Shown piece by piece: positions 1 to 64,000 of a DNA stretch of 64,000 bases. The position numbers were made by a program, and so were the translations under genes. Below the pieces are notes generated by a model. That model did not search any database. It was not told the origin of the DNA and worked only from the letters and a program-made list of their open reading frames with translations. Origin of the DNA: an uncultured Candidatus Saccharibacteria bacterium (GTDB taxonomy: Bacteria > Patescibacteriota > Saccharimonadia > Saccharimonadales > Saccharimonadaceae); assembly GCA_947166125.1 (NCBI GenBank), contig CAMVCW010000002.1, positions 1 to 64,000 on the forward strand, written 5' to 3'. Positions within the stretch are counted from its first letter, which is position 1, and each line of letters begins with the position of its first letter.

Positions 1-123
1 CCTTTTATATTATTAATGTTTGGAGCGCTAATAAAAACCAGCTCCAAAACTCTACTATATTATTTTAGACTATTTTATATAGTTTGTAAAGACGTTTTAG
101 GGAAAAATCAATGAAAAAAGTCC
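1..123. other. Left edge, no gene seen
   Basis: AT-rich sequence before the first promoter. A weak inverted repeat (GGAGC near 21-25, GCTCC near 40-44) could be the tail of a terminator from a gene outside the window. Nothing else is supported. Confidence 0.5.
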
Positions 124-152
124 TTGACAATTAAAAAACTTATGTATATAAT
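124..152 (+). promoter_or_regulatory. Consensus sigma-70 promoter of the 201 adhesin gene
   Basis: The -35 box TTGACA lies at 124-129 and the -10 box TATAAT at 147-152, with a 17-nt spacer. This is a perfect match to the bacterial consensus. Transcription should start near 159, giving a leader of about 40 nt with AAAGGA near 189-194 before the ATG. Confidence 0.85.
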
Positions 153-200
153 GGGCATTACAAAAGGTCATAAACAAAAACATAAAACAAAAGGATAGGT

Positions 201-2198
201 ATGGTTAGGTTGTCGAGAACTAGATTAGTAAAGCGATCACTTATTTTTGCGGTTTTTCTAATCGCAATTGCTGCAGGGGCTTTTGCTGCTGCTAAAAATA
301 TTAAATTATTCCAGGTTAACGCTGCAGAATCAAAAATCAGAGTGTCTTGGACGGAGGACGACTGGGTTTTATGGAAAGACGGTAGTGGCTTTGGCACCCC
401 CAAACTTCATATTACTCCTGGTAATTATCTCGCCTATTGTGTAGACCCAGCTACAGCTGCACCTTCCGGAGAATTTGATACCACGACTTTTACTGGTAAA
501 AACGAAGATGCTATTAAGCTGGCAATCTATATAGCTTCCGCCAATACTACAACAACTAATAATGTAATGAATACTTGGTTTGATATTAATAATATTAACG
601 AATATTGGCAAAGTACTACCGGGCAATACCCTAATGTTACCACCGCAGAGGGCATGCGGAACTTCAGGTATATATTTATGCACATCGTGGTTGGCTATCT
701 CTATCACGAAGGTGAAGCCGATATAGAAAATAGAGTATCAACATACGTAGACGGTAAAGATAAAGTTTTGTTTGACAGAATAGTATCTACCCTAAAAGAT
801 TATGTCAACAACAAGGTTGATATCTGGCTCATGGCTCAAAATTACAAGCTATACAATATCATTAAACCAACCGGCTCAACAGTCCAAAACATTGTTTGGA
901 TTGAAAATGACCCAGATTCTGGTTCCATTAAGGTTCAAAAATGCGACGATGAGTCTGACTCCTGCACTACCCCGCAAGGCGCCGCCAGTTTTAGCGGAAT
1001 TAACTTTGCAATATATAATGCATCTGGTAGCAGAATTTACGTCCCTAGTAAAAACCAGTTTTATAACAACAATGCACTTATTGCTTCCGGAGCAACTAAC
1101 GCTAGTGGAAATATAACATTTTCTGGCTTACCGTTAAACGTTCTTTATAAAGTTGTCGAAACTAGCACTAACAAAAGCTACTTACTTACCGCTACTCCGC
1201 AAACTACCACTATCACCGTCGATGGCTCTACCAAGAATCTCAACTTCTCCGATGATGTTGTTCGTGGCGATCTCAAATTCATTAAAACTAGCGATGTAGA
1301 CGGTGAGCCTATGGCTAACGTAATATTTAAGATAAAATCCACTAGCGGTGCCAAAGAAGAGCATTTAGTGGTCACAGACGAAGATGGCATCGTAGATACT
1401 TCTGCATCCCATGCTTTGCACAGCTTCCACACTAACGGCTACGACGATATGGAAGAAGATGAAATAGAATATCTCGCTTATGGCACTTGGTTTGGTGCAG
1501 CTAATGCCGTAGATGATAACAGGGGTGCACTTCCGTACGATACGTATGAAATTACCGAACTTAAATGCGATGCCAATAAATTCTGTTACGATATTGGCGA
1601 TACCAAGAAAACCGTCACTATCAAAACCGATGGTGAGGTAGTAGACCTTGGCGAATGGTCTAATGACTGTGCGGAGTTTAGCATTACCACCATGGCCACA
1701 GACAATACCGACGGCGATAAAATAGTTGCTTTTAACGAAGATGTGGAAATTAAGGATGTGGTAGATTACTGTCTTAAAAAAGATATGGAATTTATCATTA
1801 AGGGCGTGGTGATGAATAAGAATACCAAAGAACCAGTCATGGTCGATGGGAAAAGAGTAGAACAAACTATTACGCTTACACCTGAAAGCACTTGTGGCAC
1901 TACCGAAATGATCTACAGTCTGAACACTAAGGACTTGGGCGGCACAGATCTAGTAATCTTTGAAGAGCTTTACTATGGAGACGAACTTATCCTTTCGCAC
2001 TCAGATTTCGATAACGCCAGTCAAACTGTTTCAGTCGCTCCACCGCCACCAGATACTGGTGCTATCACAAAAACTACCAACGGAGGCATTTTATCAAATA
2101 ATGCAATGATAATAGTATTCGCTATCGGCGGCGGCCTCGGCCTATATGCTAGCGCGAGAGCATTCTCTAGGAAAAGGTTCCTTAATAAAAAATACTAA
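201..2198 (+). CDS. Surface-anchored adhesin with thioester-like, SpaA/CnaB and T-Q ester (VaFE) domains
   Basis: Probably a cell-wall adhesin exposed outside the cell. Residues about 12-31 form a signal or membrane segment. A region around Cys80 (AYCVDP) resembles a thioester domain, then prealbumin/CnaB-like modules follow (starts GSIKVQK and RGDLKFIK). Next comes a module with the features of VaFE repeats (KIVAFNEDVEIKD ... LVIFEELYYGDE ... ASQTV), the family in which Thr-Gln ester bonds form. The C-terminus has PPPPDTG, a hydrophobic helix (about 632-652) and Arg/Lys, like a sortase signal with a degenerate LPxTG. The glutamine that would complete a thioester is not obvious, because the expected TQ position reads MH. 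Start chosen for AAAGGA and the consensus promoter. Domain assignment by pattern only. Confidence 0.8.
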   Translation: MVRLSRTRLVKRSLIFAVFLIAIAAGAFAAAKNIKLFQVNAAESKIRVSWTEDDWVLWKDGSGFGTPKLHITPGNYLAYCVDPATAAPSGEFDTTTFTGKNEDAIKLAIYIASANTTTTNNVMNTWFDINNINEYWQSTTGQYPNVTTAEGMRNFRYIFMHIVVGYLYHEGEADIENRVSTYVDGKDKVLFDRIVSTLKDYVNNKVDIWLMAQNYKLYNIIKPTGSTVQNIVWIENDPDSGSIKVQKCDDESDSCTTPQGAASFSGINFAIYNASGSRIYVPSKNQFYNNNALIASGATNASGNITFSGLPLNVLYKVVETSTNKSYLLTATPQTTTITVDGSTKNLNFSDDVVRGDLKFIKTSDVDGEPMANVIFKIKSTSGAKEEHLVVTDEDGIVDTSASHALHSFHTNGYDDMEEDEIEYLAYGTWFGAANAVDDNRGALPYDTYEITELKCDANKFCYDIGDTKKTVTIKTDGEVVDLGEWSNDCAEFSITTMATDNTDGDKIVAFNEDVEIKDVVDYCLKKDMEFIIKGVVMNKNTKEPVMVDGKRVEQTITLTPESTCGTTEMIYSLNTKDLGGTDLVIFEELYYGDELILSHSDFDNASQTVSVAPPPPDTGAITKTTNGGILSNNAMIIVFAIGGGLGLYASARAFSRKRFLNKKY

Positions 2199-2209
2199 TA
2201 AGGTAAGGT

Positions 2210-2242
2210 AAATTAACCGGCCCATATAGCCGGTTAATTTTA
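2210..2242 (+). terminator. Terminator of the adhesin gene
   Basis: A 12-bp perfect stem (AAATTAACCGGC at 2210-2221 with GCCGGTTAATTT at 2229-2240) and a 7-nt loop lie directly after the stop codon, followed by TTTAT. Confidence 0.8.
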
Positions 2243-2281
2243 TGGCCAGAAGTCATACGCCAAGAGAATAATCCTTACTCA

Positions 2282-2313
2282 AAAAAGACCAGATAATTTT
2301 ATCTGGTCTTTTT
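2282..2313 (-). terminator. Terminator of fusA, probably bidirectional
   Basis: AAAAAGACCAGATA at 2282-2295 pairs perfectly with 2300-2313. A and T tracts on the two sides allow termination on either strand. It lies just past the fusA stop. Confidence 0.8.
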
Positions 2314-2329
2314 ATTATTTTGAGCTAGA

Positions 2330-4429
2330 TTATTTTGAATTTCTCTTCTCGATAATCTCTTGAGCTACGTTTGGTGGAACTTCCTCGTAGGCAAAGAGCT
2401 CCATGGAAGAGGCTGCACGGCCCTGCGTCATACCACGCAAATCACCGGTGTAGCCAAACAAGTTTGCTAGCGGGCAGAACGCCTTAATCAGCTTAGCGCC
2501 ACCGTTCAAATCTTCCATCTCATCAATCCGGCCACGGCGAGAGTTGATATCGCCAATTACGTCGCCCATGAATTCTTCTGGAGTAGTGATTTCAAGTTTC
2601 ATTACAGGTTCCAAGAGTACTGGATTAGCTTTCTTGATGCCTTCACGAGTAGCTAAAGCACCAGCCAAAGTAAAGGCGAGCTCAGAAGAGTCTACGTCGT
2701 GATAGCTACCATCATAGAGCGTAGCCTTAATGTCTACTACTGGGTAACCCGCAATAACGCCACCAGCAAGTGTGTCTTCCACGCCTTTCTGCACTGGTTT
2801 GCGGTATTCTTGAGGCACCACGCCGCCTTTAATTTGGTCAATAAATTCGAAACCTTTCCCTGGTTCGTTTGGTTCAAATTTGATCCATACGTCACCGTAC
2901 TGACCACGACCACCAGACTGCTTAATATGCTTACCTTGTGCCTCTGCCGTGCCACGAATAGTCTCACGATAAGCCACTTGTGGTGCGCCAGTGTTAGCTT
3001 CTACGTTATGTTCACGCTTCAAGCGGTCGATAATGATTTCTAGATGTAGCTCGCCCATACCAGAAATAATTGTTTGGCCAGTCTCTTCGTCAGTATGTAC
3101 GCGGAAAGTTGGATCTTCTTCCGCCATTTTAGAAAGCCCAAGCCCCATTTTTTCTTGATCGGCTTTAGTCTTTGGCTCAACGGCGATGGATACTGGTGGA
3201 TCTGGGAATTCAATGGACTCTAGTAAGATTGGATGTGCTGGATCACAAAGAGTAGTACCGGTGGTACAATTCTTGAGCCCCACGATAGCGGCAATGTCAC
3301 CTGCGCCAATTTCGGAAATCTCTTTACGATCGTTGGCATGCATACGTACCAAGCGTCCGATTCTTTCCTTGTCGCCAGTTGTGGCATTATATACGGTGTC
3401 ACCAGACTTTAATTTACCAGCATATACGCGTACAAAGATTAACTTACCTACGAACGGATCTGTCGCAATCTTAAATGCCAAAGCTGTCAAAGGCTCAGAG
3501 TTTTCAGCCTTACGTACGATTTCGTCACCAGTCTTTGGATTGGTGCCTACGGTTTGGCCTTGATCACGATCTAGAGGTGATGGCAAGTAATCGGTCATGA
3601 GGTCTAGGACTTTTTCTACAATTACACCACGACCATCGCCACCAGTTACTAAGAAGAAATCGCCGTCAAGCACGCGCTTGCGTAGTGCTGCCTTTAGCTC
3701 GTCTACAGTAATAGCGTCTTCGCCTTCCTCAAAGAACTTATTCATCAAGTTTTCATCGGCTTGGACGGCTTCCTCTACCAACATCGAACGAGCATTTTTG
3801 GCCTTCTCTACCATATCGGCTGGAATTTCACCGACTGTTAGCTCGTGGTCGGCATAATCCTTATAGGTGTAAGCCTTCATATCTACTAAATCTACTACGC
3901 CACAAATATCTTTTTCAAAACCAATTGGCAAGTGGATTGCTACTGCGTTTTTAGACAAGCGCTTGTGGATAGAATCTAGTGATTTATAGAAATCGCCACC
4001 AATCTGGTTAATTTTGTTTACGAAACAAATACGTGGAATACCATATTTAGTAGCCTGGCGCCATACAGTCTCAGACTGCGCTTCTACACCCATTTTGCCG
4101 TCAAATACCACCACGGCGCCATCTAGTACGCGTAGCGAACGCTCTACCTCGGCGGTAAAATCAATGTGGCCCGGGGTGTCAATAATGTTGATTTGATGAT
4201 TTTTCCAGAAAACCGTTACCGCAGCAGAAGTAATAGTGATACCACGTTCTTTTTCCTGCTCCATCCAGTCGGTATCAGCACCACCAGTGCCGCCCTTCAC
4301 TAGGTCAATTTTATGTTTCAGCCCCGTGCGATACAAAATCGCTTCCGAGGTAGTAGTTTTACCCGCGTCAATATGAGCGATAATCCCGATATTCCGCAGA
4401 TTTTTGAGGTCTTTAACTTCAGTAGCCAT
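2330..4429 (-). CDS. fusA: Translation elongation factor G
   Basis: GTPase that drives ribosomal translocation. The 699-residue product is full length. The G domain opens with NIGIIAHIDAGKTTTSEA (P-loop) followed by DTPGHIDF and NKINQ (NKxD-like). Later domains follow in the usual EF-G order, including RGQYGDV, and the C-terminal GYTGDLRGMTQGRAS. The ATG is preceded by AAAAGGAG with short spacing, one of the few housekeeping genes here with a clear Shine-Dalgarno. It stands alone, without rpsL/rpsG/tuf next to it. Confidence 0.98.
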   Translation of the reverse strand: MATEVKDLKNLRNIGIIAHIDAGKTTTSEAILYRTGLKHKIDLVKGGTGGADTDWMEQEKERGITITSAAVTVFWKNHQINIIDTPGHIDFTAEVERSLRVLDGAVVVFDGKMGVEAQSETVWRQATKYGIPRICFVNKINQIGGDFYKSLDSIHKRLSKNAVAIHLPIGFEKDICGVVDLVDMKAYTYKDYADHELTVGEIPADMVEKAKNARSMLVEEAVQADENLMNKFFEEGEDAITVDELKAALRKRVLDGDFFLVTGGDGRGVIVEKVLDLMTDYLPSPLDRDQGQTVGTNPKTGDEIVRKAENSEPLTALAFKIATDPFVGKLIFVRVYAGKLKSGDTVYNATTGDKERIGRLVRMHANDRKEISEIGAGDIAAIVGLKNCTTGTTLCDPAHPILLESIEFPDPPVSIAVEPKTKADQEKMGLGLSKMAEEDPTFRVHTDEETGQTIISGMGELHLEIIIDRLKREHNVEANTGAPQVAYRETIRGTAEAQGKHIKQSGGRGQYGDVWIKFEPNEPGKGFEFIDQIKGGVVPQEYRKPVQKGVEDTLAGGVIAGYPVVDIKATLYDGSYHDVDSSELAFTLAGALATREGIKKANPVLLEPVMKLEITTPEEFMGDVIGDINSRRGRIDEMEDLNGGAKLIKAFCPLANLFGYTGDLRGMTQGRAASSMELFAYEEVPPNVAQEIIEKRNSK

Positions 4430-4551
4430 ATGCTCCTTTTATTTATTATTTTGGTCTCTTTCAAGCTCCACACTCAAAAACAAGACATATTTTGCTAAAT
4501 TATACCATATCTTTTGAAAAAATAAAATGAAAATCATCTAAAATTTCGACC

Positions 4552-4580
4552 AAGAAAAAGCTCCGAGTCAAACTCGGAGC
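4552..4580 (-). terminator. Terminator of the 4619-5326 gene
   Basis: Read on the minus strand, GCTCCGAGT (4572-4580) pairs with ACTCGGAGC (4560-4568) and is followed by CTTTTTCTT. A second small hairpin (CCAGGC/GCCTGG) lies just upstream. Confidence 0.8.
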
Positions 4581-4618
4581 TCCCAGGCTTAGCCTGGATG
4601 AAGAGGGGATAGGGAATA

Positions 4619-5326
4619 TCAGACATAAATGGTTGTTTCTTTTACCTTTTGGATGGAACATGCTAGCATATCCCATCTTCCAGTCGCTTTTAGATCGTCT
4701 CTGAAGATCTGCAGAATGCATTGATATGCATCTTCCAACTTATCTGCCGGTATTCCTGACCATTCTTGCAGTATATCGTTCGGGATAGATACCCCGCCTT
4801 TATACCACGCCAAGAACATTCTTACAGGCATTCCGATTTTCTGTTCCGTAAGATAAAAGTGGTCACCGGCTTTGGAGCTAGTAGCCTTGCAAGATACGTA
4901 CTTCAATTTTCTGTACTTATGCTTATGGAACACTATATCTAAGTGACCATATTTCAATAATAGTTCATTGAAGCATGCATTTACTGCAGGAATGTTATAG
5001 TCTTTCAACGATTCTGGCGACATTGATGCTACCAAATCAAGCTGCAGAATGTCACTCCACAGAGACATTGCGACTTCTACGGCTTGCAGTAGGTATCGTT
5101 TGCCGTAATACTTGTAGTATTCCAAAACACCATAAGCGACAATTAACGCCTTTTCGGTTTTCGGAATACTTGAGTAGACGAAGGGCCTTTGAATAAAATC
5201 CTTTGCCTTTTTACTATACGTCTTCTGTCTGCGATAGTTGCCTATTCTCTTTCTCTTCTTCTTTTCCTTTCTTCTCTCAAGAAGTGAGGAAAACCATGTT
5301 AATAATACGTTTGCGATTTTTCTCAT
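4619..5326 (-). CDS. Hypothetical protein with Lys/Arg-rich N-terminus
   Basis: I do not recognise this 235-residue product. It begins MRKIANVLLTWFSSLL, a short amphipathic or hydrophobic stretch, then a strongly basic run (about 18-40), then a mixed alpha-helical body with no catalytic motif that I can name. The open frame extends to 5413, but a perfect promoter (5385-5413) sits inside that extension, so the ATG at 5326 is the likely start. The leader of about 50 nt contains a small hairpin (CTGGG/CCCAG). It has its own promoter and terminator, so it is a single-gene unit. Confidence 0.6.
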   Translation of the reverse strand: MRKIANVLLTWFSSLLERRKEKKKRKRIGNYRRQKTYSKKAKDFIQRPFVYSSIPKTEKALIVAYGVLEYYKYYGKRYLLQAVEVAMSLWSDILQLDLVASMSPESLKDYNIPAVNACFNELLLKYGHLDIVFHKHKYRKLKYVSCKATSSKAGDHFYLTEQKIGMPVRMFLAWYKGGVSIPNDILQEWSGIPADKLEDAYQCILQIFRDDLKATGRWDMLACSIQKVKETTIYV

Positions 5327-5384
5327 ACAGTAAGCACCGTCCCTGTTTTTATTTACTGGGCGCAAAACCTCCCAGCTTACCACC

Positions 5385-5413
5385 ATTATACCACACATGC
5401 TTATTTTTGTCAA
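5385..5413 (-). promoter_or_regulatory. Consensus promoter of the 4619-5326 gene
   Basis: Minus strand TTGACA (5413-5408), 17-nt spacer, TATAAT (5390-5385). Perfect sigma-70 consensus. Confidence 0.85.
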
Positions 5414-5442
5414 GCATAAACCGTTAGATTTGATTGAAAGGC

Positions 5443-5475
5443 AGGAAAAATCCCAGTACTGGCTGTACTGGGATT
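5443..5475 (-). terminator. Terminator of the large RNA
   Basis: An 11-bp stem (5465-5475 with 5449-5459, loop of five) followed on the minus strand by TTTTTCCTGCC. Confidence 0.85.
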
Positions 5476-6034
5476 AGAGAGAATAGTCATCCTGAGCCGA
5501 TTATTCATTATTCAATTGTTCATTGACAAGCAATAGGGTTTAGATTTGCGACCGGCTCTGGGTCGCGCTTACTGGATGACTTTTAATGTTCGGACGTGTT
5601 ACTAAAACGATAAAAACGATTTCGTGTGTTCGCATGCCTACGCATCTGTGAACATATGCGCAAGGATTTTTACCGAGGCTACTGTATTAGGGGAAGTGAA
5701 AACCTTAGATAATATAACTTCCGCAAACGGTAGCCTCTTAAGCTACTTCGGTACGAGTTTGTCGTACGCTTGTGCCGCCACGGTGTAGGGGGTATTTCGC
5801 TGAAGATCGTCCCCCAGCGGCTTTTCCGAAAGACCTAATCCTTCAGGTACTGGCCGCCCTATCGGCGCGGCAAAACCTGGGATCCTCATCGGGAAAAAGA
5901 TTCGCGTCAAGGATAATTTCCTCCTTTCCGGCTGGGACGTAGTACATACTTACGTCAATGACGAGCCACCGCCCTAGGTTTGCTTGCTTATGATCGTTTT
6001 AAATAACACAAGACAGATATCGGAACTGTCTATG
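5443..6034 (-). ncRNA. Candidate large structured RNA, about 590 nt, with pseudoknots
   Basis: This 660-nt stretch has no supported reading frame but is a complete transcription unit on the minus strand: promoter at 6041-6069 and strong terminator at 5443-5475. The inside is full of complementary segments. Two H-type pseudoknots are visible (5627-5631/5650-5654 with 5641-5645/5656-5660; 5788-5792/5811-5815 with 5798-5802/5815-5819). There is a long stem 5675-5682/5730-5737 with an inner stem 5692-5697/5717-5722. A nested domain near the 3' end has 5486-5492/5574-5580 plus loop pairing 5494-5499/5553-5558. Other hairpins are at 5751-5767, 5833-5848, 5853-5871 and 6011-6031. I could not match it to tmRNA, RNase P RNA or SRP RNA. 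It could be one of the large ornate RNAs or a new class. Confidence 0.7.
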
Positions 6035-6040
6035 CAGACT

Positions 6041-6069
6041 ATCTTATCGCATCTATTAGCATCCGTCAA
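6041..6069 (-). promoter_or_regulatory. Promoter of the large RNA
   Basis: Minus strand TTGACG (6069-6064), 17-nt spacer, TAAGAT (6046-6041), immediately after the gatB stop codon. Predicted start near 6034. Confidence 0.75.
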
Positions 6070-6073
6070 GCGC

Positions 6074-7486
6074 TTAAGCTAACTTTTTTCGTAAAATCTC
6101 TTGCACAGCGGATGGATTAGCTTTGCCATGAGACTCTTTCATGACTTGCCCCACCAAGAAACCAATCACTTTTTCTTCCCCAGCCCTAAAATCAGCCTGG
6201 GCCTTCTGAGTTTCCGGCTTAGCTAGAACCGTATCTACTATTGCTTCTAGGGCGCCCAAATCATTTTCTTGAATTAACCCCAATTCCTTAGCGATAACCT
6301 TAGCGTCGCGGCCTTTCATTTGTGGATCAAACAATCGGAGGAATACTTCTTTTGTGGCGGTAGAGCTGAGCTCTTTTTTCTCGTTCATCTCTGCTAAATC
6401 ATTTAATTGCTTTGCAGTTGGCAAATCATTGAGATATTCCGCCGATTTTTCCTCAGCTAATAATACAGAAGTAAACAAATTTGCGATCGCTACCACATAT
6501 TTCTCATCAATCTCAGCAAGTTTTTTCATTAATTCGGCATAATCTAGTAGAACCTCTAAAATCTCAGCCTTCAAAACACCACCAAATCTCTTGCGATAAT
6601 CTGTTGGCATTAGCGGCAATTTTGCGGATTCTGTCTCAATGAATTCAGTGGTTAGATTAATCGGTGGTAAGTCTGGCTCTGGCATATAGCGATAGTCTTT
6701 AGCCTCTTCCTTGCTACGCTGTCCAGTAGTTTTGCCGGTACTATCGTTCCAACCCCTAGTTTCCTGCACTACCTTTTCACCAGCATCTAGCAATTTACTC
6801 TGTCGCGCAATTTCATATTCTACGGCTCGCTCTACGCTTCTGAATGAATTTAAATTCTTCACCTCGGCGCGCGTACCAAGCTCAGTAGCGCCTTCTGGCG
6901 CCAAAGAAACATTTACATCAAAACGCATATTGCCATTATATAAATCTCCATACGATACCCCGGCAAAAGTCATCAGCCGCCATAGTTCCTTACAGTAATC
7001 ATGTGCATCTTTCGCCGAGTGAATATCCGGCATGGACACAATCTCAATTAATGGCGTATCTACGCGGTTTAAATCCACCAGTGAATACGTATCAAAATGC
7101 GTTAATTTACCCGCATCACCCTCCAGGTGTGCGTGCTCTATGCGAATTTTGGTACCGGATGGCAATTCCACATAACCTTCACCGATAATTGGATGATAAA
7201 ACTGAGTAATCTGATAACCTTTTGGTGAATCTGGGTAGAAATAATGTTTGCGATCAAACCGAGAGTAAGCATTAATTTCGCAGTTCATAGCCCTACCAGC
7301 CAAGATTGCAAACTTTATTGCTTCCCCGTTTAGACGCGGCAACATGCCCGGCAAGGCATAATCTACCGGCGATACGCAAGAATTTGGCTCCTTTCCCCTT
7401 GCATCATTATCCACCTCAGAAAATAATTTCGTTTTGGTGGCTAGCTGTACATGACATTCTATGCCAATTGTAGGTATATACTTCAT
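6074..7486 (-). CDS. gatB: Asp/Glu-tRNA(Asn/Gln) amidotransferase subunit B
   Basis: The tRNA-binding kinase subunit of GatCAB, which converts Glu-tRNA(Gln) or Asp-tRNA(Asn) to the amide form. The 470 residues are normal length. It begins PTIGIECHVQL and carries the catalytic-domain block FDRKHYFYPDSPKGYQITQ and the C-terminal GatB/YqeY helical domain. Its ATG overlaps the previous stop as TAATG, with GGAG just upstream, so translation is probably coupled to the 7486-7905 gene. Confidence 0.97.
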   Translation of the reverse strand: MKYIPTIGIECHVQLATKTKLFSEVDNDARGKEPNSCVSPVDYALPGMLPRLNGEAIKFAILAGRAMNCEINAYSRFDRKHYFYPDSPKGYQITQFYHPIIGEGYVELPSGTKIRIEHAHLEGDAGKLTHFDTYSLVDLNRVDTPLIEIVSMPDIHSAKDAHDYCKELWRLMTFAGVSYGDLYNGNMRFDVNVSLAPEGATELGTRAEVKNLNSFRSVERAVEYEIARQSKLLDAGEKVVQETRGWNDSTGKTTGQRSKEEAKDYRYMPEPDLPPINLTTEFIETESAKLPLMPTDYRKRFGGVLKAEILEVLLDYAELMKKLAEIDEKYVVAIANLFTSVLLAEEKSAEYLNDLPTAKQLNDLAEMNEKKELSSTATKEVFLRLFDPQMKGRDAKVIAKELGLIQENDLGALEAIVDTVLAKPETQKAQADFRAGEEKVIGFLVGQVMKESHGKANPSAVQEILRKKLA

Positions 7487-7905
7487 TATATGGCTCCTAA
7501 ATCTTTTAACGCTTGCTTATAAATCGCCAACGCATTAGACGCTTTTTTATGACTCATTTCCAAATCGGGCTCGTGCGCGATAGCATTACGTAATTTGTGT
7601 GCCCGCCACACCGCATTAATATCTGTAAATCTTCCACCAGAACGCTTTAATCTATCCCCCATAGTTTTACCCGGCACGCCCATCTCTATCAGTGCTTTAT
7701 CCAGTAATTTGTCCGCTTCTATCACTGTCGTCATAAAAGTGGCTGGGTTATTTTGAGATAACTTATTTTCAATCGCTAAAAATCGTGATTGGTAAGCTTC
7801 TACATTAAAATGGTGCCCGCGCTTACCGGTTAATAAAATTGCAATAAACACCAGCACTGCTACGAATAGTATCGCAAAGATAAAAGTTACTACTCCGCCG
7901 TCCAT
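7486..7905 (-). CDS. Small membrane protein with HEPN-like RNAIAH motif
   Basis: An unrecognised 139-residue protein wedged between gatA and gatB, with TAATG one-base overlaps on both sides. Residues about 5-25 form one transmembrane helix. The soluble part is helical and contains VWRAHKLRNAIAHEPD; Arg106 to His111 fits the Rx4H pattern of HEPN domains, which are often RNases or helical nucleotide-binding domains. The tight coupling implies co-expression with GatCAB. HEPN membership is inferred from one motif and helix content. Confidence 0.7.
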   Translation of the reverse strand: MDGGVVTFIFAILFVAVLVFIAILLTGKRGHHFNVEAYQSRFLAIENKLSQNNPATFMTTVIEADKLLDKALIEMGVPGKTMGDRLKRSGGRFTDINAVWRAHKLRNAIAHEPDLEMSHKKASNALAIYKQALKDLGAI

Positions 7906-9275
7906 TACATTAGCTCCTTGGAAAATTCAATTAGATTTTTGTCGCTACGTCGCGGACCAATTAGCTGTAGCCCTAGGGCGACGCCATCCTCTGTCTTGCC
8001 AGCTGGTATGGTAAGGCCTGGTACGCCAGCAAGATTTAGCGGCACTGTCATCGCATCTTCTAGATACATAGTTACCGGATCACTAGTTTTTTCGCCTAAC
8101 TTAAAGGCTGGATTTGGCGTAACTGGTGAAAGTATAAAATCGCACTTTTCAAAAGCTTTTGCGTACTCTTGTACAATTAAAGTTCGCGCTTTGGCTGCTT
8201 TTAGGAAATATGCATCATAAAATCCGCTAGATAATACAAAGTTCCCAATCATAATCCTACGTTTATTTTCTGGCATAAAACCTTCACCGCGCGTATTTTT
8301 ATAGAGCGCGTCTAGATTTTCCGATTTTTCCGAACGAAATCCGTACCTCACTCCGTCATAGCGCGATAAATTACTCGCCACTTCTGCTGGTACAATTATA
8401 TAATATGCCGCGAGCGCATATTTTAAAGCTGGCATTTCTAAATCCACGATTTCATAACCTTTAGATTTTAGCAGCTCGATTTTATTCTGCAAAGCTTTGC
8501 GAATTTCTGGATGCACCGAATCGTTGTCAAAATCTTTAATAATTCCAATCTTAGTAGCTTTTTTGACCTCTGTCTTACCATAGTAATCTGGCAAAGTCGT
8601 AAGGTCTTTTTCGTCTTGTCCGCTTGCAATCTCCATTAATAAATTCATATCGTCTGGAGTTTTCGTAAAGAATCCAATACAATCCGTAGAGGATGCCATT
8701 GCCACCACGCCATAGCGCGAGATAGTTCCATACGTAGGCTTTAATCCGTATACGCCATTGAATGAAGCCGGTTGGCGTATAGAGCCACCAGTATCGGTGC
8801 CAGTTGCAAACTCCACAATACCTAACGCCACTGCTACCGCCGAACCGCCAGAAGATCCACCAGCAACTCGTTCTTTATCGCAAGCATTGTGCGTTGGCCC
8901 AAAATACGAATTTTCTGTAGATGATCCGTGCGCAAATGCATCCATATTGGTGCGCCCAATCATTATTGCGTCTTCGGCCTCCAATTTCTCTACAGCCGTA
9001 GCTGTGACTGGCGAAACAAAACCTTCTAAAATATGCGATGCGGCCGTGGTTTGGCCTTCGGGGCTTAAGAAGTTATCCTTTAAAGCGTATGGCACGCCGG
9101 CTAGGCGCCCAACTTTTTCCCCACGGGCAATTTTAGCATCAATTTCACGCGCTTTTTTGATGGCTTCTTCTTCGTTTAAAAACGTAAAAATATTATAATC
9201 CGCAAAATATTTGGCTTTTTCTAAAGCATCGCGTACCAACCTTTCGGCGGTCACTGTTTTGTTGGCTGTTTTCAT
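7905..9275 (-). CDS. gatA: Asp/Glu-tRNA(Asn/Gln) amidotransferase subunit A
   Basis: Amidase subunit of GatCAB that releases ammonia from glutamine. The amidase-signature catalytic triad is visible: Lys in VPYALKDNF, cis-Ser in GGSSGGSA and the nucleophilic Ser in DTGGSIRQPAS. The 456 residues are slightly short for GatA but complete. It starts with an ATGA overlap on gatC and ends with a TAATG overlap on the next gene. Confidence 0.97.
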   Translation of the reverse strand: MKTANKTVTAERLVRDALEKAKYFADYNIFTFLNEEEAIKKAREIDAKIARGEKVGRLAGVPYALKDNFLSPEGQTTAASHILEGFVSPVTATAVEKLEAEDAIMIGRTNMDAFAHGSSTENSYFGPTHNACDKERVAGGSSGGSAVAVALGIVEFATGTDTGGSIRQPASFNGVYGLKPTYGTISRYGVVAMASSTDCIGFFTKTPDDMNLLMEIASGQDEKDLTTLPDYYGKTEVKKATKIGIIKDFDNDSVHPEIRKALQNKIELLKSKGYEIVDLEMPALKYALAAYYIIVPAEVASNLSRYDGVRYGFRSEKSENLDALYKNTRGEGFMPENKRRIMIGNFVLSSGFYDAYFLKAAKARTLIVQEYAKAFEKCDFILSPVTPNPAFKLGEKTSDPVTMYLEDAMTVPLNLAGVPGLTIPAGKTEDGVALGLQLIGPRRSDKNLIEFSKELM

Positions 9276-9559
9276 AATACTTTTGGCACCTTTATCTGAT
9301 TATCTTTTTCTTCTTTAGTTAGGGCAAGCAGCTGTTCACGCGTAGCGTCTTGTGGTTTTATTTCGTCTGCTCTCCATACGTTCTCCATCTCAAACACCTG
9401 ATAAGTTGGTGTAATATTATCCGTGTCTAGTTCCTCTAGCTGCGAAATGTAGCCAATGATACCTTGCAGATCTCCACCCAGTGAATCAATCTCGGCGTCG
9501 GCCAACGAAAAATCTGACAGCTCCGCCAAGTGTATAATATCCTCGCGTTTTATTTCCAT
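9272..9559 (-). CDS. gatC: Asp/Glu-tRNA(Asn/Gln) amidotransferase subunit C
   Basis: Small linker subunit (95 residues) wrapping GatA and GatB. It has the typical N-terminal pattern REDIIHLAELSDFSL and the C-terminal WRADE. No Shine-Dalgarno is present. A minus-strand TATAAT ends 7 nt before the ATG, so the gatCA-x-gatB transcript is probably leaderless. Confidence 0.95.
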   Translation of the reverse strand: MEIKREDIIHLAELSDFSLADAEIDSLGGDLQGIIGYISQLEELDTDNITPTYQVFEMENVWRADEIKPQDATREQLLALTKEEKDNQIKVPKVL

Positions 9560-9575
9560 ATCTTAAATTATAACA

Positions 9576-11216
9576 CTATTTCGCGTTTCTAAACAGAATC
9601 TTCTTGAAGTAATTAAACACCGGCTTAGCTTCCTTTAGATCCAAGAAATAACTCGCTACCAAGTATGCCGCAGCGGAGATTAGTGAAATTACTAAGAATT
9701 TAGGAATAGTAATTACTAATGAATTGTCCGTTGCCATTAAGGGGATGAATTTTGTCATAGAAAATGCCACGCAGCCAGTTATCACTGTAGCAATCACCAT
9801 CCTAATCATGGCTTTCCAGAAAGCTTTGTCTAATAATTCCTTTTTTGAACGTCTTTGTAGTATGTATAATAAAACGATTATCTCCGCAATCGCCCCAATC
9901 GATTGGGCAAAGCCTAGGCCGTCTACTCCCCAACCCAAGAAGAAGAACCACACAGATAATAAAATAGTTAATCCAATCGCAAAGATGGATACTACAAAAG
10001 GCGTTTTGGTGTCTTGATATGCATAAAACCCGCGCGATGCGATATGAAACACGCTTCTTGCAAAAATCGCAATACATAAAGTTCCCAAGATTGATGCAAT
10101 CGTGCCGTTTGAGTCATTGTTGCCAATGTTGGAAATGAAACTCGTCACGTATCCTCGCCCAAAAAATGCAATCACTGATACCGGTAAAGAGATCCAAATA
10201 ATAGTGCGCAAAGCTTGTCGGAAAGTATTATTAAATTCTCGTTTGTCGCCATTTCCTAATTCTTCGGTGAGTTTCGGGAAGAAAGCGGTAGAAATTGCTA
10301 CGCCAATCAGATTTACCGGCATTTGGTGTAGTGAGGACGCCTGATTAAATGACCGCACTGCACCGGCGCCCATCCGTGAAGAAAGATTAGTGTTCACAAT
10401 CCCATTGACGTAATCAATTCCCTGGTCTAAAGATCTAGCCGGCAGTAAGCGCAAAATCGATCGAAAACCTTGGTTTTTCCAATTGATTTTGAAATTATAA
10501 TCCATCCCTAGGCCAAACAGACCAATCAGTGATACAATCAGCTGCAACACCGCTCCAAGTATCACGCCTAAAGCTACACCCATAATACCACCGCCAAATA
10601 CTTCTACACCAAAAATATTGATACCACCAGTAAAACATGTAATTCCGATGATAATACCTATATTATATATAGCTGGCGCAAAAGCATAAAATACAAACCT
10701 ACCCACTGCCTGCTGAATAGAAGTCAAAACCGTAGCGATTGAAAATAGAAATGGATTTATAGCAATTACACGCGTCATGTTGATTGCTAAAATCATTCCC
10801 GATTCATCCAACCCGGGGCTCACAATATAGCGAATTAACGGATCGGCAAAAATCATAATTAATACTGATGCCGCCAAAGTCAAAATCGCTAGTAAGTTAA
10901 GTAGGCTAGAAGATAATTCCCATGCAGACTTTTTATTCCCTACCGCTAGCCGCTGGTTAAATACTGGAATAAATGAAACTGCCAATGCACCCGAGGTTAA
11001 AATAAAAAACATAAAATCTGGTATGGTGAAAGCTGCCGTGTAGGCATCAATGCCAGTAGGGTAAGTCCCAAGATAATATGAGTTTAAAAGTCGATCGCGG
11101 AATAATCCCAAAAGTGCCGATACAAGAGTGGAAGAAGCCAACACTATTGCCGCTGATTTTACCGACAACTTCATATTTGCTAATTTCACCACCGACTTAA
11201 ACTTAAATTTCCGCAT
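9576..11216 (-). CDS. murJ: Lipid II flippase MurJ
   Basis: Polytopic MOP-superfamily membrane protein that moves lipid II across the membrane for peptidoglycan synthesis. The 546 residues have about 14 hydrophobic segments. Recognisable features are LLGLFRDRLLNSYYLG near the N-terminus and QMPVNLIGVAISTAFFPKL in the middle. Start at 11216 is supported by TATAAT ending 7 nt upstream (leaderless). Neighbouring GT and PBP genes fit envelope assembly. Confidence 0.95.
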   Translation of the reverse strand: MRKFKFKSVVKLANMKLSVKSAAIVLASSTLVSALLGLFRDRLLNSYYLGTYPTGIDAYTAAFTIPDFMFFILTSGALAVSFIPVFNQRLAVGNKKSAWELSSSLLNLLAILTLAASVLIMIFADPLIRYIVSPGLDESGMILAINMTRVIAINPFLFSIATVLTSIQQAVGRFVFYAFAPAIYNIGIIIGITCFTGGINIFGVEVFGGGIMGVALGVILGAVLQLIVSLIGLFGLGMDYNFKINWKNQGFRSILRLLPARSLDQGIDYVNGIVNTNLSSRMGAGAVRSFNQASSLHQMPVNLIGVAISTAFFPKLTEELGNGDKREFNNTFRQALRTIIWISLPVSVIAFFGRGYVTSFISNIGNNDSNGTIASILGTLCIAIFARSVFHIASRGFYAYQDTKTPFVVSIFAIGLTILLSVWFFFLGWGVDGLGFAQSIGAIAEIIVLLYILQRRSKKELLDKAFWKAMIRMVIATVITGCVAFSMTKFIPLMATDNSLVITIPKFLVISLISAAAYLVASYFLDLKEAKPVFNYFKKILFRNAK

Positions 11217-11244
11217 ATATCTTATTATAACACGCTTATTTTTG

Positions 11245-12177
11245 CTATTTGTAGTAATTCAGTATTACTTTCGCGCGTAACTTTAACGGTTTTTTACGTA
11301 GAAACCTATTCTTACGCCAATTTGGAAAATATTGTTTTAACATTTCCCTAGAACGTTTAAAGCCACTTTTACCTTCTTTAAATTTATCAAAATCTCTAGC
11401 AGAATCTATTAGTAAATTCCAAATAAAAAACCATTCTAGTTCGCAATAGTAATCTCTTACTGCTCCAACTTCGTCAAATCTCGCATAGAGTCCAGAAAGT
11501 GCCGAAAAAATGTCAAAATAATGTGGATCCCAGCTAGATTTATGTAGTACTGATTCTGGATTTTGAAAATAGTTGTACAAAGGTTTATCTACGCATGCGT
11601 AATTGTCGGTAAAAAGAATTAATGCCGACATTAATTCCATATCTTCGTGGATGATTCCCTCACGAAATTTAAAATCATGTTTTTGCCACCAAGCTCGCCG
11701 AATTAAGACTTGCACTGGCCCTAACCCATAACGCACAAATCTACTTTTATAATTGGTCTGATTCGGGCACACTGCAGACAAATAGTCCGAATGCCCATCT
11801 GGGAAAATTCTTCTCATCCTCATCATCACTAGGTCGGCCTTTTTCTCTTTTGCCACTTGCATTAATTCGCTGATGGAGTCTTCCGTAATCGTGTCGTCCG
11901 CATCCACAAACCAAATATATTTACCATGGGCCTTTTTTGCGCCATAATTTCTTGTTGCGGCAGCACCGGGTGTCATTTGTTTGTCTAAAAATATAATTTC
12001 TGGATATCTTTTTTGATATTTCTTCATTATTGAATAAGATTCATCGGGCGAGTTATTGTCAATCAGTAAGATCTCACCGTGTCCAACAAAATTATCTAAA
12101 GCTTTTAAGATGGAGTCCAAACACTTAGTCAAATATTTCGCCGAATTATATACTGGTACAATAATTGATATATCCAT
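11245..12177 (-). CDS. Family 2 glycosyltransferase
   Basis: GT-A fold glycosyltransferase, 310 residues. The N-terminus ISIIVPVYNSAKYL binds the nucleotide sugar and VDADDT is the metal-binding DxD. No membrane helix is obvious, so it acts at the inner face of the membrane. The acceptor is unknown; glycolipid or surface polysaccharide is likely. A TATAAT ends 6 nt before the ATG. It is divergent from the PBP gene. Confidence 0.92.
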   Translation of the reverse strand: MDISIIVPVYNSAKYLTKCLDSILKALDNFVGHGEILLIDNNSPDESYSIMKKYQKRYPEIIFLDKQMTPGAAATRNYGAKKAHGKYIWFVDADDTITEDSISELMQVAKEKKADLVMMRMRRIFPDGHSDYLSAVCPNQTNYKSRFVRYGLGPVQVLIRRAWWQKHDFKFREGIIHEDMELMSALILFTDNYACVDKPLYNYFQNPESVLHKSSWDPHYFDIFSALSGLYARFDEVGAVRDYYCELEWFFIWNLLIDSARDFDKFKEGKSGFKRSREMLKQYFPNWRKNRFLRKKPLKLRAKVILNYYK

Positions 12178-12225
12178 AGCGTGATTATAGCATAACTAAA
12201 TTCTAGTTCTTTAATGGCTATGTTT

Positions 12226-12254
12226 TTGCGGTTTTTATGTAAATTATGTATAAT
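12226..12254 (+). promoter_or_regulatory. Promoter of the PBP gene, leaderless type
   Basis: TTGCGG at 12226-12231, 17-nt spacer, TATAAT at 12249-12254. The predicted start of transcription is at the ATG at 12261 itself. An in-frame upstream ATG at 12246 overlaps the -10 region and is unlikely to be used. Confidence 0.7.
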
Positions 12255-12260
12255 ATATAT

Positions 12261-15008
12261 ATGGTAAAGAAAAAATCTGAGGTTATTTTGCCGTCTCAGA
12301 AGAAAAAGATAGCAAAACAACCCAAAAAAACTGCGACAAAGAATATGAAATTATATTCTAGCTTGAGTTATAAACATAAGGCTAAAAAAGAAGCCGACGC
12401 TCGTCGTCGCGCCGAAGAACTAGCTAAGCTGCCAAAAGAGCCAGTCAAGCGCTTTTTTGCTAGGCTTCATCCTAAGCGTGTATTTAAATGGTGGTTTTCC
12501 AAACGCGGTCAAAAAACCATCTGGAAAACTATTGCTGCATGTTTTTTAATTTTAATTATTTTTATTGGCGGCCTATTCCTTTACTATAAAAAAGATCTTG
12601 ATGAAATTCGTCTAGACGAAATGTCAATTTCTGAGACAGTTAACACCTATCTAGATCGTAATGGTGAGGTTCTCTGGAAAGATACCGGCAACGAAAACTA
12701 TCGTCTAGTAGTGGATGCTGATGAAATTTCGCCGTATATGTACCAAGCTACTATCGCCATTGAAGACCGTAATTTCTACAACCACATCGGTGTAGATTTC
12801 GTAGGTTTGGTGCGTGCGGCTTTATCTACTCTTGGTGGCCATGGTGTACAGGGCGGCTCCACTCTAACACAGCAGTTGATTAAGCAGGTTTATTTTGCTG
12901 ATGAGGCAGCCAGTGCAAACCGTGGCGGTCTTACCCGCAAAATCAAAGAGTTAATTTTAGCTATCGAGCTAGAACGTATGTATTCCAAAGACCAAATTCT
13001 TACCATGTATCTTAATCAGTCGCCATACGGTGGGCGCCGTAATGGTGTAGAATCGGCCGCGCAGACCTACTTCGGCAAATCTGCTAAGGATCTTACATTG
13101 GCAGAGTCCGCTTTACTGGCTTCTATTCCAAATAACCCTGCCATTTTCAACCCCTATAACGAATATGGCCACGAGCAACTAATTTGGCGTCAGCAATACA
13201 CCTTGGACGTAATGGCGGAAATGGGTTACATTACAAAAGACGAAGCCGAAGAGGCTAAGCAAGTTGCTATTTTGGACACTATTCGGCCAGAATCTGCACA
13301 ATATGCAGATATGCAGGCCCCCCATTTTGTCTTGGCTGTCAAATCGCAACTAGAAGAAAAATACGGTATCCAGACTATGCGTGCTGGTGGTTGGACTATC
13401 AAAACCACACTTGATCTCCGTGCACAGAAAATTGCTGAAGATTCTATTAACATTGGTCGCGAGCATCTATACAAAAACGGCACCGACAACCTCGCTATGG
13501 TTTCGGTCGATGTAGAAACGTCTCAGGTAGTTGCTTTAGTTGGCTCGGCAGATTTTTCGAATTCTACTTACGGCGAGCTAAATGTCGCCACAGACGCTTT
13601 GATTGAGCCTGGTTCTTCTATTAAGCCAATTCTAGATTATTCCCCGCTCTTTATGGAGCGCGAAGGTGTCAATTATGGTCCAGGCTCTATTCTGCGTGAC
13701 GAAAATATCAATAAGCTCTATTGTGCCGGCTACTCTGGTGGATGTTCGTTAACCAACGCCACCAACACTTTCTATGGTGACGTCACTATTCGTTTCTCTT
13801 TGGGTCATTCGCTTAATATCGCTGCAGTAAAAGCTCTGTATATCAACGGAATTGATAATTCTCTTGAAATCGCTCACGCTCTTGGCGACACCAGTTATTG
13901 TGAAGGCCGTGAAGGCTATGGACTTTCCATTGCCATGGGTTCTGGTTGTGGCGTTAAAATGGTAGAACACGCCAATGCCTACGCTTCGCTCGCGCGCGGT
14001 GGTTCCTACAAGGATCTAGCTTACGTCCTAGAAGTGAAAAATTCATCCGGCGAAACCATCGAAACTTGGGAAGACAAAGAGGCTAATCGCGTAGTAGATG
14101 AGCAAGTCGCTTATATGGTTTCAAACATCCTTAGCGACCGCTCCGCCCGTTGGTCTAATAGTACAGTAGGTTTTAATATTCCAGATGTTTGGACGGCCAC
14201 TAAGACTGGTACCACTACCACGGTTAACTCTGCTCAGGTCAAAGACTCACTTATCGAAAGCTATTCTACTGCAGTTTCCACCTTCGTCTGGAATGGTAAT
14301 CACGACGGCTCTGGCTTTAGGAACAGTGGCAATGGCTCTGGTGATCCAGTTCGCTACGTCGTGCACAATTTTATGGAACGAGTCCACAAGGAAGTTTACG
14401 AACCAGATGGTCGCTGGCACCCAGGTGATCAGCCGGTTAAGCCTGCGGGCATTCAAACTCTCACCATCAACGGTAGGACTGATATCTGGCCAAGCTGGTT
14501 TAATTCTAATAAAAATTCTGGCGTAGCCAAAGAAAAACTCACCTTCAACCGCTACAATCACTTGCTGGCTTCTAGCTGTACACCAGAAGATTACAAGATT
14601 GAAGTCGAGGTGACTAAGACTAAAGATCCTATGACTGGCAACGAAGTCTACAGCGTACCAGAACCATACAATCGTGAAACTAGCGACCCATGCGACTACA
14701 CTCCGCCACAAATCGCCTTGTCTACCAGCGGTAGCAACATCATTGCTACGGTTAAACGTGGCACTTATGATATCGCTGGCTACACGCTCTACGTTAACGG
14801 TGTGGAGCAAGGCGGCATCTCTCTCGACGCAAGCGGCGTAATTAGTGGTTACACCCTAAAGGGCACCGAAACATCTATCAAATTTACCGTATCGGATTCC
14901 GCTGGCTATGTAGCTACCGGTGAAATGACACTTACTCCATCCAAGAAACCTACCGTAGATGACAATTCTAGTAGCAGTAGCGGTAGTAGCAGCAGTACGA
15001 CTCCGTAG
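12261..15008 (+). CDS. Class A penicillin-binding protein (PBP1A-like)
   Basis: Bifunctional peptidoglycan polymerase and cross-linker in the cytoplasmic membrane. A Lys/Arg-rich cytoplasmic tail is followed by one membrane helix (about 95-115). The GT51 domain has IAIEDRNFYNHIGVDF (catalytic Glu) and GGSTLTQQLIKQ. The transpeptidase has SSIKP (SxxK), SLN (SxN) and TKTGTTT (KTG). A C-terminal Ig-like or PASTA-like extension precedes a Ser-rich tail. Start at 12261 rather than 12246 because of the promoter position. Confidence 0.95.
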   Translation: MVKKKSEVILPSQKKKIAKQPKKTATKNMKLYSSLSYKHKAKKEADARRRAEELAKLPKEPVKRFFARLHPKRVFKWWFSKRGQKTIWKTIAACFLILIIFIGGLFLYYKKDLDEIRLDEMSISETVNTYLDRNGEVLWKDTGNENYRLVVDADEISPYMYQATIAIEDRNFYNHIGVDFVGLVRAALSTLGGHGVQGGSTLTQQLIKQVYFADEAASANRGGLTRKIKELILAIELERMYSKDQILTMYLNQSPYGGRRNGVESAAQTYFGKSAKDLTLAESALLASIPNNPAIFNPYNEYGHEQLIWRQQYTLDVMAEMGYITKDEAEEAKQVAILDTIRPESAQYADMQAPHFVLAVKSQLEEKYGIQTMRAGGWTIKTTLDLRAQKIAEDSINIGREHLYKNGTDNLAMVSVDVETSQVVALVGSADFSNSTYGELNVATDALIEPGSSIKPILDYSPLFMEREGVNYGPGSILRDENINKLYCAGYSGGCSLTNATNTFYGDVTIRFSLGHSLNIAAVKALYINGIDNSLEIAHALGDTSYCEGREGYGLSIAMGSGCGVKMVEHANAYASLARGGSYKDLAYVLEVKNSSGETIETWEDKEANRVVDEQVAYMVSNILSDRSARWSNSTVGFNIPDVWTATKTGTTTTVNSAQVKDSLIESYSTAVSTFVWNGNHDGSGFRNSGNGSGDPVRYVVHNFMERVHKEVYEPDGRWHPGDQPVKPAGIQTLTINGRTDIWPSWFNSNKNSGVAKEKLTFNRYNHLLASSCTPEDYKIEVEVTKTKDPMTGNEVYSVPEPYNRETSDPCDYTPPQIALSTSGSNIIATVKRGTYDIAGYTLYVNGVEQGGISLDASGVISGYTLKGTETSIKFTVSDSAGYVATGEMTLTPSKKPTVDDNSSSSSGSSSSTTP

Positions 15009-15029
15009 ACGCCAATCTAATAATCTAGT

Positions 15030-15059
15030 AAAAGCGGGCTATCTAAAAAGCCCGCTTTT
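15030..15059 (+). terminator. Terminator of the PBP gene
   Basis: AAAAGCGGGC (15030-15039) pairs with GCCCGCTTTT (15050-15059). Confidence 0.85.
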
Positions 15060-15177
15060 GTCGTACATATAATATATAGTAGCAATAAAAATACCAAAAT
15101 ACGCTATATATAGTGTCATCAATACTACATCTACGCTATATCTAGCGTAGATGGTCTACTATATATAATATATAGTG
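15060..15177. repeat. AT-rich palindromic spacer
   Basis: Several TATATAGT-type repeats surround a perfect 10-bp inverted repeat (CATCTACGCT at 15128-15137 with 15144-15153). No U-tract follows it, so it is not a classical terminator. It lies at the 3' end of the PIN-TRAM gene. Confidence 0.5.
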
Positions 15178-15861
15178 TTATTTTTTGGCAATTCTTGCGA
15201 ATATCATCTTCCCGGCCGAAGTCTCATGGAATTTTACGAATTCTACTGTAATTTCTCGCCCCACTTTATTAGCGGCATTATCTACTACTACCATTGTGCC
15301 ATCGTTTAGGTGCCCTACACCTTGCCCGCGACCAGAGCCTTTTTCTAATATTTTTAGTTTCATTTTTTCGCCTGGCAAAAATTCACTTCTTACTGCTAAT
15401 GCCAAATCGTTGATGTTTAGTGTGGTGATTTTTTCTGCTTCTGCTACTTTAATCAAGTTATAGTCTAGTGTCAATATTGCCCCTTTGTTTTCCTTTGCTA
15501 GCCGGAGCAGCTCCTCATCTACTTTTTTATACTTTGCTTCTATGTCTAGTATTTCTGTGTTTATACCAATTACTCTTTCTAATTCGGCGGCCACTTCTAG
15601 TCCGGCTCTAGCGCGGTTTCTTTTTTCACTATCTTTTCCGTCTGCCAAAAGTTGCAGCTCCAAAAGTACACTTTTTAATATTATTAAATCCCCATCTGTA
15701 AACCCGGTGCGGGCGATATTTAATATCCGGCCGTCTATCAGGGCGGACGTGTCTACGTATATTTTTCTCTTCCCACCTTTGATTGGTCTATATTTAGTAG
15801 CGGTCAAAAAACTCGTTTCAGCAAAAATCGCCAAAGTTAATATTAAAATAAATAATTCCAT
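15178..15861 (-). CDS. PIN-TRAM domain protein (YacL-like)
   Basis: A short N-terminal membrane segment (about 2-20) is followed by a PIN nuclease-fold domain with the acidic residues in IYVDTSALIDGRI, LLELQ and LTLDYNLI, then a TRAM domain (EKMKLKIL ... GVGHLNDGTMVVVDN). The family is widespread and thought to act on RNA; its substrate is not established. Minus-strand TAGAAT ends 7 nt before the ATG, so probably leaderless. Confidence 0.9.
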   Translation of the reverse strand: MELFILILTLAIFAETSFLTATKYRPIKGGKRKIYVDTSALIDGRILNIARTGFTDGDLIILKSVLLELQLLADGKDSEKRNRARAGLEVAAELERVIGINTEILDIEAKYKKVDEELLRLAKENKGAILTLDYNLIKVAEAEKITTLNINDLALAVRSEFLPGEKMKLKILEKGSGRGQGVGHLNDGTMVVVDNAANKVGREITVEFVKFHETSAGKMIFARIAKK

Positions 15862-15866
15862 AATCT

Positions 15867-17006
15867 TTATTCTATCATATCTTCACCATGCTCTATAGCG
15901 TAAACATGGTTATCGTCTATTGCTTTCTGATATTTTTGCACTAAATCATTGCGCCGGTACAATTTTGCGACATCTATTGCAATATCGTAGCGCGATGCGG
16001 CATTTCTTCTTAACATCTCAAACGGCGTAGTGGTAGAACCCTCTTCACAAAATCCGTGCACTCGCAATCTGCCTTTGTAAGTGTAGTTTTCCAAAATCCC
16101 TTCTAGCATTGCTGGATAACCATGGAAATTTGCAATTATCGGCTTATCTGCTGTAAAAAACTGGTTAAATTTTTCCTGGCCCAGTTTATTGTCCGTTTTG
16201 CCAATCGCCCGGTAAGACAGTGTATTAATATATACAAACCTTATTTTGAGTTCTGGAAAATCTTTTTTGATTATTTTTATTGCTTCTATCATTTCTTTTG
16301 CCATGATATCACCGGCCGCGGCTAGTACTATATCTGGATTATCGTCGGAAATAAAATCATATATAGCGGCGCCGTTCTCAAATTCTTTTTCTGCTAGTTC
16401 CCTGTTTAGATATCTTGGCTCGTCAATCTTGTTAAATGTTGTAAGATTTACAACATTGGTAGAATTTATCATAAAATCATATGCCACCTCTGCTGCCACG
16501 TCGTCGATAGGGAAAATACAGTTCGCTAAATTACTAGGCACGCTTAGCAAAGTAGAAATCAACGCTGGCGATTGATGCGTATAACCGTTGTGATCCTGCC
16601 GCCAACAAGTAGAAGTAGAAAGTAAGTTTACTGCTGGCATTGGCTCGCGCCACTCCACTTCTTTGCTTTGTTTGATAAATTTCATTTGTTGTAGCAGCTG
16701 TGCGGTAATAATTGGGAAAAACGCTTCATAGCTCCCCATCATTGCCGGCTCACCGTTCATTAGGTGACCGGTCATTACGCTAAACAATACGTTTTCGGAG
16801 AGCATTTCTACTATCCGTCCATCCGGGCTTTCTGGTAGATCCCAAGTCTTGATTGGCATATTCCAGGCGCGCTTTTCTACGTCAAAAACTTGGTCAAATT
16901 TATTAGAAGTGGTTTCGTCTGGTGAAAAAAAGTAAAAATGTGAGTTTTTCTTAAATTCTTTGGTTAAAAGTTCCCCGATCTTTTTAGCTGGCGAATACAA
17001 TGTCAT
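15867..17006 (-). CDS. xfp: Phosphoketolase, C-terminal half (split gene)
   Basis: Carries the middle and C-terminal domains of xylulose-5-P/fructose-6-P phosphoketolase. Family blocks are FFSPDETTSNKF, MLSENVLFSVMTGHLM and STCWRQDHNGYTHQSPA, which forms part of the thiamine-diphosphate site. It starts with an ATGA overlap on the N-terminal gene and GGGGAG 6 nt upstream, so the two halves should be made in equal amounts. Together the halves have about 690 residues, roughly 100 fewer than usual single-chain enzymes. The open frame continues upstream to 17063, but that part only overlaps the other gene. Confidence 0.93.
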   Translation of the reverse strand: MTLYSPAKKIGELLTKEFKKNSHFYFFSPDETTSNKFDQVFDVEKRAWNMPIKTWDLPESPDGRIVEMLSENVLFSVMTGHLMNGEPAMMGSYEAFFPIITAQLLQQMKFIKQSKEVEWREPMPAVNLLSTSTCWRQDHNGYTHQSPALISTLLSVPSNLANCIFPIDDVAAEVAYDFMINSTNVVNLTTFNKIDEPRYLNRELAEKEFENGAAIYDFISDDNPDIVLAAAGDIMAKEMIEAIKIIKKDFPELKIRFVYINTLSYRAIGKTDNKLGQEKFNQFFTADKPIIANFHGYPAMLEGILENYTYKGRLRVHGFCEEGSTTTPFEMLRRNAASRYDIAIDVAKLYRRNDLVQKYQKAIDDNHVYAIEHGEDMIE

Positions 17007-17935
17007 TTTAGCTCCCCTTTCTCGGTGCCAAATACTTCCGCAAAATTGTATGACCTTAGCCACTCCTCTAGTTGCTTTAGTTCTTCTGGGTTGGTTTTTG
17101 GATTTTTCAACGGAATTTGGTGTGCCTCCTGGTGGCGGTTTGGCCCACTGGCGCCTTTCTCGGTTTTTAATATATAAAATGGCGACTCTACGTCTTTCAT
17201 CAATGCGGTTTGGAATACTTCTGGTTCATCACCGTCTATCCATACCGGCACAAAACCAAACCCGCGAATTAATTCGTTCATCTCCCTTTCGGATTTGCGA
17301 GCACAGATGGATGGCGCCGATATTTTATATCCGTTAAGATGCAGTATTGGTAGTAACCTGCCATTTTTGGTCCCACTTAGTAAGTTATGCAAGTTAAGTG
17401 AATCTATTGCCGTGGCGGTTTCTAGTTCGCCATCACCTATCAGCACAGCAATGGTTTTTTCTGCATGTCCCAACGCCATGCCATAAGCATTGGCAAGTGC
17501 ATAGCCTAGTTCTCCGCCCTCGGTAATAATACCTGGCGTATATGGACTAGCGTGGCTAGGGAACCCATCTGGCCACGAAAAATGTTTACAAATATAGGCT
17601 ATACCGGCTTCATCCACGGTAGCTTTTGAATCTACTTTTCCTAAATCACCATCCAAAAATAGATTTGCCTGCAATGCCGGAAACCCATGCCCCGGCCCCA
17701 GCACAAAACTAAAGTTCGGGTCATCGCCAAAATAACTTTTAAGATTTGCATACGCTACATTTATGCCGTGGCAAGTACCCCAATGGCCGAGTAGTCTCGG
17801 CTTAATGTCTTCTGGTGTTAGCGGCCGTTCCAGTAAAAAATTATCTTTTAGATATAGTTGCGCCACTGCCAAATAATCTGCCGCGCGTATTCGGTGCTTA
17901 ATTCTTTCTAGATTTTCTATGCCCAACCCGCTCAT
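17003..17935 (-). CDS. xfp: Phosphoketolase, N-terminal half (split gene)
   Basis: N-terminal thiamine-diphosphate-binding domain of phosphoketolase, which cleaves a ketose phosphate to acetyl phosphate plus an aldose phosphate. Hallmarks: GHWGTCHG, LGPGHGFPA, GIITEGGELGYAL, LIGDGELETA and HLNGYKISAPS. It ends at TGA inside ATGA, which also starts the second half. TATAAT ends 6 nt before its ATG. The enzyme would give this reduced cell a route from pentose or hexose phosphate to acetyl phosphate and ATP. The break falls between domains, not at a random point. Confidence 0.93.
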   Translation of the reverse strand: MSGLGIENLERIKHRIRAADYLAVAQLYLKDNFLLERPLTPEDIKPRLLGHWGTCHGINVAYANLKSYFGDDPNFSFVLGPGHGFPALQANLFLDGDLGKVDSKATVDEAGIAYICKHFSWPDGFPSHASPYTPGIITEGGELGYALANAYGMALGHAEKTIAVLIGDGELETATAIDSLNLHNLLSGTKNGRLLPILHLNGYKISAPSICARKSEREMNELIRGFGFVPVWIDGDEPEVFQTALMKDVESPFYILKTEKGASGPNRHQEAHQIPLKNPKTNPEELKQLEEWLRSYNFAEVFGTEKGELK

Positions 17936-17971
17936 ACCTAAATTATACCATAACCACTTTCAGAAAATGCG

Positions 17972-18000
17972 TTGTGAAAATGAAAAATATAAGTTATAAT
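17972..18000 (+). promoter_or_regulatory. Promoter of the first FISUMP leader
   Basis: TTGTGA at 17972-17977, 17-nt spacer, TATAAT at 17995-18000. Transcription would begin right at the 5' arm of the structured leader. Confidence 0.75.
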
Positions 18001-18004
18001 AAAA

Positions 18005-18160
18005 AGGTCATATTTAACTATCTGAGTAAACACTAGAACATTTTTTATAAATAAGTTAAGACTAGGTAAAAGAAAAAACGGCACCGTAAGGTATCGAGCC
18101 TTTTACCTAGTTACTAGTGTAGATAGTTAGATATGACACCCCTTGCGGTGCCATTTTTGT
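18005..18160 (+). ncRNA. Structured leader RNA, copy 1
   Basis: A branched hairpin made of 18007-18021/18123-18137, 18030-18036/18114-18120 and 18061-18072/18100-18111. Its loop GGCACCGTAAGG (18080-18091) is complementary to CCTTGCGGTGCC (18141-18152), which is followed by ATTTTTG. Copies 2 and 3 lie upstream of the other two FISUMP surface genes. A further hairpin (18165-18193) precedes the start codon. Confidence 0.75.
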
Positions 18161-18226
18161 TAATCCCCATTAATGTAGTGGCACCACATGGGGGTAGTAG
18201 TAATCATATATAAGTGAGGTTAAAAG

Positions 18227-19822
18227 ATGGGCCACAAAGTAAAACAAGCTTTAATGAGTAGTAGAATAGATTTCTTCTACTATACTTTCCGTAATGTGTT
18301 GTTAATTTCTGTTCCAGCCACCATAGTCTTCGCCTTAATATTGTCCTTGCCTCGCTCATCTGCACGTGTATCATCTAGCGATAATTTAGCTATTTCTGTT
18401 CCTAGCTCTTGCACTTTATCTAGTTCTGTAGATAGTGAGCATAGTGCCAGTATAGTAAATGGTAGATATGAAGAAGGCATAGGAACCACTACCTTATCTA
18501 CCTTTTGTAATGATAAAAATGGTTATAGTGTCTATGCTATTGGTGATAGTTTAAATAGTGAAGGTAATAATACATTGGTTGGTAGTAATGGTAGTAATAT
18601 AAGTAGTGGCACGGCTACTTCAGGTGATACATCTAACTGGGCTATGAAATTATCCCTAAAAGCAGGCGATACTTCTACTACTCCACCTAGTATTATAGAT
18701 CCATTTACTAATTATTCCACAGTCCCTACGTATTGGACTAGAGTAGCTACTATACCAGCTAGTACTACTGATATGGAGAAAGGTTCTAGCTTTACTACTA
18801 CTTATGCTACATATATCTCTCCTACTCAAGCTGCAGGCACATACTTAGGGCAAGTCAAGTATCTACTTACTCACCCTTCAACAGTTCCACCTACTAGTGC
18901 TTATATTATGCAGGAAGTAGCAGATTGGGAAGATGAGCTAACCAACGAAGGTGACTCTGTGATTGCTTTTGACAATAGAGATGGAAAATCTTATTGGGTG
19001 ACTAAGCTAAAGGATGGACATATCTGGATGACACAGAACTTAGACTTAGAGATAGGTGGCGCCAATACAGCCCCACTTAACTCCAATAATACAGACATTA
19101 GCGCCAGCGCATCCGGTAGTGGTATCTATACGGATGGCTACACTGAAAAGGATGGTGTTTGGACTTGGAATCCAGTCTCTACTGCTGTTACCTCCAATCA
19201 TGTAATATCTGGTACTAGTGTGCCAGCTTGGGGCAACAACTACACCACGCCATACTCGGCAGAGGGTGGTGATACTTATTACTACACTTCAAATACTACC
19301 GCTGACGATACTAGGTTTAACTCTCTCCAAGCCTGTAAAGATGCTAGTCACACAGAAGATGAGTGTAAACGTTACTTCGCCGGTAACTACTATAACTGGA
19401 CGGCGGCTATAGCTTCCAACAACTCTACTAATATAAGTACTACCGGAACTATAGCCTCTAACTCTATTTGTCCTAAAGGTTGGAGACTACCCAATGCTTC
19501 TCAAACAGATAACGTTAACAACGAATTTGGTAGGATGCTATATCAAGCTGAAATAACTGCTAAAGTATCTGCCGGTAACGATTCTGTAGGTTACGCGACG
19601 GGCGGTTTTAACAAATTACGTTCTAATCCATACTACTTTGTGCGGTCTGGCAGTATCGGTGGCGGCACCCTGAACTATCTCGGCGCCAGCGGCTTCTACT
19701 GGTCTAGTACGGTTAGCGGTAGTTCCTACGCTTACTCCCTGGAGCTTAATGGTACTGGTATCTACCCAGCCCGTAACCTTGGCAGGCACGGCGGGAGACC
19801 TGTACGCTGTGTTGCTCGCTGA
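18227..19822 (+). CDS. FISUMP-domain surface protein 1
   Basis: A 531-residue exported protein. The N-terminus MGHKVKQALMSSRIDFF is nearly the same as that of the 47394-49130 protein, and a membrane or signal helix follows (about 30-48). A Ser/Thr-rich, beta-type region (about 50-235) leads to a FISUMP-type C-terminal domain: DNRDGKSYWVTKLKDGHIW, CPKGWRLPN, FYWSSTVSG and the ending GGRPVRCVAR. FISUMP domains have a lectin-like fold and are common in surface proteins of host-associated bacteria; binding to a host cell is inferred. GAGG precedes the ATG. The gene is preceded by leader copy 1 and followed by a toxin-like gene. Confidence 0.88.
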   Translation: MGHKVKQALMSSRIDFFYYTFRNVLLISVPATIVFALILSLPRSSARVSSSDNLAISVPSSCTLSSSVDSEHSASIVNGRYEEGIGTTTLSTFCNDKNGYSVYAIGDSLNSEGNNTLVGSNGSNISSGTATSGDTSNWAMKLSLKAGDTSTTPPSIIDPFTNYSTVPTYWTRVATIPASTTDMEKGSSFTTTYATYISPTQAAGTYLGQVKYLLTHPSTVPPTSAYIMQEVADWEDELTNEGDSVIAFDNRDGKSYWVTKLKDGHIWMTQNLDLEIGGANTAPLNSNNTDISASASGSGIYTDGYTEKDGVWTWNPVSTAVTSNHVISGTSVPAWGNNYTTPYSAEGGDTYYYTSNTTADDTRFNSLQACKDASHTEDECKRYFAGNYYNWTAAIASNNSTNISTTGTIASNSICPKGWRLPNASQTDNVNNEFGRMLYQAEITAKVSAGNDSVGYATGGFNKLRSNPYYFVRSGSIGGGTLNYLGASGFYWSSTVSGSSYAYSLELNGTGIYPARNLGRHGGRPVRCVAR

Positions 19823-19912
19823 TTTAAATAAATAACCCTAAACGAAATAAAGTTAAGCGTAAGCTACTGGTGGGGGGTTGAATTCCCCACCTCTATATGC
19901 TAGTGTGCTACT
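19823..19912 (+). promoter_or_regulatory. Conserved spacer/promoter before the CdiA-C-like gene
   Basis: About 70% of this spacer matches the one between FISUMP protein 2 and the PemK-like gene (37075-37174): GTTAAGCGTAAGC, a GGTGGGG/CCCCACC hairpin, then TTGAAT-N17-TAGTGT ending 6 nt before the ATG. No Shine-Dalgarno is present. Confidence 0.65.
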
Positions 19913-20314
19913 ATGAAAAATACTAAAATCGGGAAAATAGATACTACAGAACTTAATGTGCCGCCAGAAAAACACGAATACGAAACCGCAAAATATTTTG
20001 CAAACCGCGGGCACAATGTAAAATTTATAAAGCCACATTACATACAGGGTTTAAATAATCCTGACTTTGAGATATGCGGTAAAGCCTGGGAGACAAAAAG
20101 CCCGACAAGGTTCAGCAATTCTACTTTTGAGTTTAATTTTAAGAAAGCAGTAAAACAATCCCTGCATATAATTTTTGATTTACGTAGATTATCTGCTGAT
20201 GACGAGAAACTTTATATTAAAAATATTAAAAAACGTGCTATGGTTTCAAAAGCAAAAGATATTATAATAATTACGAAAGACGGAAGAAAATTTGACATAA
20301 AAGGTAAGTTTTGA
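19913..20314 (+). CDS. CdiA-C-like PD-(D/E)xK nuclease domain protein
   Basis: A 133-residue soluble protein. The core PHYIQGLNNPDFEICGKAWETKSP has the PD...ExK arrangement of PD-(D/E)xK nucleases, and the KKAVKQSLHIIFDLR stretch matches the tRNase-type toxin domain found at CdiA C-termini. It stands alone as a gene, not fused to a delivery domain, and is co-oriented 90 nt behind a surface protein. It could be a toxin, an orphan toxin module or a DNA/RNA repair nuclease. No immunity gene is obvious beside it. Confidence 0.7.
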   Translation: MKNTKIGKIDTTELNVPPEKHEYETAKYFANRGHNVKFIKPHYIQGLNNPDFEICGKAWETKSPTRFSNSTFEFNFKKAVKQSLHIIFDLRRLSADDEKLYIKNIKKRAMVSKAKDIIIITKDGRKFDIKGKF

Positions 20315-20320
20315 TAAAAT
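20292..20320 (+). promoter_or_regulatory. Consensus promoter inside the 3' end of the nuclease gene
   Basis: TTGACA (20292-20297), 17-nt spacer, TAAAAT (20315-20320). The transcript would start near 20327. Confidence 0.6.
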
Positions 20321-20326
20321 AAGACT

Positions 20327-20377
20327 AATGGTAGCCCGACCCACTACTGCATAGTAGAGGGCCTAGGGCTACTTTTT
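20327..20377 (+). ncRNA. Candidate 50-nt hairpin sRNA, or terminator of the nuclease gene
   Basis: TAGCCC (20332-20337) pairs with GGGCTA (20366-20371), with an inner CTACT/AGTAG stem (20344-20348/20353-20357), then TTTTT. It is the terminator of the 19913 gene, but the consensus promoter just upstream could also make it an independent small RNA. Its end overlaps the uvrB stop. Confidence 0.5.
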
Positions 20378-22481
20378 ATTTCTTCCCATCCATAAATTCT
20401 TTAATACGTTCTACTTCGTCACGCAAAGCTGCGGCGCGTTCAAATTCTAAGTTTGCCGCGGCGAGTTGCATTTCGGATGACAATTGCTTAATTAATGCCG
20501 GCAACTCATCCTTTGGTATGCGTTTAATATCTAGCTTATTTTCCTTCTCTTTTTCTGGAATTATCGCGCGTAGGCCCGCCGAAATTTCCTTTTGCACGGA
20601 ATGCGGCGTAATATGATATTTTTCATTATACTCTTGTTGAATTTCGCGCCGCCGGTTAGTTTCGGTAATAGCTTTCTCCATACTCTCGGTAATAAAGTTT
20701 GCATACATTATTACTTTGCCTTCCTCATGGCGCGCCGCTCGGCCTATTGTCTGAATTAGGGCAGACTCGCTTCTCAAAAACCCTTCCTTATCCGCGTCCA
20801 GTATTGCCACTAGCGACACTTCTGGTAAATCCAGCCCTTCGCGCAGTAAATTAATCCCCACCAGTACATCATACACACCGGCGCGTAAATCTCGCAAGAT
20901 ATCACCGCGTTCTAGGGTGTCTATATCGGAGTGGATATAGGCGGTTTTTACGCCGCGTTCTTTCAAATGGTCCGTTAAATCTTCCGCCATCCGCTTCGTC
21001 AATGTAGTAATTAGCGTACGCTGACCTTTCGCAATACGTTTATCTATTTCTTCCATCAAGTCGTCTATCTGCCCGTCTGATGAACGCACTTCTATTTCCG
21101 GATCTAGTAGCCCTGTCGGACGAATTACCTGCTCGGCCGGCGCTGGGGATACTTCTAACTCGTATTCTCCCGGTGTAGCCGATACATATATCGCTTGATT
21201 AATGCGTGCCTGGAACTCGCCATAAGTCAGCGGCCTATTATCTAGAGCAGAAGGTAAACGGAACCCATAATCCACCAAATTTAATTTTCGCGCGTGGTCA
21301 CCGTTGTACATCCCACGTACCTGTGGCAAAGTCATGTGGCTTTCATCCACTATTAGCAAGAAATCTTCCGGGAAGAAATCTAGCAATGTGGCCGGCGGTT
21401 CACCCGCACGGCGTCCGTCTAGGTGGCGCGAATAATTTTCAATTCCCTTCACAAATCCAGTCTCTTTCAGCATTTCCAAATCATACTTGGTGCGCTGGCT
21501 CAGCCTTTGTGCCTCCAAATATTTCTGATGCTTTTCAAAATATTTTAATCTATCGTCAAACTCTGCACGAATTGTCACCAATGCTTGCTCTAGCTGATCC
21601 ATTGGTGTGGCATAATGGGTGTTTGGAAAAATATGGATATGATCCGGTTTCTCGCGCACTTCAAAAGTCAGCGGATCTACGATTTTTACTTCCTCCAAAT
21701 CATCAAAACCAAATTCAAACCTATAGGCATATTCACCATTGGCCGGATACAAATCTATCGTATCACCCATTACCCGGAAGTTCCCGCGTTCAAATGCTAG
21801 GTCGTTTCTGTGATATTGCATAGAAACAAGTTGTCGGATGAAATCCAATTGGTTAATGCTAGCATCAGATATTTTCTCTAAGGAGCTTCCGCGACTAACG
21901 AGGAGCGGGGGAGCGCCGGCTCGCCCGTGACGACGGGCCGAGTCAAGCGTCTCCGAAGAGAAATCATCTGATGCCCTGCGCCAACCATCTTTGGTTCGCC
22001 ACATCGGCAACGACATTTCCAAATAATGCATCGGTGAACCAATGCCATAAATACAAGATACCGAAGAAATCACAATCACATCCCGCCGCGTTAGCAACGC
22101 TTCCGTCGCACCGTGCCTCAGCCTATCTATCTCGTCATTAATCGCCGAATCCTTCTCGATATAAGTATCGGTAGATGCAATATAGGCTTCCGGCTGATAG
22201 TAATCAAAGTAACTCACAAAATAATGCACTTCATTTTCAGGGAAAAACTCGCGAAATTCCGAATACAACTGTGCGGCTAAAGTTTTATTATGCGCCAAAA
22301 TTAACGTCGGCTTTTGCACGTTTTGAATAATATTCGCCATCGTAAACGTCTTACCGGAGCCTGTCACGCCTAGCAACGTCTGCTCGTGCGTGCCCGCCAA
22401 AATACCGTCCGTCAGCTGTTTTATCGCTGAAGGCTGATCGCCCGTGGGCTGATATTTTGACACCAATTTAAATTTAGGCAT
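20376..22481 (-). CDS. uvrB: Excinuclease ABC subunit B, with an internal palindromic insertion
   Basis: Damage-verification helicase of nucleotide excision repair. Walker A is [11 protein letters not shown], the beta-hairpin is [19 protein letters not shown] and the C-terminal UVR motif ([16 protein letters not shown]) are present. About 40 residues encoded around 21862-21974 do not belong to the family and correspond to a GC-rich palindromic element in frame, located after YLEMSLPM. The start at 22481 ([17 protein letters not shown]) is favoured over the longer frame because TATAAT ends 7 nt before it. Confidence 0.95.
21862..21974. repeat. Palindromic element A, in frame inside uvrB
   Basis: Outer arms 21862-21885 and 21951-21974 match at 20 of 24 positions. 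The core 21913-21949 contains a hairpin CCCGT-GACG-ACGGG extended by GGCTCG/CGAGTC. Same architecture as the cores of elements C and D. Confidence 0.8.
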
Positions 22482-22544
22482 ATACCTAATTATACCATAT
22501 TCGCCTTTCTTGACCGCTCTCCCCAAATTCATTAAAATAAAGAT

Positions 22545-23051
22545 ATGAAAAATATAGTTGTTTATTATTCCCGCCCAGATGAAAATTACGGTGTCGGTGA
22601 AGTAGAAGTTGGCAATACCGAACTTTTAGCTAAAGAAATCATCAAGCAAACTGGTGCTGACGAATTCAAAATTGAACCAAAAGTTCCCTATCCTAAAAAT
22701 TACATGGACTGCGTAAATCAGGCTACCGAGGAGCTTAAAAACAATGCTCGCCCAGAATATCTTGGCGATGTAGATTTGAAGGATTACGATACAATTTATC
22801 TTGGTTATCCTATTTGGTGGGGTGATTTACCGATGGTTTGCTACGCTTTTCTAGAAAATCACGATCTTGCCGGTAAAACTATTGTCCCATTTAATACTCA
22901 CGAAGGTTCGGGTAATTCCGGCACTTATGCCAAGTTGCAATTCAAGTTCCCTACCGCCACTTTTAAAGGTGATGGTTTTAATATGTCTGGCCACGAGGCG
23001 CGCACTAAGGAAGGTGCCGCTAAGCTTTCAGGCTGGCTACAAATTCTATAA
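22545..23051 (+). CDS. Flavodoxin-like protein
   Basis: A 168-residue flavodoxin-fold protein: [13 protein letters not shown] at the phosphate-binding end, [12 protein letters not shown] and [13 protein letters not shown], as in the flavodoxin_4 family. Probably a cytosolic FMN redox protein or quinone/nitro reductase. TAAAAT ends 6 nt before the ATG, suggesting a leaderless start. Divergent from uvrB. Confidence 0.92.
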
Positions 23052-23054
23052 ATT

Positions 23055-23273
23055 ATGGCAAAATATCTAATCACCGTAAAGCCCGGCACTTCACAAGAAA
23101 AGGTTGTAGAAACTGCTCCTGGCGAGCTAACTATATACCTCCGTGCCAAACCTCACGATGGCGAAGCCAATACGGCGCTCATCAAAATTTTAGCTAAGTA
23201 TTTTGGTATTCCAAAAACTAGCATCAAAATTATTCGTGGTGCCAAATCTCGCACCAAAACTATTGAATTTTAG
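23055..23273 (+). CDS. DUF167 (YggU) family protein
   Basis: A 72-residue protein with the family pattern KYLITVKPGTSQEKV ... YLRAKPHDGEANTALI ... SIKIIRGAKSRTKTI. Function unknown. It starts three bases after the flavodoxin stop and ends overlapping the stop of the convergent gene. Confidence 0.9.
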   Translation: MAKYLITVKPGTSQEKVVETAPGELTIYLRAKPHDGEANTALIKILAKYFGIPKTSIKIIRGAKSRTKTIEF

Positions 23274-24361
23274 TGAATATAATTAAAGTTTCCTACGATA
23301 CTGGCTGGGAAAGTGGAGCGAATTACGCGGTATGGAATACCATAGTTCATTTCCGTTACCACGATAGAACCATCCGGATTAACCGCTTCCACATATCCTA
23401 CGTGGCCATACCAGCCAGAAGTGCTCTGAATCACTGCGCCAGCTGCTGGCGTGCGGTCCACCAAATAGCCATAGGCTGCCGCATTGCGTGCCCAGGTATT
23501 AGCATTGCCTAACATATTTGGCAAATCTTGGCGCTTATACCATGCCCATTGCGTACACTGGCCAGCTCCATAAGGCCCGCCTAGACCATAGAAATACCCT
23601 ACTACTTCTATATTTTCGCGCTGGGAGGTATTACCCAGATAAGTATAAGTATAGGTGGTGGTTGGGCGGGCTACCACTACTGGTGGCGCCACATATTCTG
23701 GCCGCTCCTTTTCTGGCAACGAACCACCTTTCACCACAATTCGGATTCCCTCCGATATTCCAGATACCTCTAGGTCGTTAAGGGCGATAATTTCTGCTGC
23801 GCTTGAACCGTACTTTTCGGCAATACTTTCTACCGTATCACCAGATTTCACCGTATATACTATACCAGACGTACTAGGTATATATAACACCGTACCTGCC
23901 GATACATCGGTGGTTTTTAAGTTATTAGACCAACGAATATCATTGGCAGAAACGTTATATTTGCTAGCAATCGTATTTACATCTTCACCTTCCGCCACGG
24001 TATATTCTATTACGCCACGCGAAGCCGTGATATTGGTTATATTCGGTTTTTCTAATTTACCAGCAGAAGTCTGGCCAGAATCGTACATTGTATTAGTAAT
24101 GATATAGTTGGACGCTACATCGGATGCGCTAGCTAGCCCTAAAGCATCTGATAGGTCCGCCACCACATATAATTCTGATAGCTGGTCTGTAGATACGTCG
24201 TAATTATTGGCTGCAAAACTAGATAAGCTTAAACTTACCTCTGAATTGCGCTTGTCTAATGAGCCAATCGTTACTAGTGCTAAGGTAATTACCCCAGCAA
24301 CAAGATACGGTAAAAAACTCTTCCACCGTTCAAGATTAACTTTTTTCTTTCTTTTCGTCAT
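23270..24361 (-). CDS. LysM-LysM-CHAP cell-wall hydrolase
   Basis: Exported peptidoglycan hydrolase or amidase, 363 residues. N-terminal membrane anchor (about 14-33), two LysM domains (YTVAEGEDVNTIASKYNVS and YTVKSGDTVESIAEKYGSS, about 118-212) and a CHAP domain with Cys in GAGQCTQWAWYK and His in HVGYVEA. It overlaps the RuvX-MltG gene by ATGA, so a glycan-strand terminase and a peptide/amide hydrolase are co-translated. Confidence 0.92.
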   Translation of the reverse strand: MTKRKKKVNLERWKSFLPYLVAGVITLALVTIGSLDKRNSEVSLSLSSFAANNYDVSTDQLSELYVVADLSDALGLASASDVASNYIITNTMYDSGQTSAGKLEKPNITNITASRGVIEYTVAEGEDVNTIASKYNVSANDIRWSNNLKTTDVSAGTVLYIPSTSGIVYTVKSGDTVESIAEKYGSSAAEIIALNDLEVSGISEGIRIVVKGGSLPEKERPEYVAPPVVVARPTTTYTYTYLGNTSQRENIEVVGYFYGLGGPYGAGQCTQWAWYKRQDLPNMLGNANTWARNAAAYGYLVDRTPAAGAVIQSTSGWYGHVGYVEAVNPDGSIVVTEMNYGIPYRVIRSTFPASIVGNFNYIH

Positions 24362-25779
24362 AATGCTACATTACAGAGGTTTTGGCAATGACTGTGAATA
24401 TTCTGAATATGCTCCGCCTCTGTATAACTATAATACATCATACCGTCGTCTCCTGTCAAGAAGTAAAGATAAGAGGTTTCTGCTGGTTCTGCCACTGCAA
24501 GAAGGGCCGCTAGCCCTGGATTAGAGATAGGCCCACAGGGTAGCCCCGCATAAAGTCGCGTATTATAACAAGAATCTATCGTTAAAGCCGTCTGATTGTC
24601 GCTATACGTCTGTCTATCAGGATCCACCTGTTCAACGGCGTAAGATACTGTTACGTCGCTTCCTAAGGGAATTCCATAATCCAGACGTGTCAAAAACACT
24701 TGCGCCACAGTCGGCATTTCAGGGGTGGGAGCTTCCTTTTGCACGACGGAGGCCAATGTAATTCCCTCAAAAAGTGTTAAACCCTGGGCCGCATAGCGCT
24801 CCACTAGGCCATTATCTGTAACTGCTCTTTCCATTCCCGTTAAAAATGTTTCGATAATGTCTTTTACTGGGGTATTTTCATAAAACTCATGCGTTTCGCC
24901 ATATAGATATCCTTCTAGACTAGCCCCCTCTGGGCGCTCTCTTAAAAAATCAAAATCATAGTCGGCATTTAGCGCGGCATCTACCTCTGTAGCTGTATAT
25001 CCAGCCTCTATTAGCCCTGCCCGGACTTCTGCTAGAGTCTCCCCTGGCCGAATAGTAAAACTAAACACTTCGGCTTGCATATTGGCCTCTATCTGGGCGA
25101 ATTGCTCCTGATATTCTTTGTATCGCTGATCTCTGATAAATAAGGCTACGCCAGTTGCCGCTAAACCCAAAATTGCCAGTATTACTATCCCGGAAATCCA
25201 TTTTGTCGCAGTTTTCATCTTATGCTTTGCCTTTTTGGTGTTAAGTTTTACTTTATCCGTCTCCTTTTTCGTGATATTTGCTACATTTTTTCTTACCCCA
25301 GTTGCAGTGGTTTTTAATCCGGCTACTACCCCTGTAGACCGCGCAAGATTTTGCGCTTCCTCCTGTGTCATTTTTTCAACAGTGAAGGTCTCCAAAAAAT
25401 CCTGCAAGATAATAGATGCAGCCTCGGCATCTATTTCGCCTTTTTCGTAGCGTTTTTTGCGCGATTTAAGCCTTTCTTCTGCTACTACAGAGGTGAGAGA
25501 TTCATCCTGAAACCGAATTTTTATCCCCGGTACTTTTTCTACTAAAACCTTAGCAAAATTGCGTACATATAGAGATTGCGCTGTTTCATTACCTTCATTA
25601 CTACGTGGCAACCCCAGTACGAAGAAATTCGTGTTATTGAGGCGTGCGGTTTTGGCTATTTCCTGCCACTCTGAGCCATCTACATTAATGAACCCTACTG
25701 GTACCGCAATCCGGGTAGTTGAATCGGCACGGGCCACGCCAATGCGCTTTTCTCCCACATCAAGGGCTAAAATTTTCAT
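24358..25779 (-). CDS. RuvX (YqgF) - MltG fusion protein
   Basis: Two proteins in one chain of 473 residues. Residues 1-135 are a RuvX/YqgF RNase-H-fold domain (ILALDVGEKRIGVA, GLPRSNEG, QDESLTSV). A basic linker and one membrane helix (about 190-215) follow. The C-terminal part is a YceG/MltG endolytic transglycosylase (TLASVVQKEA with the conserved Glu, GIPLGSDVTVSYA, YNTRLYAGLPCGPISNPG). In many bacteria the two genes are neighbours; here they are joined. AAAGGG precedes the ATG. Confidence 0.92.
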   Translation of the reverse strand: MKILALDVGEKRIGVARADSTTRIAVPVGFINVDGSEWQEIAKTARLNNTNFFVLGLPRSNEGNETAQSLYVRNFAKVLVEKVPGIKIRFQDESLTSVVAEERLKSRKKRYEKGEIDAEAASIILQDFLETFTVEKMTQEEAQNLARSTGVVAGLKTTATGVRKNVANITKKETDKVKLNTKKAKHKMKTATKWISGIVILAILGLAATGVALFIRDQRYKEYQEQFAQIEANMQAEVFSFTIRPGETLAEVRAGLIEAGYTATEVDAALNADYDFDFLRERPEGASLEGYLYGETHEFYENTPVKDIIETFLTGMERAVTDNGLVERYAAQGLTLFEGITLASVVQKEAPTPEMPTVAQVFLTRLDYGIPLGSDVTVSYAVEQVDPDRQTYSDNQTALTIDSCYNTRLYAGLPCGPISNPGLAALLAVAEPAETSYLYFLTGDDGMMYYSYTEAEHIQNIHSHCQNLCNVAL

Positions 25780-25825
25780 TTTAGCCCTTTCTGATGGGGA
25801 TTATCGCCTCTGTTAAACTTCGGCA

Positions 25826-27490
25826 CTACTTGTCCTTCAGTTCAATATTTACGGTAATTTTATTGGTATTTCCAGGGACAGAGCCAACCCAAGGATAAGA
25901 TTTATCAATACTTACGGATACTACGCCGTTAATATTCTTAAGATCGTGTTGCGCATCACCAATGCCTTTACCCTTGATCATCTCTACGATATCGTTCTCT
26001 GTTACCTTCGGCCCCACTGCATAAGAAGTCTTTAATCTACCAGCAAAGCCACTGTCACCCTTCACGAAGTTCTCTATATATGGGTTGTTGATTTCGTAAA
26101 TCTTCTGGTCATCACCGAGTTTGGCCTTTTCAGAGATAAACTCTTCGACTTTATTTTTGTCTATTGCAAACACGGTGGCGGTAGTTGTGGCCTTTAGTAC
26201 TGGTTTCACACCGTCTTTTACTTCTTCGCCAGCCGCCGGAGTAGCCGTAGCTGCAGACGTATCCTGATTGAAGCTACTCTCTATTATCATCATATCTTCA
26301 CTAATGCCCTTAAAGAGCTTTTCCTTCTCTTCGTCTTCGCTAGAAGATTTAAGCTGGTCTTTGGCCTTTTCAATATCAGCCTGTTCTACCACGGTTACGA
26401 TATTATCTGTACCGCCGGTCATTGCGTTATCAGAATACGGGAATACTCTAGCTATCGTATCCCAGCCCGTGCTAGACGCCGCAATGTTGTATTTTGCCCC
26501 TGGTTCGCTAGCAACTACAGCTATAGTGCCGTTTATTCTACAACCATAATCTACCAAGCCAGCAGAATTATCCTTGTTGGCACACTGATTCTTTCCGTCA
26601 CCGTTATAGGTAAGAGTCTGGCTCTCTGCCGCTAGGAAGGTTAACCCAGAAATAGTAAACGCTGTGCCCTCGGAAATCTGCACAGAAGATTTAACATTTA
26701 GTGGGAAGTATGCATAAACCTGCAACTCGCCTTTGGCTTTTTCGCCCTTGTTTTTCTTACCGGTAGCCTCAAAACTTACCTCCGCTACGGTCTCTACTTT
26801 TTTCTCTTGAATGTAAAATTTACCATCGGTAGCATTTTCGTCTGCAGCATTGGTGGTAAAGGTTACATTTTCAGAAAAATTGTTGTTTTCTGTTTTGATT
26901 CCTACCGTTACAGTCACCGCAGGCGCAATAACAAACGCCCAAATCATGAATATAATTAACGCTACTAGTGCAATACCACCAAAAATCGTCAATTTTTTGT
27001 GCGCCTTAATCCAATTTATGATAGGATTGCCGTCTTTGTCTGTTTTCTTCTTTTTAGCGGCCTTATCGGCTTTTTTGTCTTTCTTTTCTGCTTTTTCTTC
27101 TTCAGTATCTTCTGTCTCTTCCGCTTCTTCCTTTTCTTCCTCTTTTTTCTCTACTTCTGCTTCCGACTCATCTACAATTTCTTCTTCAGACGTCTCTTCT
27201 ATCTCCATGTCCGCAGTAGGTATAGCCGGTGGAGTTTGTAGATTTTTCGTTACCGGGATCCTGGTTGCTGCCGCCAATTTTACGATGGATGGATCGGTAG
27301 TTACCAGCACAATGGTTTTTTCCGCCGTTGCCCCTACTTTAGAAACCAACTTAATATTTACTACGCTCCGAAATACGCCAGCTTTCTTAGGCGGCACCAA
27401 TGCTACTATTTTTTCTTTTGAATTTTCGATTTTAGTAATGATATCAGTAATATCATCCTCGGGTTCAATATAAATGACGTCTTTATTCAT
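25826..27490 (-). CDS. Single-pass membrane protein with acidic cytoplasmic linker
   Basis: A 554-residue protein I cannot assign. The N-terminal domain (about 1-85, VIYIEPEDDITDIITKIEN) is cytoplasmic and followed by a long Glu/Lys-rich linker (about 95-155), a membrane helix (about 165-190) and a 350-residue Ala/Thr-rich extracytoplasmic part. Start at 27490, not 27508, because TATATT ends 6 nt before that ATG. Possibly an envelope scaffold. Confidence 0.75.
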   Translation of the reverse strand: MNKDVIYIEPEDDITDIITKIENSKEKIVALVPPKKAGVFRSVVNIKLVSKVGATAEKTIVLVTTDPSIVKLAAATRIPVTKNLQTPPAIPTADMEIEETSEEEIVDESEAEVEKKEEEKEEAEETEDTEEEKAEKKDKKADKAAKKKKTDKDGNPIINWIKAHKKLTIFGGIALVALIIFMIWAFVIAPAVTVTVGIKTENNNFSENVTFTTNAADENATDGKFYIQEKKVETVAEVSFEATGKKNKGEKAKGELQVYAYFPLNVKSSVQISEGTAFTISGLTFLAAESQTLTYNGDGKNQCANKDNSAGLVDYGCRINGTIAVVASEPGAKYNIAASSTGWDTIARVFPYSDNAMTGGTDNIVTVVEQADIEKAKDQLKSSSEDEEKEKLFKGISEDMMIIESSFNQDTSAATATPAAGEEVKDGVKPVLKATTTATVFAIDKNKVEEFISEKAKLGDDQKIYEINNPYIENFVKGDSGFAGRLKTSYAVGPKVTENDIVEMIKGKGIGDAQHDLKNINGVVSVSIDKSYPWVGSVPGNTNKITVNIELKDK

Positions 27491-27538
27491 AGTTAAAATA
27501 TACCACATTTTATCTAGCTTGTGTTAAAATAAGTGTAG

Positions 27539-29110
27539 ATGAATATGTTTAAGCGCAATAACTCTAAAAACAGCGCAGTTAGCCAAGCTGGCTTAGCTGA
27601 GCTGGCGCTCAAAAACATCCATGATGGTGTAATTATTACTGATAAATCGGGTGTAATTCAATTTATCAACCCTGCCGCCGTCACCATGACAGAATGCGGC
27701 TCTGCCGATAAGGCCACCGGGTTAGATTATGGCTTGCTTTTGAAGCTAGAAACCAAAGAAGGTCGCGAACTATCCGAAGCTGAAAACCCTCTCATCCAGG
27801 CCATGTCTACGGGCCAGACTCTAGAAAATTGCCAAGTTTGCCTTATCGCTAGCCAGTCAGACAAGCGCATACCTATTTGTATATCCGTACTTCTGGCGGA
27901 CGGTTTGAGCCAAAATCGCATTATCACTTTTCGCGATATCACTAAGGAGCTCGCCGAAGAAGGCGAACAAACAGAATTTATTTCCACTGCTTCCCATGAG
28001 ATGCGTACTCCGGTTGCCACTATAGACGGCTACCTATCTCTCGCCCTCAATCCGCAAACTGCCGCCATAGACGAACGCGCGCGCGGCTACCTTACCGCTG
28101 CCCAGAAAGCATCCAAGCATCTTGGTAAGCTTTTCCAAGATTTGTTGGACGTCACAAAATTAGATGATGGCAAAATCAAACCCCATTTTGAACCTGCCGA
28201 GATGGTATCTTTAGTTAAGGCTATCTCTGATGACTATATCGAACGCGCTCGTGAGGCTAAACTCAATTTTACTTTTGGTTCCAACAGCCCAGTTGCTGGT
28301 GGTCGCCAAATGGATCAAGTTGTCTATGGCTTTGTGGATACTAATTTTATGCGAGAAATCATGGATAATCTGATTGAAAATGCGCTTAAATATACTCCGT
28401 CCGGCGGCTCTATTTATGTGAATGTACGGGGCGATGGCGACCGTGTATTAATCAATGTCACAGATACCGGTATTGGTATTTCGTCAGACGATCTCGGCCA
28501 TATTTTCCAAAAATTCTACCGGGCAGACAATTCGGATACTCGCACCATTGGTGGCACCGGTCTTGGACTCTATCTCGTCAAGCAACGCGTAGAGGCCATG
28601 GGTGGCCGTGTTTGGGCCGAGTCTGCTTTTGGTGAGGGCTCTACTTTTTATGTCTCCTTGCCACGCATTACTAGTGACGAATATGAAAAACGTATGATCG
28701 TAATTCGCAACCAGCAGATTCAGGCGCAAATGGCGCCAGCTAGCCCTACTCCACCATCTGCACCCGCTATGCCAAATATAACGCCAGCTCAAGCTGTAGC
28801 TCCCACCCCGCAACTTACGCCAGTAGCTCCAGCTACTTCGCCAGCTCAACCTGCACCGACAGCACCTGTCGTGCCACAACCGCAGGCTCCAGCTCAGCCG
28901 GCCATACAGCCCCGACCAGCACAGCAAACTCCCCCATTGCAAACTTCACCGCAAATTCAGTCGACTCTGTCAGTGCAACCAATAGCATCTCCGCAATCTC
29001 GACCGTCTTCCCCGCCAAGCCCTACCCCGCCGGCTCCACCAGCAGTTCCGCCCATACCTCAACCTATTCAACCACAAACTAATAACAACTTAAACGGAGT
29101 ACAACAATGA
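27539..29110 (+). CDS. Soluble PAS-domain histidine kinase with Pro/Ala-rich tail
   Basis: Sensor kinase of a two-component system. A PAS domain (about 18-125) is followed by HisKA (STASHEMRTP, phospho-His) and HATPase (NLIENALKYTP, DTGIGIS, GGTGLGLYLV). No membrane segment is present, so it senses a cytoplasmic cue. The last 120 residues are a low-complexity Pro/Ala/Gln tail. The ATG lies 8 nt after TAAAAT. The stop overlaps the regulator gene as ATGA. Confidence 0.92.
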   Translation: MNMFKRNNSKNSAVSQAGLAELALKNIHDGVIITDKSGVIQFINPAAVTMTECGSADKATGLDYGLLLKLETKEGRELSEAENPLIQAMSTGQTLENCQVCLIASQSDKRIPICISVLLADGLSQNRIITFRDITKELAEEGEQTEFISTASHEMRTPVATIDGYLSLALNPQTAAIDERARGYLTAAQKASKHLGKLFQDLLDVTKLDDGKIKPHFEPAEMVSLVKAISDDYIERAREAKLNFTFGSNSPVAGGRQMDQVVYGFVDTNFMREIMDNLIENALKYTPSGGSIYVNVRGDGDRVLINVTDTGIGISSDDLGHIFQKFYRADNSDTRTIGGTGLGLYLVKQRVEAMGGRVWAESAFGEGSTFYVSLPRITSDEYEKRMIVIRNQQIQAQMAPASPTPPSAPAMPNITPAQAVAPTPQLTPVAPATSPAQPAPTAPVVPQPQAPAQPAIQPRPAQQTPPLQTSPQIQSTLSVQPIASPQSRPSSPPSPTPPAPPAVPPIPQPIQPQTNNNLNGVQQ

Positions 29111-29700
29111 GTAAAGTAATGGTAGTAGAAGATGACGCAAGTTTGCGTGAGATTTACGGCATCCGCATCACTGCCGAAGGCTACGATGTAGTTTCGGCTG
29201 GTGATGGTGAAGAAGCTCTTGCTATGGCTGTCCGCGAAAAACCAGATTTAATTTTATCCGACGTAATGATGCCGAAAATTTCTGGTTTTGACATGCTGGA
29301 TATCCTTCGCACCACTCCAGAGACCGCCAATATCAAGGTGATCATGATGACGGCTCTTTCCGCCGAGGATCAACGCCAGCGCGGCGAACGCCTCGGTGCC
29401 GATAGGTATTTAGTGAAATCGCAAGTCGGCATTGAGGACGTAATCAATACCATCCACGAAGTCTTAGGCGACCGCGCCGCACCGGTTGCTCCAGAGCCAG
29501 CTACCTCAGTCGCCGCAGGCACAGCCGCTCCGGCGCCCATAACTACTCCCGCTATGCCAGATCAAAACATGGCACAGTCGTCTGCCGCCATGCCAGCCAC
29601 TCCGGTCGAACCTGTCTCTCAACCTGCTCCGCAACCCACTGTAGAACCTCAACAGTCACAAGCTTATTATGGACCAACCCCAACAAATCCGGCTCAATAA
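29107..29700 (+). CDS. Single-domain response regulator with Pro/Ala-rich tail
   Basis: CheY-like receiver (KVMVVEDDASL, phospho-Asp in LILSDVMMPK, MMTAL, Lys in YLVKS), residues 1-122, then a 75-residue Pro/Ala/Gln-rich tail. No DNA-binding output domain, so it probably acts by protein contact. It is coupled to the kinase by ATGA and runs 32 nt into the next gene in another frame. Confidence 0.92.
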   Translation: MSKVMVVEDDASLREIYGIRITAEGYDVVSAGDGEEALAMAVREKPDLILSDVMMPKISGFDMLDILRTTPETANIKVIMMTALSAEDQRQRGERLGADRYLVKSQVGIEDVINTIHEVLGDRAAPVAPEPATSVAAGTAAPAPITTPAMPDQNMAQSSAAMPATPVEPVSQPAPQPTVEPQQSQAYYGPTPTNPAQ

Positions 29701-30433
29701 ATTCCTTGCCGAACGCCTAGGCGTATCGCGCCGCGAAGCAGATGATTTAATCTCTGCGGGTAAGATCGCTATAGATGGAAAGCCGGCCTCGCTAGGCGCA
29801 AGGGTTGACTTTTCTTCAAAAGTGTGCTATAATGGTAAGATAATCCCGTTTGAAGCGGACTTCTTGTATATCGCCTTTAATAAACCAGTAGGTTATGTTT
29901 GTTCTCGTCGTGCTCAGGGGGATACCCCTACCCTGTATGAGTTATTGCCCAAAGAATATCGAAAACTAAAGACTGTTGGCCGACTAGATAAGGATAGCTC
30001 TGGCCTTATTTTGCTTACCAACGATGGCGATTTCGCCTACCAGATGACTCACCCAAAATTTCATAAAGAAAAAGTTTACGAAGTTACTCTAGACCGTCCA
30101 CTTGAACCGCTTCATCAACAAATGATTTCCGACTACGGTATCATGCTAGATGACGGCCCCTCGAAATTTACTGTAGTAGCATCGGCGGGTGGCGGAGCTG
30201 GGGGGACCCCCGCTGCACGCAGGCGCGAGCCGAGTACAGTGGGGGAAACTGCGACGACAGGCCCCGCCGAGCGTACGCACCTTACAGTAATTCTTTCGGA
30301 GGGCCGTAATCGCCAGATTCGTCGTACCTTTGCGGCACTCGGCTACCGCGTTACTGCCCTCCACCGCACTAAGTTCGGCCCCTACCAACTCTCCGGCCTA
30401 AAACCAGGAAAATATGTTACAATTAAAGCATGA
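29669..30433 (+). CDS. RsuA/RluB-type rRNA pseudouridine synthase with in-frame insertion
   Basis: S4 domain (QIRLNKFLAERLGVSRREAD) plus catalytic domain with GRLDKDSSGLILLTNDG (catalytic Asp) and SEGRNRQIRRTF. About 35 low-complexity residues between FTVVAS and LTVILSEGRNRQ derive from palindromic element B. It overlaps the regulator gene upstream by 32 nt and the actin-like gene downstream by ATGA. Which rRNA position it modifies cannot be read from the sequence. Confidence 0.93.
   Translation: MDQPQQIRLNKFLAERLGVSRREADDLISAGKIAIDGKPASLGARVDFSSKVCYNGKIIPFEADFLYIAFNKPVGYVCSRRAQGDTPTLYELLPKEYRKLKTVGRLDKDSSGLILLTNDGDFAYQMTHPKFHKEKVYEVTLDRPLEPLHQQMISDYGIMLDDGPSKFTVVASAGGGAGGTPAARRREPSTVGETATTGPAERTHLTVILSEGRNRQIRRTFAALGYRVTALHRTKFGPYQLSGLKPGKYVTIKA
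30167..30291. repeat. Palindromic element B, in frame inside the rsuA-like gene
   Basis: TCGGCGGG (30182-30189) pairs with CCCGCCGA (30263-30270), with outer TTTACTGTA/TACAGTAAT arms. The ends read CGGCGGG-TGGCG and CGACGACAGG-C-CCCGCCG, matching element D and the 38.9-kb palindrome. Inner hairpins are GGGGGacCCCC-type and CAGTgggggaaACTG. Confidence 0.75.
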
Positions 30434-31653
30434 ACACTATTTTGGCGCTAGATATCGGTACAGAGTTCGTCAAGGCAGTTTTAGCTAAACCTGGCAAAAA
30501 GGGCAATCTAGAAATCCTTGGCGTGGGTAAAGCTAAGCAACTTGAAGGTAATATGCACGCTGGTGCCGTGGCAGATATTCCTGCCGTAGTTTCTGTTTGT
30601 GAAGAAGCCTTAGTGAAGGTAGAAAAACAAGCCGGCGAGCGTGCTGGCCTCACCGTAGTCGGTATCGCCGGTGAGCTAATTAAAGGTAACACCACCACGG
30701 TGCGCTACAGTCGTAAAAACCCCAATAAGCCAATCACTGATGCCGAAATGAACGACATCATCAAAAAAGTCCAGCAAAAATCCGGCGAAGTTGCACGTAA
30801 AACTGTGGCGCTAGAAACGGGTAATAAAAATGTTGAAGTACGCCTAATTAATTCCGCTATTGTCTCCCTCACTATAGATGGCTACAAGATTTCTAACCCC
30901 ATCGGCTTTAAGGGCTCTGATGTGGTAATTCAATTTTATACTGCTTTTGCCCCGCTTATCCATGTGGCGGCCATAGAAAAGGTTTGTGCGGAACTTAATC
31001 TAGATTTGCTCACCGTAGCTGTAGAGCCTTTCGCAGTTTGTCGTGCTTGCTTGGGTGATGATCTAGAGTCTAATTTCTCTAGCGTAGTGATGGATATTGG
31101 CGGCGGCACCACAGATATCGCTGTAGTAGAAGACGGCGGCGTGGAAGGCACCAAGATGTTTTCTATCGGTGGCCGTAGCTTTACTCACCAGATTTCTGAA
31201 TCTCTCGGTGTAGATACCGAAACCGCCGAGCACTACAAACTAGATTTTGATAGCGGTAAATTGGATGATCGTATCAAGGCCAAAGTGGAAACCGCTATTT
31301 CGCGTAACCTCAGTGTTTGGCTTACTGGGGTAGAAGTTGCGCTAGAAGAATTCGACAACATTGGCAGTTTACCTCGTAATGTCTTGCTCTGTGGTGGTGG
31401 CGCTAGTTTATCTTTGTTACAAGAAACTCTCGCGATTTCTGATTGGTATCAAGGACTACCATTTGCGCGTCGCCCAGTCATTCATTTATTGGACGTTAAT
31501 GAACTACCGAATTTAATTATTAAGGAAAATCAACATTTAGATCATTCTTTCGCCACGGCGCTAGGTCTTCTCCGCGTTGGTACCGATACTCTCGCTGGCG
31601 CTCCCGAAGAAAACAAACTTAAAGCTAAACTCGCCAAACTCCTCCAAAACTAA
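30430..31653 (+). CDS. FtsA/PilM-like actin-fold ATPase
   Basis: A 407-residue actin-superfamily protein: ILALDIGTEFVKAV (phosphate 1), VVMDIGGGTTDIAVV (phosphate 2) and LLCGGGASLSLL (adenosine). The layout fits FtsA or the PilM type IV pilus platform. No pilN/pilO or ftsZ lies next to it, so the choice is open. ATGA overlap with the preceding gene. Confidence 0.88.
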   Translation: MNTILALDIGTEFVKAVLAKPGKKGNLEILGVGKAKQLEGNMHAGAVADIPAVVSVCEEALVKVEKQAGERAGLTVVGIAGELIKGNTTTVRYSRKNPNKPITDAEMNDIIKKVQQKSGEVARKTVALETGNKNVEVRLINSAIVSLTIDGYKISNPIGFKGSDVVIQFYTAFAPLIHVAAIEKVCAELNLDLLTVAVEPFAVCRACLGDDLESNFSSVVMDIGGGTTDIAVVEDGGVEGTKMFSIGGRSFTHQISESLGVDTETAEHYKLDFDSGKLDDRIKAKVETAISRNLSVWLTGVEVALEEFDNIGSLPRNVLLCGGGASLSLLQETLAISDWYQGLPFARRPVIHLLDVNELPNLIIKENQHLDHSFATALGLLRVGTDTLAGAPEENKLKAKLAKLLQN

Positions 31654-31656
31654 ACA

Positions 31657-31687
31657 TAAAAAAGCCGCCTTTGCAGCGGCTTTAAGG
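31657..31687. terminator. Bidirectional terminator between the PilM-like and 31692 genes
   Basis: AAAGCCGC (31661-31668) pairs with GCGGCTTT (31676-31683), flanked by A and T runs; serves convergent genes. Confidence 0.8.
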
Positions 31688-31691
31688 TAAT

Positions 31692-31967
31692 TTAGTCTAT
31701 CGGGTTCATATTCGTTATTTCAATAAAGATTCCACCGTCCAAAACATCTATACCTGCCTTAGACAGGTTTTGCGCAACTTTCTCTCTTATCTCATTTGCT
31801 ACACCTATTATTGTCGCCTCCGGCTCAAACGCCTCAAGCTCTACAGAGCTGTGATGCATGTATTCATAGCTTCCGTATCCGGAAATAGTAATAGACATGT
31901 CCTGGTCGACAAGTGTCTTATTAATCGAATACGAATAATGCACCGAAAAACTTTTTCCACCCAACAT
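31692..31967 (-). CDS. Small hypothetical protein
   Basis: A 91-residue product of unknown function, apparently alpha/beta, ending FIEITNMNPID. The ATG at 31967 is preceded by AAAGGGGG at proper spacing; an in-frame GTG at 31976 overlaps that site and is less likely. Its promoter is TTGACT-N17-TATAAT (31992-32020). Confidence 0.65.
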   Translation of the reverse strand: MLGGKSFSVHYSYSINKTLVDQDMSITISGYGSYEYMHHSSVELEAFEPEATIIGVANEIREKVAQNLSKAGIDVLDGGIFIEITNMNPID

Positions 31968-31991
31968 AAAGTACACCCCCTTTCTCTTCTA

Positions 31992-32020
31992 ATTATACAA
32001 CACTTAAGTTAAAAAGTCAA
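31992..32020 (-). promoter_or_regulatory. Promoter of the 31692-31967 gene
   Basis: Minus strand TTGACT (32020-32015), 17-nt spacer, TATAAT (31997-31992). Confidence 0.8.
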
Positions 32021-32023
32021 ATT

Positions 32024-33904
32024 TTACTCTAATATAGCTTTAATCCTGCGTACGCCAGCCGAAGAGGATTCTTCTTTCTTTACCTTAAAATGCCCCAACA
32101 CTCCAGTATGCTCCACGTGCGGGCCACCACAAACTTCGCGCGATACGGGATTGTCAAAATCCCCAATTGTGTAAACTTTCAAAATCTCCGGGTATTTATC
32201 CCAAAACTGTCCGTGTGCTTTCAAGGTATCGCGTGCGTAAGTTTTATCGTATTCATCAAACACTACTGGAAAATCGGCAGAAATCCATTCGTTTACCTGA
32301 TTTTCTACCATGGCGATTTCTTCTGGTGTCATCTTATGATCTAGGTTAAAGTCAAACCGCACTCTATCTGCAGTAATATTAGAACCTTTCTGCACGATAT
32401 CTGGACTGATATGCTTTTGCAAAGCTGCAAGTAGCAAATGGCACGCCGTGTGATATTTTACTGTTTGCTCGCCGTGGTCTTCTAGTCCGCCCTTAAACAT
32501 GCCTTTACTGGCCGTCTGCGAACGCTCGCGTTGCTCCGCTAGGGCTGCCTCAAATTCTTTTAGGTAATTTTCAGACAACTTAATTCCCTCACGGTAACAC
32601 TCCTCTACAGACAATTCCAATGGAAATCCGTAAGTATCTTGCAACTTAAATAAATCATTGCCAGTTAATTGTTCTGTCTTGCCGGCCATTTTCCGCAACT
32701 CTTTTAGCCCTTTATTCAAAGTTTTGCGGAAACTCTCCTCTTCTTTTAATAACACTGCCAAAGCACCCTCTCGGTGTGTTAAGATCGCATCTGGTAAATC
32801 TTTGTAATTCTCCGCTATGATTGGTACAATCTCGGATAAGAAATTTGCCGAAATCCCAAGGTCTAATGCTCGCAAAATTGCCCGCCGTACCAAGCGCCGC
32901 ATTGCGTAGCCCTGGGTTTTGTTAGACGGCGCTAAGCCTTGCGCTGCCAAAAGATACGCCCCACGGATATGATCGGCAATTACGCGCATTTCGTCGGTAT
33001 TATTGTCGTATTTTTTACCAGAAATCTGTTCCAATTTATCGATAATTGGTTTCATTAAAGAAATCTTAAATACATCAAACGAACCGATTGCGGCTGCAGC
33101 TATCCGCTCTAGTCCACCACCAAAGTCCACATTTTTCTTTTCTAGTTCTTCAAAAGCGCCATCTTCCTTGCGGCGGTATTGCATAAATACTTGGTTGCCG
33201 ATCTCCATAAACCGCGCCCCATCACTAGCCGGATGTGCTAGACCGTACTTCTCTTCATCCTGTAGTTCTTTGCCAAAATCATAAAATACTTCAGAATCCG
33301 GCCCGCATGGATCGCCAATTGGTGTAGTATCGCAGCCGCCACCACGACTCCACCAGTTTTCTTTGTCGTCATAGAAGAAAATTCTTTCACCTGGTTTGAT
33401 GCCGCGTCTATCACCATCCTTAGCAGAGCCAATTTCTGCAATCTTTGCATCTACACCGGCTTCAGCAAATACTTTTTGCCAAATCTCGGCCGCTTCGGTA
33501 TCTTTCGGGATGCCATATTCCGCATTGCCAATAAAGCAGGTTACGTAAATTTTCTCTGGGTTTAGTCCAACTTCTTTCGTCAAAAATTCAAAAAAATTCC
33601 GGATTTGCTCTTCCTTGAAATAATCGCCTAGCGACCAATTCCCTAGCATCTCAAACACGGTAGTGTGGCGCGGATCACCCACGTCCTCAATATCCTGCAA
33701 ACGCATAGACGGTTGGGAGTCCGTTAGTCTTGTGCCTTCTGGGTGTTCTTTACCAAGTAAATATGGTAAAAGCGGTTGCATCCCAGAGCCAGTGAAAAGT
33801 GTGGTCGGGTCATTTTCTAGCACTAGTGGTGCCGGTTGAATGACTTTATGTCCCTTTTTCACCTGAAAATCTAAAAACTTGCGTCTAATTTCGTTTGCGT
33901 CCAT
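32024..33904 (-). CDS. alaS: Alanyl-tRNA synthetase, short form
   Basis: Class II synthetase charging tRNA-Ala. Catalytic domain (MDANEIRRKFLDFQVKKGH, FTGSGMQPLLPYLLG), tRNA-recognition region and editing domain (HTACHLLLAAL, CGGPHVEHTG) are present. It stops after the editing domain at 626 residues and lacks the C-terminal DHHA1/C-Ala domain of typical 870-residue enzymes. Start at 33904 because TATAAT ends 7 nt before it, and the family start is MDANEIRR-like. Confidence 0.96.
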   Translation of the reverse strand: MDANEIRRKFLDFQVKKGHKVIQPAPLVLENDPTTLFTGSGMQPLLPYLLGKEHPEGTRLTDSQPSMRLQDIEDVGDPRHTTVFEMLGNWSLGDYFKEEQIRNFFEFLTKEVGLNPEKIYVTCFIGNAEYGIPKDTEAAEIWQKVFAEAGVDAKIAEIGSAKDGDRRGIKPGERIFFYDDKENWWSRGGGCDTTPIGDPCGPDSEVFYDFGKELQDEEKYGLAHPASDGARFMEIGNQVFMQYRRKEDGAFEELEKKNVDFGGGLERIAAAAIGSFDVFKISLMKPIIDKLEQISGKKYDNNTDEMRVIADHIRGAYLLAAQGLAPSNKTQGYAMRRLVRRAILRALDLGISANFLSEIVPIIAENYKDLPDAILTHREGALAVLLKEEESFRKTLNKGLKELRKMAGKTEQLTGNDLFKLQDTYGFPLELSVEECYREGIKLSENYLKEFEAALAEQRERSQTASKGMFKGGLEDHGEQTVKYHTACHLLLAALQKHISPDIVQKGSNITADRVRFDFNLDHKMTPEEIAMVENQVNEWISADFPVVFDEYDKTYARDTLKAHGQFWDKYPEILKVYTIGDFDNPVSREVCGGPHVEHTGVLGHFKVKKEESSSAGVRRIKAILE

Positions 33905-33924
33905 AGGGATAATTATAGCATTTC

Positions 33925-33953
33925 TTGCCACTTTAGTAAATCTGTGTTAATAT
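33925..33953 (+). promoter_or_regulatory. Promoter of the 33983 small gene
   Basis: TTGCCA (33925-33930), 17-nt spacer, TAATAT (33948-33953). Overlaps the divergent alaS promoter region. Confidence 0.6.
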
Positions 33954-33982
33954 AAACTTAAGTATTATAAAAAGGAAATATT

Positions 33983-34180
33983 ATGGCTCAAGCAAAGAAA
34001 AAAACTGCAACCAAAACCGCGAAAAAATCTACTCGCACCACCACTAAAAAAGCTGCCAAAAAAGGCATCTGCTACGAAAAATATCAGCGTGGTCAAAAAT
34101 CCAACACTTTCTTTATTATCTCCATGAGTGTTCTTGCGGCTACTCTCCTCTTCGCCAATCTATTGATGATTGTAGGATAG
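33983..34180 (+). CDS. Small Lys-rich single-pass membrane protein
   Basis: A 65-residue protein. The first 28 residues are almost only Lys, Ala and Thr, like histone-H1-type tails. The C-terminal half is one transmembrane helix (FFIISMSVLAATLLFANLL). AAAAGGAAA precedes the ATG. Could tether nucleic acid or acidic protein to the membrane; this is speculation. Confidence 0.75.
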   Translation: MAQAKKKTATKTAKKSTRTTTKKAAKKGICYEKYQRGQKSNTFFIISMSVLAATLLFANLLMIVG

Positions 34181-34196
34181 TTTAAGGCTAAACCAA

Positions 34197-34223
34197 AAAT
34201 CTGCCCCCGAGGCAGATTTTTTA
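34197..34223 (+). terminator. Terminator after the 33983 gene
   Basis: AAATCTGCC (34197-34205) pairs with GGCAGATTT (34211-34219), followed by T residues. Confidence 0.8.
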
Positions 34224-35396
34224 TGCAATAATCCCACCGCCTAGGCATATCTCGCCATCATATATCACGGCGGATTGCCCACTGGCCGGGCGCTTAATTT
34301 TGTTTTCAAATTCTAGTATCGCCGCGTCGGCTTCCTTGAATATAATTTTCGCCGGAATAAGTGGCGCTCGGTGGCGGAGACGTACCAGTATGTCCTTATG
34401 AGCGACATCACTATCCTGGCGAAGGGGGGTGCGGAGCTTGGCAAAGCGAGCAGTAGCGCCAGCCGCCTGTGGCGACAGGCCGGCTGGACGCGCCCCCGAG
34501 CGGGATAGCGATGTCATTGGTTGTGCACGTAATACAACATTTTTTAGTTCTAATTCGTCCGTCCAAATATGTTCATCATTTAGATTTTTGGATACATATA
34601 CTATATTTTTGTCTAAATCTTTCGCCACTACATAATACGGCAAGCCGTCGTTTATTTCTCCGGCTACACCATTAAGGTATAACCCGTGTCTCTGGCCAAT
34701 TGTATAGAACACTGCGCCTTCGTGATAGCCTAGCACCTTTTCGCTCTCTATTTCGCGAATTTCGCCAGGCTTAATATCAATATATTCTTTGAGAAAATCC
34801 TTCATCCCCACCTCACCCACAAAACACACCCCCATGGACTCTTTTTTGTAGGCATTATGTAGGCCCCTTTCTTCAGCTAGCTTTTTTACCTCTGGTTTTA
34901 GCATCTCGCCAATTGGAAATAGCGTGTGTGCTAAGGCTCCGTCGGATATGCGATATAGAAAATACGTCTGATCCTTATTTTCGTCTACGGCACGTGCTAA
35001 TTTGCCATCTATAACTCTAGCGTAATGTCCCGTCGCGATATAATCCGCCCCGCGTTTTATTGCTTCTTCATAAAACAATTTGAACTTAATCTCTTGATTG
35101 CACATTACATCCGGATTTGGTGTGTTTCCTTTGCGAAACTCTTCCAACATATACTCTACCACCTTTTCGCGGTAGGCATCTTCAAAATCCCATACCTCAA
35201 AATCTATCCCTAGCTTTACAGCCACACGCTTGGCATCGGCCAAATCTTCCGCCCATGGACATTTCATACCGGGTAGGTCTTTAGACCAGTTTTTCATGTA
35301 TATGCCAGTAACTTTATATCCTTGCTCTTTCAGAAGTAAAGCAGATACGCTAGAATCCACTCCGCCGCTCATCCCTACAAATACCGTTTTAGCCAT
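34221..35396 (-). CDS. mnmA: tRNA-uridine 2-sulfurtransferase, with internal palindromic insertion
   Basis: Adds sulfur to U34 of tRNAs for Lys, Glu and Gln. PP-loop FVGMSGGVDSSVSALLL, first catalytic Cys in NPDVMCNQEIKF, second in GVCFVGE. About 37 residues encoded at 34404-34515 are foreign to the family and come from element C, placed in the C-terminal beta-barrel region. It overlaps the desulfurase gene by 8 nt, joining sulfur donor and user in one operon; GGGAGAG precedes the ATG. Confidence 0.96.
   Translation of the reverse strand: MAKTVFVGMSGGVDSSVSALLLKEQGYKVTGIYMKNWSKDLPGMKCPWAEDLADAKRVAVKLGIDFEVWDFEDAYREKVVEYMLEEFRKGNTPNPDVMCNQEIKFKLFYEEAIKRGADYIATGHYARVIDGKLARAVDENKDQTYFLYRISDGALAHTLFPIGEMLKPEVKKLAEERGLHNAYKKESMGVCFVGEVGMKDFLKEYIDIKPGEIREIESEKVLGYHEGAVFYTIGQRHGLYLNGVAGEINDGLPYYVVAKDLDKNIVYVSKNLNDEHIWTDELELKNVVLRAQPMTSLSRSGARPAGLSPQAAGATARFAKLRTPLRQDSDVAHKDILVRLRHRAPLIPAKIIFKEADAAILEFENKIKRPASGQSAVIYDGEICLGGGIIA
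34404..34515. repeat. Palindromic element C, in frame inside mnmA
   Basis: Outer arms 34404-34416 and 34503-34515 match at 12 of 13 positions. Inside are hairpin GCTT-GGCA-AAGC (34436-34447) and a 37-nt core (34456-34492) with CCTGT-GGCG-ACAGG extended by CCAGCCG/CGGCTGG. The core aligns with elements D and A. Confidence 0.85.
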
Positions 35397-36534
35397 TGAT
35401 TCTCTCCCGCTCTGTAGCTACTACTTCATTGATAATCTGTGCCGCTTCGTGGATCTGTTCTTCGGTATTGGTTTCTCCCAAGGTTAAACGTAATGATCCA
35501 GCTATTTCTGTATCACTTAGCCCTATCGCGGTGAGTACATGCGATTTTTGCCCCTTAGACGCTGCACAAGCTGCCCCAGTAGCCACATAGATTTCTTTTT
35601 CCTCCAAGAGGTAGATTAACCTCTCTGCATCTATACCATTATAGCACAAAACTACAAAATTGTCAAGCGTATGCTTTTTGTTGATCAACTCATACCCCTG
35701 CAATTCAGATAGTAAAATTTGTTTAAAACTCTTATATTTTTTACGATTACCGTTCAGGTGCTCTTTTGCTTCTTTTATGGCCGTGGCAAACCCTATTACA
35801 CCTGGCACATTTTCGGTACCCGCCCGCAAGCCCTTTTCTTGCCCGCCACCCATGGTGAGAGGCGATAATTTTACATCATGTGCTACATATAGCGCCCCCA
35901 CACCTTTTGGCCCATAGATTTTTGCCGCATTTAAGGTCAACATATCTACGCCGAGTCGCGCTACATTGATATCCAGCAGATTCAACGCCTGCGAAGCATC
36001 GGAGTGTAGATAAATTGGAATTTTAATGCCGCGCTTTAGCCTATCTACCCTAATCTCTCGCACCAGCGAGCCAATTTCTGCCAGCGGCTGAATTGTCCCT
36101 AGCTCGTTATTAGCTAGCGATACGGAAATAAGAGTTGTATCATCGGTAATTTTAGCTTTCAAATCTTCCAGATTAATTAGGCCACTCGGTAAAACTTTTA
36201 TTGCTCTGCCATCATGTTGCTGCGCTACCGCTCGCACCGAATCATGCTCTGTTTCTAGATATAAGACCTCGCCCTTACCATGGTTGTGCTGCGTCACCGC
36301 GGTGAAAGCTAGGTTGTTTGCTTCTGTTGCTCCGGCGGTGATCACGATGTCTGTTCCCTTGGCACCAATCGCGTGCGCTATCGTATTTTTTGCCGCCTCG
36401 TACTCTGCTGCCACTTTTTTGGCTGGCAAATATGCTGCGCTAGGGTTAAAAAAATCCTGTGTAAAATACGGCTCCATCGCCTGCAAAACCTTACGCGACA
36501 CCGGCGTCGCCGCCGCATGATCCAGATATATCAT
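35389..36534 (-). CDS. Cysteine desulfurase (IscS/NifS class)
   Basis: PLP enzyme that takes sulfur from cysteine, here most likely for MnmA. MIYLDHAAATPVS start, PLP region around SDASQALN and LNAAKIYGPKGVGALY (Lys), and active Cys in ATGAACAASK. Start at 36534 fits both the family start and a TATAAT ending 6 nt upstream. Confidence 0.95.
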   Translation of the reverse strand: MIYLDHAAATPVSRKVLQAMEPYFTQDFFNPSAAYLPAKKVAAEYEAAKNTIAHAIGAKGTDIVITAGATEANNLAFTAVTQHNHGKGEVLYLETEHDSVRAVAQQHDGRAIKVLPSGLINLEDLKAKITDDTTLISVSLANNELGTIQPLAEIGSLVREIRVDRLKRGIKIPIYLHSDASQALNLLDINVARLGVDMLTLNAAKIYGPKGVGALYVAHDVKLSPLTMGGGQEKGLRAGTENVPGVIGFATAIKEAKEHLNGNRKKYKSFKQILLSELQGYELINKKHTLDNFVVLCYNGIDAERLIYLLEEKEIYVATGAACAASKGQKSHVLTAIGLSDTEIAGSLRLTLGETNTEEQIHEAAQIINEVVATERERING

Positions 36535-36572
36535 AAACATATTATAACATATTTCCCACAAATATAAACCCA

Positions 36573-36601
36573 TTGACTATTCTGGAAAAAATCGCTATAA
36601 T
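36573..36601 (+). promoter_or_regulatory. Consensus promoter of the 36.6-kb sRNA
   Basis: TTGACT (36573-36578), 17-nt spacer, TATAAT (36596-36601), plus strand. Confidence 0.7.
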
Positions 36602-36607
36602 ATAAAC

Positions 36608-36654
36608 ATATTCGGGATTTTCCCGCCCACCCCTCACTCGAGGGGGTATTTTTT
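36608..36654 (+). ncRNA. Candidate 47-nt sRNA antisense to the PemK-like 3' end
   Basis: The promoter is followed by hairpin CGGG/CCCG (36613-36625) and terminator hairpin CCCCTC/GAGGGG (36630-36645) with a T-run (36649-36654). No reading frame of use. The 3' half overlaps the last codons and stop of the 36634 gene on the other strand. Confidence 0.6.
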
Positions 36655-37074
36655 AAGATAAAGTTTGTTAAAGCCATTTACAATCTTTCTTATATCTTCA
36701 TCATCTAATTCTCCCATCTTGCGACAAAGCCTAAAAGCACTTATGCGCCCCAATTGATTTAACGCTGCAAATTGGTCTTTGTCTTTAAAACGAAATCCGA
36801 CATACCAGTCTGGAGCTTCCTTTGTATGGTCTTGTGAAGTTAGCGGTATCCCCATAAAACCAAACTTACTGAATTTATGATAGATTATCACTGGCCTAGT
36901 AAACATATCGCCTTTACCATTTATTTCTACTCCTACATTTTCTCCAACAGCGCACCACCACAATTCCCATTCCTTAAACCTACGCAAGACAGCCGTATTG
37001 TGGACAGTTGCTTTTACGGGCATCCATTTTTTATAGTTTCTATTATTTTCTGAATCTATTAGAGTATTTTTCAT
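36634..37074 (-). CDS. MazF/PemK-like toxin-family protein
   Basis: A 146-residue soluble protein with the MazF/PemK pattern: ELWWCAVGENVGVEINGKG, FTRPVIIYHKF, GIPLTS and LGRISAFRLCRKMG. Family members are mRNA-cleaving RNases of toxin-antitoxin pairs. No antitoxin gene lies next to it; the only candidate partner is the antisense sRNA at its 3' end. It follows FISUMP protein 2 with the same type of spacer that precedes the CdiA-C-like gene. Leaderless start: TAGGGT ends 6 nt before the ATG. Confidence 0.82.
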   Translation of the reverse strand: MKNTLIDSENNRNYKKWMPVKATVHNTAVLRRFKEWELWWCAVGENVGVEINGKGDMFTRPVIIYHKFSKFGFMGIPLTSQDHTKEAPDWYVGFRFKDKDQFAALNQLGRISAFRLCRKMGELDDEDIRKIVNGFNKLYLKKYPLE

Positions 37075-37174
37075 GTTAGCACCCTAGCATAAGGAGTAGG
37101 AAACTTCAACCCCCACCCACACGCTTACGCTTAATTCTATTCCGCCTAGGTTTATTTTCTAAGCAATATATAAA
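37075..37174 (-). promoter_or_regulatory. Conserved spacer/promoter before the PemK-like gene
   Basis: Homologous to 19823-19912. ATTAAGCGTAAGC, a G-rich hairpin kept by G-U pairs, then TTGAAG-N17-TAGGGT ending 6 nt before the ATG. Confidence 0.65.
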
Positions 37175-38650
37175 TCACCGCACCAAACACCGCACAGGAA
37201 GCCCAGCTCGACGACTAGTATAATTCCAAATGCTAACAAACGTACTTCCGAAACCAAAGTTGAAACCGTAAAATAAGGAATCCGAAGTGGAGGACCAATA
37301 TGCCCCATTTGAGTTTCCATTCCAATGGCGGGAAACATCATAGGCACCGGCTAGCAAAAAGTTCGGAATAGTAACCGTGCCGGCTTCATCGTAAAAAGTA
37401 TTAGTATAAGTTGTATTCTGGTTTTCAGTAGCCCCATACGCTACTGCCAATTGGTAAAAATCGGTAGATTGGTATGCCGGAGAATCCGGTGATCTTGAAT
37501 TTGGCATTTTCCACCCCGCAGGGCATATACTTGCAGGAGCATCGCTACCACCCTTAACTGTGCTTTTCAAAGATCCTATTGTTGCCGCCAACCAAGAATA
37601 GTAGCTATAGCAACCAGGGTTGGCACAATTATTCGTATCATTCCCAGTATTATATACGTAGGCCTGTGTGTTATCGCTAAATCCAGTTTGAGAAGATTCT
37701 GGCAACTTGTTTCCTTCTTGGAATCCATTAGCTGTGGGTAAAATGTAGTCTTCTGGCATATCGGATAGCCTGCTGGTAATTTCCGTTCCTCCAGCTAGAT
37801 TAAGATTCTCGGTCATCCATACTTTACCGTCTTTTAGCTTTGCTATAGTATATTCCTGATCGTCTCTTCTATCCAATTTAGTATAATTTGTTTCTGGTTT
37901 CATAGAGGATATTATATTATTTTTGTCTGCGCTAGCTAAATCGTCAAAATCTTGTAGATATATAATATCATCTATAGTTGGGGCAGGAGTAGCTCCCGGA
38001 TGCACCATAGTATACTTCACTGTACCAGCATAGGTACCTGCTGGTTGGGTAGAAGAAGCAGTGGCTTGGTAATGGGTTGTGATACTGGAACCAGTAGTAC
38101 TATCTGAATCGTTAGCAGTAACGTTATTATATGAAGCTACTTTGGTATAGGTAGATGGGATATTGTTATAGCTACTATAGTTATTTTCTATAGTAGGAGT
38201 GAAGTTATTCTCTACTGGTACTAGCTTCATTTTCCAACTACTACCGTTGTTACTATTACCGCTTCCTGTAGTATCACCATTGGTTTTAATGTTGTTAGCA
38301 CTAGTAGGCTCATTATTGTAAATTAAATCTGTATTGCCGTATTCATTATTACTGTACCCTATAGCATATACTGCATAACCACCGGGATCATTGCAGAAAG
38401 TAGTAAAGGTGCTACCAATTATTTCTACACTACTATTATTAGCTAGTATTCCATTATACTCACCAGAACCATTAGTTCTACTAAAACTACAGGCAGAAGA
38501 GACAGTGACTGAAGCGTTGGCAGAAGCAGAACCTTCTACAGCAGATACACTACCAAAAGATTGTGTAATAGATACTAATGTAGCTATAAAACAAAATAAA
38601 CTAAATACTGTTCTACATACATATTGATATCGTTTTATCTTGTCCCGCAT
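37175..38650 (-). CDS. FISUMP-domain surface protein 2
   Basis: A 491-residue exported protein with N-terminal membrane/signal helix (about 13-35), a Ser/Thr/Asn-rich middle part and a C-terminal FISUMP-type domain (LDRRDDQEYTIAKLKDGKVW, CPAGWKMPNS, GAYWSSTSDS, GLPVRCLVR). Related to proteins 1 and 3 but with a different N-terminus. CGAGGT precedes the ATG; leader copy 3 lies upstream. Confidence 0.87.
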   Translation of the reverse strand: MRDKIKRYQYVCRTVFSLFCFIATLVSITQSFGSVSAVEGSASANASVTVSSACSFSRTNGSGEYNGILANNSSVEIIGSTFTTFCNDPGGYAVYAIGYSNNEYGNTDLIYNNEPTSANNIKTNGDTTGSGNSNNGSSWKMKLVPVENNFTPTIENNYSSYNNIPSTYTKVASYNNVTANDSDSTTGSSITTHYQATASSTQPAGTYAGTVKYTMVHPGATPAPTIDDIIYLQDFDDLASADKNNIISSMKPETNYTKLDRRDDQEYTIAKLKDGKVWMTENLNLAGGTEITSRLSDMPEDYILPTANGFQEGNKLPESSQTGFSDNTQAYVYNTGNDTNNCANPGCYSYYSWLAATIGSLKSTVKGGSDAPASICPAGWKMPNSRSPDSPAYQSTDFYQLAVAYGATENQNTTYTNTFYDEAGTVTIPNFLLAGAYDVSRHWNGNSNGAYWSSTSDSLFYGFNFGFGSTFVSIWNYTSRRAGLPVRCLVR

Positions 38651-38714
38651 TAGATTACCTCGCTTATATTAGCTTTTCTCTTGCGGTGCCATTTTACCTA
38701 AATGGAATATGCAT

Positions 38715-38866
38715 AAAAATGGCACCGCAAGGGTGCTATATCCAATCATTCTGCGTCAGGTTAATCATTCGCAAAAGACGGTCCTCACGGCGCCATCAAT
38801 AATTACGAACGATTACGACTAAATAATAAAATCGCTGACACATTTGTTAATGATTGAATATAGCAC
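38715..38866 (-). ncRNA. Structured leader RNA, copy 3
   Basis: Outer stem 38849-38866/38733-38750 (18 bp with wobble), inner stems around TGTGTCAG/CTGACGCA and TAATCGTTCG/CGAATGATTA. The loop GGCGCCGTGAGG (38794-38783) is complementary, with G-U pairs, to CCTTGCGGTGCC (38732-38721). A second GGCACCGCAAG further downstream (near 38680-38690) can pair with the same segment. -10 TATAAT at 38876-38871. Confidence 0.75.
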
Positions 38867-38913
38867 TTTTATTATAGCATGAAAAAATTTAAAATGCGTA
38901 AAAATAAAACTTA

Positions 38914-39092
38914 GGCGGGTGGTCGCATGTGTTTTTCTGGCAATATAAAATTGATTTGGATTTTTAACACGTATATCCCAGACGATGCCAAGAAAGTTGC
39001 TCAAAGAGCAAACTTTCCCGGCCATCCCGTGTATGACGTGCTTAAAAATCCAAGTCTCATTGCCAGAAAAATAGGTGCGACCAGGACCCGCC
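38914..39092. repeat. 179-bp near-perfect palindrome
   Basis: The two halves are inverted copies around a centre near 39003: GGCGGGT...GGTCGCA, TTTTTCTGGCAAT, GGATTTTTAA, ACGT, GAAAGTTGCTC and their complements. Its ends (GGCGGG-TGG ... CCAGG-A-CCCGCC) match elements B and D. No plausible protein. Confidence 0.8.
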
Positions 39093-39147
39093 ACTATTGC
39101 GAGTGGCGAAACAATTATTATAATTATGGCTTAGAAACTTTGTTCAA

Positions 39148-39184
39148 AAAAATAGCCACCAGTAAAACCGGCGGCTATTTTGTT
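39148..39184 (-). terminator. Terminator of tig
   Basis: AATAGCC and GGCTATT arms with inner CCGG/TGG pairing, followed on the minus strand by TTTTTTT. Confidence 0.75.
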
Positions 39185-39190
39185 TATAGG

Positions 39191-40468
39191 CTAGCTATTC
39201 TCTTTCATCAAGAACTCTAGTGTCTTTTCAATAATCATCCGGTTTTTGATATCCATTTTCACATTTGGATCTTTGAGATTTTTCAAAGCCTCCGGTGATT
39301 TCTTGTACACATCTTTCAGCTCGTTAATCTTAGCGGTTACCAAATCGTCCGATACGGTAATCTTGTTTTCTACCGCCAAAGTTTGTAGTACTAGAGATGC
39401 CTTTACGCGTGCTTCGGCGATTTTACGAGCCTCCTTTTCCCAGTTCTCCATAGTTTCGTTATTGCGCTCTAGGAAATCTTCAAAACTCATACCTTGCGAA
39501 GCGGCGTTGCGGCTCATGTCATCTTTGATCATCCGCATTTGGTCGTTGATCAAAATTTCTGGAGCTGGCACAGTGGATTTCTTTACCAAAGCATTGACGA
39601 GGTCGTCTTTGAACTTCTCTTCCAACTTGTGTTCGTTTTGTGCTTTTAGATTCTTTTCAATATCGGCCTTTAGCTCTTTCAAATCTTTGAATGGTCCACA
39701 CTTTTTTGCCATCTCGTCATCTATGGCTGGTTTGGTAATCTCGTTTACTTGCTTGAGTAATACTTCAAATACGGTCTTGGCGCCGGCAAGATCTTTTACG
39801 CCATAATCTTTTGGGAAGGTGAGTTTTAAGTCAAGCTTATCGCCTGGCTCGTGGCCGACAATACCGTCCTCAAACCCCGGGATGAAAGTTTTAGAACCTA
39901 AAGTCAAATGATAATCCTTGGCCGAACCGCCCTTAAAAGCTTCGCCGTCTTTTTTACCAACAAAATCAATGATTACTTCATCGCCGTCTGCCGCGGCGCG
40001 CTTGACAGTCTTTTTCTCAGCAAAAGAAGTTGCAATATTGTTTAGAATTTCTTTAATTTCCTTTTCGGAGACTTTTACGTCCTCTTTCTTGACGCCGAGC
40101 TTTTTAAAGTCGCCGAGCTTGATTTCTGGAATAATATCGGCCGTAGCGGTGTATTCTACTACCTCGTCTGGCACATACTTGGTAACATTTACGCTAGGTA
40201 GCACCAGTGGCGATTTTTCGTTCTTGGAAAATGCTTCTATCACGGTGGTGCGCACGGCAGCATCTACCGTCTCGGCATTTAAGTCGTTTTCTGGGATAAA
40301 CTTTTTAGCTACATCTACAGGTACCTTACCTTTGCGGAATCCTTCCACATGGATTTCTTTGGCTAACTTTTCTAGAGCCTTATCCTTTGCTGGCTTCAAA
40401 TCTTTTGCATCTAGTGTCACGGTAATTTCTACGCGCGAATCAGACAGTTTCTTGACTGTAGTTTTCAT
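39191..40468 (-). CDS. tig: Trigger factor
   Basis: Ribosome-associated chaperone, 425 residues. The ribosome-binding signature GFRKGKVP, the FKBP-type PPIase domain (VIIDFVGKKDGEAFKGG) and the C-terminal helical arms are all present. It has AGGAG and a 23-nt leader after TATAAT (40497-40492), so it is one of the housekeeping genes with a normal leader. Confidence 0.96.
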   Translation of the reverse strand: MKTTVKKLSDSRVEITVTLDAKDLKPAKDKALEKLAKEIHVEGFRKGKVPVDVAKKFIPENDLNAETVDAAVRTTVIEAFSKNEKSPLVLPSVNVTKYVPDEVVEYTATADIIPEIKLGDFKKLGVKKEDVKVSEKEIKEILNNIATSFAEKKTVKRAAADGDEVIIDFVGKKDGEAFKGGSAKDYHLTLGSKTFIPGFEDGIVGHEPGDKLDLKLTFPKDYGVKDLAGAKTVFEVLLKQVNEITKPAIDDEMAKKCGPFKDLKELKADIEKNLKAQNEHKLEEKFKDDLVNALVKKSTVPAPEILINDQMRMIKDDMSRNAASQGMSFEDFLERNNETMENWEKEARKIAEARVKASLVLQTLAVENKITVSDDLVTAKINELKDVYKKSPEALKNLKDPNVKMDIKNRMIIEKTLEFLMKENS

Positions 40469-40492
40469 AATAACTCCTATATATTATATGTA

Positions 40493-42085
40493 TTATAACA
40501 TAATTTTTGGGAGGCTACTATCCCGGAAATGCGTCAAAGTAAATTTGGAGCTAGCCCCTAATTTGATATCCGGATTCAAGATTTTATTTTGGTCAAAAAT
40601 CTCTTTGATTTTAGTATATAAATCTTGTTCGGCATCTTTCATTTCGGTATTCGTTACCACTGCTTTTAACCTACCTTCCGGTGTGCCACCGGCCAGCTTG
40701 CCATCCTGCCTATCTATAATATATGCTCCTGCGCGTAAGAACGTGGCGGCTTTTTTATTAAAATCCTTTTCTTCCAAATTAAACTTGGGCCTTAAGCTAT
40801 AAATAGATGTGGCATACGAACCATATAGGGCCAAATCCAGCTTCAACTTTTCTTCTAAAACTTTTAGATCCTTCAAAAATCCGCCAATATTGCGTGCTGG
40901 CAAATAAAAATCTGTCAAAATCGGTACTCGCTCGCCATTTTTCGGCGAATTGAGATATACGGATAGGGCATTTTCAAACTCATTAAGTGCTACGCGATTA
41001 TTGACGTTTTCAAAAATAAACTTGCTACTGCGTGGATAATCTTTTTGCATATTGGTGAGCTTTTTGATACAACCATTTACCCGTTCGTCTATACTTACTA
41101 ACACCACAAATCCATCTTCGATTTTGCGAATTACGCCGTCTAGATTTTTACCAGACTCGCGCGCCTCTTGAATAATCTTTAGGTCATAAAAATCAATTTT
41201 ACGTGGTTTTAAAGATTTTGCTGCATAGGCAAATTCTAGCGCCGAGTCCAATTCCTTAAACGTGGCTACTACGCGTGTAGGCTTCTTGCTAAGTGGCACT
41301 GCACGCAAAATTACTTCAGAAATCACTCCTAGCGTACCCTGCGCACCGAAAAACAGGGGCATTAAATCCAGTGTGTCCCTGCGCTGAACCTTAGTAATCA
41401 TCGGGTAGCCACTTTTGTCTCGTGGCGGATTTTTGGTAATATCAGAAATTAATTCAGCCTTAGATTTTAGCAGTTTGGATATTTTGCGATAAATATCGCC
41501 TTCCAGGGATTTTTCGGTGGCTTTTTTGGCGACATGATACTTTTTTAGACGGTTAGTTTGCAGACACTCGCCGTTGGCTAGTACTACTTCTATGCGCTCT
41601 ACGTAGTTTGCAATCCCGCCATATTTGCTAGCGTTATTGTCTATTGGCATGTTAGATATCAATCCGCCAATCGTTTCCCCACTGTGGCCGCTAATCGGGA
41701 TAGTGAGACCCGATACGGAAAGCGCAGTATTTAATTCCTTTAGAGTAATCCCGGCTTGTACACGTACCAATCTTTCGCGCGGGTCTATCTCTAGCATCCG
41801 GTTTAATTTTTCAGTAGAAATTACTAGCCCTCCGGCAGACAGATCTGCCCCACCTTCGTCCAGGCCAGAACCACGTGCCGTGACGGACACCGGTATATCT
41901 TTCGCGGCAATCTGATTAAAAAACCGCATTAATTTACGGATATCTTCGGTAGATTCTGGAAATGCCACGAATTTTGGCTTAATTTTGAGCGCCGAACGGT
42001 CTGTAGAGTAAACCTCCAAGATTTCTGGGTTATCAAAAACATTACCAACAATCAACTGATTCAAATACTTGGTAATTTTACCCAT
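40493..42085 (-). CDS. FAD-linked oxidase (GlcD-like)
   Basis: A 530-residue PCMH-type FAD-binding oxidoreductase: ARGSGLDEGGADLSAGGLVIS (FAD pyrophosphate) and ISGHSGETIGGLISN, then a C-terminal oxidase cap. Similar to glycolate/lactate dehydrogenase subunits, but no iron-sulfur domain or partner gene is present. Substrate unknown. Confidence 0.88.
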   Translation of the reverse strand: MGKITKYLNQLIVGNVFDNPEILEVYSTDRSALKIKPKFVAFPESTEDIRKLMRFFNQIAAKDIPVSVTARGSGLDEGGADLSAGGLVISTEKLNRMLEIDPRERLVRVQAGITLKELNTALSVSGLTIPISGHSGETIGGLISNMPIDNNASKYGGIANYVERIEVVLANGECLQTNRLKKYHVAKKATEKSLEGDIYRKISKLLKSKAELISDITKNPPRDKSGYPMITKVQRRDTLDLMPLFFGAQGTLGVISEVILRAVPLSKKPTRVVATFKELDSALEFAYAAKSLKPRKIDFYDLKIIQEARESGKNLDGVIRKIEDGFVVLVSIDERVNGCIKKLTNMQKDYPRSSKFIFENVNNRVALNEFENALSVYLNSPKNGERVPILTDFYLPARNIGGFLKDLKVLEEKLKLDLALYGSYATSIYSLRPKFNLEEKDFNKKAATFLRAGAYIIDRQDGKLAGGTPEGRLKAVVTNTEMKDAEQDLYTKIKEIFDQNKILNPDIKLGASSKFTLTHFRDSSLPKIML

Positions 42086-42140
42086 CCTGTTTATGATTAT
42101 ATCATAGAAAACGGCCTAGACAGTTTCAATTTTTAGGATA

Positions 42141-42167
42141 AAAAATGCCCCCGGCTGGCTGCCGGGG
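42141..42167 (-). terminator. Terminator of the 42179-43081 gene
   Basis: Minus strand CCCCGGC/GCCGGGG hairpin (42149-42167) followed by CATTTTTT. Confidence 0.8.
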
Positions 42168-42178
42168 AGCGAAGTACA

Positions 42179-43081
42179 TCAGTCGGTATAGAACATGGGT
42201 CTCGAAACGAGGTCCAGGCGAATCTTTGCCGCCTTGAGCGTGATCACGGGGTATCTGGTGCCAGTAATCACTGCTTTTCCGGCGATTTTGCGCACTGCCT
42301 CTGTATATCTTGAACCTTTTTCCAGAATCAAATCGCGGAGAGTGGTTTTGCTCTTTGTCTTGGGCGTACCCAACAGACGATACCTCTCATCCGTGATTGT
42401 CCAGTAACACAGACGTAGTGCATGAACGATCTTATCTGCGCCGAACGGATTCCTGATCAGCAGATCCTTGTATGTTGGTTCTACATACACGTTTGGTTCG
42501 TTCTGAAGGTTGTCGAGCGCATCCACGAGGGCTGTCAACATTCTTACCTGGTCAGGGACATTAACGATGCTGATGACCTGCGCAATTTCTCGCACGTTGG
42601 TCGTTATCTTGGGTAATTTACCCTCGAGGAACTGCATTATGAGGTCATGAACCTCCGTTCCTCTTGAGTAGATCTCGACGGCCTCCACTATGGGGATTAA
42701 GCCGTCAGGCGGCAGGGCATCCTCGCCGTAGGCCGATTCGGCCGCCGGCTCCACCAGCAGTTCGCGCACGAGGAGCTGGTCGGTGTAGGTTTCGAACTCT
42801 TCGGATGTCATTTTCGAATCCTCGGAGATTACCCATTTTTTGTTCTTAAGCTGGAACGTGGCCAGTACACCAACCTTATCACCGAGCACAGTTCTCGTCT
42901 TGCCGTCTTTGCTCGTTTCAATGATGAGCTTTAACGGTTTACAATATTCCGTTCGGATCAGCTCCAAGATCTCCTTTGTCGCCAGTGTCAGCAGATCATT
43001 GTAAGCAGCGGAAACTACCCCCGCGTTAAACCTCTGTTCTTCTGACTGATTGTTTAAAATAACTTTATTATCCTTATCCAT
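42179..43081 (-). CDS. Hypothetical cytosolic protein
   Basis: Unrecognised, 300 residues, no signal or membrane helix. Alpha-helical with a beta N-terminal part. More GC-rich in the middle than its neighbours (42660-42790), which may signal transfer. It has an accessory-type start: CGGAGGTG before the ATG and a long leader from the promoter at 43132-43160. Confidence 0.7.
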   Translation of the reverse strand: MDKDNKVILNNQSEEQRFNAGVVSAAYNDLLTLATKEILELIRTEYCKPLKLIIETSKDGKTRTVLGDKVGVLATFQLKNKKWVISEDSKMTSEEFETYTDQLLVRELLVEPAAESAYGEDALPPDGLIPIVEAVEIYSRGTEVHDLIMQFLEGKLPKITTNVREIAQVISIVNVPDQVRMLTALVDALDNLQNEPNVYVEPTYKDLLIRNPFGADKIVHALRLCYWTITDERYRLLGTPKTKSKTTLRDLILEKGSRYTEAVRKIAGKAVITGTRYPVITLKAAKIRLDLVSRPMFYTD

Positions 43082-43131
43082 TTTTATGCACCTCCGAAAA
43101 AATATTTGTTATGGTGGACAATAACCTCTAT

Positions 43132-43160
43132 ATTCTAACACAGTTTTAGATATAAGTCAA
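43132..43160 (-). promoter_or_regulatory. Promoter of the 42179-43081 gene
   Basis: Minus strand TTGACT (43160-43155), 17-nt spacer, TAGAAT (43137-43132). Confidence 0.8.
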
Positions 43161-43197
43161 CTAGCATAACAAAAAATAGCCACTAAGGCTACTCTCG

Positions 43198-43282
43198 TGG
43201 TGCCCGGAACAGGATTTGAACCTGCACACCTTGCGGCATATGCTCCTAAGGCATACGTGTCTACCAATTCCACCATCCGGGC
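43198..43282 (-). tRNA. tRNA-Leu (UAG)
   Basis: Acceptor stem GCCCGGA/TCCGGGC, D-arm GGTGGAATTGGTAGACAC, anticodon stem TATGC/GCATA with loop CTTAGGA (anticodon TAG), a variable arm of about 13 nt and T-arm GCAGGTTCAAATCCTGT. Discriminator A is followed by an encoded CCA (43200-43198). Confidence 0.97.
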
Positions 43283-43308
43283 GTGTACCCATTATATCAT
43301 AAATCGCC

Positions 43309-43343
43309 AAAAAAGCGAGACTTTCTATAAATCTCGCTTTTTA
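43309..43343 (-). terminator. Terminator of the 43349-43831 gene
   Basis: GCGAGA (43315-43320) with TCTCGC (43332-43337); U-run on the minus strand. Confidence 0.75.
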
Positions 43344-43348
43344 TAAAA

Positions 43349-43831
43349 TTAGGCTTCTCTCTTGGCTAAGACCGCCGAAGAAAGATACATTACCAACGTC
43401 CCGGCAACTAGCGCGAGCGGCAAAAACTCTTCTGGGCCAGTGGATGGCATTTGCTCCGTAGTTGCTGTTACCGAAGTAGATTTTTGGGCAGCAGTCTTTT
43501 CTTCGGATTTTTTGCTTTCACTATTCGCTTTTTCCGTAGAAATGGTCCCTACTGCATTATTCTCTGCGGTTGTTGTATTTTTCTCGTCATCCTTTTTCTC
43601 TTCTTCTGTAGTGGTATTTTCTTCGGTCTTATTCTCGGTTGTCTGCTCGTTATTCTCTGCGATTTCAAACGTGGTATTTTCGCTATTATTTGCGGTATTG
43701 GTGCGACTAGATTTTTTGGTAGCCACTACGATAATTGCCACGATTAGAATCAAAATAATTGCTACTATTGCCGTAGCTGCGGCGATAATCTTGCGACGTT
43801 CCTTTTTCTCCACCTCTGTTTGTTGATACAT
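43349..43831 (-). CDS. Surface protein with sortase-type signal and Glu/Thr-rich stalk
   Basis: A 160-residue protein. N-terminal membrane helix (about 14-37), a low-complexity Thr/Glu/Asn/Lys stalk (about 40-125) and a C-terminal MPSTGPEE motif (LPxTG-like), hydrophobic helix and KREA tail. Either a two-pass membrane protein or a precursor cleaved by sortase; no sortase gene is in the window. AAGGAG precedes the ATG, with promoter TTGACA-N17-TATAAT at 43852-43880. Confidence 0.8.
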   Translation of the reverse strand: MYQQTEVEKKERRKIIAAATAIVAIILILIVAIIVVATKKSSRTNTANNSENTTFEIAENNEQTTENKTEENTTTEEEKKDDEKNTTTAENNAVGTISTEKANSESKKSEEKTAAQKSTSVTATTEQMPSTGPEEFLPLALVAGTLVMYLSSAVLAKREA

Positions 43832-43851
43832 AATAAACTCCTTATACTTCC

Positions 43852-43880
43852 ATTATACCACACTTTATGAAAAATGTCAA
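43852..43880 (-). promoter_or_regulatory. Consensus promoter of the 43349-43831 gene
   Basis: Minus strand TTGACA (43880-43875), 17-nt spacer, TATAAT (43857-43852). Confidence 0.85.
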
Positions 43881-43906
43881 CATAAGCACAATACCCTCTA
43901 ACAGAT

Positions 43907-43938
43907 GAAAAACCGATGCGTCATGGATGCATCGGTTT
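43907..43938 (-). terminator. Terminator of LuxS homologue 3
   Basis: AACCGATGC (43929-43937 complement) pairs with GCATCGGTT (43911-43919), followed by TTTTC on the minus strand. Confidence 0.8.
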
Positions 43939-44331
43939 GTGGAGAAGTACGTGGTAATCTGCCGCGTACATCTTGGCGCCCAGCAAATCTGGCTTCATGA
44001 GCGAATCGGTTGGGTCAACCCTGTCGGTTTTGATGATGAATCCACACAAAGATTCAACCAGGTCAAAAATCCTTTCATAACTAGCTACTTTTCCTACTAT
44101 AAAGTAGAATCCGTTGTCTCGTCTAGATGGACGAAAACTTATGATTCTATCTTTTCTGTAGCGTTGATCGGAAAAGAATATATTTCCCAGATATCTAATT
44201 GTTTCAGCGGTATCATGAGTCATGTCCCTACCTTGGTAGCCAACAAACTCTAGATAAAAACGTTCCACTGTGCGATGTTTGTAATGGCGTTTTCCGCAAG
44301 AATATATTCCTGACGCAATCTGTTTTTTCAT
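43921..44331 (-). CDS. LuxS homologue 3, zinc site and catalytic Cys lost
   Basis: 136 residues. The fold alignment to LuxS is readable from RFYLEFV through AETIRYLGNIFF, FRPSRRDNGFYF and DLLGAKMYAADY. The zinc motif HxxEH is replaced by ETIRY (about 43-47) and MGCRTGFY by SRRDNGFY, and no Cys stands at the third zinc position. It cannot work as an S-ribosylhomocysteinase. Start at 44331 because TAGGAGAGG lies 4 nt before it. Own promoter at 44383-44411. Could be a regulatory or structural relic still under expression control. Confidence 0.72.
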   Translation of the reverse strand: MKKQIASGIYSCGKRHYKHRTVERFYLEFVGYQGRDMTHDTAETIRYLGNIFFSDQRYRKDRIISFRPSRRDNGFYFIVGKVASYERIFDLVESLCGFIIKTDRVDPTDSLMKPDLLGAKMYAADYHVLLHKPMHP

Positions 44332-44382
44332 TATACCTCTCCTAAGGTGCAAATTTCGAGTTTACGCTCGATACGTCCATCA

Positions 44383-44411
44383 ATAATAGCATAAAAATTA
44401 AAATAATTCAA
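44383..44411 (-). promoter_or_regulatory. Promoter of LuxS homologue 3
   Basis: Minus strand TTGAAT (44411-44406), 17-nt spacer, TATTAT (44388-44383). Confidence 0.75.
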
Positions 44412-44437
44412 GAAAAAGGCCAGCACTTGGTGCTGGC
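44412..44437 (-). terminator. Terminator of FISUMP-like protein C
   Basis: GCCAGCAC/GTGCTGGC stem (44419-44437) followed by CTTTTTCTT on the minus strand. Confidence 0.85.
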
Positions 44438-44449
44438 TATGGGTTGGTT

Positions 44450-44998
44450 TTAGTCATGAACTAGGCGAATACTGTGTCCACAACTACGGTTAAACGTTCG
44501 AATTTCAGGTTTTTTGGTCATATAAACAACGAGGCTGTAGGTGTAATTATTGGTGCCGTCATCGTTTATTAGCCAGAATCGACCCTCAATCATTTTGTCG
44601 ACAACGAGGCTAGCGACGATTTCTCGGTCTGTTGGACAGTAGTTGTATATACGCATGCTCGGATAAATGTAGCCATCAAGCTTCAGGCCAAGCTGCGCCA
44701 TGATCTTGCCGCTCGGATTGACGAGATTCTTACCTGTAAATTCTGTCAACCAAGCCCCGGCTTCCGTTACGGTAGGCAGTCGCCAACCTTCCGGAAAATA
44801 GCCCTGCTCCTGAAGAGCTTCTGCTTCGTCCAGGGTGAAGAACTCCTTGCCGGCGTGCAAGATAGTGGCTTCGTCGGGGTCGCCACTTTTGTCTACGCCA
44901 GTCAGAATAATCTCCTTCTCTAAGACGAAATTTTCCGGAGCCACAATGGGTCCGGCCTGTGTTCTCTTGCCATCTTCGATCCATCTGAAAATGTTCAT
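44450..44998 (-). CDS. Cytosolic FISUMP-like protein C
   Basis: 182 residues, no signal peptide. The FISUMP skeleton is visible: PEGWRLPTVTEAGAWL, IEGRFWLINDDG and the ending CGHSIRLVHD. AAGGAG precedes the ATG and a consensus promoter drives it. One of four such short cytosolic proteins here (A-D). Function unknown. Confidence 0.75.
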   Translation of the reverse strand: MNIFRWIEDGKRTQAGPIVAPENFVLEKEIILTGVDKSGDPDEATILHAGKEFFTLDEAEALQEQGYFPEGWRLPTVTEAGAWLTEFTGKNLVNPSGKIMAQLGLKLDGYIYPSMRIYNYCPTDREIVASLVVDKMIEGRFWLINDDGTNNYTYSLVVYMTKKPEIRTFNRSCGHSIRLVHD

Positions 44999-45064
44999 TT
45001 TAATCTCCTTAATGTACGAATTTCAGAATTCCGTCTGATACGGGTGAATTGCTATCACACTACA

Positions 45065-45093
45065 ATTATATCATACTTATGATAAAAAGTCAA
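45065..45093 (-). promoter_or_regulatory. Promoter of FISUMP-like protein C
   Basis: Minus strand TTGACT (45093-45088), 17-nt spacer, TATAAT (45070-45065). Confidence 0.8.
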
Positions 45094-45102
45094 TTAAAAG
45101 CA

Positions 45103-45131
45103 AGAAAAAGGCCAGCACCGTAGCGCTGGCC
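45103..45131 (-). terminator. Terminator of the LuxS2/FISUMP-B operon
   Basis: GGCCAGC (45110-45116) with GCTGGCC (45125-45131), then CTTTTTCTT on the minus strand. Confidence 0.85.
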
Positions 45132-45140
45132 TTAAGGAGA

Positions 45141-45641
45141 CTAGAGGTTTTTAACGAGTAGCAAAGGTAGACCGTAACCCATGCAATACTTTGTTATATT
45201 GATTTGTGACCCAGAAACCTCCAGTAAGGAAGCAGAAGTGGATATAGGCATACACTCCAACCAATAGCAGCCAGTTATTCCCCGGTGTGCAACATAGTGG
45301 CCAAATCCTGTGGGGCAGTATTTGTATGCCACCATGTTGGATGGAATTATATATCCATCATGTCCAAGTACTATTTTGCTAAACCGACAGGCATTATGGA
45401 GCTCCTTAATCTTTTCGGCTTCGGCCGGTTTCATCATTCGCCAGCCGGCTGGGACGTTGCGGTTTTCCACTAATTGATGCGCCGTTTTCCAGTCGAAATA
45501 CTGCGCACCCTCCATCACGGCTTTGCCGTTTTGGAAATAGATTCTCTCCGTTACCCGGAAGATCTCCGGAGCAATCATAATGCCGACGCCGGGCAATTTA
45601 ATCGCCTTCTGTTCCCAGTTGCTGCCATACGGAATTTTCAT
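45141..45641 (-). CDS. Cytosolic FISUMP-like protein B
   Basis: 166 residues, no signal peptide. PAGWRMMKPAEAEKI, TGCYWLEC and YGLPLLLVKNL follow the FISUMP order. AAAGGAGGG precedes the ATG, and the gene begins inside the 3' end of LuxS homologue 2, so the pair is translated together. Closest to protein A (shared ending GLPLxLVKxL). Confidence 0.75.
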   Translation of the reverse strand: MKIPYGSNWEQKAIKLPGVGIMIAPEIFRVTERIYFQNGKAVMEGAQYFDWKTAHQLVENRNVPAGWRMMKPAEAEKIKELHNACRFSKIVLGHDGYIIPSNMVAYKYCPTGFGHYVAHRGITGCYWLECMPISTSASLLEVSGSQINITKYCMGYGLPLLLVKNL

Positions 45642-46119
45642 TGTAGCCCTCCTTTACAGGGTATTCAAAATGCGGTTTCTTGAGTTCGTGTAAATACCTC
45701 GCGGCCCACTCTTTGGCGCCAGCCAGATCATGTTCTTTGTAATTACTGCACTCCCTAGCATTGGTGCCAGGGATTTCTCCTTCAAAATCAATGATGAATT
45801 TCAGCATTGATTTTATCGTCAAGAAAATCGGCGATTCCTTGTGCAGGGGATTTTGCCAACCGGATACTATCAAGTAGAACCCAGTTCTGCTACTCATCGG
45901 ACCGAAATAAATCAGTTCGATACTGTGAGCCTCTCGGCTTCTCAGATAAAAATTGCCGAGATGCTCGATAGTATGCATTGCTGGTGACGGCAGATAGACA
46001 CCGTGGTTAGGGCGGACGAATCTTAAATCGAGAGTAGTGGTATCATGACTGTGCTGGAAGATATACACTCCCGGGCGTAATCTAGTACAATCTACCTCAA
46101 ATTTCTTCATTCCCTTCAA
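45598..46119 (-). CDS. LuxS homologue 2, zinc site kept, catalytic Cys lost
   Basis: 173 residues. The order of LuxS blocks is complete: FEVDCT (His to Cys), TTLDLRFVRPN, HTIEHL (zinc ligands His49 and His53), GPMSSRTGFYL and ARECSNY (Cys124, third zinc ligand). The catalytic Cys of MGCRTGFY is Ser77 here. It should bind metal but not carry out the normal reaction. The TTG at 46119 is spaced 7 nt from GGAGAGG; an ATG at 46110 is the alternative. Confidence 0.8.
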   Translation of the reverse strand: MKGMKKFEVDCTRLRPGVYIFQHSHDTTTLDLRFVRPNHGVYLPSPAMHTIEHLGNFYLRSREAHSIELIYFGPMSSRTGFYLIVSGWQNPLHKESPIFLTIKSMLKFIIDFEGEIPGTNARECSNYKEHDLAGAKEWAARYLHELKKPHFEYPVKEGYNENSVWQQLGTEGD

Positions 46120-46179
46120 TCATATTCCTCTCCTTTCAAAGTACATAGTTTAAGGCCGTGACCTATAAAATACTAAATA

Positions 46180-46208
46180 ATAATACCATATTTTTGGTTA
46201 AAAAGCAA
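46180..46208 (-). promoter_or_regulatory. Promoter of the LuxS2/FISUMP-B operon
   Basis: Minus strand TTGCTT (46208-46203), 17-nt spacer, TATTAT (46185-46180). Confidence 0.7.
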
Positions 46209-46243
46209 TGTCAGCAGATCCTGAGAATAGCTTTTTAAAAACA

Positions 46244-46271
46244 AGAAAATAGCCGACACTTAGTGTCGGCT
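46244..46271 (-). terminator. Terminator of the LuxS1/FISUMP-A operon
   Basis: AGCCGACACT (46251-46260) with AGTGTCGGCT (46262-46271), then ATTTTCTT on the minus strand. Confidence 0.8.
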
Positions 46272-46280
46272 AGAGAGAGA

Positions 46281-46775
46281 CTAAAGATCTTTTACCAACA
46301 TAAGTGGCAAACCGCAACCAATATGTAGATACGAGTCGGCGTTTAAAACCCTTTTACCGCTAATGATTACGTAGGCGTACAACTCGCTGACAAAATCGCT
46401 AGTCCAGCAGTAGCCGAAAGCCCCGTGTTGCATAACCTCAACGGCTAGTGAATGTTGGTATCTGGCCATGTCATTTAACCCCACATAACCGTCAAGCCCG
46501 AAAACCTTGCGACCAACTTCGGTGCCAGTAAATAATTTGGCAATTTTCTGACCTTCTTCTCTGCTGGGCAGTCGCCAGCCCGCAGGTGTTTTCTTGGCTT
46601 TTATCAAGTCATTTGCCACGGTTAGGGGAAAGTATTTGGTACCTTTTAGTACCTTCTTATTGTCCTCAAGTAAAATATCACGCGAGGGGACGAACGGTTC
46701 CGGTGCCACGCCAATTCCGGCAGTTTCAAACTCAATTCCGGTTCCCCATTTTTTTGCTAAATCTGTCTTTGCCAC
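46281..46775 (-). CDS. Cytosolic FISUMP-like protein A
   Basis: 164 residues from a GTG start. PAGWRLPSREEGQKIA, FGYCWTSDFV and CGLPLMLVKDL give the FISUMP skeleton. The frame is open upstream to 46901, but GAAGGAGGA lies 9 nt before the GTG and overlaps the luxS stop, so the GTG is preferred. Co-transcribed with the intact luxS. Confidence 0.75.
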   Translation of the reverse strand: MAKTDLAKKWGTGIEFETAGIGVAPEPFVPSRDILLEDNKKVLKGTKYFPLTVANDLIKAKKTPAGWRLPSREEGQKIAKLFTGTEVGRKVFGLDGYVGLNDMARYQHSLAVEVMQHGAFGYCWTSDFVSELYAYVIISGKRVLNADSYLHIGCGLPLMLVKDL

Positions 46776-46780
46776 CGTGC

Positions 46781-47299
46781 TTATTCCTCCTTCGTGTTGA
46801 GTATGGGATATTCGAAACACGGGTCGTGGAGTAATGACTTCAGGTATTTTCTGGTATGACGTTTGGCCGCGGATAAATCGTGTTCCTGCCAGTTGCCACA
46901 TTCCTGAGGCGAAGCGCCGGGTATGCGTCCATCAAACTGAACAATGAAATTGCAAAGATCTATCACTAGACGGTGCGTAACATTGTTCAGCGCCGGTGGC
47001 CAGTAGTCAGCCATTGATAGATAAAACCCGGTTCGACAGCCCATTGGGCTAAAGTCGATAACCTTATCTCGGTGCTCTGAGTGATTACGTAGGAAGATAG
47101 TACCTAGATGCTCAATCGTATGAAGAGCTTTGGGGCCGATGACCTTAGTAGCAAACATGCCACCGCGGTTTGGTTTGACGAACCGCAAATCTAAAATGGT
47201 AACCATAGATTCGGGGTCAGGAAAGCGAAATTCCCTTGCGGTGTAAATTCCGGGCTTGAGCTTGGTGTGATCCACCTGGAAGCTAGGAATTTTATCCAT
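46781..47299 (-). CDS. luxS: S-ribosylhomocysteine lyase (LuxS)
   Basis: 172 residues with a complete LuxS active site: FQVDHT (His11), TILDLRFVKPN, zinc ligands His60 and His64 in HTIEHL with Glu63, catalytic Cys88 in SPMGCRTGFYLS and Cys134 in PQECGNWQEHDL. LuxS cleaves S-ribosylhomocysteine to homocysteine and DPD, the precursor of autoinducer-2. No SAH nucleosidase, methionine synthase or other cycle gene is in the window. AAAAGGAGAG precedes the ATG. First gene of a two-gene operon with FISUMP-like protein A. Confidence 0.93.
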   Translation of the reverse strand: MDKIPSFQVDHTKLKPGIYTAREFRFPDPESMVTILDLRFVKPNRGGMFATKVIGPKALHTIEHLGTIFLRNHSEHRDKVIDFSPMGCRTGFYLSMADYWPPALNNVTHRLVIDLCNFIVQFDGRIPGASPQECGNWQEHDLSAAKRHTRKYLKSLLHDPCFEYPILNTKEE

Positions 47300-47363
47300 T
47301 TTTCTTCTCTCCTTTTAATGTACAGATTCCGGATACCGCCGGTACGGGTATAAATACTTACTA

Positions 47364-47391
47364 ATCATATCATATTTTTGATAAAAAGCAA
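47364..47391 (-). promoter_or_regulatory. Promoter of the luxS operon
   Basis: Minus strand TTGCTT (47391-47386), 16-nt spacer, TATGAT (47369-47364). It begins right at the end of FISUMP protein 3. Confidence 0.7.
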
Positions 47392-47393
47392 GG

Positions 47394-49130
47394 CTAGCGT
47401 GCCACGCATCGCACGGGTCTCCCGCCACTTTTCCAGCCGTCGCCGCCACTACCGTAAGCATTATAATCAGTATTGACGTAGTTGGTAAAGAGAACCATGA
47501 CATAGGCAGTAACGCCATCACTAACCGTATTGGACCAATAGGTCGCCTTAAAGCCTGGGTTGCTAAGACCGCCATCAATAGCAAAACCAGACTGCACAAA
47601 CCACAGAGGAGCAGAAATGAGTTTAAAATCAGTATTGCCACCGTCATTGTAGAGATAGTTCAACCTGCCAAATTCCCCCTTAGAATTTGGTCGTGAATGC
47701 GCATCTTCCCCATTAGGTTTTGCTATGGTAGGCAACCTCCATCCTTTAGGGCAAATAGAGTTTTGTGGATTATTATTCACATTGCTATATGTGCTAACGG
47801 TAAGAGAACTACTATCATCACTAGCTATAGCGGCAGACCAGTTATAATAATTGCCTACGGATAGATGTTTGTTAACATTAGTTTTGTCTTGTGTAAAATG
47901 CGTACAACCAGCACTTGTATTGAGATAATTACAGTTTGGCGTAGTATCATCTCCATCCCAATACCACTCACCTGGATCCAAGGAATAGGCTATATTAGTA
48001 TTACTGGCCCATGGAGTACCAGTACTATGTTGATAATCTCTGGTAATATTAGTGGGGCCCCAAGAGATTATATTGGTCTCCAGGTTATAGCTATACCCTT
48101 CTCCATAGGCTCCAGCAAGCGATCTATCGTTTAAATCCGTATCCTCAGAAGTAAGCACTGTGGTATCTATACCTAGAGCTGCATCTTTTACGCCTAGGTC
48201 CAAGTCTAGATTTTGTGTCATCCAGCAATGTCCATCTTTTAGTTTGGCCACCCAATAAATCTTATTATCTCTATCATCTACTAATTGTATCTCATCATAC
48301 CCTGGATTATCATTGGGTGTTACTGCATCACAAATACTACTATTCATATCTTGCATTTTGTAGAAATCACCAGTTTGTCCAGTTACTGGATCTACCACGC
48401 CTATCTTCTTGCTTTTTCCAGCACTAGCAAATGCACTTTCTAATGTAGTAGTAGGTAGTACTGTAGTAGCAGAAGGATGCAGCATTACATACTTTACTTG
48501 TCCACTATAAATACCTGCTGGTTGTCCTGGCGTGGTATATACACCATAAGTAGTAGTAAAGATAGAAGTAGCAGTACTATTAGTAGCTGTACTAGCACTT
48601 CTATACACTACTTTAGTCCAATTATTAGGTACTGGCACATATTTATTATCATAATCACTTACTATAGTAGGAGGAAAAGTACTAGCACCAAGACTTAACT
48701 TCATCGCCCAGCTAGAGTCTCCATTACTACTAGGAATATTACCAGTCTTAATATCATAATTGGATCCTAGGCTAGAAGCTAATACCACTTCACCATTATT
48801 ATTCTGTGTAGTACCTTTAGCGTAAACTATATAACCATCCTTATCATTACATATCGTATTAATTTCTGTAGTACCAATATCTCTAAGTTCTTGTCCACTG
48901 ACCATACTGGCAGTATGTTCCGCTGTAACATTGCCAGACAAAGTACAAGAAGTGGGTAAATTAATCCTAACACTGTCTGCAGAACTATTCATTGCAGAAG
49001 AACGGAAAGAAGCTAATAATACAGCAGAGATAGCTAAGATGGGTAAACTAACTAAAAGAATATTGCGGAAAGCATAGTAGAAGAAATCTATTCTACTACT
49101 CATTAAAGATTGTTTTACTTTGTGGCCCAT
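47394..49130 (-). CDS. FISUMP-domain surface protein 3
   Basis: 578 residues. N-terminus MGHKVKQSLMSSRIDFFYY is nearly identical to surface protein 1, followed by a membrane/signal helix (about 28-48), a Ser/Thr-rich beta region and a FISUMP-type C-terminus (VDDRDNKIYWVAKLKDGHCW, CPKGWRLPT, ATYWSNTVSD, GGRPVRCVAR). The segment before the final motif is rich in Tyr, Asn, Gly and Asp (YVNTDYNAYGSGGDGW), as in variable lectin loops. Leader copy 2 lies upstream; GAGGT precedes the ATG. Confidence 0.88.
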   Translation of the reverse strand: MGHKVKQSLMSSRIDFFYYAFRNILLVSLPILAISAVLLASFRSSAMNSSADSVRINLPTSCTLSGNVTAEHTASMVSGQELRDIGTTEINTICNDKDGYIVYAKGTTQNNNGEVVLASSLGSNYDIKTGNIPSSNGDSSWAMKLSLGASTFPPTIVSDYDNKYVPVPNNWTKVVYRSASTATNSTATSIFTTTYGVYTTPGQPAGIYSGQVKYVMLHPSATTVLPTTTLESAFASAGKSKKIGVVDPVTGQTGDFYKMQDMNSSICDAVTPNDNPGYDEIQLVDDRDNKIYWVAKLKDGHCWMTQNLDLDLGVKDAALGIDTTVLTSEDTDLNDRSLAGAYGEGYSYNLETNIISWGPTNITRDYQHSTGTPWASNTNIAYSLDPGEWYWDGDDTTPNCNYLNTSAGCTHFTQDKTNVNKHLSVGNYYNWSAAIASDDSSSLTVSTYSNVNNNPQNSICPKGWRLPTIAKPNGEDAHSRPNSKGEFGRLNYLYNDGGNTDFKLISAPLWFVQSGFAIDGGLSNPGFKATYWSNTVSDGVTAYVMVLFTNYVNTDYNAYGSGGDGWKSGGRPVRCVAR

Positions 49131-49199
49131 CTTTTACCTCATTTATATATATGATTACTACTACTCCCCCATGTGGTGCCACTATATTAATGGGGATTA

Positions 49200-49344
49200 A
49201 CAAAAATGGCACCGCAAGGGGTGCAATATCCAATCATCCGATACTAGCATTAACTACACGAACAATTTGATGCCTTACGGCGCCATTTCTTTCGTGTAGT
49301 TAATAAAAAGTGCTAGTTTTCACTCGTATGATTGAATATTGCAC
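49200..49344 (-). ncRNA. Structured leader RNA, copy 2
   Basis: Outer stem 49328-49344/49221-49237 (17 bp), stem CTAGCA/TGCTAG, stem ATTAACTACACGAA/TTCGTGTAGTTAAT. The loop GGCGCCGTAAGG (49284-49273) pairs through G-U with CCTTGCGGTGCC (49219-49208), followed by ATTTTTG. Downstream it matches copy 1 nearly base for base to the ATG. Promoter TACACA-N17-TATACT (49349-49377) overlaps the rsmD 3' end. Confidence 0.78.
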
Positions 49345-49365
49345 TCTTAGTATAGCACAAATGTT

Positions 49366-49890
49366 TTACTTTGTGTAAATAGAGATCCTTGCGGCCGCAT
49401 ACTTACGCGTTTTTTGTAGAATTAATCCATTTATCTCTGGTGCCTCCCCAGGATGAGAAAGCGTAAAAACTCCACCTTTTTTCAAAAACTTCGCTAAATT
49501 TTCTATGCCCCGCAGGTCAAAATTATCGTACGGTGGGTCCGCCAGTATCACACCAAAATCCCTGGGTGGCAAGAAATTTTTTGCATCCCACTCAGACACG
49601 CTGGCTTGCTCAGCTAGGCCTAATTCGGCTAGATTTTTACGGATTACTCCAGTAATGCGCGGATTTTTCTCTACAAACATTGCATAGCTCGCTCCGCGCG
49701 ATAAAGCTTCTATCCCTAGTGCCCCGGAGCCAGCATAAGCATCCAGTACTACTGCCCTAGGCAGGTATTCAGAAATCATGTTAAATAGTGCCAGCTTTTC
49801 CCTGGCCCCCATAGGATGGGTGAGTCTAGAATTAGGCGATTTGATACTTCTGCCCCGATATTTTCCAGATGTAATTTTGATATTATCCAT
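49366..49890 (-). CDS. rsmD: 16S rRNA (guanine966-N2)-methyltransferase RsmD
   Basis: 174 residues. SAM-binding VLDAYAGSGALGIEALSRGA and catalytic DPPYDN. Start at 49890 (MDNIKITSGKYRGRSIKSP, the usual RsmD beginning), with TATAGA ending 7 nt upstream; the longer frame to 49923 is less likely. Confidence 0.94.
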   Translation of the reverse strand: MDNIKITSGKYRGRSIKSPNSRLTHPMGAREKLALFNMISEYLPRAVVLDAYAGSGALGIEALSRGASYAMFVEKNPRITGVIRKNLAELGLAEQASVSEWDAKNFLPPRDFGVILADPPYDNFDLRGIENLAKFLKKGGVFTLSHPGEAPEINGLILQKTRKYAAARISIYTK

Positions 49891-49927
49891 AAATAAGTCT
49901 ATAAACAAACAATATAATTGCATATTA

Positions 49928-50058
49928 CGACGGGTGGCGTCAATATCTCAGCGTAGCGGCATTGCGGAGCGCGGCAGCGCGAGAGTTAGCGCCGGCCACC
50001 CGTGGCGACGGGATGGCCGGACGCGGCCGCAAGAGAGATATGACGACAGGTCCCGTCG
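49928..50058. repeat. Palindromic element D, intergenic between recG and rsmD
   Basis: CGACGGG (49928-49934) with CCCGTCG (50052-50058) and an inner ATATCTC/GAGATAT arm. It contains hairpin GCGC-GGCA-GCGC (49969-49980) and the 37-nt core 49989-50025 with CCCGT-GGCG-ACGGG extended by CCGGCCA/TGGCCGG. This is the reference copy, since it is not constrained by a protein. Confidence 0.85.
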
Positions 50059-50064
50059 GAAATG

Positions 50065-52080
50065 TTAATTTAATGTGATAATTTGCTGGTACTTGGTAAT
50101 ACCGCTCATTAATTCTTTATATTTTACCATATTTTCAGGATTTTTCAAGAATTTTGCCACGTCCTCTTGGGCGCGATGAATCAACCTAGTATCAGATAAA
50201 GTAGCAATGCGTAGATCTAACGCTCCGTGCTGTAAAGCTCCGTAGATTTCCCCTGGGCCACGCAGTTTTAAGTCTACTTCCGCCAGATGGAATCCATCTG
50301 TAGATTTTTCCAGTTCTCTTAACCGTTGCGATGGTCTTGCGTCGCCAGAGGTAAGTAAATAGCAAAAAGATGCCTTACTTCCCCGCCCTACACGACCTCT
50401 TAACTGATGCAGCTGCGCTAGGCCATAACTTTCGGCGTTTTCTATCGCCATCAGGGTGGCGTTTGGCACATCTACCCCCACCTCTACCACCGTAGTAGAT
50501 ACCAATATTTGTATTTCGCCCCTAGAAAATCGCTCCATTATATCATCTTTTTCGACTGGTTTCATCCGTCCGTGTAAAAACTCAACTTCTACACCTGGGA
50601 AATCTCGTGCTAGCTTGGCGGCACGTGATTTTACTGAGGTGGTCTCAGTACGAGGATCATCATCTATAGCTTTACATATCCAATATACTTGGCTTTTTTG
50701 ACTTAAGGTTTCGCGAATTTTGGGGTATAAAATCTCTCTAGTTTCCACCTCTGTTAAAATTTTAGTGGCGATTGGTTGCCGCCCCTTTGGTAGTTCATTT
50801 AAAATAGACACATCTAAATCTCCGAATACCGTAAGTTGTAAAGATCGCGGTATAGGGGTGGCCGTCATCGCGAGTAGATGTGGCGCTAGCCCGTTAGGGG
50901 ATTTTAAAAGCAATTTCTGTCTCTGTTCCACCCCAAAACGGTGCTGTTCGTCTATTACTACTAGGGATAAGTCATGAAACTCCGTATCATCGGTAAGCAG
51001 AGCGTGCGTACCAATTACTACGTCTATTCCCCCTGTGGCTATTTGTTTTTTTAGCTCCGATTTCTTCTTGGTGGCACCAGTAAGTAGTGCTACTTTCACT
51101 CCAAACGCACCCAGAAGCCGCGAGAGTCCATCGTAGTGCTGATTGGCTAGTATGGCAGTAGGTGCGAGTAAGGCCACCTGACGGCCTTCTAGAGCTGCCG
51201 CATAAGCTGCTAGGGCCGCCACTACCGTTTTACCGGCCCCCACGTCTCCCTGGAGTAGCCTGTTCATCGGGGTATCCTTTTCTATATTTTTGAAAATTTC
51301 CCACGCCGCCAATCTTTGCGCACCTGTTAGCTGAAACGGCAATTTTGCCACAAACTCCTTGATTTTCGCCGCATTAAAGGGTATTTTCTCGGCTTTTAAT
51401 TTATCGTTCTCCTGACGATTAAGCTTAGCCGCCAAAATTAGCTCAAACAATTCTTCGTAGGCCAGATAATCCCTGGCGTTTTGGGCGGATTTTAGCGAAT
51501 TCGGAAAATGAGCGTAAAATAGGGCATTTTTACGTGTGCCAGGCTTTACCGTGGGGAGTAAATCAGGGATTTCGTTGAATTTACTGCGTGAATTTGCCAC
51601 CAATCTCTTGAAATCATGCGATTTCAACGCTCCGTGGGCTACGTAGACGGGGCTTAGGCCGTTTTTGGGGTCTATATCGGCTACCTCGGCGGCAGATGGC
51701 GAGATTAGGCTGTAACGGCCATTTTTAAGCTCAAAATTGCCAGTAAAATAGTATTCCTTCTCCGACGAGAACTGTTTTATGCGGTAACCCTGGTTAAACC
51801 ATACTACTTTCACCGCCCCTGTATTATCTCTGACTACCCCTTCGGTGATAGATAAGCGCCTACGTTTGGCCCGGCGGGTAGATAAGCTATCTATTTTGCC
51901 CTTTATTACCACTTTACCTGGGCGCATTTCGGCGATAGATTCTGCCGCCTGGAAGTTTTCATAGTCGCGCGGCAAATTATAAAAAAAATCCCGCACCGTA
52001 CGGATACCGGCTTTCTTCAAAATCTCCGCCCGTTTTGGGCCTATTCCCTGTAAACTTTCTACAGAATCCGCTAAATTCAT
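50065..52080 (-). CDS. recG: ATP-dependent DNA helicase RecG
   Basis: 671 residues. Helix-hairpin-helix-like start (LQGIGPKRAEILKKAGIRTV), OB wedge domain, Walker A LLQGDVGAGKTVVA, DEQH box and the C-terminal QLRGRVGRG motif. Remodels stalled forks and Holliday junctions. Starts by ATGA overlap with trmD. Confidence 0.96.
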   Translation of the reverse strand: MNLADSVESLQGIGPKRAEILKKAGIRTVRDFFYNLPRDYENFQAAESIAEMRPGKVVIKGKIDSLSTRRAKRRRLSITEGVVRDNTGAVKVVWFNQGYRIKQFSSEKEYYFTGNFELKNGRYSLISPSAAEVADIDPKNGLSPVYVAHGALKSHDFKRLVANSRSKFNEIPDLLPTVKPGTRKNALFYAHFPNSLKSAQNARDYLAYEELFELILAAKLNRQENDKLKAEKIPFNAAKIKEFVAKLPFQLTGAQRLAAWEIFKNIEKDTPMNRLLQGDVGAGKTVVAALAAYAAALEGRQVALLAPTAILANQHYDGLSRLLGAFGVKVALLTGATKKKSELKKQIATGGIDVVIGTHALLTDDTEFHDLSLVVIDEQHRFGVEQRQKLLLKSPNGLAPHLLAMTATPIPRSLQLTVFGDLDVSILNELPKGRQPIATKILTEVETREILYPKIRETLSQKSQVYWICKAIDDDPRTETTSVKSRAAKLARDFPGVEVEFLHGRMKPVEKDDIMERFSRGEIQILVSTTVVEVGVDVPNATLMAIENAESYGLAQLHQLRGRVGRGSKASFCYLLTSGDARPSQRLRELEKSTDGFHLAEVDLKLRGPGEIYGALQHGALDLRIATLSDTRLIHRAQEDVAKFLKNPENMVKYKELMSGITKYQQIITLN

Positions 52081-52733
52081 GCTTTGCCGCTGTGCTCCGC
52101 ACGCCATTTGGCGATTTCACCGTGGTTACCAGAGAGCAGAATATCTGGCACTGTCATCCCGCGAAAATCATAAGGTTTAGTATATTGGGGGTATTCCAGG
52201 TTATCTCCATCAGAAAAACTTTCTATCTGTGCGGACGTTTCACCTCCGAGCACCCCTGGAATTAATCTCACAACGGAATCTATGATGATGAGCGCTGGCA
52301 ATTCCCCACCAGTGAGTACATACTTTCCTAGAGAAATTTTATAGTCTACAATAGATAAAATCCGCTCGTCATACCCCTCGTAGTGCGGACATAAGATGAT
52401 ATAGTGCGCATTCTCGGCTGTTTCGGCAAAATTTTGTGCCATTTTTTGGTCCCAAATCTCCCCTACTGGGGTAGGTAAAATCACTTTTGCGTCCGGGTCC
52501 TTAGCTTTCACCGATTCAATCGCATTAAATACCGGTTCGCAGCGTAGCAACATTCCATCTCCGCCCCCATATGGTGTGTCGTCTACAGATTTATGCGGCC
52601 CTAGACCAAAATTTCTTAAATTCACAAAATCAAACTCCGCCAAGCCCTTTTCGGTGGCTTTCCACATCATGGAAGTCTTTAGATATGGTTCCAAAGCTTC
52701 CTGGAATAGCGTGATTATTGTGAATTTTATCAT
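52077..52733 (-). CDS. trmD: tRNA (guanine37-N1)-methyltransferase TrmD
   Basis: 218 residues, SPOUT trefoil-knot enzyme: LCPHYEGYDERI, LGKYVLTGGELPALIIIDS and RLIPGVLG. The start at 52733 (MIKFTIITLF) is chosen because TATAAT ends 6 nt before it; the ATG two codons upstream overlaps that -10 spacing. Confidence 0.96.
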   Translation of the reverse strand: MIKFTIITLFQEALEPYLKTSMMWKATEKGLAEFDFVNLRNFGLGPHKSVDDTPYGGGDGMLLRCEPVFNAIESVKAKDPDAKVILPTPVGEIWDQKMAQNFAETAENAHYIILCPHYEGYDERILSIVDYKISLGKYVLTGGELPALIIIDSVVRLIPGVLGGETSAQIESFSDGDNLEYPQYTKPYDFRGMTVPDILLSGNHGEIAKWRAEHSGKA

Positions 52734-52773
52734 ACCCATATTATACCATTTTCTCCCTATAAATCCAGTCCAG

Positions 52774-52803
52774 GAAAAAACCGCCGCTTTATTGCTGCGA
52801 CGG
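52774..52803 (-). terminator. Terminator of the 52811-53302 gene
   Basis: CCGCCGC (52781-52787) with GCGACGG (52797-52803), then TTTTTT on the minus strand. Confidence 0.8.
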
Positions 52804-52810
52804 TTGTGTA

Positions 52811-53302
52811 TTAATCCAAATCTACAAATCCACCCTCGTAGGTAGCCTCATACAGACGGCTTGCGCCAGACTGGTAGATATACTCCTTGCCTTTGAACTT
52901 TGTAATATCACCAGTCCATCTGTTGACATAACGCATGCCGTTTTCATGGGTGAGTACGGCGGGTCCACGCCAAGGGGCGTCGTGGTCCAGGCTTGTCAGC
53001 GCGGCTCTCAAACAGGTGTATACCGGCTCTTTGTCTATTCCGGCAAACACCTCTCCTCCGTACGTCATCACCCAGCACACGATTCCTCTGCGCCTTATCA
53101 CCGTCATACCGCGGAAGGGTTCCCCGCCATACCACATATCGACATATTCGAGCTCTTTGCCCTCCTCGGCGTAGGACAGCATATGCGTGCCATCCTTGCT
53201 GACAAAGGGCTCTTTATCGCTGCCATATCCGTTCAACTGTGCTCTGTATAAAAACTCGAGCAATTCATTTGTAAATTCTTGGTCTATGCTACGCCTTTCC
53301 AT
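52811..53302 (-). CDS. DUF5680-family protein
   Basis: 163 residues, cytosolic. The DUF5680 pattern is clear: ELLEFLYRAQLNGYGS, YVDMWYGGEPFRGMTVIRR, CWVMTYGG, LRAALTSL, PWRGP and the ending YEATYEGGFVDLD. Function unknown. It has AGGAGGTG and promoter TTGATT-N16-TATAAT (53348-53375), the accessory type of start. Confidence 0.85.
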   Translation of the reverse strand: MERRSIDQEFTNELLEFLYRAQLNGYGSDKEPFVSKDGTHMLSYAEEGKELEYVDMWYGGEPFRGMTVIRRRGIVCWVMTYGGEVFAGIDKEPVYTCLRAALTSLDHDAPWRGPAVLTHENGMRYVNRWTGDITKFKGKEYIYQSGASRLYEATYEGGFVDLD

Positions 53303-53347
53303 TTTTCCACCTCCTATTTTATAATCTCGGATAGACGTATTATTGTA

Positions 53348-53375
53348 ATTATAGCATAAAACTACAAAAAATCAA
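53348..53375 (-). promoter_or_regulatory. Promoter of the DUF5680 gene
   Basis: Minus strand TTGATT (53375-53370), 16-nt spacer, TATAAT (53353-53348). Confidence 0.75.
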
Positions 53376-53385
53376 CTTTAAGAAT

Positions 53386-53416
53386 ACATAAAAATCGCCG
53401 CGGCGAACCGCGGCGA
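53386..53416 (-). terminator. Terminator of the 53423-53974 gene
   Basis: TCGCCGCGG (53395-53403) with CCGCGGCGA (53408-53416), then TTTTT on the minus strand. Confidence 0.85.
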
Positions 53417-53422
53417 CAATTA

Positions 53423-53974
53423 TTATGTCAAATATCCACCGCTGCAGGTGGCCATCCAGAGAACAACTCCGTAGGCATTGCGAATGGTCTCCTCAACAGT
53501 GAAGTCATCATCTGTGCCAGAATAGACCGACGCGTACTGCAACTGTACTGCTTCGTCGAGTATGCATTCTGGACCGCGCCAGGGCGTCTCAGCATCGTAT
53601 TCCGCGGCTGCCGCCAACATGCAATGCGTTACGGCATCTTCGCGTTGGTACGCCGCCTCATATAACCTGAAATTACGCTCCATGCGCCAGATCTCTTCAC
53701 CGCGAAAATAGAATATGGCCTCCTCGGTATAAGGCTGACCCTCGCGGGTCAGTTTGCCACGGAACTTCCAGTCCCCATCTTCGAAAGTGATGGTTTTGCT
53801 CTTGGACTTTCCGCGCGTTGCGGATTTGTGGTAGCGCGGATCATCCTGTAATCCAATCAGATACTTGTTTACCGATACAACGAATTGCTTGAACTCGTCG
53901 ACCAGCTCCGGCACCTCCTTACTAAAGAAATAGTGGATTTTGACATTTTTAATGTTCTGGGTAGTATTTTTCAT
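53423..53974 (-). CDS. Divergent DUF5680-like paralogue
   Basis: 183 residues. The C-terminal half lines up with the neighbouring DUF5680 protein (IFYFRGEEIWRMERNF, CMLAAAAEYDAETPWRGP, WMATCSGGYLT), while the N-terminal third is different. An upstream in-frame ATG (53989) lies inside the Shine-Dalgarno GGAGGTG, so 53974 is the start. Probably a duplication followed by divergence. Confidence 0.72.
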   Translation of the reverse strand: MKNTTQNIKNVKIHYFFSKEVPELVDEFKQFVVSVNKYLIGLQDDPRYHKSATRGKSKSKTITFEDGDWKFRGKLTREGQPYTEEAIFYFRGEEIWRMERNFRLYEAAYQREDAVTHCMLAAAAEYDAETPWRGPECILDEAVQLQYASVYSGTDDDFTVEETIRNAYGVVLWMATCSGGYLT

Positions 53975-54023
53975 GTTTTGCACCTCCATATATTTATTGT
54001 TGAGAAAAATACTAGTTTTCTTA

Positions 54024-54052
54024 TAATAACATTTATGCCTCGCAAAGTCAAC
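54024..54052 (-). promoter_or_regulatory. Promoter of the 53423-53974 gene
   Basis: Minus strand TTGACT (54052-54047), 17-nt spacer, TATTAT (54029-54024). Its -35 box lies 9 bp from the -35 box of the divergent 54150 promoter. Confidence 0.8.
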
Positions 54053-54061
54053 TCATTAAAT

Positions 54062-54090
54062 TGACATTTTTGCCAGGATAAGATATAAGA
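54062..54090 (+). promoter_or_regulatory. Promoter of the 54150 gene
   Basis: TTGACA (54062-54067), 17-nt spacer, TATAAG (54085-54090); leader of about 53 nt. Confidence 0.8.
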
Positions 54091-54149
54091 TAACTAAGAT
54101 TGTTGAATATTGGGCGAATTCAAAAATTGTACCTTAAGGAGGTGAAAAT

Positions 54150-54695
54150 ATGAAATATCCATCAATCTGTTTCGATCGTTTCAAAATGCCAGGGTTTGCA
54201 ATCGCTACAACGGACTTATGTCATACAGACGATTTGGCAAAATATTGCAGGTATACGAAGGGCAAGAAATACTTCTCTTACGAAGAAGCTATGCTTCTTA
54301 TAGACTTCCTAAATTCTGGCTGTCCAACCGGTGGCTATGATTTTGCTCTTCCTACGGATCAGGAATTTGAACAAATTATCGCTAAATATGGCTATAAAGA
54401 TGGCATTTGTCATAGCTATAACCTGGCTACAGCACTCGGTCTCGGATTTTACGGCTCAATCGGTATTCTTACTGCACTAGAAGAATATAATAAGTCTCCG
54501 CTAGACTTTACTTACCGTCAAGCTATTGCCTATGGTGTCACCGGGCATTACTGGTGCAAAGGTACTGGCGAATACGAGGGTCAAGCCAGCATCTTATGTA
54601 TGAATTCGTGCGGCGAGCCTACGTTTATCAGAAATGTTCTTGATAATGGCAAACACATCGGTTGCTCAGTTCGATTAATCGGCAGACCATGGTAG
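54150..54695 (+). CDS. Cytosolic FISUMP-like protein D
   Basis: 181 residues, no signal peptide. GGYDFALPTDQEFEQI, TGHYWCKGTG and HIGCSVRLIG give the FISUMP order. A perfect AAGGAGGTG precedes the ATG. Unlike A-C it has no LuxS partner and sits beside the DUF5680 pair. Confidence 0.75.
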   Translation: MKYPSICFDRFKMPGFAIATTDLCHTDDLAKYCRYTKGKKYFSYEEAMLLIDFLNSGCPTGGYDFALPTDQEFEQIIAKYGYKDGICHSYNLATALGLGFYGSIGILTALEEYNKSPLDFTYRQAIAYGVTGHYWCKGTGEYEGQASILCMNSCGEPTFIRNVLDNGKHIGCSVRLIGRPW

Positions 54696-54702
54696 CACCT
54701 CT

Positions 54703-54727
54703 AAGCCGGCCCTAGTGCCGGCTTTTT
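54703..54727 (+). terminator. Terminator of the 54150 gene
   Basis: AAGCCGG (54703-54709) with CCGGCTT (54718-54724), then TTT. Confidence 0.85.
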
Positions 54728-54744
54728 CTGCTCCTAGCAAAATA

Positions 54745-54904
54745 AAGAAAAAAGACGACTTTTTATGGTCGTCTTCCTTTCGCGCTGATGCGCGCCCACC
54801 CTTGGGGCACATTGGTTTGTTTTAATCCGCTGTTTTTGTTTTTAATGTAAGTCTCCACACTCCACTAAGTAACTCAGTGGAACCCCTGTGAAGCGTATCA
54901 GCTT
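54745..54904 (-). ncRNA. Candidate structured RNA of about 157 nt (RNA1)
   Basis: Between convergent/divergent genes with no frame of use. Promoter TTGACG-N17-TAATAT (54911-54939) and terminator AAGACGAC/GTCGTCTT (54752-54775) with U-run bracket it on the minus strand. The 5' CTGATACGC pairs with the 3' GCGCATCAG, and GGGG/CCCC, CCACT/AGTGG and ACATT/AATGT stems lie inside, with an A-rich unpaired stretch. Size would suit 6S RNA but I see no decisive signature. Confidence 0.65.
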
Positions 54905-55020
54905 AATTTAATATTAAAGCATAAGCGTACGGCCGTCAAGTCTTGATTTTTTAGTATAAGTATGATATGATAAAGATATATAGCGTTAATTCTTGCAATA
55001 TTCCCTGTAATCTGTCATAA

Positions 55021-56523
<1,503 letters not shown>

Positions 56524-56524
56524 A

Positions 56525-58834
56525 TTATTTTTTCGTAGTCTTTTTCGCGGATTTCTTGGCAGCAGTTTTTCTCTTTGCGCCACCTCGTACTCCACGCCGC
56601 GTAGTTTTGGGTTTGTTGGCTAGCATTTCTTCTGCTTGCTCGCGCGTAATAGTCTTAGGGTCAGTTTCTTTCGGAATTTTTACATTATTGCGTCGTCCTG
56701 GTCCTTTGATATATGGCCCATAAGCACCATTAATAATCATAATTTCGCCCCAATCAGCAATAATCGAATCTACCTTTGCCTGGTATAAAGGCAAAGCTTC
56801 TTCTAGGGTTACCGTGTATGGGTCAAAATCCTTCATCGGGATATTGTATTTGCCGCCCTTAAGATACGGTCCAAACGGCCCATTGGCGGCAATTAACTCT
56901 GCGCCATCTGGCGCCTTGCCTAACTCGCGCGGCAAAGCGGGTAAAGCTAATTGTTTCAGGGCCTGCTCTAGATTCACCGTTTTTACGGATTTTCGCTTTG
57001 GCAATGGCGCAAAACGTGGCTTTTCGCCGGCTTCTTTTTCATTGTCCCCCAATTGGATAAACCCGCCGTTTTTGCCAACTTTAGCATAAATCGGCTTACC
57101 GGTCCCGGGGTCATGTCCAAGCAGGCGCGCATTATTATAACGCTCTACTCCATTTGCAATCAATACCGTATCTCTAAATGGTCCGTAAAAATCTTTTAAC
57201 ATTTTTACGCGTTCTAGCTTGGCGTCAGCCACGAGGTCTAAGTCTTTCTCAATATTTGCAGTGAATTTATAATCTACGATATTCTTGAAATTATCAGTCA
57301 AAAACCCAGATACTAACTCGCCAATCGGCGTAGGAATTAATTTGCCTTTGTTGGCACCGAATTTTTCTTTCACTATGTTGCGCACCACGTTCCCCCCTGT
57401 AGTCTTTAGTTCTACCACTTCGCGTTCTTCCCCCTCGCTTTCGCCTTTTATCACATAGCCACGCGCCTGGATCGCCGTCATAATTGACGCATAGGTAGAC
57501 GGCCGGCCAATCCCTAATTCTTCTAGTTTTTTTACTAGCGAACCTTCAGTATATCTAGCAGATGGTTTCGCAAAAGTTTGCCGTGCGGTTAGCTCCAAAC
57601 AAGCCATTTTGTCGCCTTTAGCTACTTTTGGTAGCTCTAGATCCTTGGATTTACCGTAAACTTTCAAAAACCCGTCAAATACCACCACTTCACCTTTAGC
57701 GGTAAATGTCTCGTTCCCTCCGGAAATTTTAATGGTGGTTTTGGCTACCTTAGCGTTTGCCATTTGCGTTGCCACTGTCCGTGCCCAGATCAGCCGATAC
57801 AATCGTTTTTCGTAATCATTTTTACCAGCATCAAGCCTAGCTATATTGGTCGGCCGGATCGCTTCGTGTGCTTCTTGTGCGCTAGCATCTTTGGTCTTAA
57901 AATGTCGCACTTTCAAATAATCTTTGCCAAAATTCTCTTCAATATAAGCCGAAATCATCCCGATAACCTGGCTAGATAGATTTAATGAATCCGTTCTATG
58001 ATAAGTAATTAGCCCCGCTTGATACAACCCTTGTGCTGCGCTCATAGTGGTGCGCGAGGCAAAGCCAAGTTTGGAGTTGGCTTCAATTTGTAAGGCTGCA
58101 GTAGTAAACGGTACAGGGTTAGCTTTACTACCTTCTGTTTCTTCCACTTCGGCCACTTCGAAATTCGCACCAGATAATTCCTCTAACAACTTGCGTGCAG
58201 CATCTTCTGTCTCTGGCCCCTTACTATCCAACGCAGCATCGAAATCTGCTCCATCTTTCGCAAATTTCCCCGTTACCTTAAAATTGAATTTACTTTCAAA
58301 TTTTTCAATCTCTTTCTCACGCTCCACGATTAAGCGCAACGCTGGGCTCTGCACTCGCCCTGCCGATATCGCCCCCGGTACTTTCTTTCGCACAATATCA
58401 GAGAGATCGTAACCCACTAGCATATCTAGGGTTTGTCTAGCTTGTTGGCTGGCCACCATATCCATATCTACTGTACGGGGGTTTTTAATGGCATTTTCCA
58501 GCGCTGGCTTAGTAATCTCATGAAAAGTAATCCGCGCTGTATCTTTTGGAAGCTTCAACACTTCGCATAAATGCCACGAAATAGATTCTCCTTCGCGGTC
58601 TTCATCGGTCGCGAGCCAAATTTTATCGGCCGCCTTGGCCTCTTTTTTAAGCTCGGTAATAATAGATTTATGTCCCGGGTCAATTTCGTAGGTTACATCA
58701 AAAGTGGCTTTATCAACCTTTGTGTCCTTGCGAATATGCCCCACACTAGCCAGCACCTTGAAATCACTACCGAGATATTTCTCGATAGTGTGCGCTTTTG
58801 CCGGGCTCTCTACTATTACTAAGTTTTTAGACAT
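56525..58834 (-). CDS. topA: DNA topoisomerase I
   Basis: 769 residues, type IA. TOPRIM (VIVESPAKAHTIEKYLG, ATDEDREGE), active Tyr in LITYHRTDS, and C-terminal Topo-C repeat-like blocks (GPYLKGGKYNIP, NGAYGPYIKGPGRRNN) in place of zinc fingers. A Lys-rich tail ends it. TATTAT ends 6 nt before the ATG. Tail-to-tail with obg (1-nt gap). Confidence 0.96.
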   Translation of the reverse strand: MSKNLVIVESPAKAHTIEKYLGSDFKVLASVGHIRKDTKVDKATFDVTYEIDPGHKSIITELKKEAKAADKIWLATDEDREGESISWHLCEVLKLPKDTARITFHEITKPALENAIKNPRTVDMDMVASQQARQTLDMLVGYDLSDIVRKKVPGAISAGRVQSPALRLIVEREKEIEKFESKFNFKVTGKFAKDGADFDAALDSKGPETEDAARKLLEELSGANFEVAEVEETEGSKANPVPFTTAALQIEANSKLGFASRTTMSAAQGLYQAGLITYHRTDSLNLSSQVIGMISAYIEENFGKDYLKVRHFKTKDASAQEAHEAIRPTNIARLDAGKNDYEKRLYRLIWARTVATQMANAKVAKTTIKISGGNETFTAKGEVVVFDGFLKVYGKSKDLELPKVAKGDKMACLELTARQTFAKPSARYTEGSLVKKLEELGIGRPSTYASIMTAIQARGYVIKGESEGEEREVVELKTTGGNVVRNIVKEKFGANKGKLIPTPIGELVSGFLTDNFKNIVDYKFTANIEKDLDLVADAKLERVKMLKDFYGPFRDTVLIANGVERYNNARLLGHDPGTGKPIYAKVGKNGGFIQLGDNEKEAGEKPRFAPLPKRKSVKTVNLEQALKQLALPALPRELGKAPDGAELIAANGPFGPYLKGGKYNIPMKDFDPYTVTLEEALPLYQAKVDSIIADWGEIMIINGAYGPYIKGPGRRNNVKIPKETDPKTITREQAEEMLANKPKTTRRGVRGGAKRKTAAKKSAKKTTKK

Positions 58835-58864
58835 AATACTATAATATCATATCGCGTCAAGATT

Positions 58865-59230
58865 TTAGCTATGTGTAAGACTTAGTAGTACTATAATTAA
58901 TGAAAGCAAAAACGGAGCGAGAGTTAGGGCTATACTTGCGATTGCAAGGTTCTTTTTGGGCGATTTTATGCCGAATATGCCAAAAATAATAGTGAGAATA
59001 TTGACTACCCATCCAATAAAAGTCATATAATATATACTTATCGCGAGACCATAAGCGCCACCACCTGCTGGGAATAATACAGTTAACCAAACTAAGGAAT
59101 TCAGGATGGCTAAAACGAACGAAATTTTCGCTATTTTTTCATTTCTTAATTCTTTTTCCGTGATTGTCGGTCCGAAGATAGCATTGTTGTTTAGCTTTTG
59201 GTCGTTTTGCTTCCTCTCTTTTCCTTTCAT
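58865..59230 (-). CDS. Small three-helix membrane protein
   Basis: 121 residues. A hydrophilic N-terminus of 35 residues and three transmembrane helices, with a Gly-rich turn (FPAGGGAYG). Resembles DUF4190-type small membrane proteins in layout; function unknown. TATAAT ends 6 nt before the ATG. Confidence 0.75.
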   Translation of the reverse strand: MKGKERKQNDQKLNNNAIFGPTITEKELRNEKIAKISFVLAILNSLVWLTVLFPAGGGAYGLAISIYYMTFIGWVVNILTIIFGIFGIKSPKKNLAIASIALTLAPFLLSLIIVLLSLTHS

Positions 59231-59262
59231 GGTGCAATTATACCATGAATATTATGACCATC

Positions 59263-59400
59263 AAAAAACCCTCAGGTAAGGGTGGGCATCACCTGAGGGT
59301 ATTTTGGCCCTCTAACGCTTCACTACTATACCGGGTGAACCCCGGAGCGTAACCCACCTCACACAATTGGGGCCCGCCGGTTAGAGGGATTGCTATGCCT
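59263..59400 (-). ncRNA. Candidate structured RNA (RNA2)
   Basis: A closed stem GTTAGAGGG/CCCTCTAAC (59380-59388/59308-59316) encloses CCGGG/CCCGG (59331-59345) and ACGCT/AGCGT (59315-59319/59346-59350). It ends in a strong terminator, CCCTCAGGT/ACCTGAGGG (59269-59277/59291-59299), with TTTTTT on the minus strand. The 5' end is uncertain. No gene lies between it and the small membrane protein; it could also be a leader of that gene whose terminator is conditional. Confidence 0.55.
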
Positions 59401-59598
59401 TCGAAATTGTCCTTTCTAAGTGGAGGTAATACTTATAAAATTTAAAACCATGAAGAAATTTTAAATCCGAAAGGGTTTCAAAAGCACGCAATTTCTGCTA
59501 CACTGGAAGTAGTATAGCTGAAATTATAACTTATTTAGGTGCGGTGTAGGGTGTTTTTGTTACCCTAACTGTATTCATTATATCACACGAGGTAAAAA
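59401..59598 (+). promoter_or_regulatory. Upstream region of dprA
   Basis: Mostly AT-rich. Contains a hairpin TAGGGT/ACCCTA (about 59548-59568) and TTATAT near 59577 as a possible -10. GAGGT lies just before the ATG. Nothing else is supported. Confidence 0.4.
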
Positions 59599-60645
59599 AT
59601 GTCAACACTTTTTTCACACTTTTTTCAAAAATTCAACCAAATTTCACCCCTAGAAGCCAATTTTACAGAGGTGTTAGACGCCATTGCGCTTAAGCCTAAA
59701 ACATTGTATTTTTATGGTAAAATGCCAGAAAATGTGTCAAAAATGGAGAAATCCGCAACATTAAAACAGCATAAAAATACTACAAAATCAAGCACAAAAA
59801 ACCGAACAGAGCGTCCTAAATCTGTGGCTATTGTGGGCGCACGGCGTAATACCAGATATGGTGAAGAAGTTGCCTATAAAATGGCTTACGAACTTGCCAA
59901 ACATGGTGTCGTGGTGATTTCTGGCTTAGCTTATGGCATAGACAGTATCGCGCACCGAGGGTGTTTAGATGCTGGCGGCATCACGGTGGCCGTGCTTGGT
60001 ACGCCCATAGACCACATCTACCCTACCGCACATAAGTCACTAGCCAAGGAAATCATAGACAAAGGCGGGGCTGTCATTAGTGAATATGCGCCTAAAAACA
60101 CCCCAGTAAATTATCGTCATCCCCTAGCGCCAGTAGAATATATAGACTCTGCCACCGGGCAACGTAATTATGATCCTAAAGCTTCATTCCTCTATCGTAA
60201 TCGTATAGTGGCGGGCCTTGCGGATATCGTGGTAGTGGTAGAGGCTGCCGAAAAGTCTGGTTCGCTCAACACTGCCGCCCATGCCCTTGAGCAAGGTAAA
60301 GAGGTTTTTGCAGTGCCTGGCAATATTACCAACCCATACTCTCAGGGATGCAACAAACTTATCCGCCAGGGTGCCAATCCCTACACTGGCCCAGACGATC
60401 TCTTGCGCGTGCTATTTCCAGAGGAGTATCTTAAAAAACGCACAAAATCCACCCAAACTCTACTTTTTGGCGACACAGACGAAGAAACAGCTATTTTGCT
60501 AGCTTTATCTAAAGGTCTCCGTAACGGCGAAGAAATCATGCAAGCTCTCCATCTATCCGCCAGCGATTTCAACCAAATAGTAACCTTACTAGAAATCAAA
60601 GGCCAAATTCGCTCCCTCGGCGCGAATAACTGGAGCTTAGCATAA
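59599..60645 (+). CDS. dprA: DNA-processing protein DprA
   Basis: 348 residues. Protects incoming single-stranded DNA and loads RecA during transformation. Rossmann core: SVAIVGARRNTRYG, VISGLAYGIDSIAHRG, FLYRNRIVAGLAD and KSGSLNTAAHAL; C-terminal winged helix. Ser/Lys/Thr-rich spacer (about 50-70) before the core. Points to natural competence, known from this phylum. Confidence 0.95.
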   Translation: MSTLFSHFFQKFNQISPLEANFTEVLDAIALKPKTLYFYGKMPENVSKMEKSATLKQHKNTTKSSTKNRTERPKSVAIVGARRNTRYGEEVAYKMAYELAKHGVVVISGLAYGIDSIAHRGCLDAGGITVAVLGTPIDHIYPTAHKSLAKEIIDKGGAVISEYAPKNTPVNYRHPLAPVEYIDSATGQRNYDPKASFLYRNRIVAGLADIVVVVEAAEKSGSLNTAAHALEQGKEVFAVPGNITNPYSQGCNKLIRQGANPYTGPDDLLRVLFPEEYLKKRTKSTQTLLFGDTDEETAILLALSKGLRNGEEIMQALHLSASDFNQIVTLLEIKGQIRSLGANNWSLA

Positions 60646-60693
60646 CTCACTAAATATGCAAAATGGCGTAAAAATGGTAGGGTAACTTATATA

Positions 60694-61134
60694 TCATGCC
60701 TTCCACTGACCAAGCTTTATGAAGCTTGGCTGATTCACTATTTTTTTCATCGTCAAAATGTAGCTCATCTCTACCAGTGGCGCTAAAGTTCTGACATCTA
60801 CCGTGCCGTCTAGTATCACCGTTACCCAGTATCTTCGGTTCATATGAAACGCCGGGAAAATCCCTGGCGTTTTTATTACGTCCTCTATCATTTCTGGGTC
60901 TAGCTTTAAATTTACCACATCGATTCTCTCGCCATCGGCATACTCCAGCACGGCACTATCTTCCGGTTTTAGTTTTAGGAGTTGTTCTTTTGTCGCATCA
61001 AAAACTAGTGCTAGCCATTTCTTATTATCGCTATGGCGATACACTGTATATGTGGGATTAGATTCCCATGGGTGATCATGTGTCACGCCACCAAATTCCC
61101 CCATTACGAACTCGCCAAAGTCTTTTGTATTCAT
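60694..61134 (-). CDS. MmcQ/YjbR family protein
   Basis: 146 residues, CyaY-like fold: WLALVFDATKEQLLKLKPED, PGIFPAFHMNRRYWVTVILDG. Function poorly known. Its ATG directly follows the lysS stop, so it is co-transcribed. Confidence 0.85.
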   Translation of the reverse strand: MNTKDFGEFVMGEFGGVTHDHPWESNPTYTVYRHSDNKKWLALVFDATKEQLLKLKPEDSAVLEYADGERIDVVNLKLDPEMIEDVIKTPGIFPAFHMNRRYWVTVILDGTVDVRTLAPLVEMSYILTMKKIVNQPSFIKLGQWKA

Positions 61135-62583
61135 CTAATCTTCTTTAGACTTCATAGTCGGGAAAGGTACGGCTTCACGGCCCGGCACACCTTCTAGTAG
61201 CCAGAAATTGCGTTCGCTGTTGCCCCAACCACAAGCCGGTGGCATACCATATTCTAGCATTTCTACAAAATCCATATCTAGCATCTGAGCTTCATCATCA
61301 CCCGCATCGCGTGCTGCCTGTTGCTCTTCAAATCTCTCTAATTGATCCAGTGGGTCATTCAGCTCCGAGAATCCATTACCCATTTCTGTGCCAGCAATAA
61401 TCGGGTGGAATCGTTCGGTTACTAGTGGATTATCTGCAGACTTTTTCGCCAGTGGCGAAAGCGACAAAGGCTCTTCTATCAGCCAGTATGGACCCGCCGA
61501 GGTTTTGCGGATTAGTTTCCACACATGGTCTATTAAACGCGCTTCACTTACGTCAAAATTCGTCTCTACACCGTTTTCTTTCAAAATCCGGATTAATTGC
61601 TCACGGTCCGGATTAAATACGTCTACATCGAATTTTTCCTTAAGGAGATCTGCATATTTTACGCGTGGCCACTCGCAGTCCAGATCAATATCAAACCCAC
61701 CTACGTGAAACTTTAGCGTACCCCAAGTTTCCATCGCTACATATTTAATCATTTCTTCGTATAGCTTCATGCCATCCTCGTAGTTTTCGTATGCAGCATA
61801 GCTCTCAAATGCGATATGCTCTGGCAAATGTTCATCATCCACGCCTTCATTGCGAAATCTCGGGCCAATATCGTATACCTTTTCAAATCCACCACCAAGC
61901 AGTCGTTTCAAAGGTAGTTCATGTGAAATCCGCAGATAAAAATCCTCATCTAGCGCGTTCATGTGGGTGGTAAACGGCGTAGCATCTGCACCGCCCGTAG
62001 TGTGCTCTAGTACCGGAATATTTACTTCAATAAACCCGTGTTTATTCATAAAATCTCGCGTAGCTTGCCAAAACTTACTGCGCCGTACCAATCTTTCGCG
62101 CACTTCTGGGTTTACATTCATGTCTACATAACGCCGACGATAGCGCTCTTCTTTGTTGGTGAATTTTTCTGGCAAAGGCCGCAAAGATTTAGTTAATAAC
62201 TTTACAAAATTAGAAAATACGGATACCTCACCAGTCTGCGACTTGCCAACTTTACCAGTAGCTTCAATAAAATCACCGGTGTCTAATAGCTTAATATCTT
62301 TAGCACCCAACAAGCCTTCTGGCGTGGCGCCCTCGGCTTTCATGAAAATCTGGATTTCACCAAAATAATCACGTACTTTAATAAATACCAATTTGCCAAA
62401 AGACCTTATCGCTACGATACGTCCAGCTATCGTTACTTCTTGACCGTCTTTTTCGTCAAAATGATTGATAATTTCAGAAATTTTAGTATTACGTGCACTT
62501 TTAGCTGGATATGGATCTAGTCCCCGTGCACGGAGTTCTTCTAGTTTGCGTAATCTTTCATTGCGATAATCTTCAAGTAACAT
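61135..62583 (-). CDS. lysS: Lysyl-tRNA synthetase, class II
   Basis: 482 residues. OB-fold anticodon domain (QEVTIAGRIVAIRSFGKL), motif 2 region (YDIGPRFRNEGVDDEHLPEH) and motif 3 near the end (GYGMPPACGWGNSER-like, here EYGMPPACGWG). TATAAT ends 7 nt before the ATG, leaderless. Confidence 0.96.
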   Translation of the reverse strand: MLLEDYRNERLRKLEELRARGLDPYPAKSARNTKISEIINHFDEKDGQEVTIAGRIVAIRSFGKLVFIKVRDYFGEIQIFMKAEGATPEGLLGAKDIKLLDTGDFIEATGKVGKSQTGEVSVFSNFVKLLTKSLRPLPEKFTNKEERYRRRYVDMNVNPEVRERLVRRSKFWQATRDFMNKHGFIEVNIPVLEHTTGGADATPFTTHMNALDEDFYLRISHELPLKRLLGGGFEKVYDIGPRFRNEGVDDEHLPEHIAFESYAAYENYEDGMKLYEEMIKYVAMETWGTLKFHVGGFDIDLDCEWPRVKYADLLKEKFDVDVFNPDREQLIRILKENGVETNFDVSEARLIDHVWKLIRKTSAGPYWLIEEPLSLSPLAKKSADNPLVTERFHPIIAGTEMGNGFSELNDPLDQLERFEEQQAARDAGDDEAQMLDMDFVEMLEYGMPPACGWGNSERNFWLLEGVPGREAVPFPTMKSKED

Positions 62584-62667
62584 GGTATATATTATACCAT
62601 ATCTTACAGAGAAAGAAAAATAAAAAAGCGACCTATATCTATACAGAAAAAGCCGCTCATAAAATAT

Positions 62668-63114
62668 TTACTTTATTTCTACAATTTTAATTTTTTTACC
62701 GTTGAATTCTAGTTCTTCGCCAGCTTTGTGCCCAAAGATTACTTTGCCAATTGGTGATTCGTTAGAGATTTTACCTTCAAGCGGATTTGCTTCGGTAGGT
62801 CCTACTAGGGCATATTCTACTTTACGGCCGCCCATGTCTAATACTACCGTTGCGCCCAATGCTACTTTATCTTTCTTGCCACCACGAATAATCTTAGCAT
62901 TTTTCAAGATATCTTGAATTTCCAAAATCCGCCCCTCAGCTACTTTTTGTTCGTTGCGTGCCGAGCTATACTCTTCATTTTCAGACAAATCTCCAAAAGC
63001 CCGCGCCGTAGCAATCCGTTCTGCAATTGCTGGCCGATTTTTGATTAATTCATCTAATTCTTTTTCTAAATCCTTTTTACCTTCAGCGGTCAAATTCACA
63101 CTTTTCTTAATCAT
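62668..63114 (-). CDS. greA: Transcription elongation factor GreA
   Basis: 148 residues: coiled-coil N-domain with the acidic tip (FGDLSENEEYSSAR) and FKBP-like C-domain (ISNESPIGKVIFGHKAGEE). Rescues backtracked RNA polymerase. Start at 63114 with GGGAG upstream; the frame extends to 63126. A weak hairpin with U-run (about 62617-62656) may end it. Confidence 0.95.
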   Translation of the reverse strand: MIKKSVNLTAEGKKDLEKELDELIKNRPAIAERIATARAFGDLSENEEYSSARNEQKVAEGRILEIQDILKNAKIIRGGKKDKVALGATVVLDMGGRKVEYALVGPTEANPLEGKISNESPIGKVIFGHKAGEELEFNGKKIKIVEIK

Positions 63115-63183
63115 TTTTACTCCCACTTTACAATCTGCTATCCAGTCTACCAGAAAACGCTTACTAATTCAACCCTTTTTTGG

Positions 63184-64000
63184 CTAAAATTTTGCTAAAT
63201 CCGCCAATCTTACCATCTGGCTTTCACCAGTGCGCCGATCTGTTACTTCTGCGGCATCTTCCGCTAGGGTTTTATCGGATATTACAATACGATACGGCAA
63301 TCCCATTAGCTCTGCATCGGCAAATTTTTCACCAGGGCGAGCCTTGCGATCGTCAAATAGCGTCGTATCTTCGCGTCCTGCGTAAAATTTTTCCGCCTCT
63401 GCCATGCCATTCTCGCCAATTCCTACCAAGTAGTATTTGTATGGTGCTACTTCTTCTGGCCAGACCAAACCCTTATTATCCGCAAATTTTTCCGCTATTA
63501 CCCCCATCACACGCGATACACCTATGCCATAGCAGCCCATATATACGGTCTGCTGCTTGTTTTCTTCATCTATATATTTCAGTTCTAGCGGCTCAGAATA
63601 TTTAAACTTCAGCTTAAATATATTCCCCACCTCTGCAGCGGTAGTTTCTTCAAACCTTTCACCAGCAGCGCCCAAATCCTCTAACACTTCGTCGTTGTAG
63701 ACTTCTTTGTTCAGTACTACGGACTTGTCGGTATTATAATAAATTGTATCTTCTCCCACCGGCAACACGGTCTGAAATTCGTGCGAATATTTGGCAAAGA
63801 TTCCGCCACTCGCAAATGTTTCATATGTATCTTCACCAATGCCTAGCCTAGCAAAAATTCGCCCATAGGCCTTTTCTACCTCTGCGTAAAACCTATTCAA
63901 GTCATCTTCCGAGGTATGGAAGCTATACAAATCTTTCATTAAAAACTCACGTCCACGTAAAATCCCAGATTTCGCCCTAAGTTCATTGCGAAACTTCGTC
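63184..64000 (-). CDS. proS: Prolyl-tRNA synthetase, C-terminal part (runs off the window)
   Basis: Class II synthetase. The frame is open to the right edge (FRNELRAKSGILRGREFLMKD read across 64000-63930), so the true start lies outside. Motif 3 (YMGCYGIGVSRVMG) and the anticodon-binding domain (LFDDRKARPGEKFADAELMG) are present. Short form. Confidence 0.95.
   Translation of the reverse strand, partial: TKFRNELRAKSGILRGREFLMKDLYSFHTSEDDLNRFYAEVEKAYGRIFARLGIGEDTYETFASGGIFAKYSHEFQTVLPVGEDTIYYNTDKSVVLNKEVYNDEVLEDLGAAGERFEETTAAEVGNIFKLKFKYSEPLELKYIDEENKQQTVYMGCYGIGVSRVMGVIAEKFADNKGLVWPEEVAPYKYYLVGIGENGMAEAEKFYAGREDTTLFDDRKARPGEKFADAELMGLPYRIVISDKTLAEDAAEVTDRRTGESQMVRLADLAKF

Follow-up and report, generated by a model that had tools for sequence, protein, structure and literature searches.

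What kind of gene is a long, strongly folded transcript that lies between gatB and fusA in a saccharibacterial genome: a large non-coding RNA, the message of a small protein, or both? Saccharibacteria are reduced epibionts, and a literature search found no paper that treats them together with 'structured RNA' and none that links them to small proteins and small RNA. The transcript lies in a stretch of 64,000 nucleotides, here called the window, at the start of contig CAMVCW010000002.1 of an uncultured Candidatus Saccharibacteria bacterium, whose genome (G000) has 816,580 bases on 8 contigs. The original prediction described a non-coding unit that may be a new large RNA class or a strongly diverged known one; its observations were partly confirmed and its interpretation was partly supported. 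The locus is best read as a swappable islet upstream of fusA that contains a member of a new mRNA family: structured, translation-gated messages for small proteins, possibly with a dual function.

Transcription unit, relatives and known RNA families

The order of the locus is gatB (6074-7486), the RNA, an orphan gene and fusA (2330-4429), with the RNA on the minus strand (Table 1), and the order is identical in genome G175. The promoter and terminator predicted for a unit of about 590 nt were both confirmed, the unit measuring about 585 nt. The promoter boxes are TTGACG (6069-6064) and TAAGAT (6046-6041); the U-count of the terminator falls under the strict limit of the scan tool, yet the terminator is kept in the homologues. 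The whole RNA folds at -183.9 kcal/mol, and the z scores against shuffles are -4.4 for the window RNA and -5.6 for the G175 homologue. The neighbour, originally called a 4.6-kb orphan gene, sits at 4.6 kb in the window and is about 0.7 kb long.

Table 1. Features of the RNA unit and of the adjoining orphan gene, in window coordinates
Feature	Positions	Strand	Evidence
RNA promoter, sigma70-like, TTGACG-17-TAAGAT	6041..6069	-	consensus scan; kept in G175, G267, G334, G338
Structured transcript, ~585 nt	5446..6034	-	fold z = -4.4; same-order homologues in relatives
5' hairpin, first RNA element	6011..6031	-	compensatory changes, 4/6 pairs, window vs G175
Closing helix, 5' strand	5993..6010	-	cognate vs non-cognate duplex energies
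Shine-Dalgarno AGGAGG, 9 nt ahead of start	5920..5925	-	anti-SD duplex -16.3 kcal/mol
Small ORF, 55 aa, TTG start, TAG stop: MTRIFFPMRIPGFAAPIGRPVPEGLGLSEKPLGDDLQRNTPYTVAAQAYDKLVPK	5743..5910	-	dN/dS, profile matches, C-terminal motif
Post-stop hairpin, begins 6 nt past stop, GAGGCUAC...GUAGCCUC	5675..5737	-	pairing and compensatory changes
Closing helix, 3' strand	5595..5611	-	cognate vs non-cognate duplex energies
Conserved linker CGNACNTTA, directly past closing helix	5584..5592	-	intact or one change in 9/9 aligned genomes
3' domain, long hairpin	5482..5585	-	consensus folds with compensatory pairs
Intrinsic terminator, hairpin and T-run	5446..5475	-	sequence; both-side changes in homologues
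Orphan gene's own promoter, consensus, TTGACA-17-TATAAT	5385..5413	-	
Neighbour orphan gene, 235 aa from ATG, 264 aa from first TTG	4619..5326	-	

A direct DNA search of 198 genomes of the family gave confident matches only to the promoter and terminator ends in G175, and therefore the intervals were fetched by synteny, with gatB as the anchor, from 174 genomes of the genus. RNAs of the window type were found in G267, G334, G338, G175, G238, G327, G252 and G294, and related RNAs with longer or shorter parts in G242, G329, G284, G331, G239, G191, G332, G216, G246 and G150, perhaps also in G259 and G223. The same order of architecture is held by the homologues of G175, G267, G334, G338, G238, G327 and others. 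Nine further gatB-fusA intervals (L057, L063, L070, L085, L091, L096, L097, L098 and L105) have a different, shorter RNA-like unit at the same site, of about 200-350 nt, with a promoter, a closing helix and a terminator and with no clear ORF, except perhaps in L105. These shorter units had no Rfam match among those searched.

The window RNA matched no Rfam family at the gathering score, and at E values up to 10 it gave only chance matches to unrelated families. Likewise, Rfam, including ROOL, GOLLD and OLE, returned no matches at or near the gathering score for the window and 20 related loci. The covariance models of tmRNA (RF00023) and RNase P RNA (RF00010) did not match at the window RNA; both RNAs are found above the cut-offs on another contig of the genome, G000:C4, the RNase P RNA with 230 bits. 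A blastn search against phages found no match to the RNA. The syntenic intervals of relatives contain the compensatory changes that were looked for. With these changes and without a counterpart in Rfam, the unit bears out the 'new structured RNA' part of the prediction.

Other elements of the neighbourhood are also conserved. The leader of the orphan gene (window 5326-5390, minus strand; also L016, L018, L019 and L020) carries a conserved hairpin of the GGG(A/T)G(G/A)-TTTTGCG-CCC type whose stem sequence varies. The 5' leader of fusA, 'GTCTTGTTTTTGAGTGTGGAGCTT...' (window 4430-4500, minus), is common to all fusA leaders across the genus and is a possible regulatory element or leader peptide. 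On the plus strand, window 201-2198 encodes by inspection a 665-aa surface protein, possibly an adhesin, with a TQXA/thioester-like YCVDP motif, Cna-B-like repeats, a PPPDTG sortase-type motif and a C-terminal membrane anchor.

The fold and the small gene within it

The transcript opens with a 5' hairpin that is formed in 9/9 genomes tested, with unrelated sequences. The closing helix that follows joins strands about 400 nt apart in the long forms and holds the ORF and its ribosome-binding site inside; over nine genomes, its cognate duplexes average -18.0 kcal/mol versus -8.5 kcal/mol for non-cognate ones. In the post-stop hairpin, 96% of the cells are paired across six genomes, as against 32-44% in slid controls, and two pairs have changed on both sides. 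Of the alternative pairings proposed for 5730-5734, the long-range one with 5678-5682 is the conserved one and is kept with compensatory changes, while that with 5742-5746, around the stop codon, can form in G238 and G327 and is not kept in G175 or G334. Consensus folds of the subgroups back the named elements and, more weakly, several further elements, the covariation coming from few sequences and the alignments of such diverged RNAs being uncertain.

In G218 and G228, the RNA is about 260 nt long; it has the 5' hairpin, the closing helix, the linker (CGNACNTTA) and the terminator in common with the long forms but no recognisable SD-driven ORF. Conservation of the structure independently of the ORF, as would be expected of a dual-function RNA, is seen in few sequences, and the ORF-less forms argue, from comparison of their architecture, that the RNA may matter by itself. 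Should they be mere degenerate copies, however, the argument at the RNA level would lose force. A search for targets of the ribosome-binding-site type with these short forms retrieved the RNA locus itself only.

The statement that the unit has no coding capacity was wrong. In each of the long RNAs, a Shine-Dalgarno sequence precedes an ORF of about 50-68 codons, for which TTG is the usual start; in the window this ORF has 55 codons and a strong Shine-Dalgarno. The Shine-Dalgarno is near-perfect in most RNAs and is a near complement of the 16S tail, with duplexes of -12.6 to -17.5 kcal/mol in 18/19 RNAs and a weaker one in G252; its spacing from the start is 6-9 nt in 17/19. It is predicted to pair with a UCCUU that overlaps the UUG start, and in the window both the Shine-Dalgarno and the start are partly paired (predicted 0.67 and 0.69).

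Three pairs of relatives give low dN/dS values in the true frame (window/G267 0.18, G238/G327 0.21, G242/G331 0.20), and in all three the third codon positions take most of the substitutions. As expected, dN/dS is low as well in the reverse frame with which the degenerate position is shared; weaker pairs are G334/G238 (0.38), G242/G329 (0.40) and G329/G331 (1.08). Judged by these substitutions, the ORF evolves as a protein under purifying selection, with a signal that is not uniform across pairs. Translation of the small ORF, the other property expected of a dual-function RNA, is indicated by its evolutionary signature. Unlike ROOL, GOLLD or OLE, which are large non-coding RNAs, the RNA codes for a conserved small protein, and its sequence is in part conserved at the level of codons.

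The peptides end in the motif [YH]-x-K/E-x-x-P-x-stop. When they are aligned at the stop codon, proline occupies position -2 in 17/18, with all four codons used, Lys/Glu occupies -5 in 17/18 and Tyr/His occupies -7 in 14/18. The last 7-9 positions are the most conserved, and the N-terminus is conserved as well. Read-through of the stop codon was rejected, since a further in-frame stop follows two codons downstream in the homologues of G175 and G334. Profile searches found the peptide family in about 20 of the 174 genomes of the genus, in one copy each and beside gatB or fusA, and, among 394 sampled genomes of the family, in none of the 60 other genera. The small protein has no match in Pfam, PHROGs or, by a small-protein search, viral contigs; AlphaFold2 gives it no confident fold (pLDDT 57), and it is predicted to be disordered.

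RNAs of the G242 type (L055, L064, L066, L122 and L123) contain in their 3' part many CUCCUUU/CCUUUCU motifs that resemble anti-Shine-Dalgarno sequences, with 11-16 matching hexamers, where shuffled sequences have about 2.5 (0 of 300). These motifs often follow CAU, so that the opposite strand reads as repeated Shine-Dalgarno plus ATG with tiny ORFs. Such seeds as a common sRNA mechanism were rejected, as they are enriched in the G242 subgroup only and are absent from the window RNA.

Replacement of the islet and its neighbour gene

Close relatives of the window genome differ sharply at this site. The gatB genes of G334, G338 and G267 are 94.2%, 95.2% and 95.2% identical to that of the window, the fusA of G334 is 94.6% identical, and the RNA promoter is kept in the three genomes at 91%. 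Around the 5' end of the RNA, identity between G334 and the window breaks off, and it returns from the terminator that follows the orphan gene; in between, the RNAs are 58.3% identical (best shuffle 57.4%) and the orphan proteins 29%. Rather, the G334 RNA is closer to those of G238 and G327 (64.8% and 66.4% identity), as is its peptide, although the backgrounds of these two genomes are much more distant (the gatB of G238 is only 77% identical). Because the flanks are about 94% identical while the RNA is at shuffle level, the orphan protein is at 29% and the kin lie in distant genomes, the RNA and the orphan gene must have been replaced as one block in G334.

The orphan family also occurs independently of the RNA: at this site, G238 and G327 carry the RNA but no orphan gene, and several genomes have the orphan gene without the RNA. 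The orphan protein is lineage-specific and fast-evolving, with GMPVR-FL-W-KG and EWSGIP motifs, and its A6 homologues occupy the same site in many genomes; the window form has a very basic N-terminus. It has no Pfam match, and its AlphaFold2 model (pLDDT 80, mostly helical) gave no convincing match to the PDB with Foldseek and VIA-align.

Competing readings and related systems

The reading of the unit as a structured monocistronic gene for a small-protein mRNA, which probably also acts as an RNA in the manner of the dual-function type, is given an even chance. The closing helix and the hairpin that holds the Shine-Dalgarno and the weak UUG start would limit initiation until they are remodelled. 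A ribosome translating the ORF would keep the hairpin just past the stop open, terminating ribosomes would disturb it, and the C-terminal motif may act near termination or serve as the functional end of the peptide. In addition, the RNA may have its own second function. A plain small-protein mRNA, with the peptide as sole product and a structure that stabilises the message and sets the level of translation, is possible but must be called tentative. Coding selection and the strong Shine-Dalgarno agree with it, and control of translation by 5'-3' UTR pairing is known from icaR mRNA of Staphylococcus aureus (PMC3868564). Against it, about 415 of the 585 nt are untranslated yet structured and conserved in architecture, and the short forms of G218 and G228 keep this architecture without a recognisable ORF. 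The swapping of the islet as a cassette suggests a role that gains from strain diversity, for example in competition, defence or recognition. A doubtful extension of this idea is a polymorphic module in which the folded RNA and its inner peptide cooperate, translation switches the fold, and the cassette, together with a partner protein, is passed between strains in the way of competition or defence loci.

The remaining readings have less in their favour. A nascent-peptide sensor is unlikely. In this reading, a ribosome stalled on the stop codon by the C-terminal motif would block the post-stop hairpin, with effects on RNA folding, on termination or on read-through in the direction of the orphan gene or fusA. 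The residues that would lie near the arrest point are conserved, most strongly in the last 7-9 with P at -2, conserved nucleotides and a hairpin follow directly past the stop, and the peptide is predicted to be disordered and always lies near gatB or fusA; but the N-terminus is conserved too, and cis control is not obvious because the RNA and the next gene are separated by an intrinsic terminator and by that gene's own strong promoter. Folding of the hok type with the peptide as toxin, as in a type I toxin-antitoxin-like module, is very unlikely. It would account for the 5'-3' closing helix, the ribosome-binding site in a hairpin, the small ORF and the variable islet, yet a consensus scan, which can miss promoters, found no sigma70-like promoter on the plus strand at 5350-6130 and thus none opposite the unit, and by inspection the hydrophobic N-terminus of the peptide is short and no segment is of transmembrane length. 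That the RNA is a strongly diverged tmRNA, RNase P RNA, ROOL, GOLLD or OLE, the second half of the original alternative, is scarcely credible: size, pseudoknot-like pairings and an ORF within a closed fold as in tmRNA speak for it, whereas even the permissive Rfam search gave nothing beyond chance and the genome has its RNase P RNA and tmRNA elsewhere, above the cut-offs.

The locus thus presents a family of folded RNAs with a conserved small-protein gene at a fixed chromosomal site, beside translation-factor genes, that is swapped between near-identical strains. The gatB-fusA locus is a concrete place at which RNA- or peptide-based regulation or conflict can be tested in Saccharibacteria. It is also a warning that a 'large non-coding RNA' of such a genome can conceal a small non-ATG gene overlooked by annotation.

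The window RNA is not a member by homology of the RNAIII-type, hok, icaR or TnaC-like systems. In icaR mRNA, base pairing between the 3' and the 5' UTR controls translation directly, and the message encodes a full-size regulator (PMC3868564). The window RNA resembles it in the pairing of untranslated ends around an ORF and differs in the short length of that ORF. With tmRNA it shares an ORF within a closed structured RNA, but it has no Rfam match, its ORF is SD-driven and the genome has its own tmRNA. The hok mRNA of hok/sok has 5'-3' pairing and a ribosome-binding site in structure. Both traits recur in the window unit, for which the consensus scan found no antisense promoter and whose peptide is no obvious membrane toxin. 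TnaC-type arrest peptides likewise have conserved C-terminal residues beside the stop and a proline near the end; the window ORF, in contrast, is not upstream of a regulated gene on the same transcript. RNAIII of Staphylococcus aureus encodes delta-haemolysin, and SgrS/SgrT, SR1/SR1P and VcdRP are further dual-function RNAs. PMC8672173 and PMC8501984 describe RNAs of this kind. The window RNA has no sequence relation to any of them and differs in its ORF of about 55 codons inside a 5'-3' closing helix and in an islet swapped between strains; the likeness, one of type alone, is that a short ORF lies within a small, structured RNA, and in its working the RNAIII type comes closest.

Follow-up and report, generated by a model that had tools for sequence, protein, structure and literature searches.

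Until now, LuxS has been regarded as an enzyme that is strictly conserved and single-copy, and a 2004 survey found one luxS gene per genome (PMC524169). An adjacent pfs/luxS pair has been described for Candidatus Gracilibacteria (PMC7567580), and for Saccharimonadia-like epibionts host LuxS alone has so far been implicated (PMC6166536, PMC7567580). We analyzed a 64,000-nucleotide stretch of DNA (the window) from a nearly complete, Saccharimonadia-like genome of 0.82 Mb, which was searched as stretches covering 813 of its 816.6 kb. A sequence-only reading had proposed that the window encodes three LuxS homologues in tandem whose active sites are lost to increasing degrees. This was borne out by our profile searches and residue table. 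The three open reading frames, named LuxS1, LuxS2 and LuxS3, are all located on the minus strand; their products score 148, 127 and 24-25 bits, respectively, against PF02664 (LuxS; cut-off 27), the last one being secured as a LuxS homologue by hhalign and fold. Each of them adjoins one small gene encoding a protein with a C-type lectin fold (F1, F2 and F3), a pairing that the earlier reading did not note. The literature search did not find conserved LuxS pseudoenzymes described. The features of the locus are as follows:

47311..47348, minus strand: LuxS1 pseudoknot leader (model R1, 42 bits, E 1.2e-7)
46781..47299, minus strand: LuxS1, intact S-ribosylhomocysteine lyase homologue (PF02664, residue table, PDB match)
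46281..46775, minus strand: F1, small C-type-lectin-fold protein, FISUMP-like (ORF, weak Fib_succ_major match, F family alignment)
45598..46119, minus strand: LuxS2, putative LuxS pseudoenzyme (PF02664, orthologues, dN/dS)
45141..45641, minus strand: F2, lectin-fold partner gene (AF2, Lcl_C/Bd2740 fold, dN/dS)
45005..45044, minus strand: F3 pseudoknot leader (model R1, 51 bits, E 5e-10)
44450..44998, minus strand: F3, lectin-fold gene, own transcription unit (FISUMP TIGR02145, dN/dS)
44339..44377, minus strand: LuxS3 pseudoknot leader (model R1, 55 bits, E 4e-11)
43921..44331, minus strand: LuxS3, LuxS-fold protein without active-site residues (hhalign, AF2/PDB, orthologues, dN/dS)
49366..49923, minus strand: rsmD-like methyltransferase, at the left edge of the variable locus (conserved border)
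43349..43831, minus strand: membrane protein with a weak LPXTG-type anchor, at the right edge of the variable locus (conserved border)
54150..54695, plus strand: Fx, fourth and last stand-alone F family member in the genome (related leader at 54105-54141)

In the B. subtilis numbering, which is used here for all three proteins, LuxS1 contains the zinc ligands H54, H58 and C126, the catalytic residues C84 and E57, and also S6, F7, H11 and R39, and it matches PDB entry 1inn (E 4e-24). All catalytic residues are kept in six divergent LuxS proteins of the genus, and five genus copies besides LuxS1 have the full active site. We regard LuxS1 itself as most likely a functional S-ribosylhomocysteine (SRH) lyase. 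A methyl cycle had been considered unexpected in a reduced epibiont, and a check for Pfs, MetE, MetH and MetK had been proposed. The genome encodes MetK (285 bits, slightly under the cut-off of 309 and over the Pfam cut-off), whose gene has a SAM-I riboswitch, and a Pfs-like protein with an MTA/SAH nucleosidase as best match (97 bits, under the NCBIfam cut-off of 169 and over the Pfam cut-off), which is unlinked to the LuxS locus and located between rplK and rplA. SAM synthesis and SAH nucleosidase are both represented, and LuxS1 therefore has an upstream pathway. Homocysteine remethylation enzymes (MetE, PF01717; MetH/BhmT/MmuM, PF02574) were found in none of the 11 LuxS carriers, with positive controls, and SahH was not found in the window genome. 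The earlier expectation needs correction as regards MetK and Pfs. Because no remethylation enzyme was found, LuxS1 probably ends a linear route from SAH to homocysteine and DPD and not a cycle. MetK would make SAM, the Pfs-like protein would cleave the SAH that methyltransferases leave behind, and LuxS1 would convert SRH into homocysteine and DPD (AI-2), for disposal and possibly for signalling. LuxS and Pfs co-occur (p 8e-4 in a test that ignores relatedness), and with an intact LuxS1 and Pfs, the production of AI-2 by a Saccharimonadia-like epibiont becomes a testable prediction.

LuxS2 also matches LuxS in the PDB (E 1e-15) and retains F7, R39, H54, E57, H58 and C126, hence the zinc ligands and Glu57; C126 is followed by Ser127. 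The catalytic Cys84 and the substrate residues S6 and H11 are replaced by S84, K6 and C11 in three genomes, across which the zinc ligands, Glu57, Arg39 and the loop Thr-Gly are unchanged. Orthologues are present in genus genomes G349 and G359, and a relative in G342. We infer that LuxS2 lacks lyase activity. The retained zinc site, Glu57, Arg39 and loop, together with the fixation of both H11C and C84S, would fit an enzyme with altered chemistry, in which the zinc site acts with Ser84 and Cys11 on another substrate. We consider this unlikely: Ser in place of the catalytic Cys and the loss of S6 and H11 should abolish the known reaction, and nothing of the site remains in LuxS3, which is encoded at the same locus; catalysis is therefore not the shared reason for keeping these genes. 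Laboratory Cys84 mutants of LuxS trap substrate or intermediate, and LuxS2, with its zinc site kept, resembles them. A role of LuxS2 as sensor or sink, in which SRH or a similar sugar-thioether would be bound but not cleaved, is nevertheless unlikely, since two further pocket residues are altered (S6K and H11C) and Pfs, which makes SRH, is undetected in the LuxS carriers G342, G349 and G359, the last two of which are incomplete.

None of the zinc ligands and catalytic residues remain in LuxS3, which has E39, E54, R57, Y58 and R84, a T in the aligned 126 column, and lacks the N-terminal S6-H11 segment. Its PF02664 score is under the cut-off, and a structure prediction had been proposed as a check on whether it belongs to another family. 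Alignment by hhalign of the LuxS3 orthologue set with canonical LuxS gave 98.3% over 119 columns (E 2.6e-14). In a comparison of the AF2 model (pLDDT 86.9) with the PDB, the best 14 VIA entries were all LuxS (Z 13.8-16.0), and the next had a Z of 7.7. Judged by this alignment and the predicted fold, homology to LuxS is secure despite the low Pfam score, and membership of another family is ruled out. The dead copies may, as had been proposed, bind SRH or act on a host; for LuxS3, binding of SRH in the manner of LuxS is unlikely because the pocket residues are all gone.

Orthologues of LuxS3 are present in G349, G359 and G266. Pairwise dN/dS values, obtained from few species, are 0.11-0.14 for LuxS2 and 0.07-0.31 for LuxS3, well under 1 for both (p 9e-4 to 2e-19). 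Moreover, the reading frame, Shine-Dalgarno (SD) sequence and leader are intact in three genomes for LuxS2 and in four for LuxS3, and the same or similar substitutions are fixed in all of these. Some decay occurs at this locus, because two related copies look broken: the frame is disrupted at an A8 run in the hotspot copy of G342, and the G248 copy lacks its N-terminus and has H58Y. The LuxS3 of G266 carries a large in-frame deletion. These broken relatives are what would be expected if LuxS2 and LuxS3 had arisen by tandem duplication and were now simply pseudogenes beginning to decay, with only LuxS1 mattering. Against this stand the intact frames and signals, the fixed substitutions and above all the dN/dS values, which rule out decay as the main story and make this explanation highly improbable. 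With orthologues that carry the same substitutions in other species of the genus and with low dN/dS, the dead copies are not decaying. They are real and conserved genes; relatives in which all copies are intact would have spoken against this, and the relatives carry the same dead copies. An assembly artefact is ruled out, as the separate assemblies G349 and G359 show the same gene order.

LuxS forms homodimers (PMC5029033). Given that the active sites lie at the dimer interface, that the fold is kept and that the copies are in tandem in the window, LuxS2 and LuxS3 could be prozyme-type regulatory subunits that pair with LuxS1 as heterodimers and modulate its activity. In G349 and G359 (83-87% complete), however, the locus is intact and contiguous and has LuxS2 and LuxS3 but no LuxS1, and G266 and G175 (98% complete) contain dead LuxS copies only. 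Because these genomes carry dead copies without LuxS1, an active partner is not required, and a prozyme role is very unlikely.

The start codon of F1 is a GTG located 5 nt past the LuxS1 stop codon, and the start of F2 overlaps the 3' end of LuxS2 by 44 bp. F1 weakly matches Fib_succ_major (E 0.005) and F3 matches FISUMP TIGR02145 (E 1.6e-5); the curated Pfam/NCBIfam cut-offs are not reached by the F proteins (18 vs 34 bits and 26 vs 42 bits). The best fold matches of the F2 AF2 model (pLDDT 89.4) are Bd2740 (8oks) and the Lcl C-terminal domain (8q4e), with Z 8.5-8.7, and the rows that follow are nearly all C-type lectins, with Foldseek E values of only 0.02-0.04; the F proteins thus have the C-type lectin fold. 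Inspection by eye revealed no obvious signal peptide or membrane anchor. dN/dS is 0.10-0.21 for F2 and 0.22-0.32 for F3. F genes are present in 7 of 11 genus genomes with LuxS vs 9 of 163 others (Fisher p 3.7e-6, a test that ignores relatedness), and no F gene adjoins the intact LuxS copies located at other sites (G181, G304 and G342b). PADLOC and PHROG gave no match for LuxS or the F proteins, and a defence or phage origin was ruled out on these grounds. A diversity-generating retroelement behind the F genes was also rejected, as blastn shows no F-gene repeat in the genome.

LuxS1, F3 and LuxS3 have in common a covarying pseudoknot leader, with a covariation score of 0.62 vs 0.33 when shuffled and <=0.17 when slid. 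All strong matches to this leader in the 174 genus genomes are upstream of LuxS or F genes. No Rfam family overlaps it at E <= 0.5, and the Rfam scan of the window detected tRNA only. Strong terminators are present 3' of F1, F2 and F3. Each LuxS copy had been credited with its own strong promoter and SD sequence; the SD sequences of the locus genes are good, but the promoters of the LuxS units are weaker (9/12 sites or none listed), and the description is fair for the F3 promoter (11/12 consensus, extended -10).

LuxS is present in 11 of the 174 genus genomes and, in a phylum sample of 379 genomes, in the window genome only. The membrane protein at the right border was also found in G175, G248, G266, G301, G342, G349 and G359. 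Among the small number of phage-record hits resembling LuxS are a Salmonella chromosome and metagenomic records that carry no annotation. The closest LuxS grouping is NCBIfam PRK02260 (best subtype 1-4), in a Clostridia-Treponema-Coriobacteriia branch, and the nearest named relatives of the query copy G301 are gut and rumen Clostridia and Treponema (45-57% identity). The long branches of the LuxS copies of the locus prevent their assignment to an exact donor; for all tested genus copies other than G342b, a single origin was not rejected (p-AU 0.46).

Taken as a whole, a laterally acquired LuxS family, in which LuxS1 is an enzyme and LuxS2 and LuxS3 are conserved pseudoenzymes repurposed together with the F proteins, is the explanation that we favor as reasonably probable. 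LuxS2 and LuxS3 have kept the LuxS fold, are not expected to catalyse the reaction and are under purifying selection, which would maintain them for a non-catalytic role, most likely binding or scaffolding, shared with the adjacent F proteins, to which they are linked by neighbourhood, partly by operons and by the common 5' pseudoknot leader. It is from this neighbourhood that we tentatively infer a physical partnership between LuxS and F proteins and its purpose. A bolder proposal, which we regard as quite unlikely, is that a metabolic enzyme from gut bacteria was made a non-catalytic module in an ultra-small epibiont, and that the pseudoenzymes act together with the lectin-fold proteins in interactions with a host or neighbour, under the control of a new mini-pseudoknot RNA switch sensing a metabolite of the SAM/SAH pathway. 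Conserved LuxS pseudoenzymes are a small, expressible system to ask what the LuxS fold does without catalysis.

LuxS1 shares the full active site with typical LuxS, whereas LuxS2 and LuxS3 lack the catalytic residues, and the family is present here as three tandem copies in a Saccharimonadia-like genome. The F proteins share the fold and weak profile matches with FISUMP (PF09603, TIGR02145) and Lcl_C (PF07603), but unlike these they are stand-alone proteins of 164-182 aa that score below the family cut-offs. The pfs/luxS pair of Candidatus Gracilibacteria is similar in that a CPR bacterium contains Pfs and LuxS and that the intact copy retains its catalytic residues; it belongs to another lineage, and the locus described here differs from it by an unlinked Pfs, extra pseudoenzyme copies and a lectin-fold partner.

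The sequence-only reading had proposed three tandem LuxS homologues, one intact, one without the catalytic Cys and one without any active-site residue, and Pfam scores together with a residue comparison (B. subtilis numbering) bore this out. LuxS1 (46781-47299), LuxS2 (45598-46119) and LuxS3 (43921-44331), all on the minus strand, score 148, 127 and 24-25 bits, respectively, and the window genome yielded no fourth copy. The window covers bases 1-64000 of contig 2 of this genome (816,580 bases, 8 contigs, 98.8% complete), apparently a member of Saccharimonadia, judging by size and gene content. All catalytic and Zn residues are present in LuxS1; LuxS2 has the substitutions C84S, H11C and S6K and retains H54, E57, H58, C126, R39 and F7; LuxS3 has lost every catalytic and Zn residue. 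Because the LuxS3 score is just below the Pfam cut-off, its identity was checked by independent means. Profile-profile comparison of LuxS3 orthologues with canonical LuxS gave 98.3% (E 2.6e-14). The AF2 model, whose input alignment contained LuxS relatives, has pLDDT 86.9 and pTM 0.84; 18 of its 18 PDB matches with E < 0.001 are LuxS (TM about 0.75), and VIA gave Z 13.8-16.0 for LuxS versus 7.7 for the next entry, PqqF (M16-type peptidase). The profile-profile result and the top PDB and VIA matches, all LuxS, rule out membership of another family.

In minus-strand order, the locus contains the rsmD-like gene, a FISUMP (Fib_succ_major-type) surface protein, LuxS1-F1, LuxS2-F2, F3, LuxS3 and a small membrane protein, where F1 to F3 are small partner proteins. 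Its flanking genes, and the leader elements in the window, are:

49366-49923, minus: rsmD-like gene, first in the order
47394-49130, minus: FISUMP surface protein, between the rsmD-like gene and LuxS1-F1
47311-47348, minus: leader before LuxS1
45005-45044, minus: leader before F3
44339-44377, minus: leader before LuxS3
43349-43831, minus: small membrane protein with a weak LPXTG-type anchor, last, after LuxS3
54105-54141: weaker leader match before Fx, a stand-alone F family member

The FISUMP family is large: blastn located at least about 15 copies (47394-49130, 18227-19822, 37175-38650 and on other contigs), many of which have near-identical first 70-90 bp and variable C-termini.

F1, F2 and F3 are 164-182 aa long and roughly 28-31% identical to each other. 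F1 starts 5 nt past the LuxS1 stop, and F2 and LuxS2 overlap by 44 bp. The F2 model (pLDDT 89.4) is closest to Bd2740, at Z 8.7, and to the C-terminal domain of Legionella Lcl, at Z 8.5; C-type lectins fill nearly all subsequent rows. Foldseek gave modest E-values, from 0.02 upwards. F2 is thus predicted to adopt a C-type-lectin fold, in agreement with weak FISUMP and Lcl_C profile matches of the F proteins.

LuxS1, F3 and LuxS3 are each preceded by a 40-nt element consisting of CCGUA, a 4-5 bp hairpin with a loop beginning CGG (CGGAA), AAUUUGYACNUUA and the SD; LuxS2 has a related, weaker leader. The hairpin is paired in 44/44 cells. Complementarity between the loop and the upstream CCG/ACG holds in 25/27 cells, so that the element would fold into a compact H-type pseudoknot. 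In the alignment, 92% of cells pair versus at most 43% when slid, compensatory changes occur in seven of eight pairs, and the covariation score is 0.62 versus 0.33 for shuffles, in a small alignment of related rows. In the window genome, the hits of a covariance model for the leader were confined to the sites before LuxS3, F3 and LuxS1 and a weaker one before Fx; across 174 genomes, every match with E < 1e-5 precedes a LuxS or F gene, several of these having been in the model. No Rfam family matched. Weaker matches before other genes have the GCACUUUAGGAGG tail in common, and therefore a portion of the element has a wider distribution. Those in L205 and L208-L211, stretches from other genus genomes (hairpin, then AAAUUUYGYACUUUAGGAGG), precede unrelated genes (DegV-like, membrane proteins, lipoproteins), a hint that the genus has a wider class of such leaders. 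A 91-aa gene at G000:C1:139431 (minus; MGPKTLNVSLSSHGYSMELDI...) likewise has a GCACATTAGGAGG tail ahead of its start.

LuxS is rare around the window genome: this genome alone has it among 379 in the phylum sample, 4/245 family genomes have a match over the cut-off, and 11/174 genus genomes have a LuxS-type match. F genes occur in 16 of these 174, including seven of the 11 LuxS carriers (Fisher p 3.7e-6, kinship not corrected). The rsmD to LPXTG interval is variable across the genus:

G301: one intact LuxS
G248: LuxS copy without N-terminus, H58Y
G342: LuxS2-like copy (Ser84, CSN), frame interrupted, and an F gene
G175: LuxS carrying Ser84 and Tyr58, plus an F gene
G349 and G359: LuxS2-F2, F3 and LuxS3, no LuxS1
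G266: two F genes and a shortened LuxS3

The sequence-only reading had named relatives with all copies intact as evidence against it; G349 and G359 carry LuxS2 and LuxS3 too. Intact LuxS genes at other sites lie beside tsf (G181, G210), between uvrB and gatC (G304) and at a second site in G342 (L037 5680-6204). The last clusters with Ruminococcus-type sequences at full support and represents a separate, more recent transfer into the genus. Next to the tsf-linked genes (G210, L039 3559-4861; G181, L040 3989-5296), three small proteins of 104-109 aa are encoded that seem related to one another; at least two of them have a hairpin leader and a terminator of their own.

Nei-Gojobori pairwise comparisons between genus genomes gave dN/dS of 0.11-0.14 for LuxS2, 0.07-0.31 for LuxS3 (one further pair with saturated dS), 0.10-0.21 for F2 and 0.22-0.32 for F3 (p < 1e-3 throughout); LuxS2 and LuxS3 are therefore maintained proteins. 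The dS in the LuxS/F block is often above that of flanking genes. Between G266 and the window genome, it is about 3 for LuxS3 and 0.20 for the nearby gene 42179-43081; between G266 and others (L038, L031, L032, window 43349-44998), it is 1.5-3 or saturated at LuxS3 and the LPXTG gene and 0.09-0.20 at 42179-43081. The raised dS points to allele exchange or replacement at the locus.

The finding is real: next to an intact LuxS lie LuxS pseudoenzymes that are conserved and under selection, accompanied by lectin-fold proteins and a common RNA leader. The selection, F partners and leader make it stronger than sequence reading alone could tell. A 2004 survey found one luxS per organism (PMC524169), and CPR LuxS has been described with Pfs adjacent in Gracilibacteria (PMC7567580). 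In the open-access literature searched, no paper connected LuxS to the term "pseudoenzyme", or to duplication together with the catalytic cysteine, an absence that is weak evidence.

Of the genes whose presence the sequence-only reading had left to be checked (Pfs, MetK and MetE/MetH), MetK (285 bits) and a Pfs-like gene were found in the window genome. A SAM-I riboswitch (RF00162, 55.6 bits) directly precedes a short metK (L043 3448-3542, G000:C3), and the MTAN/Pfs-like gene (G000:C2:145089-145754; best match MTA/SAH nucleosidase) is inserted between rplK and rplA; that of G175 also adjoins rplK. Pfs-type proteins co-occur with LuxS-type genes in the genus (6/11 carriers versus 17/163 others, p 8e-4). 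MetE, MetH/BhmT-type methyltransferases and SahH were undetected in all 11 LuxS carriers, with working positive controls. The likely route, as read from gene content, runs from SAM via SAH and SRH to homocysteine and DPD, leaving the cycle unclosed. Borrelia burgdorferi offers a comparable case.
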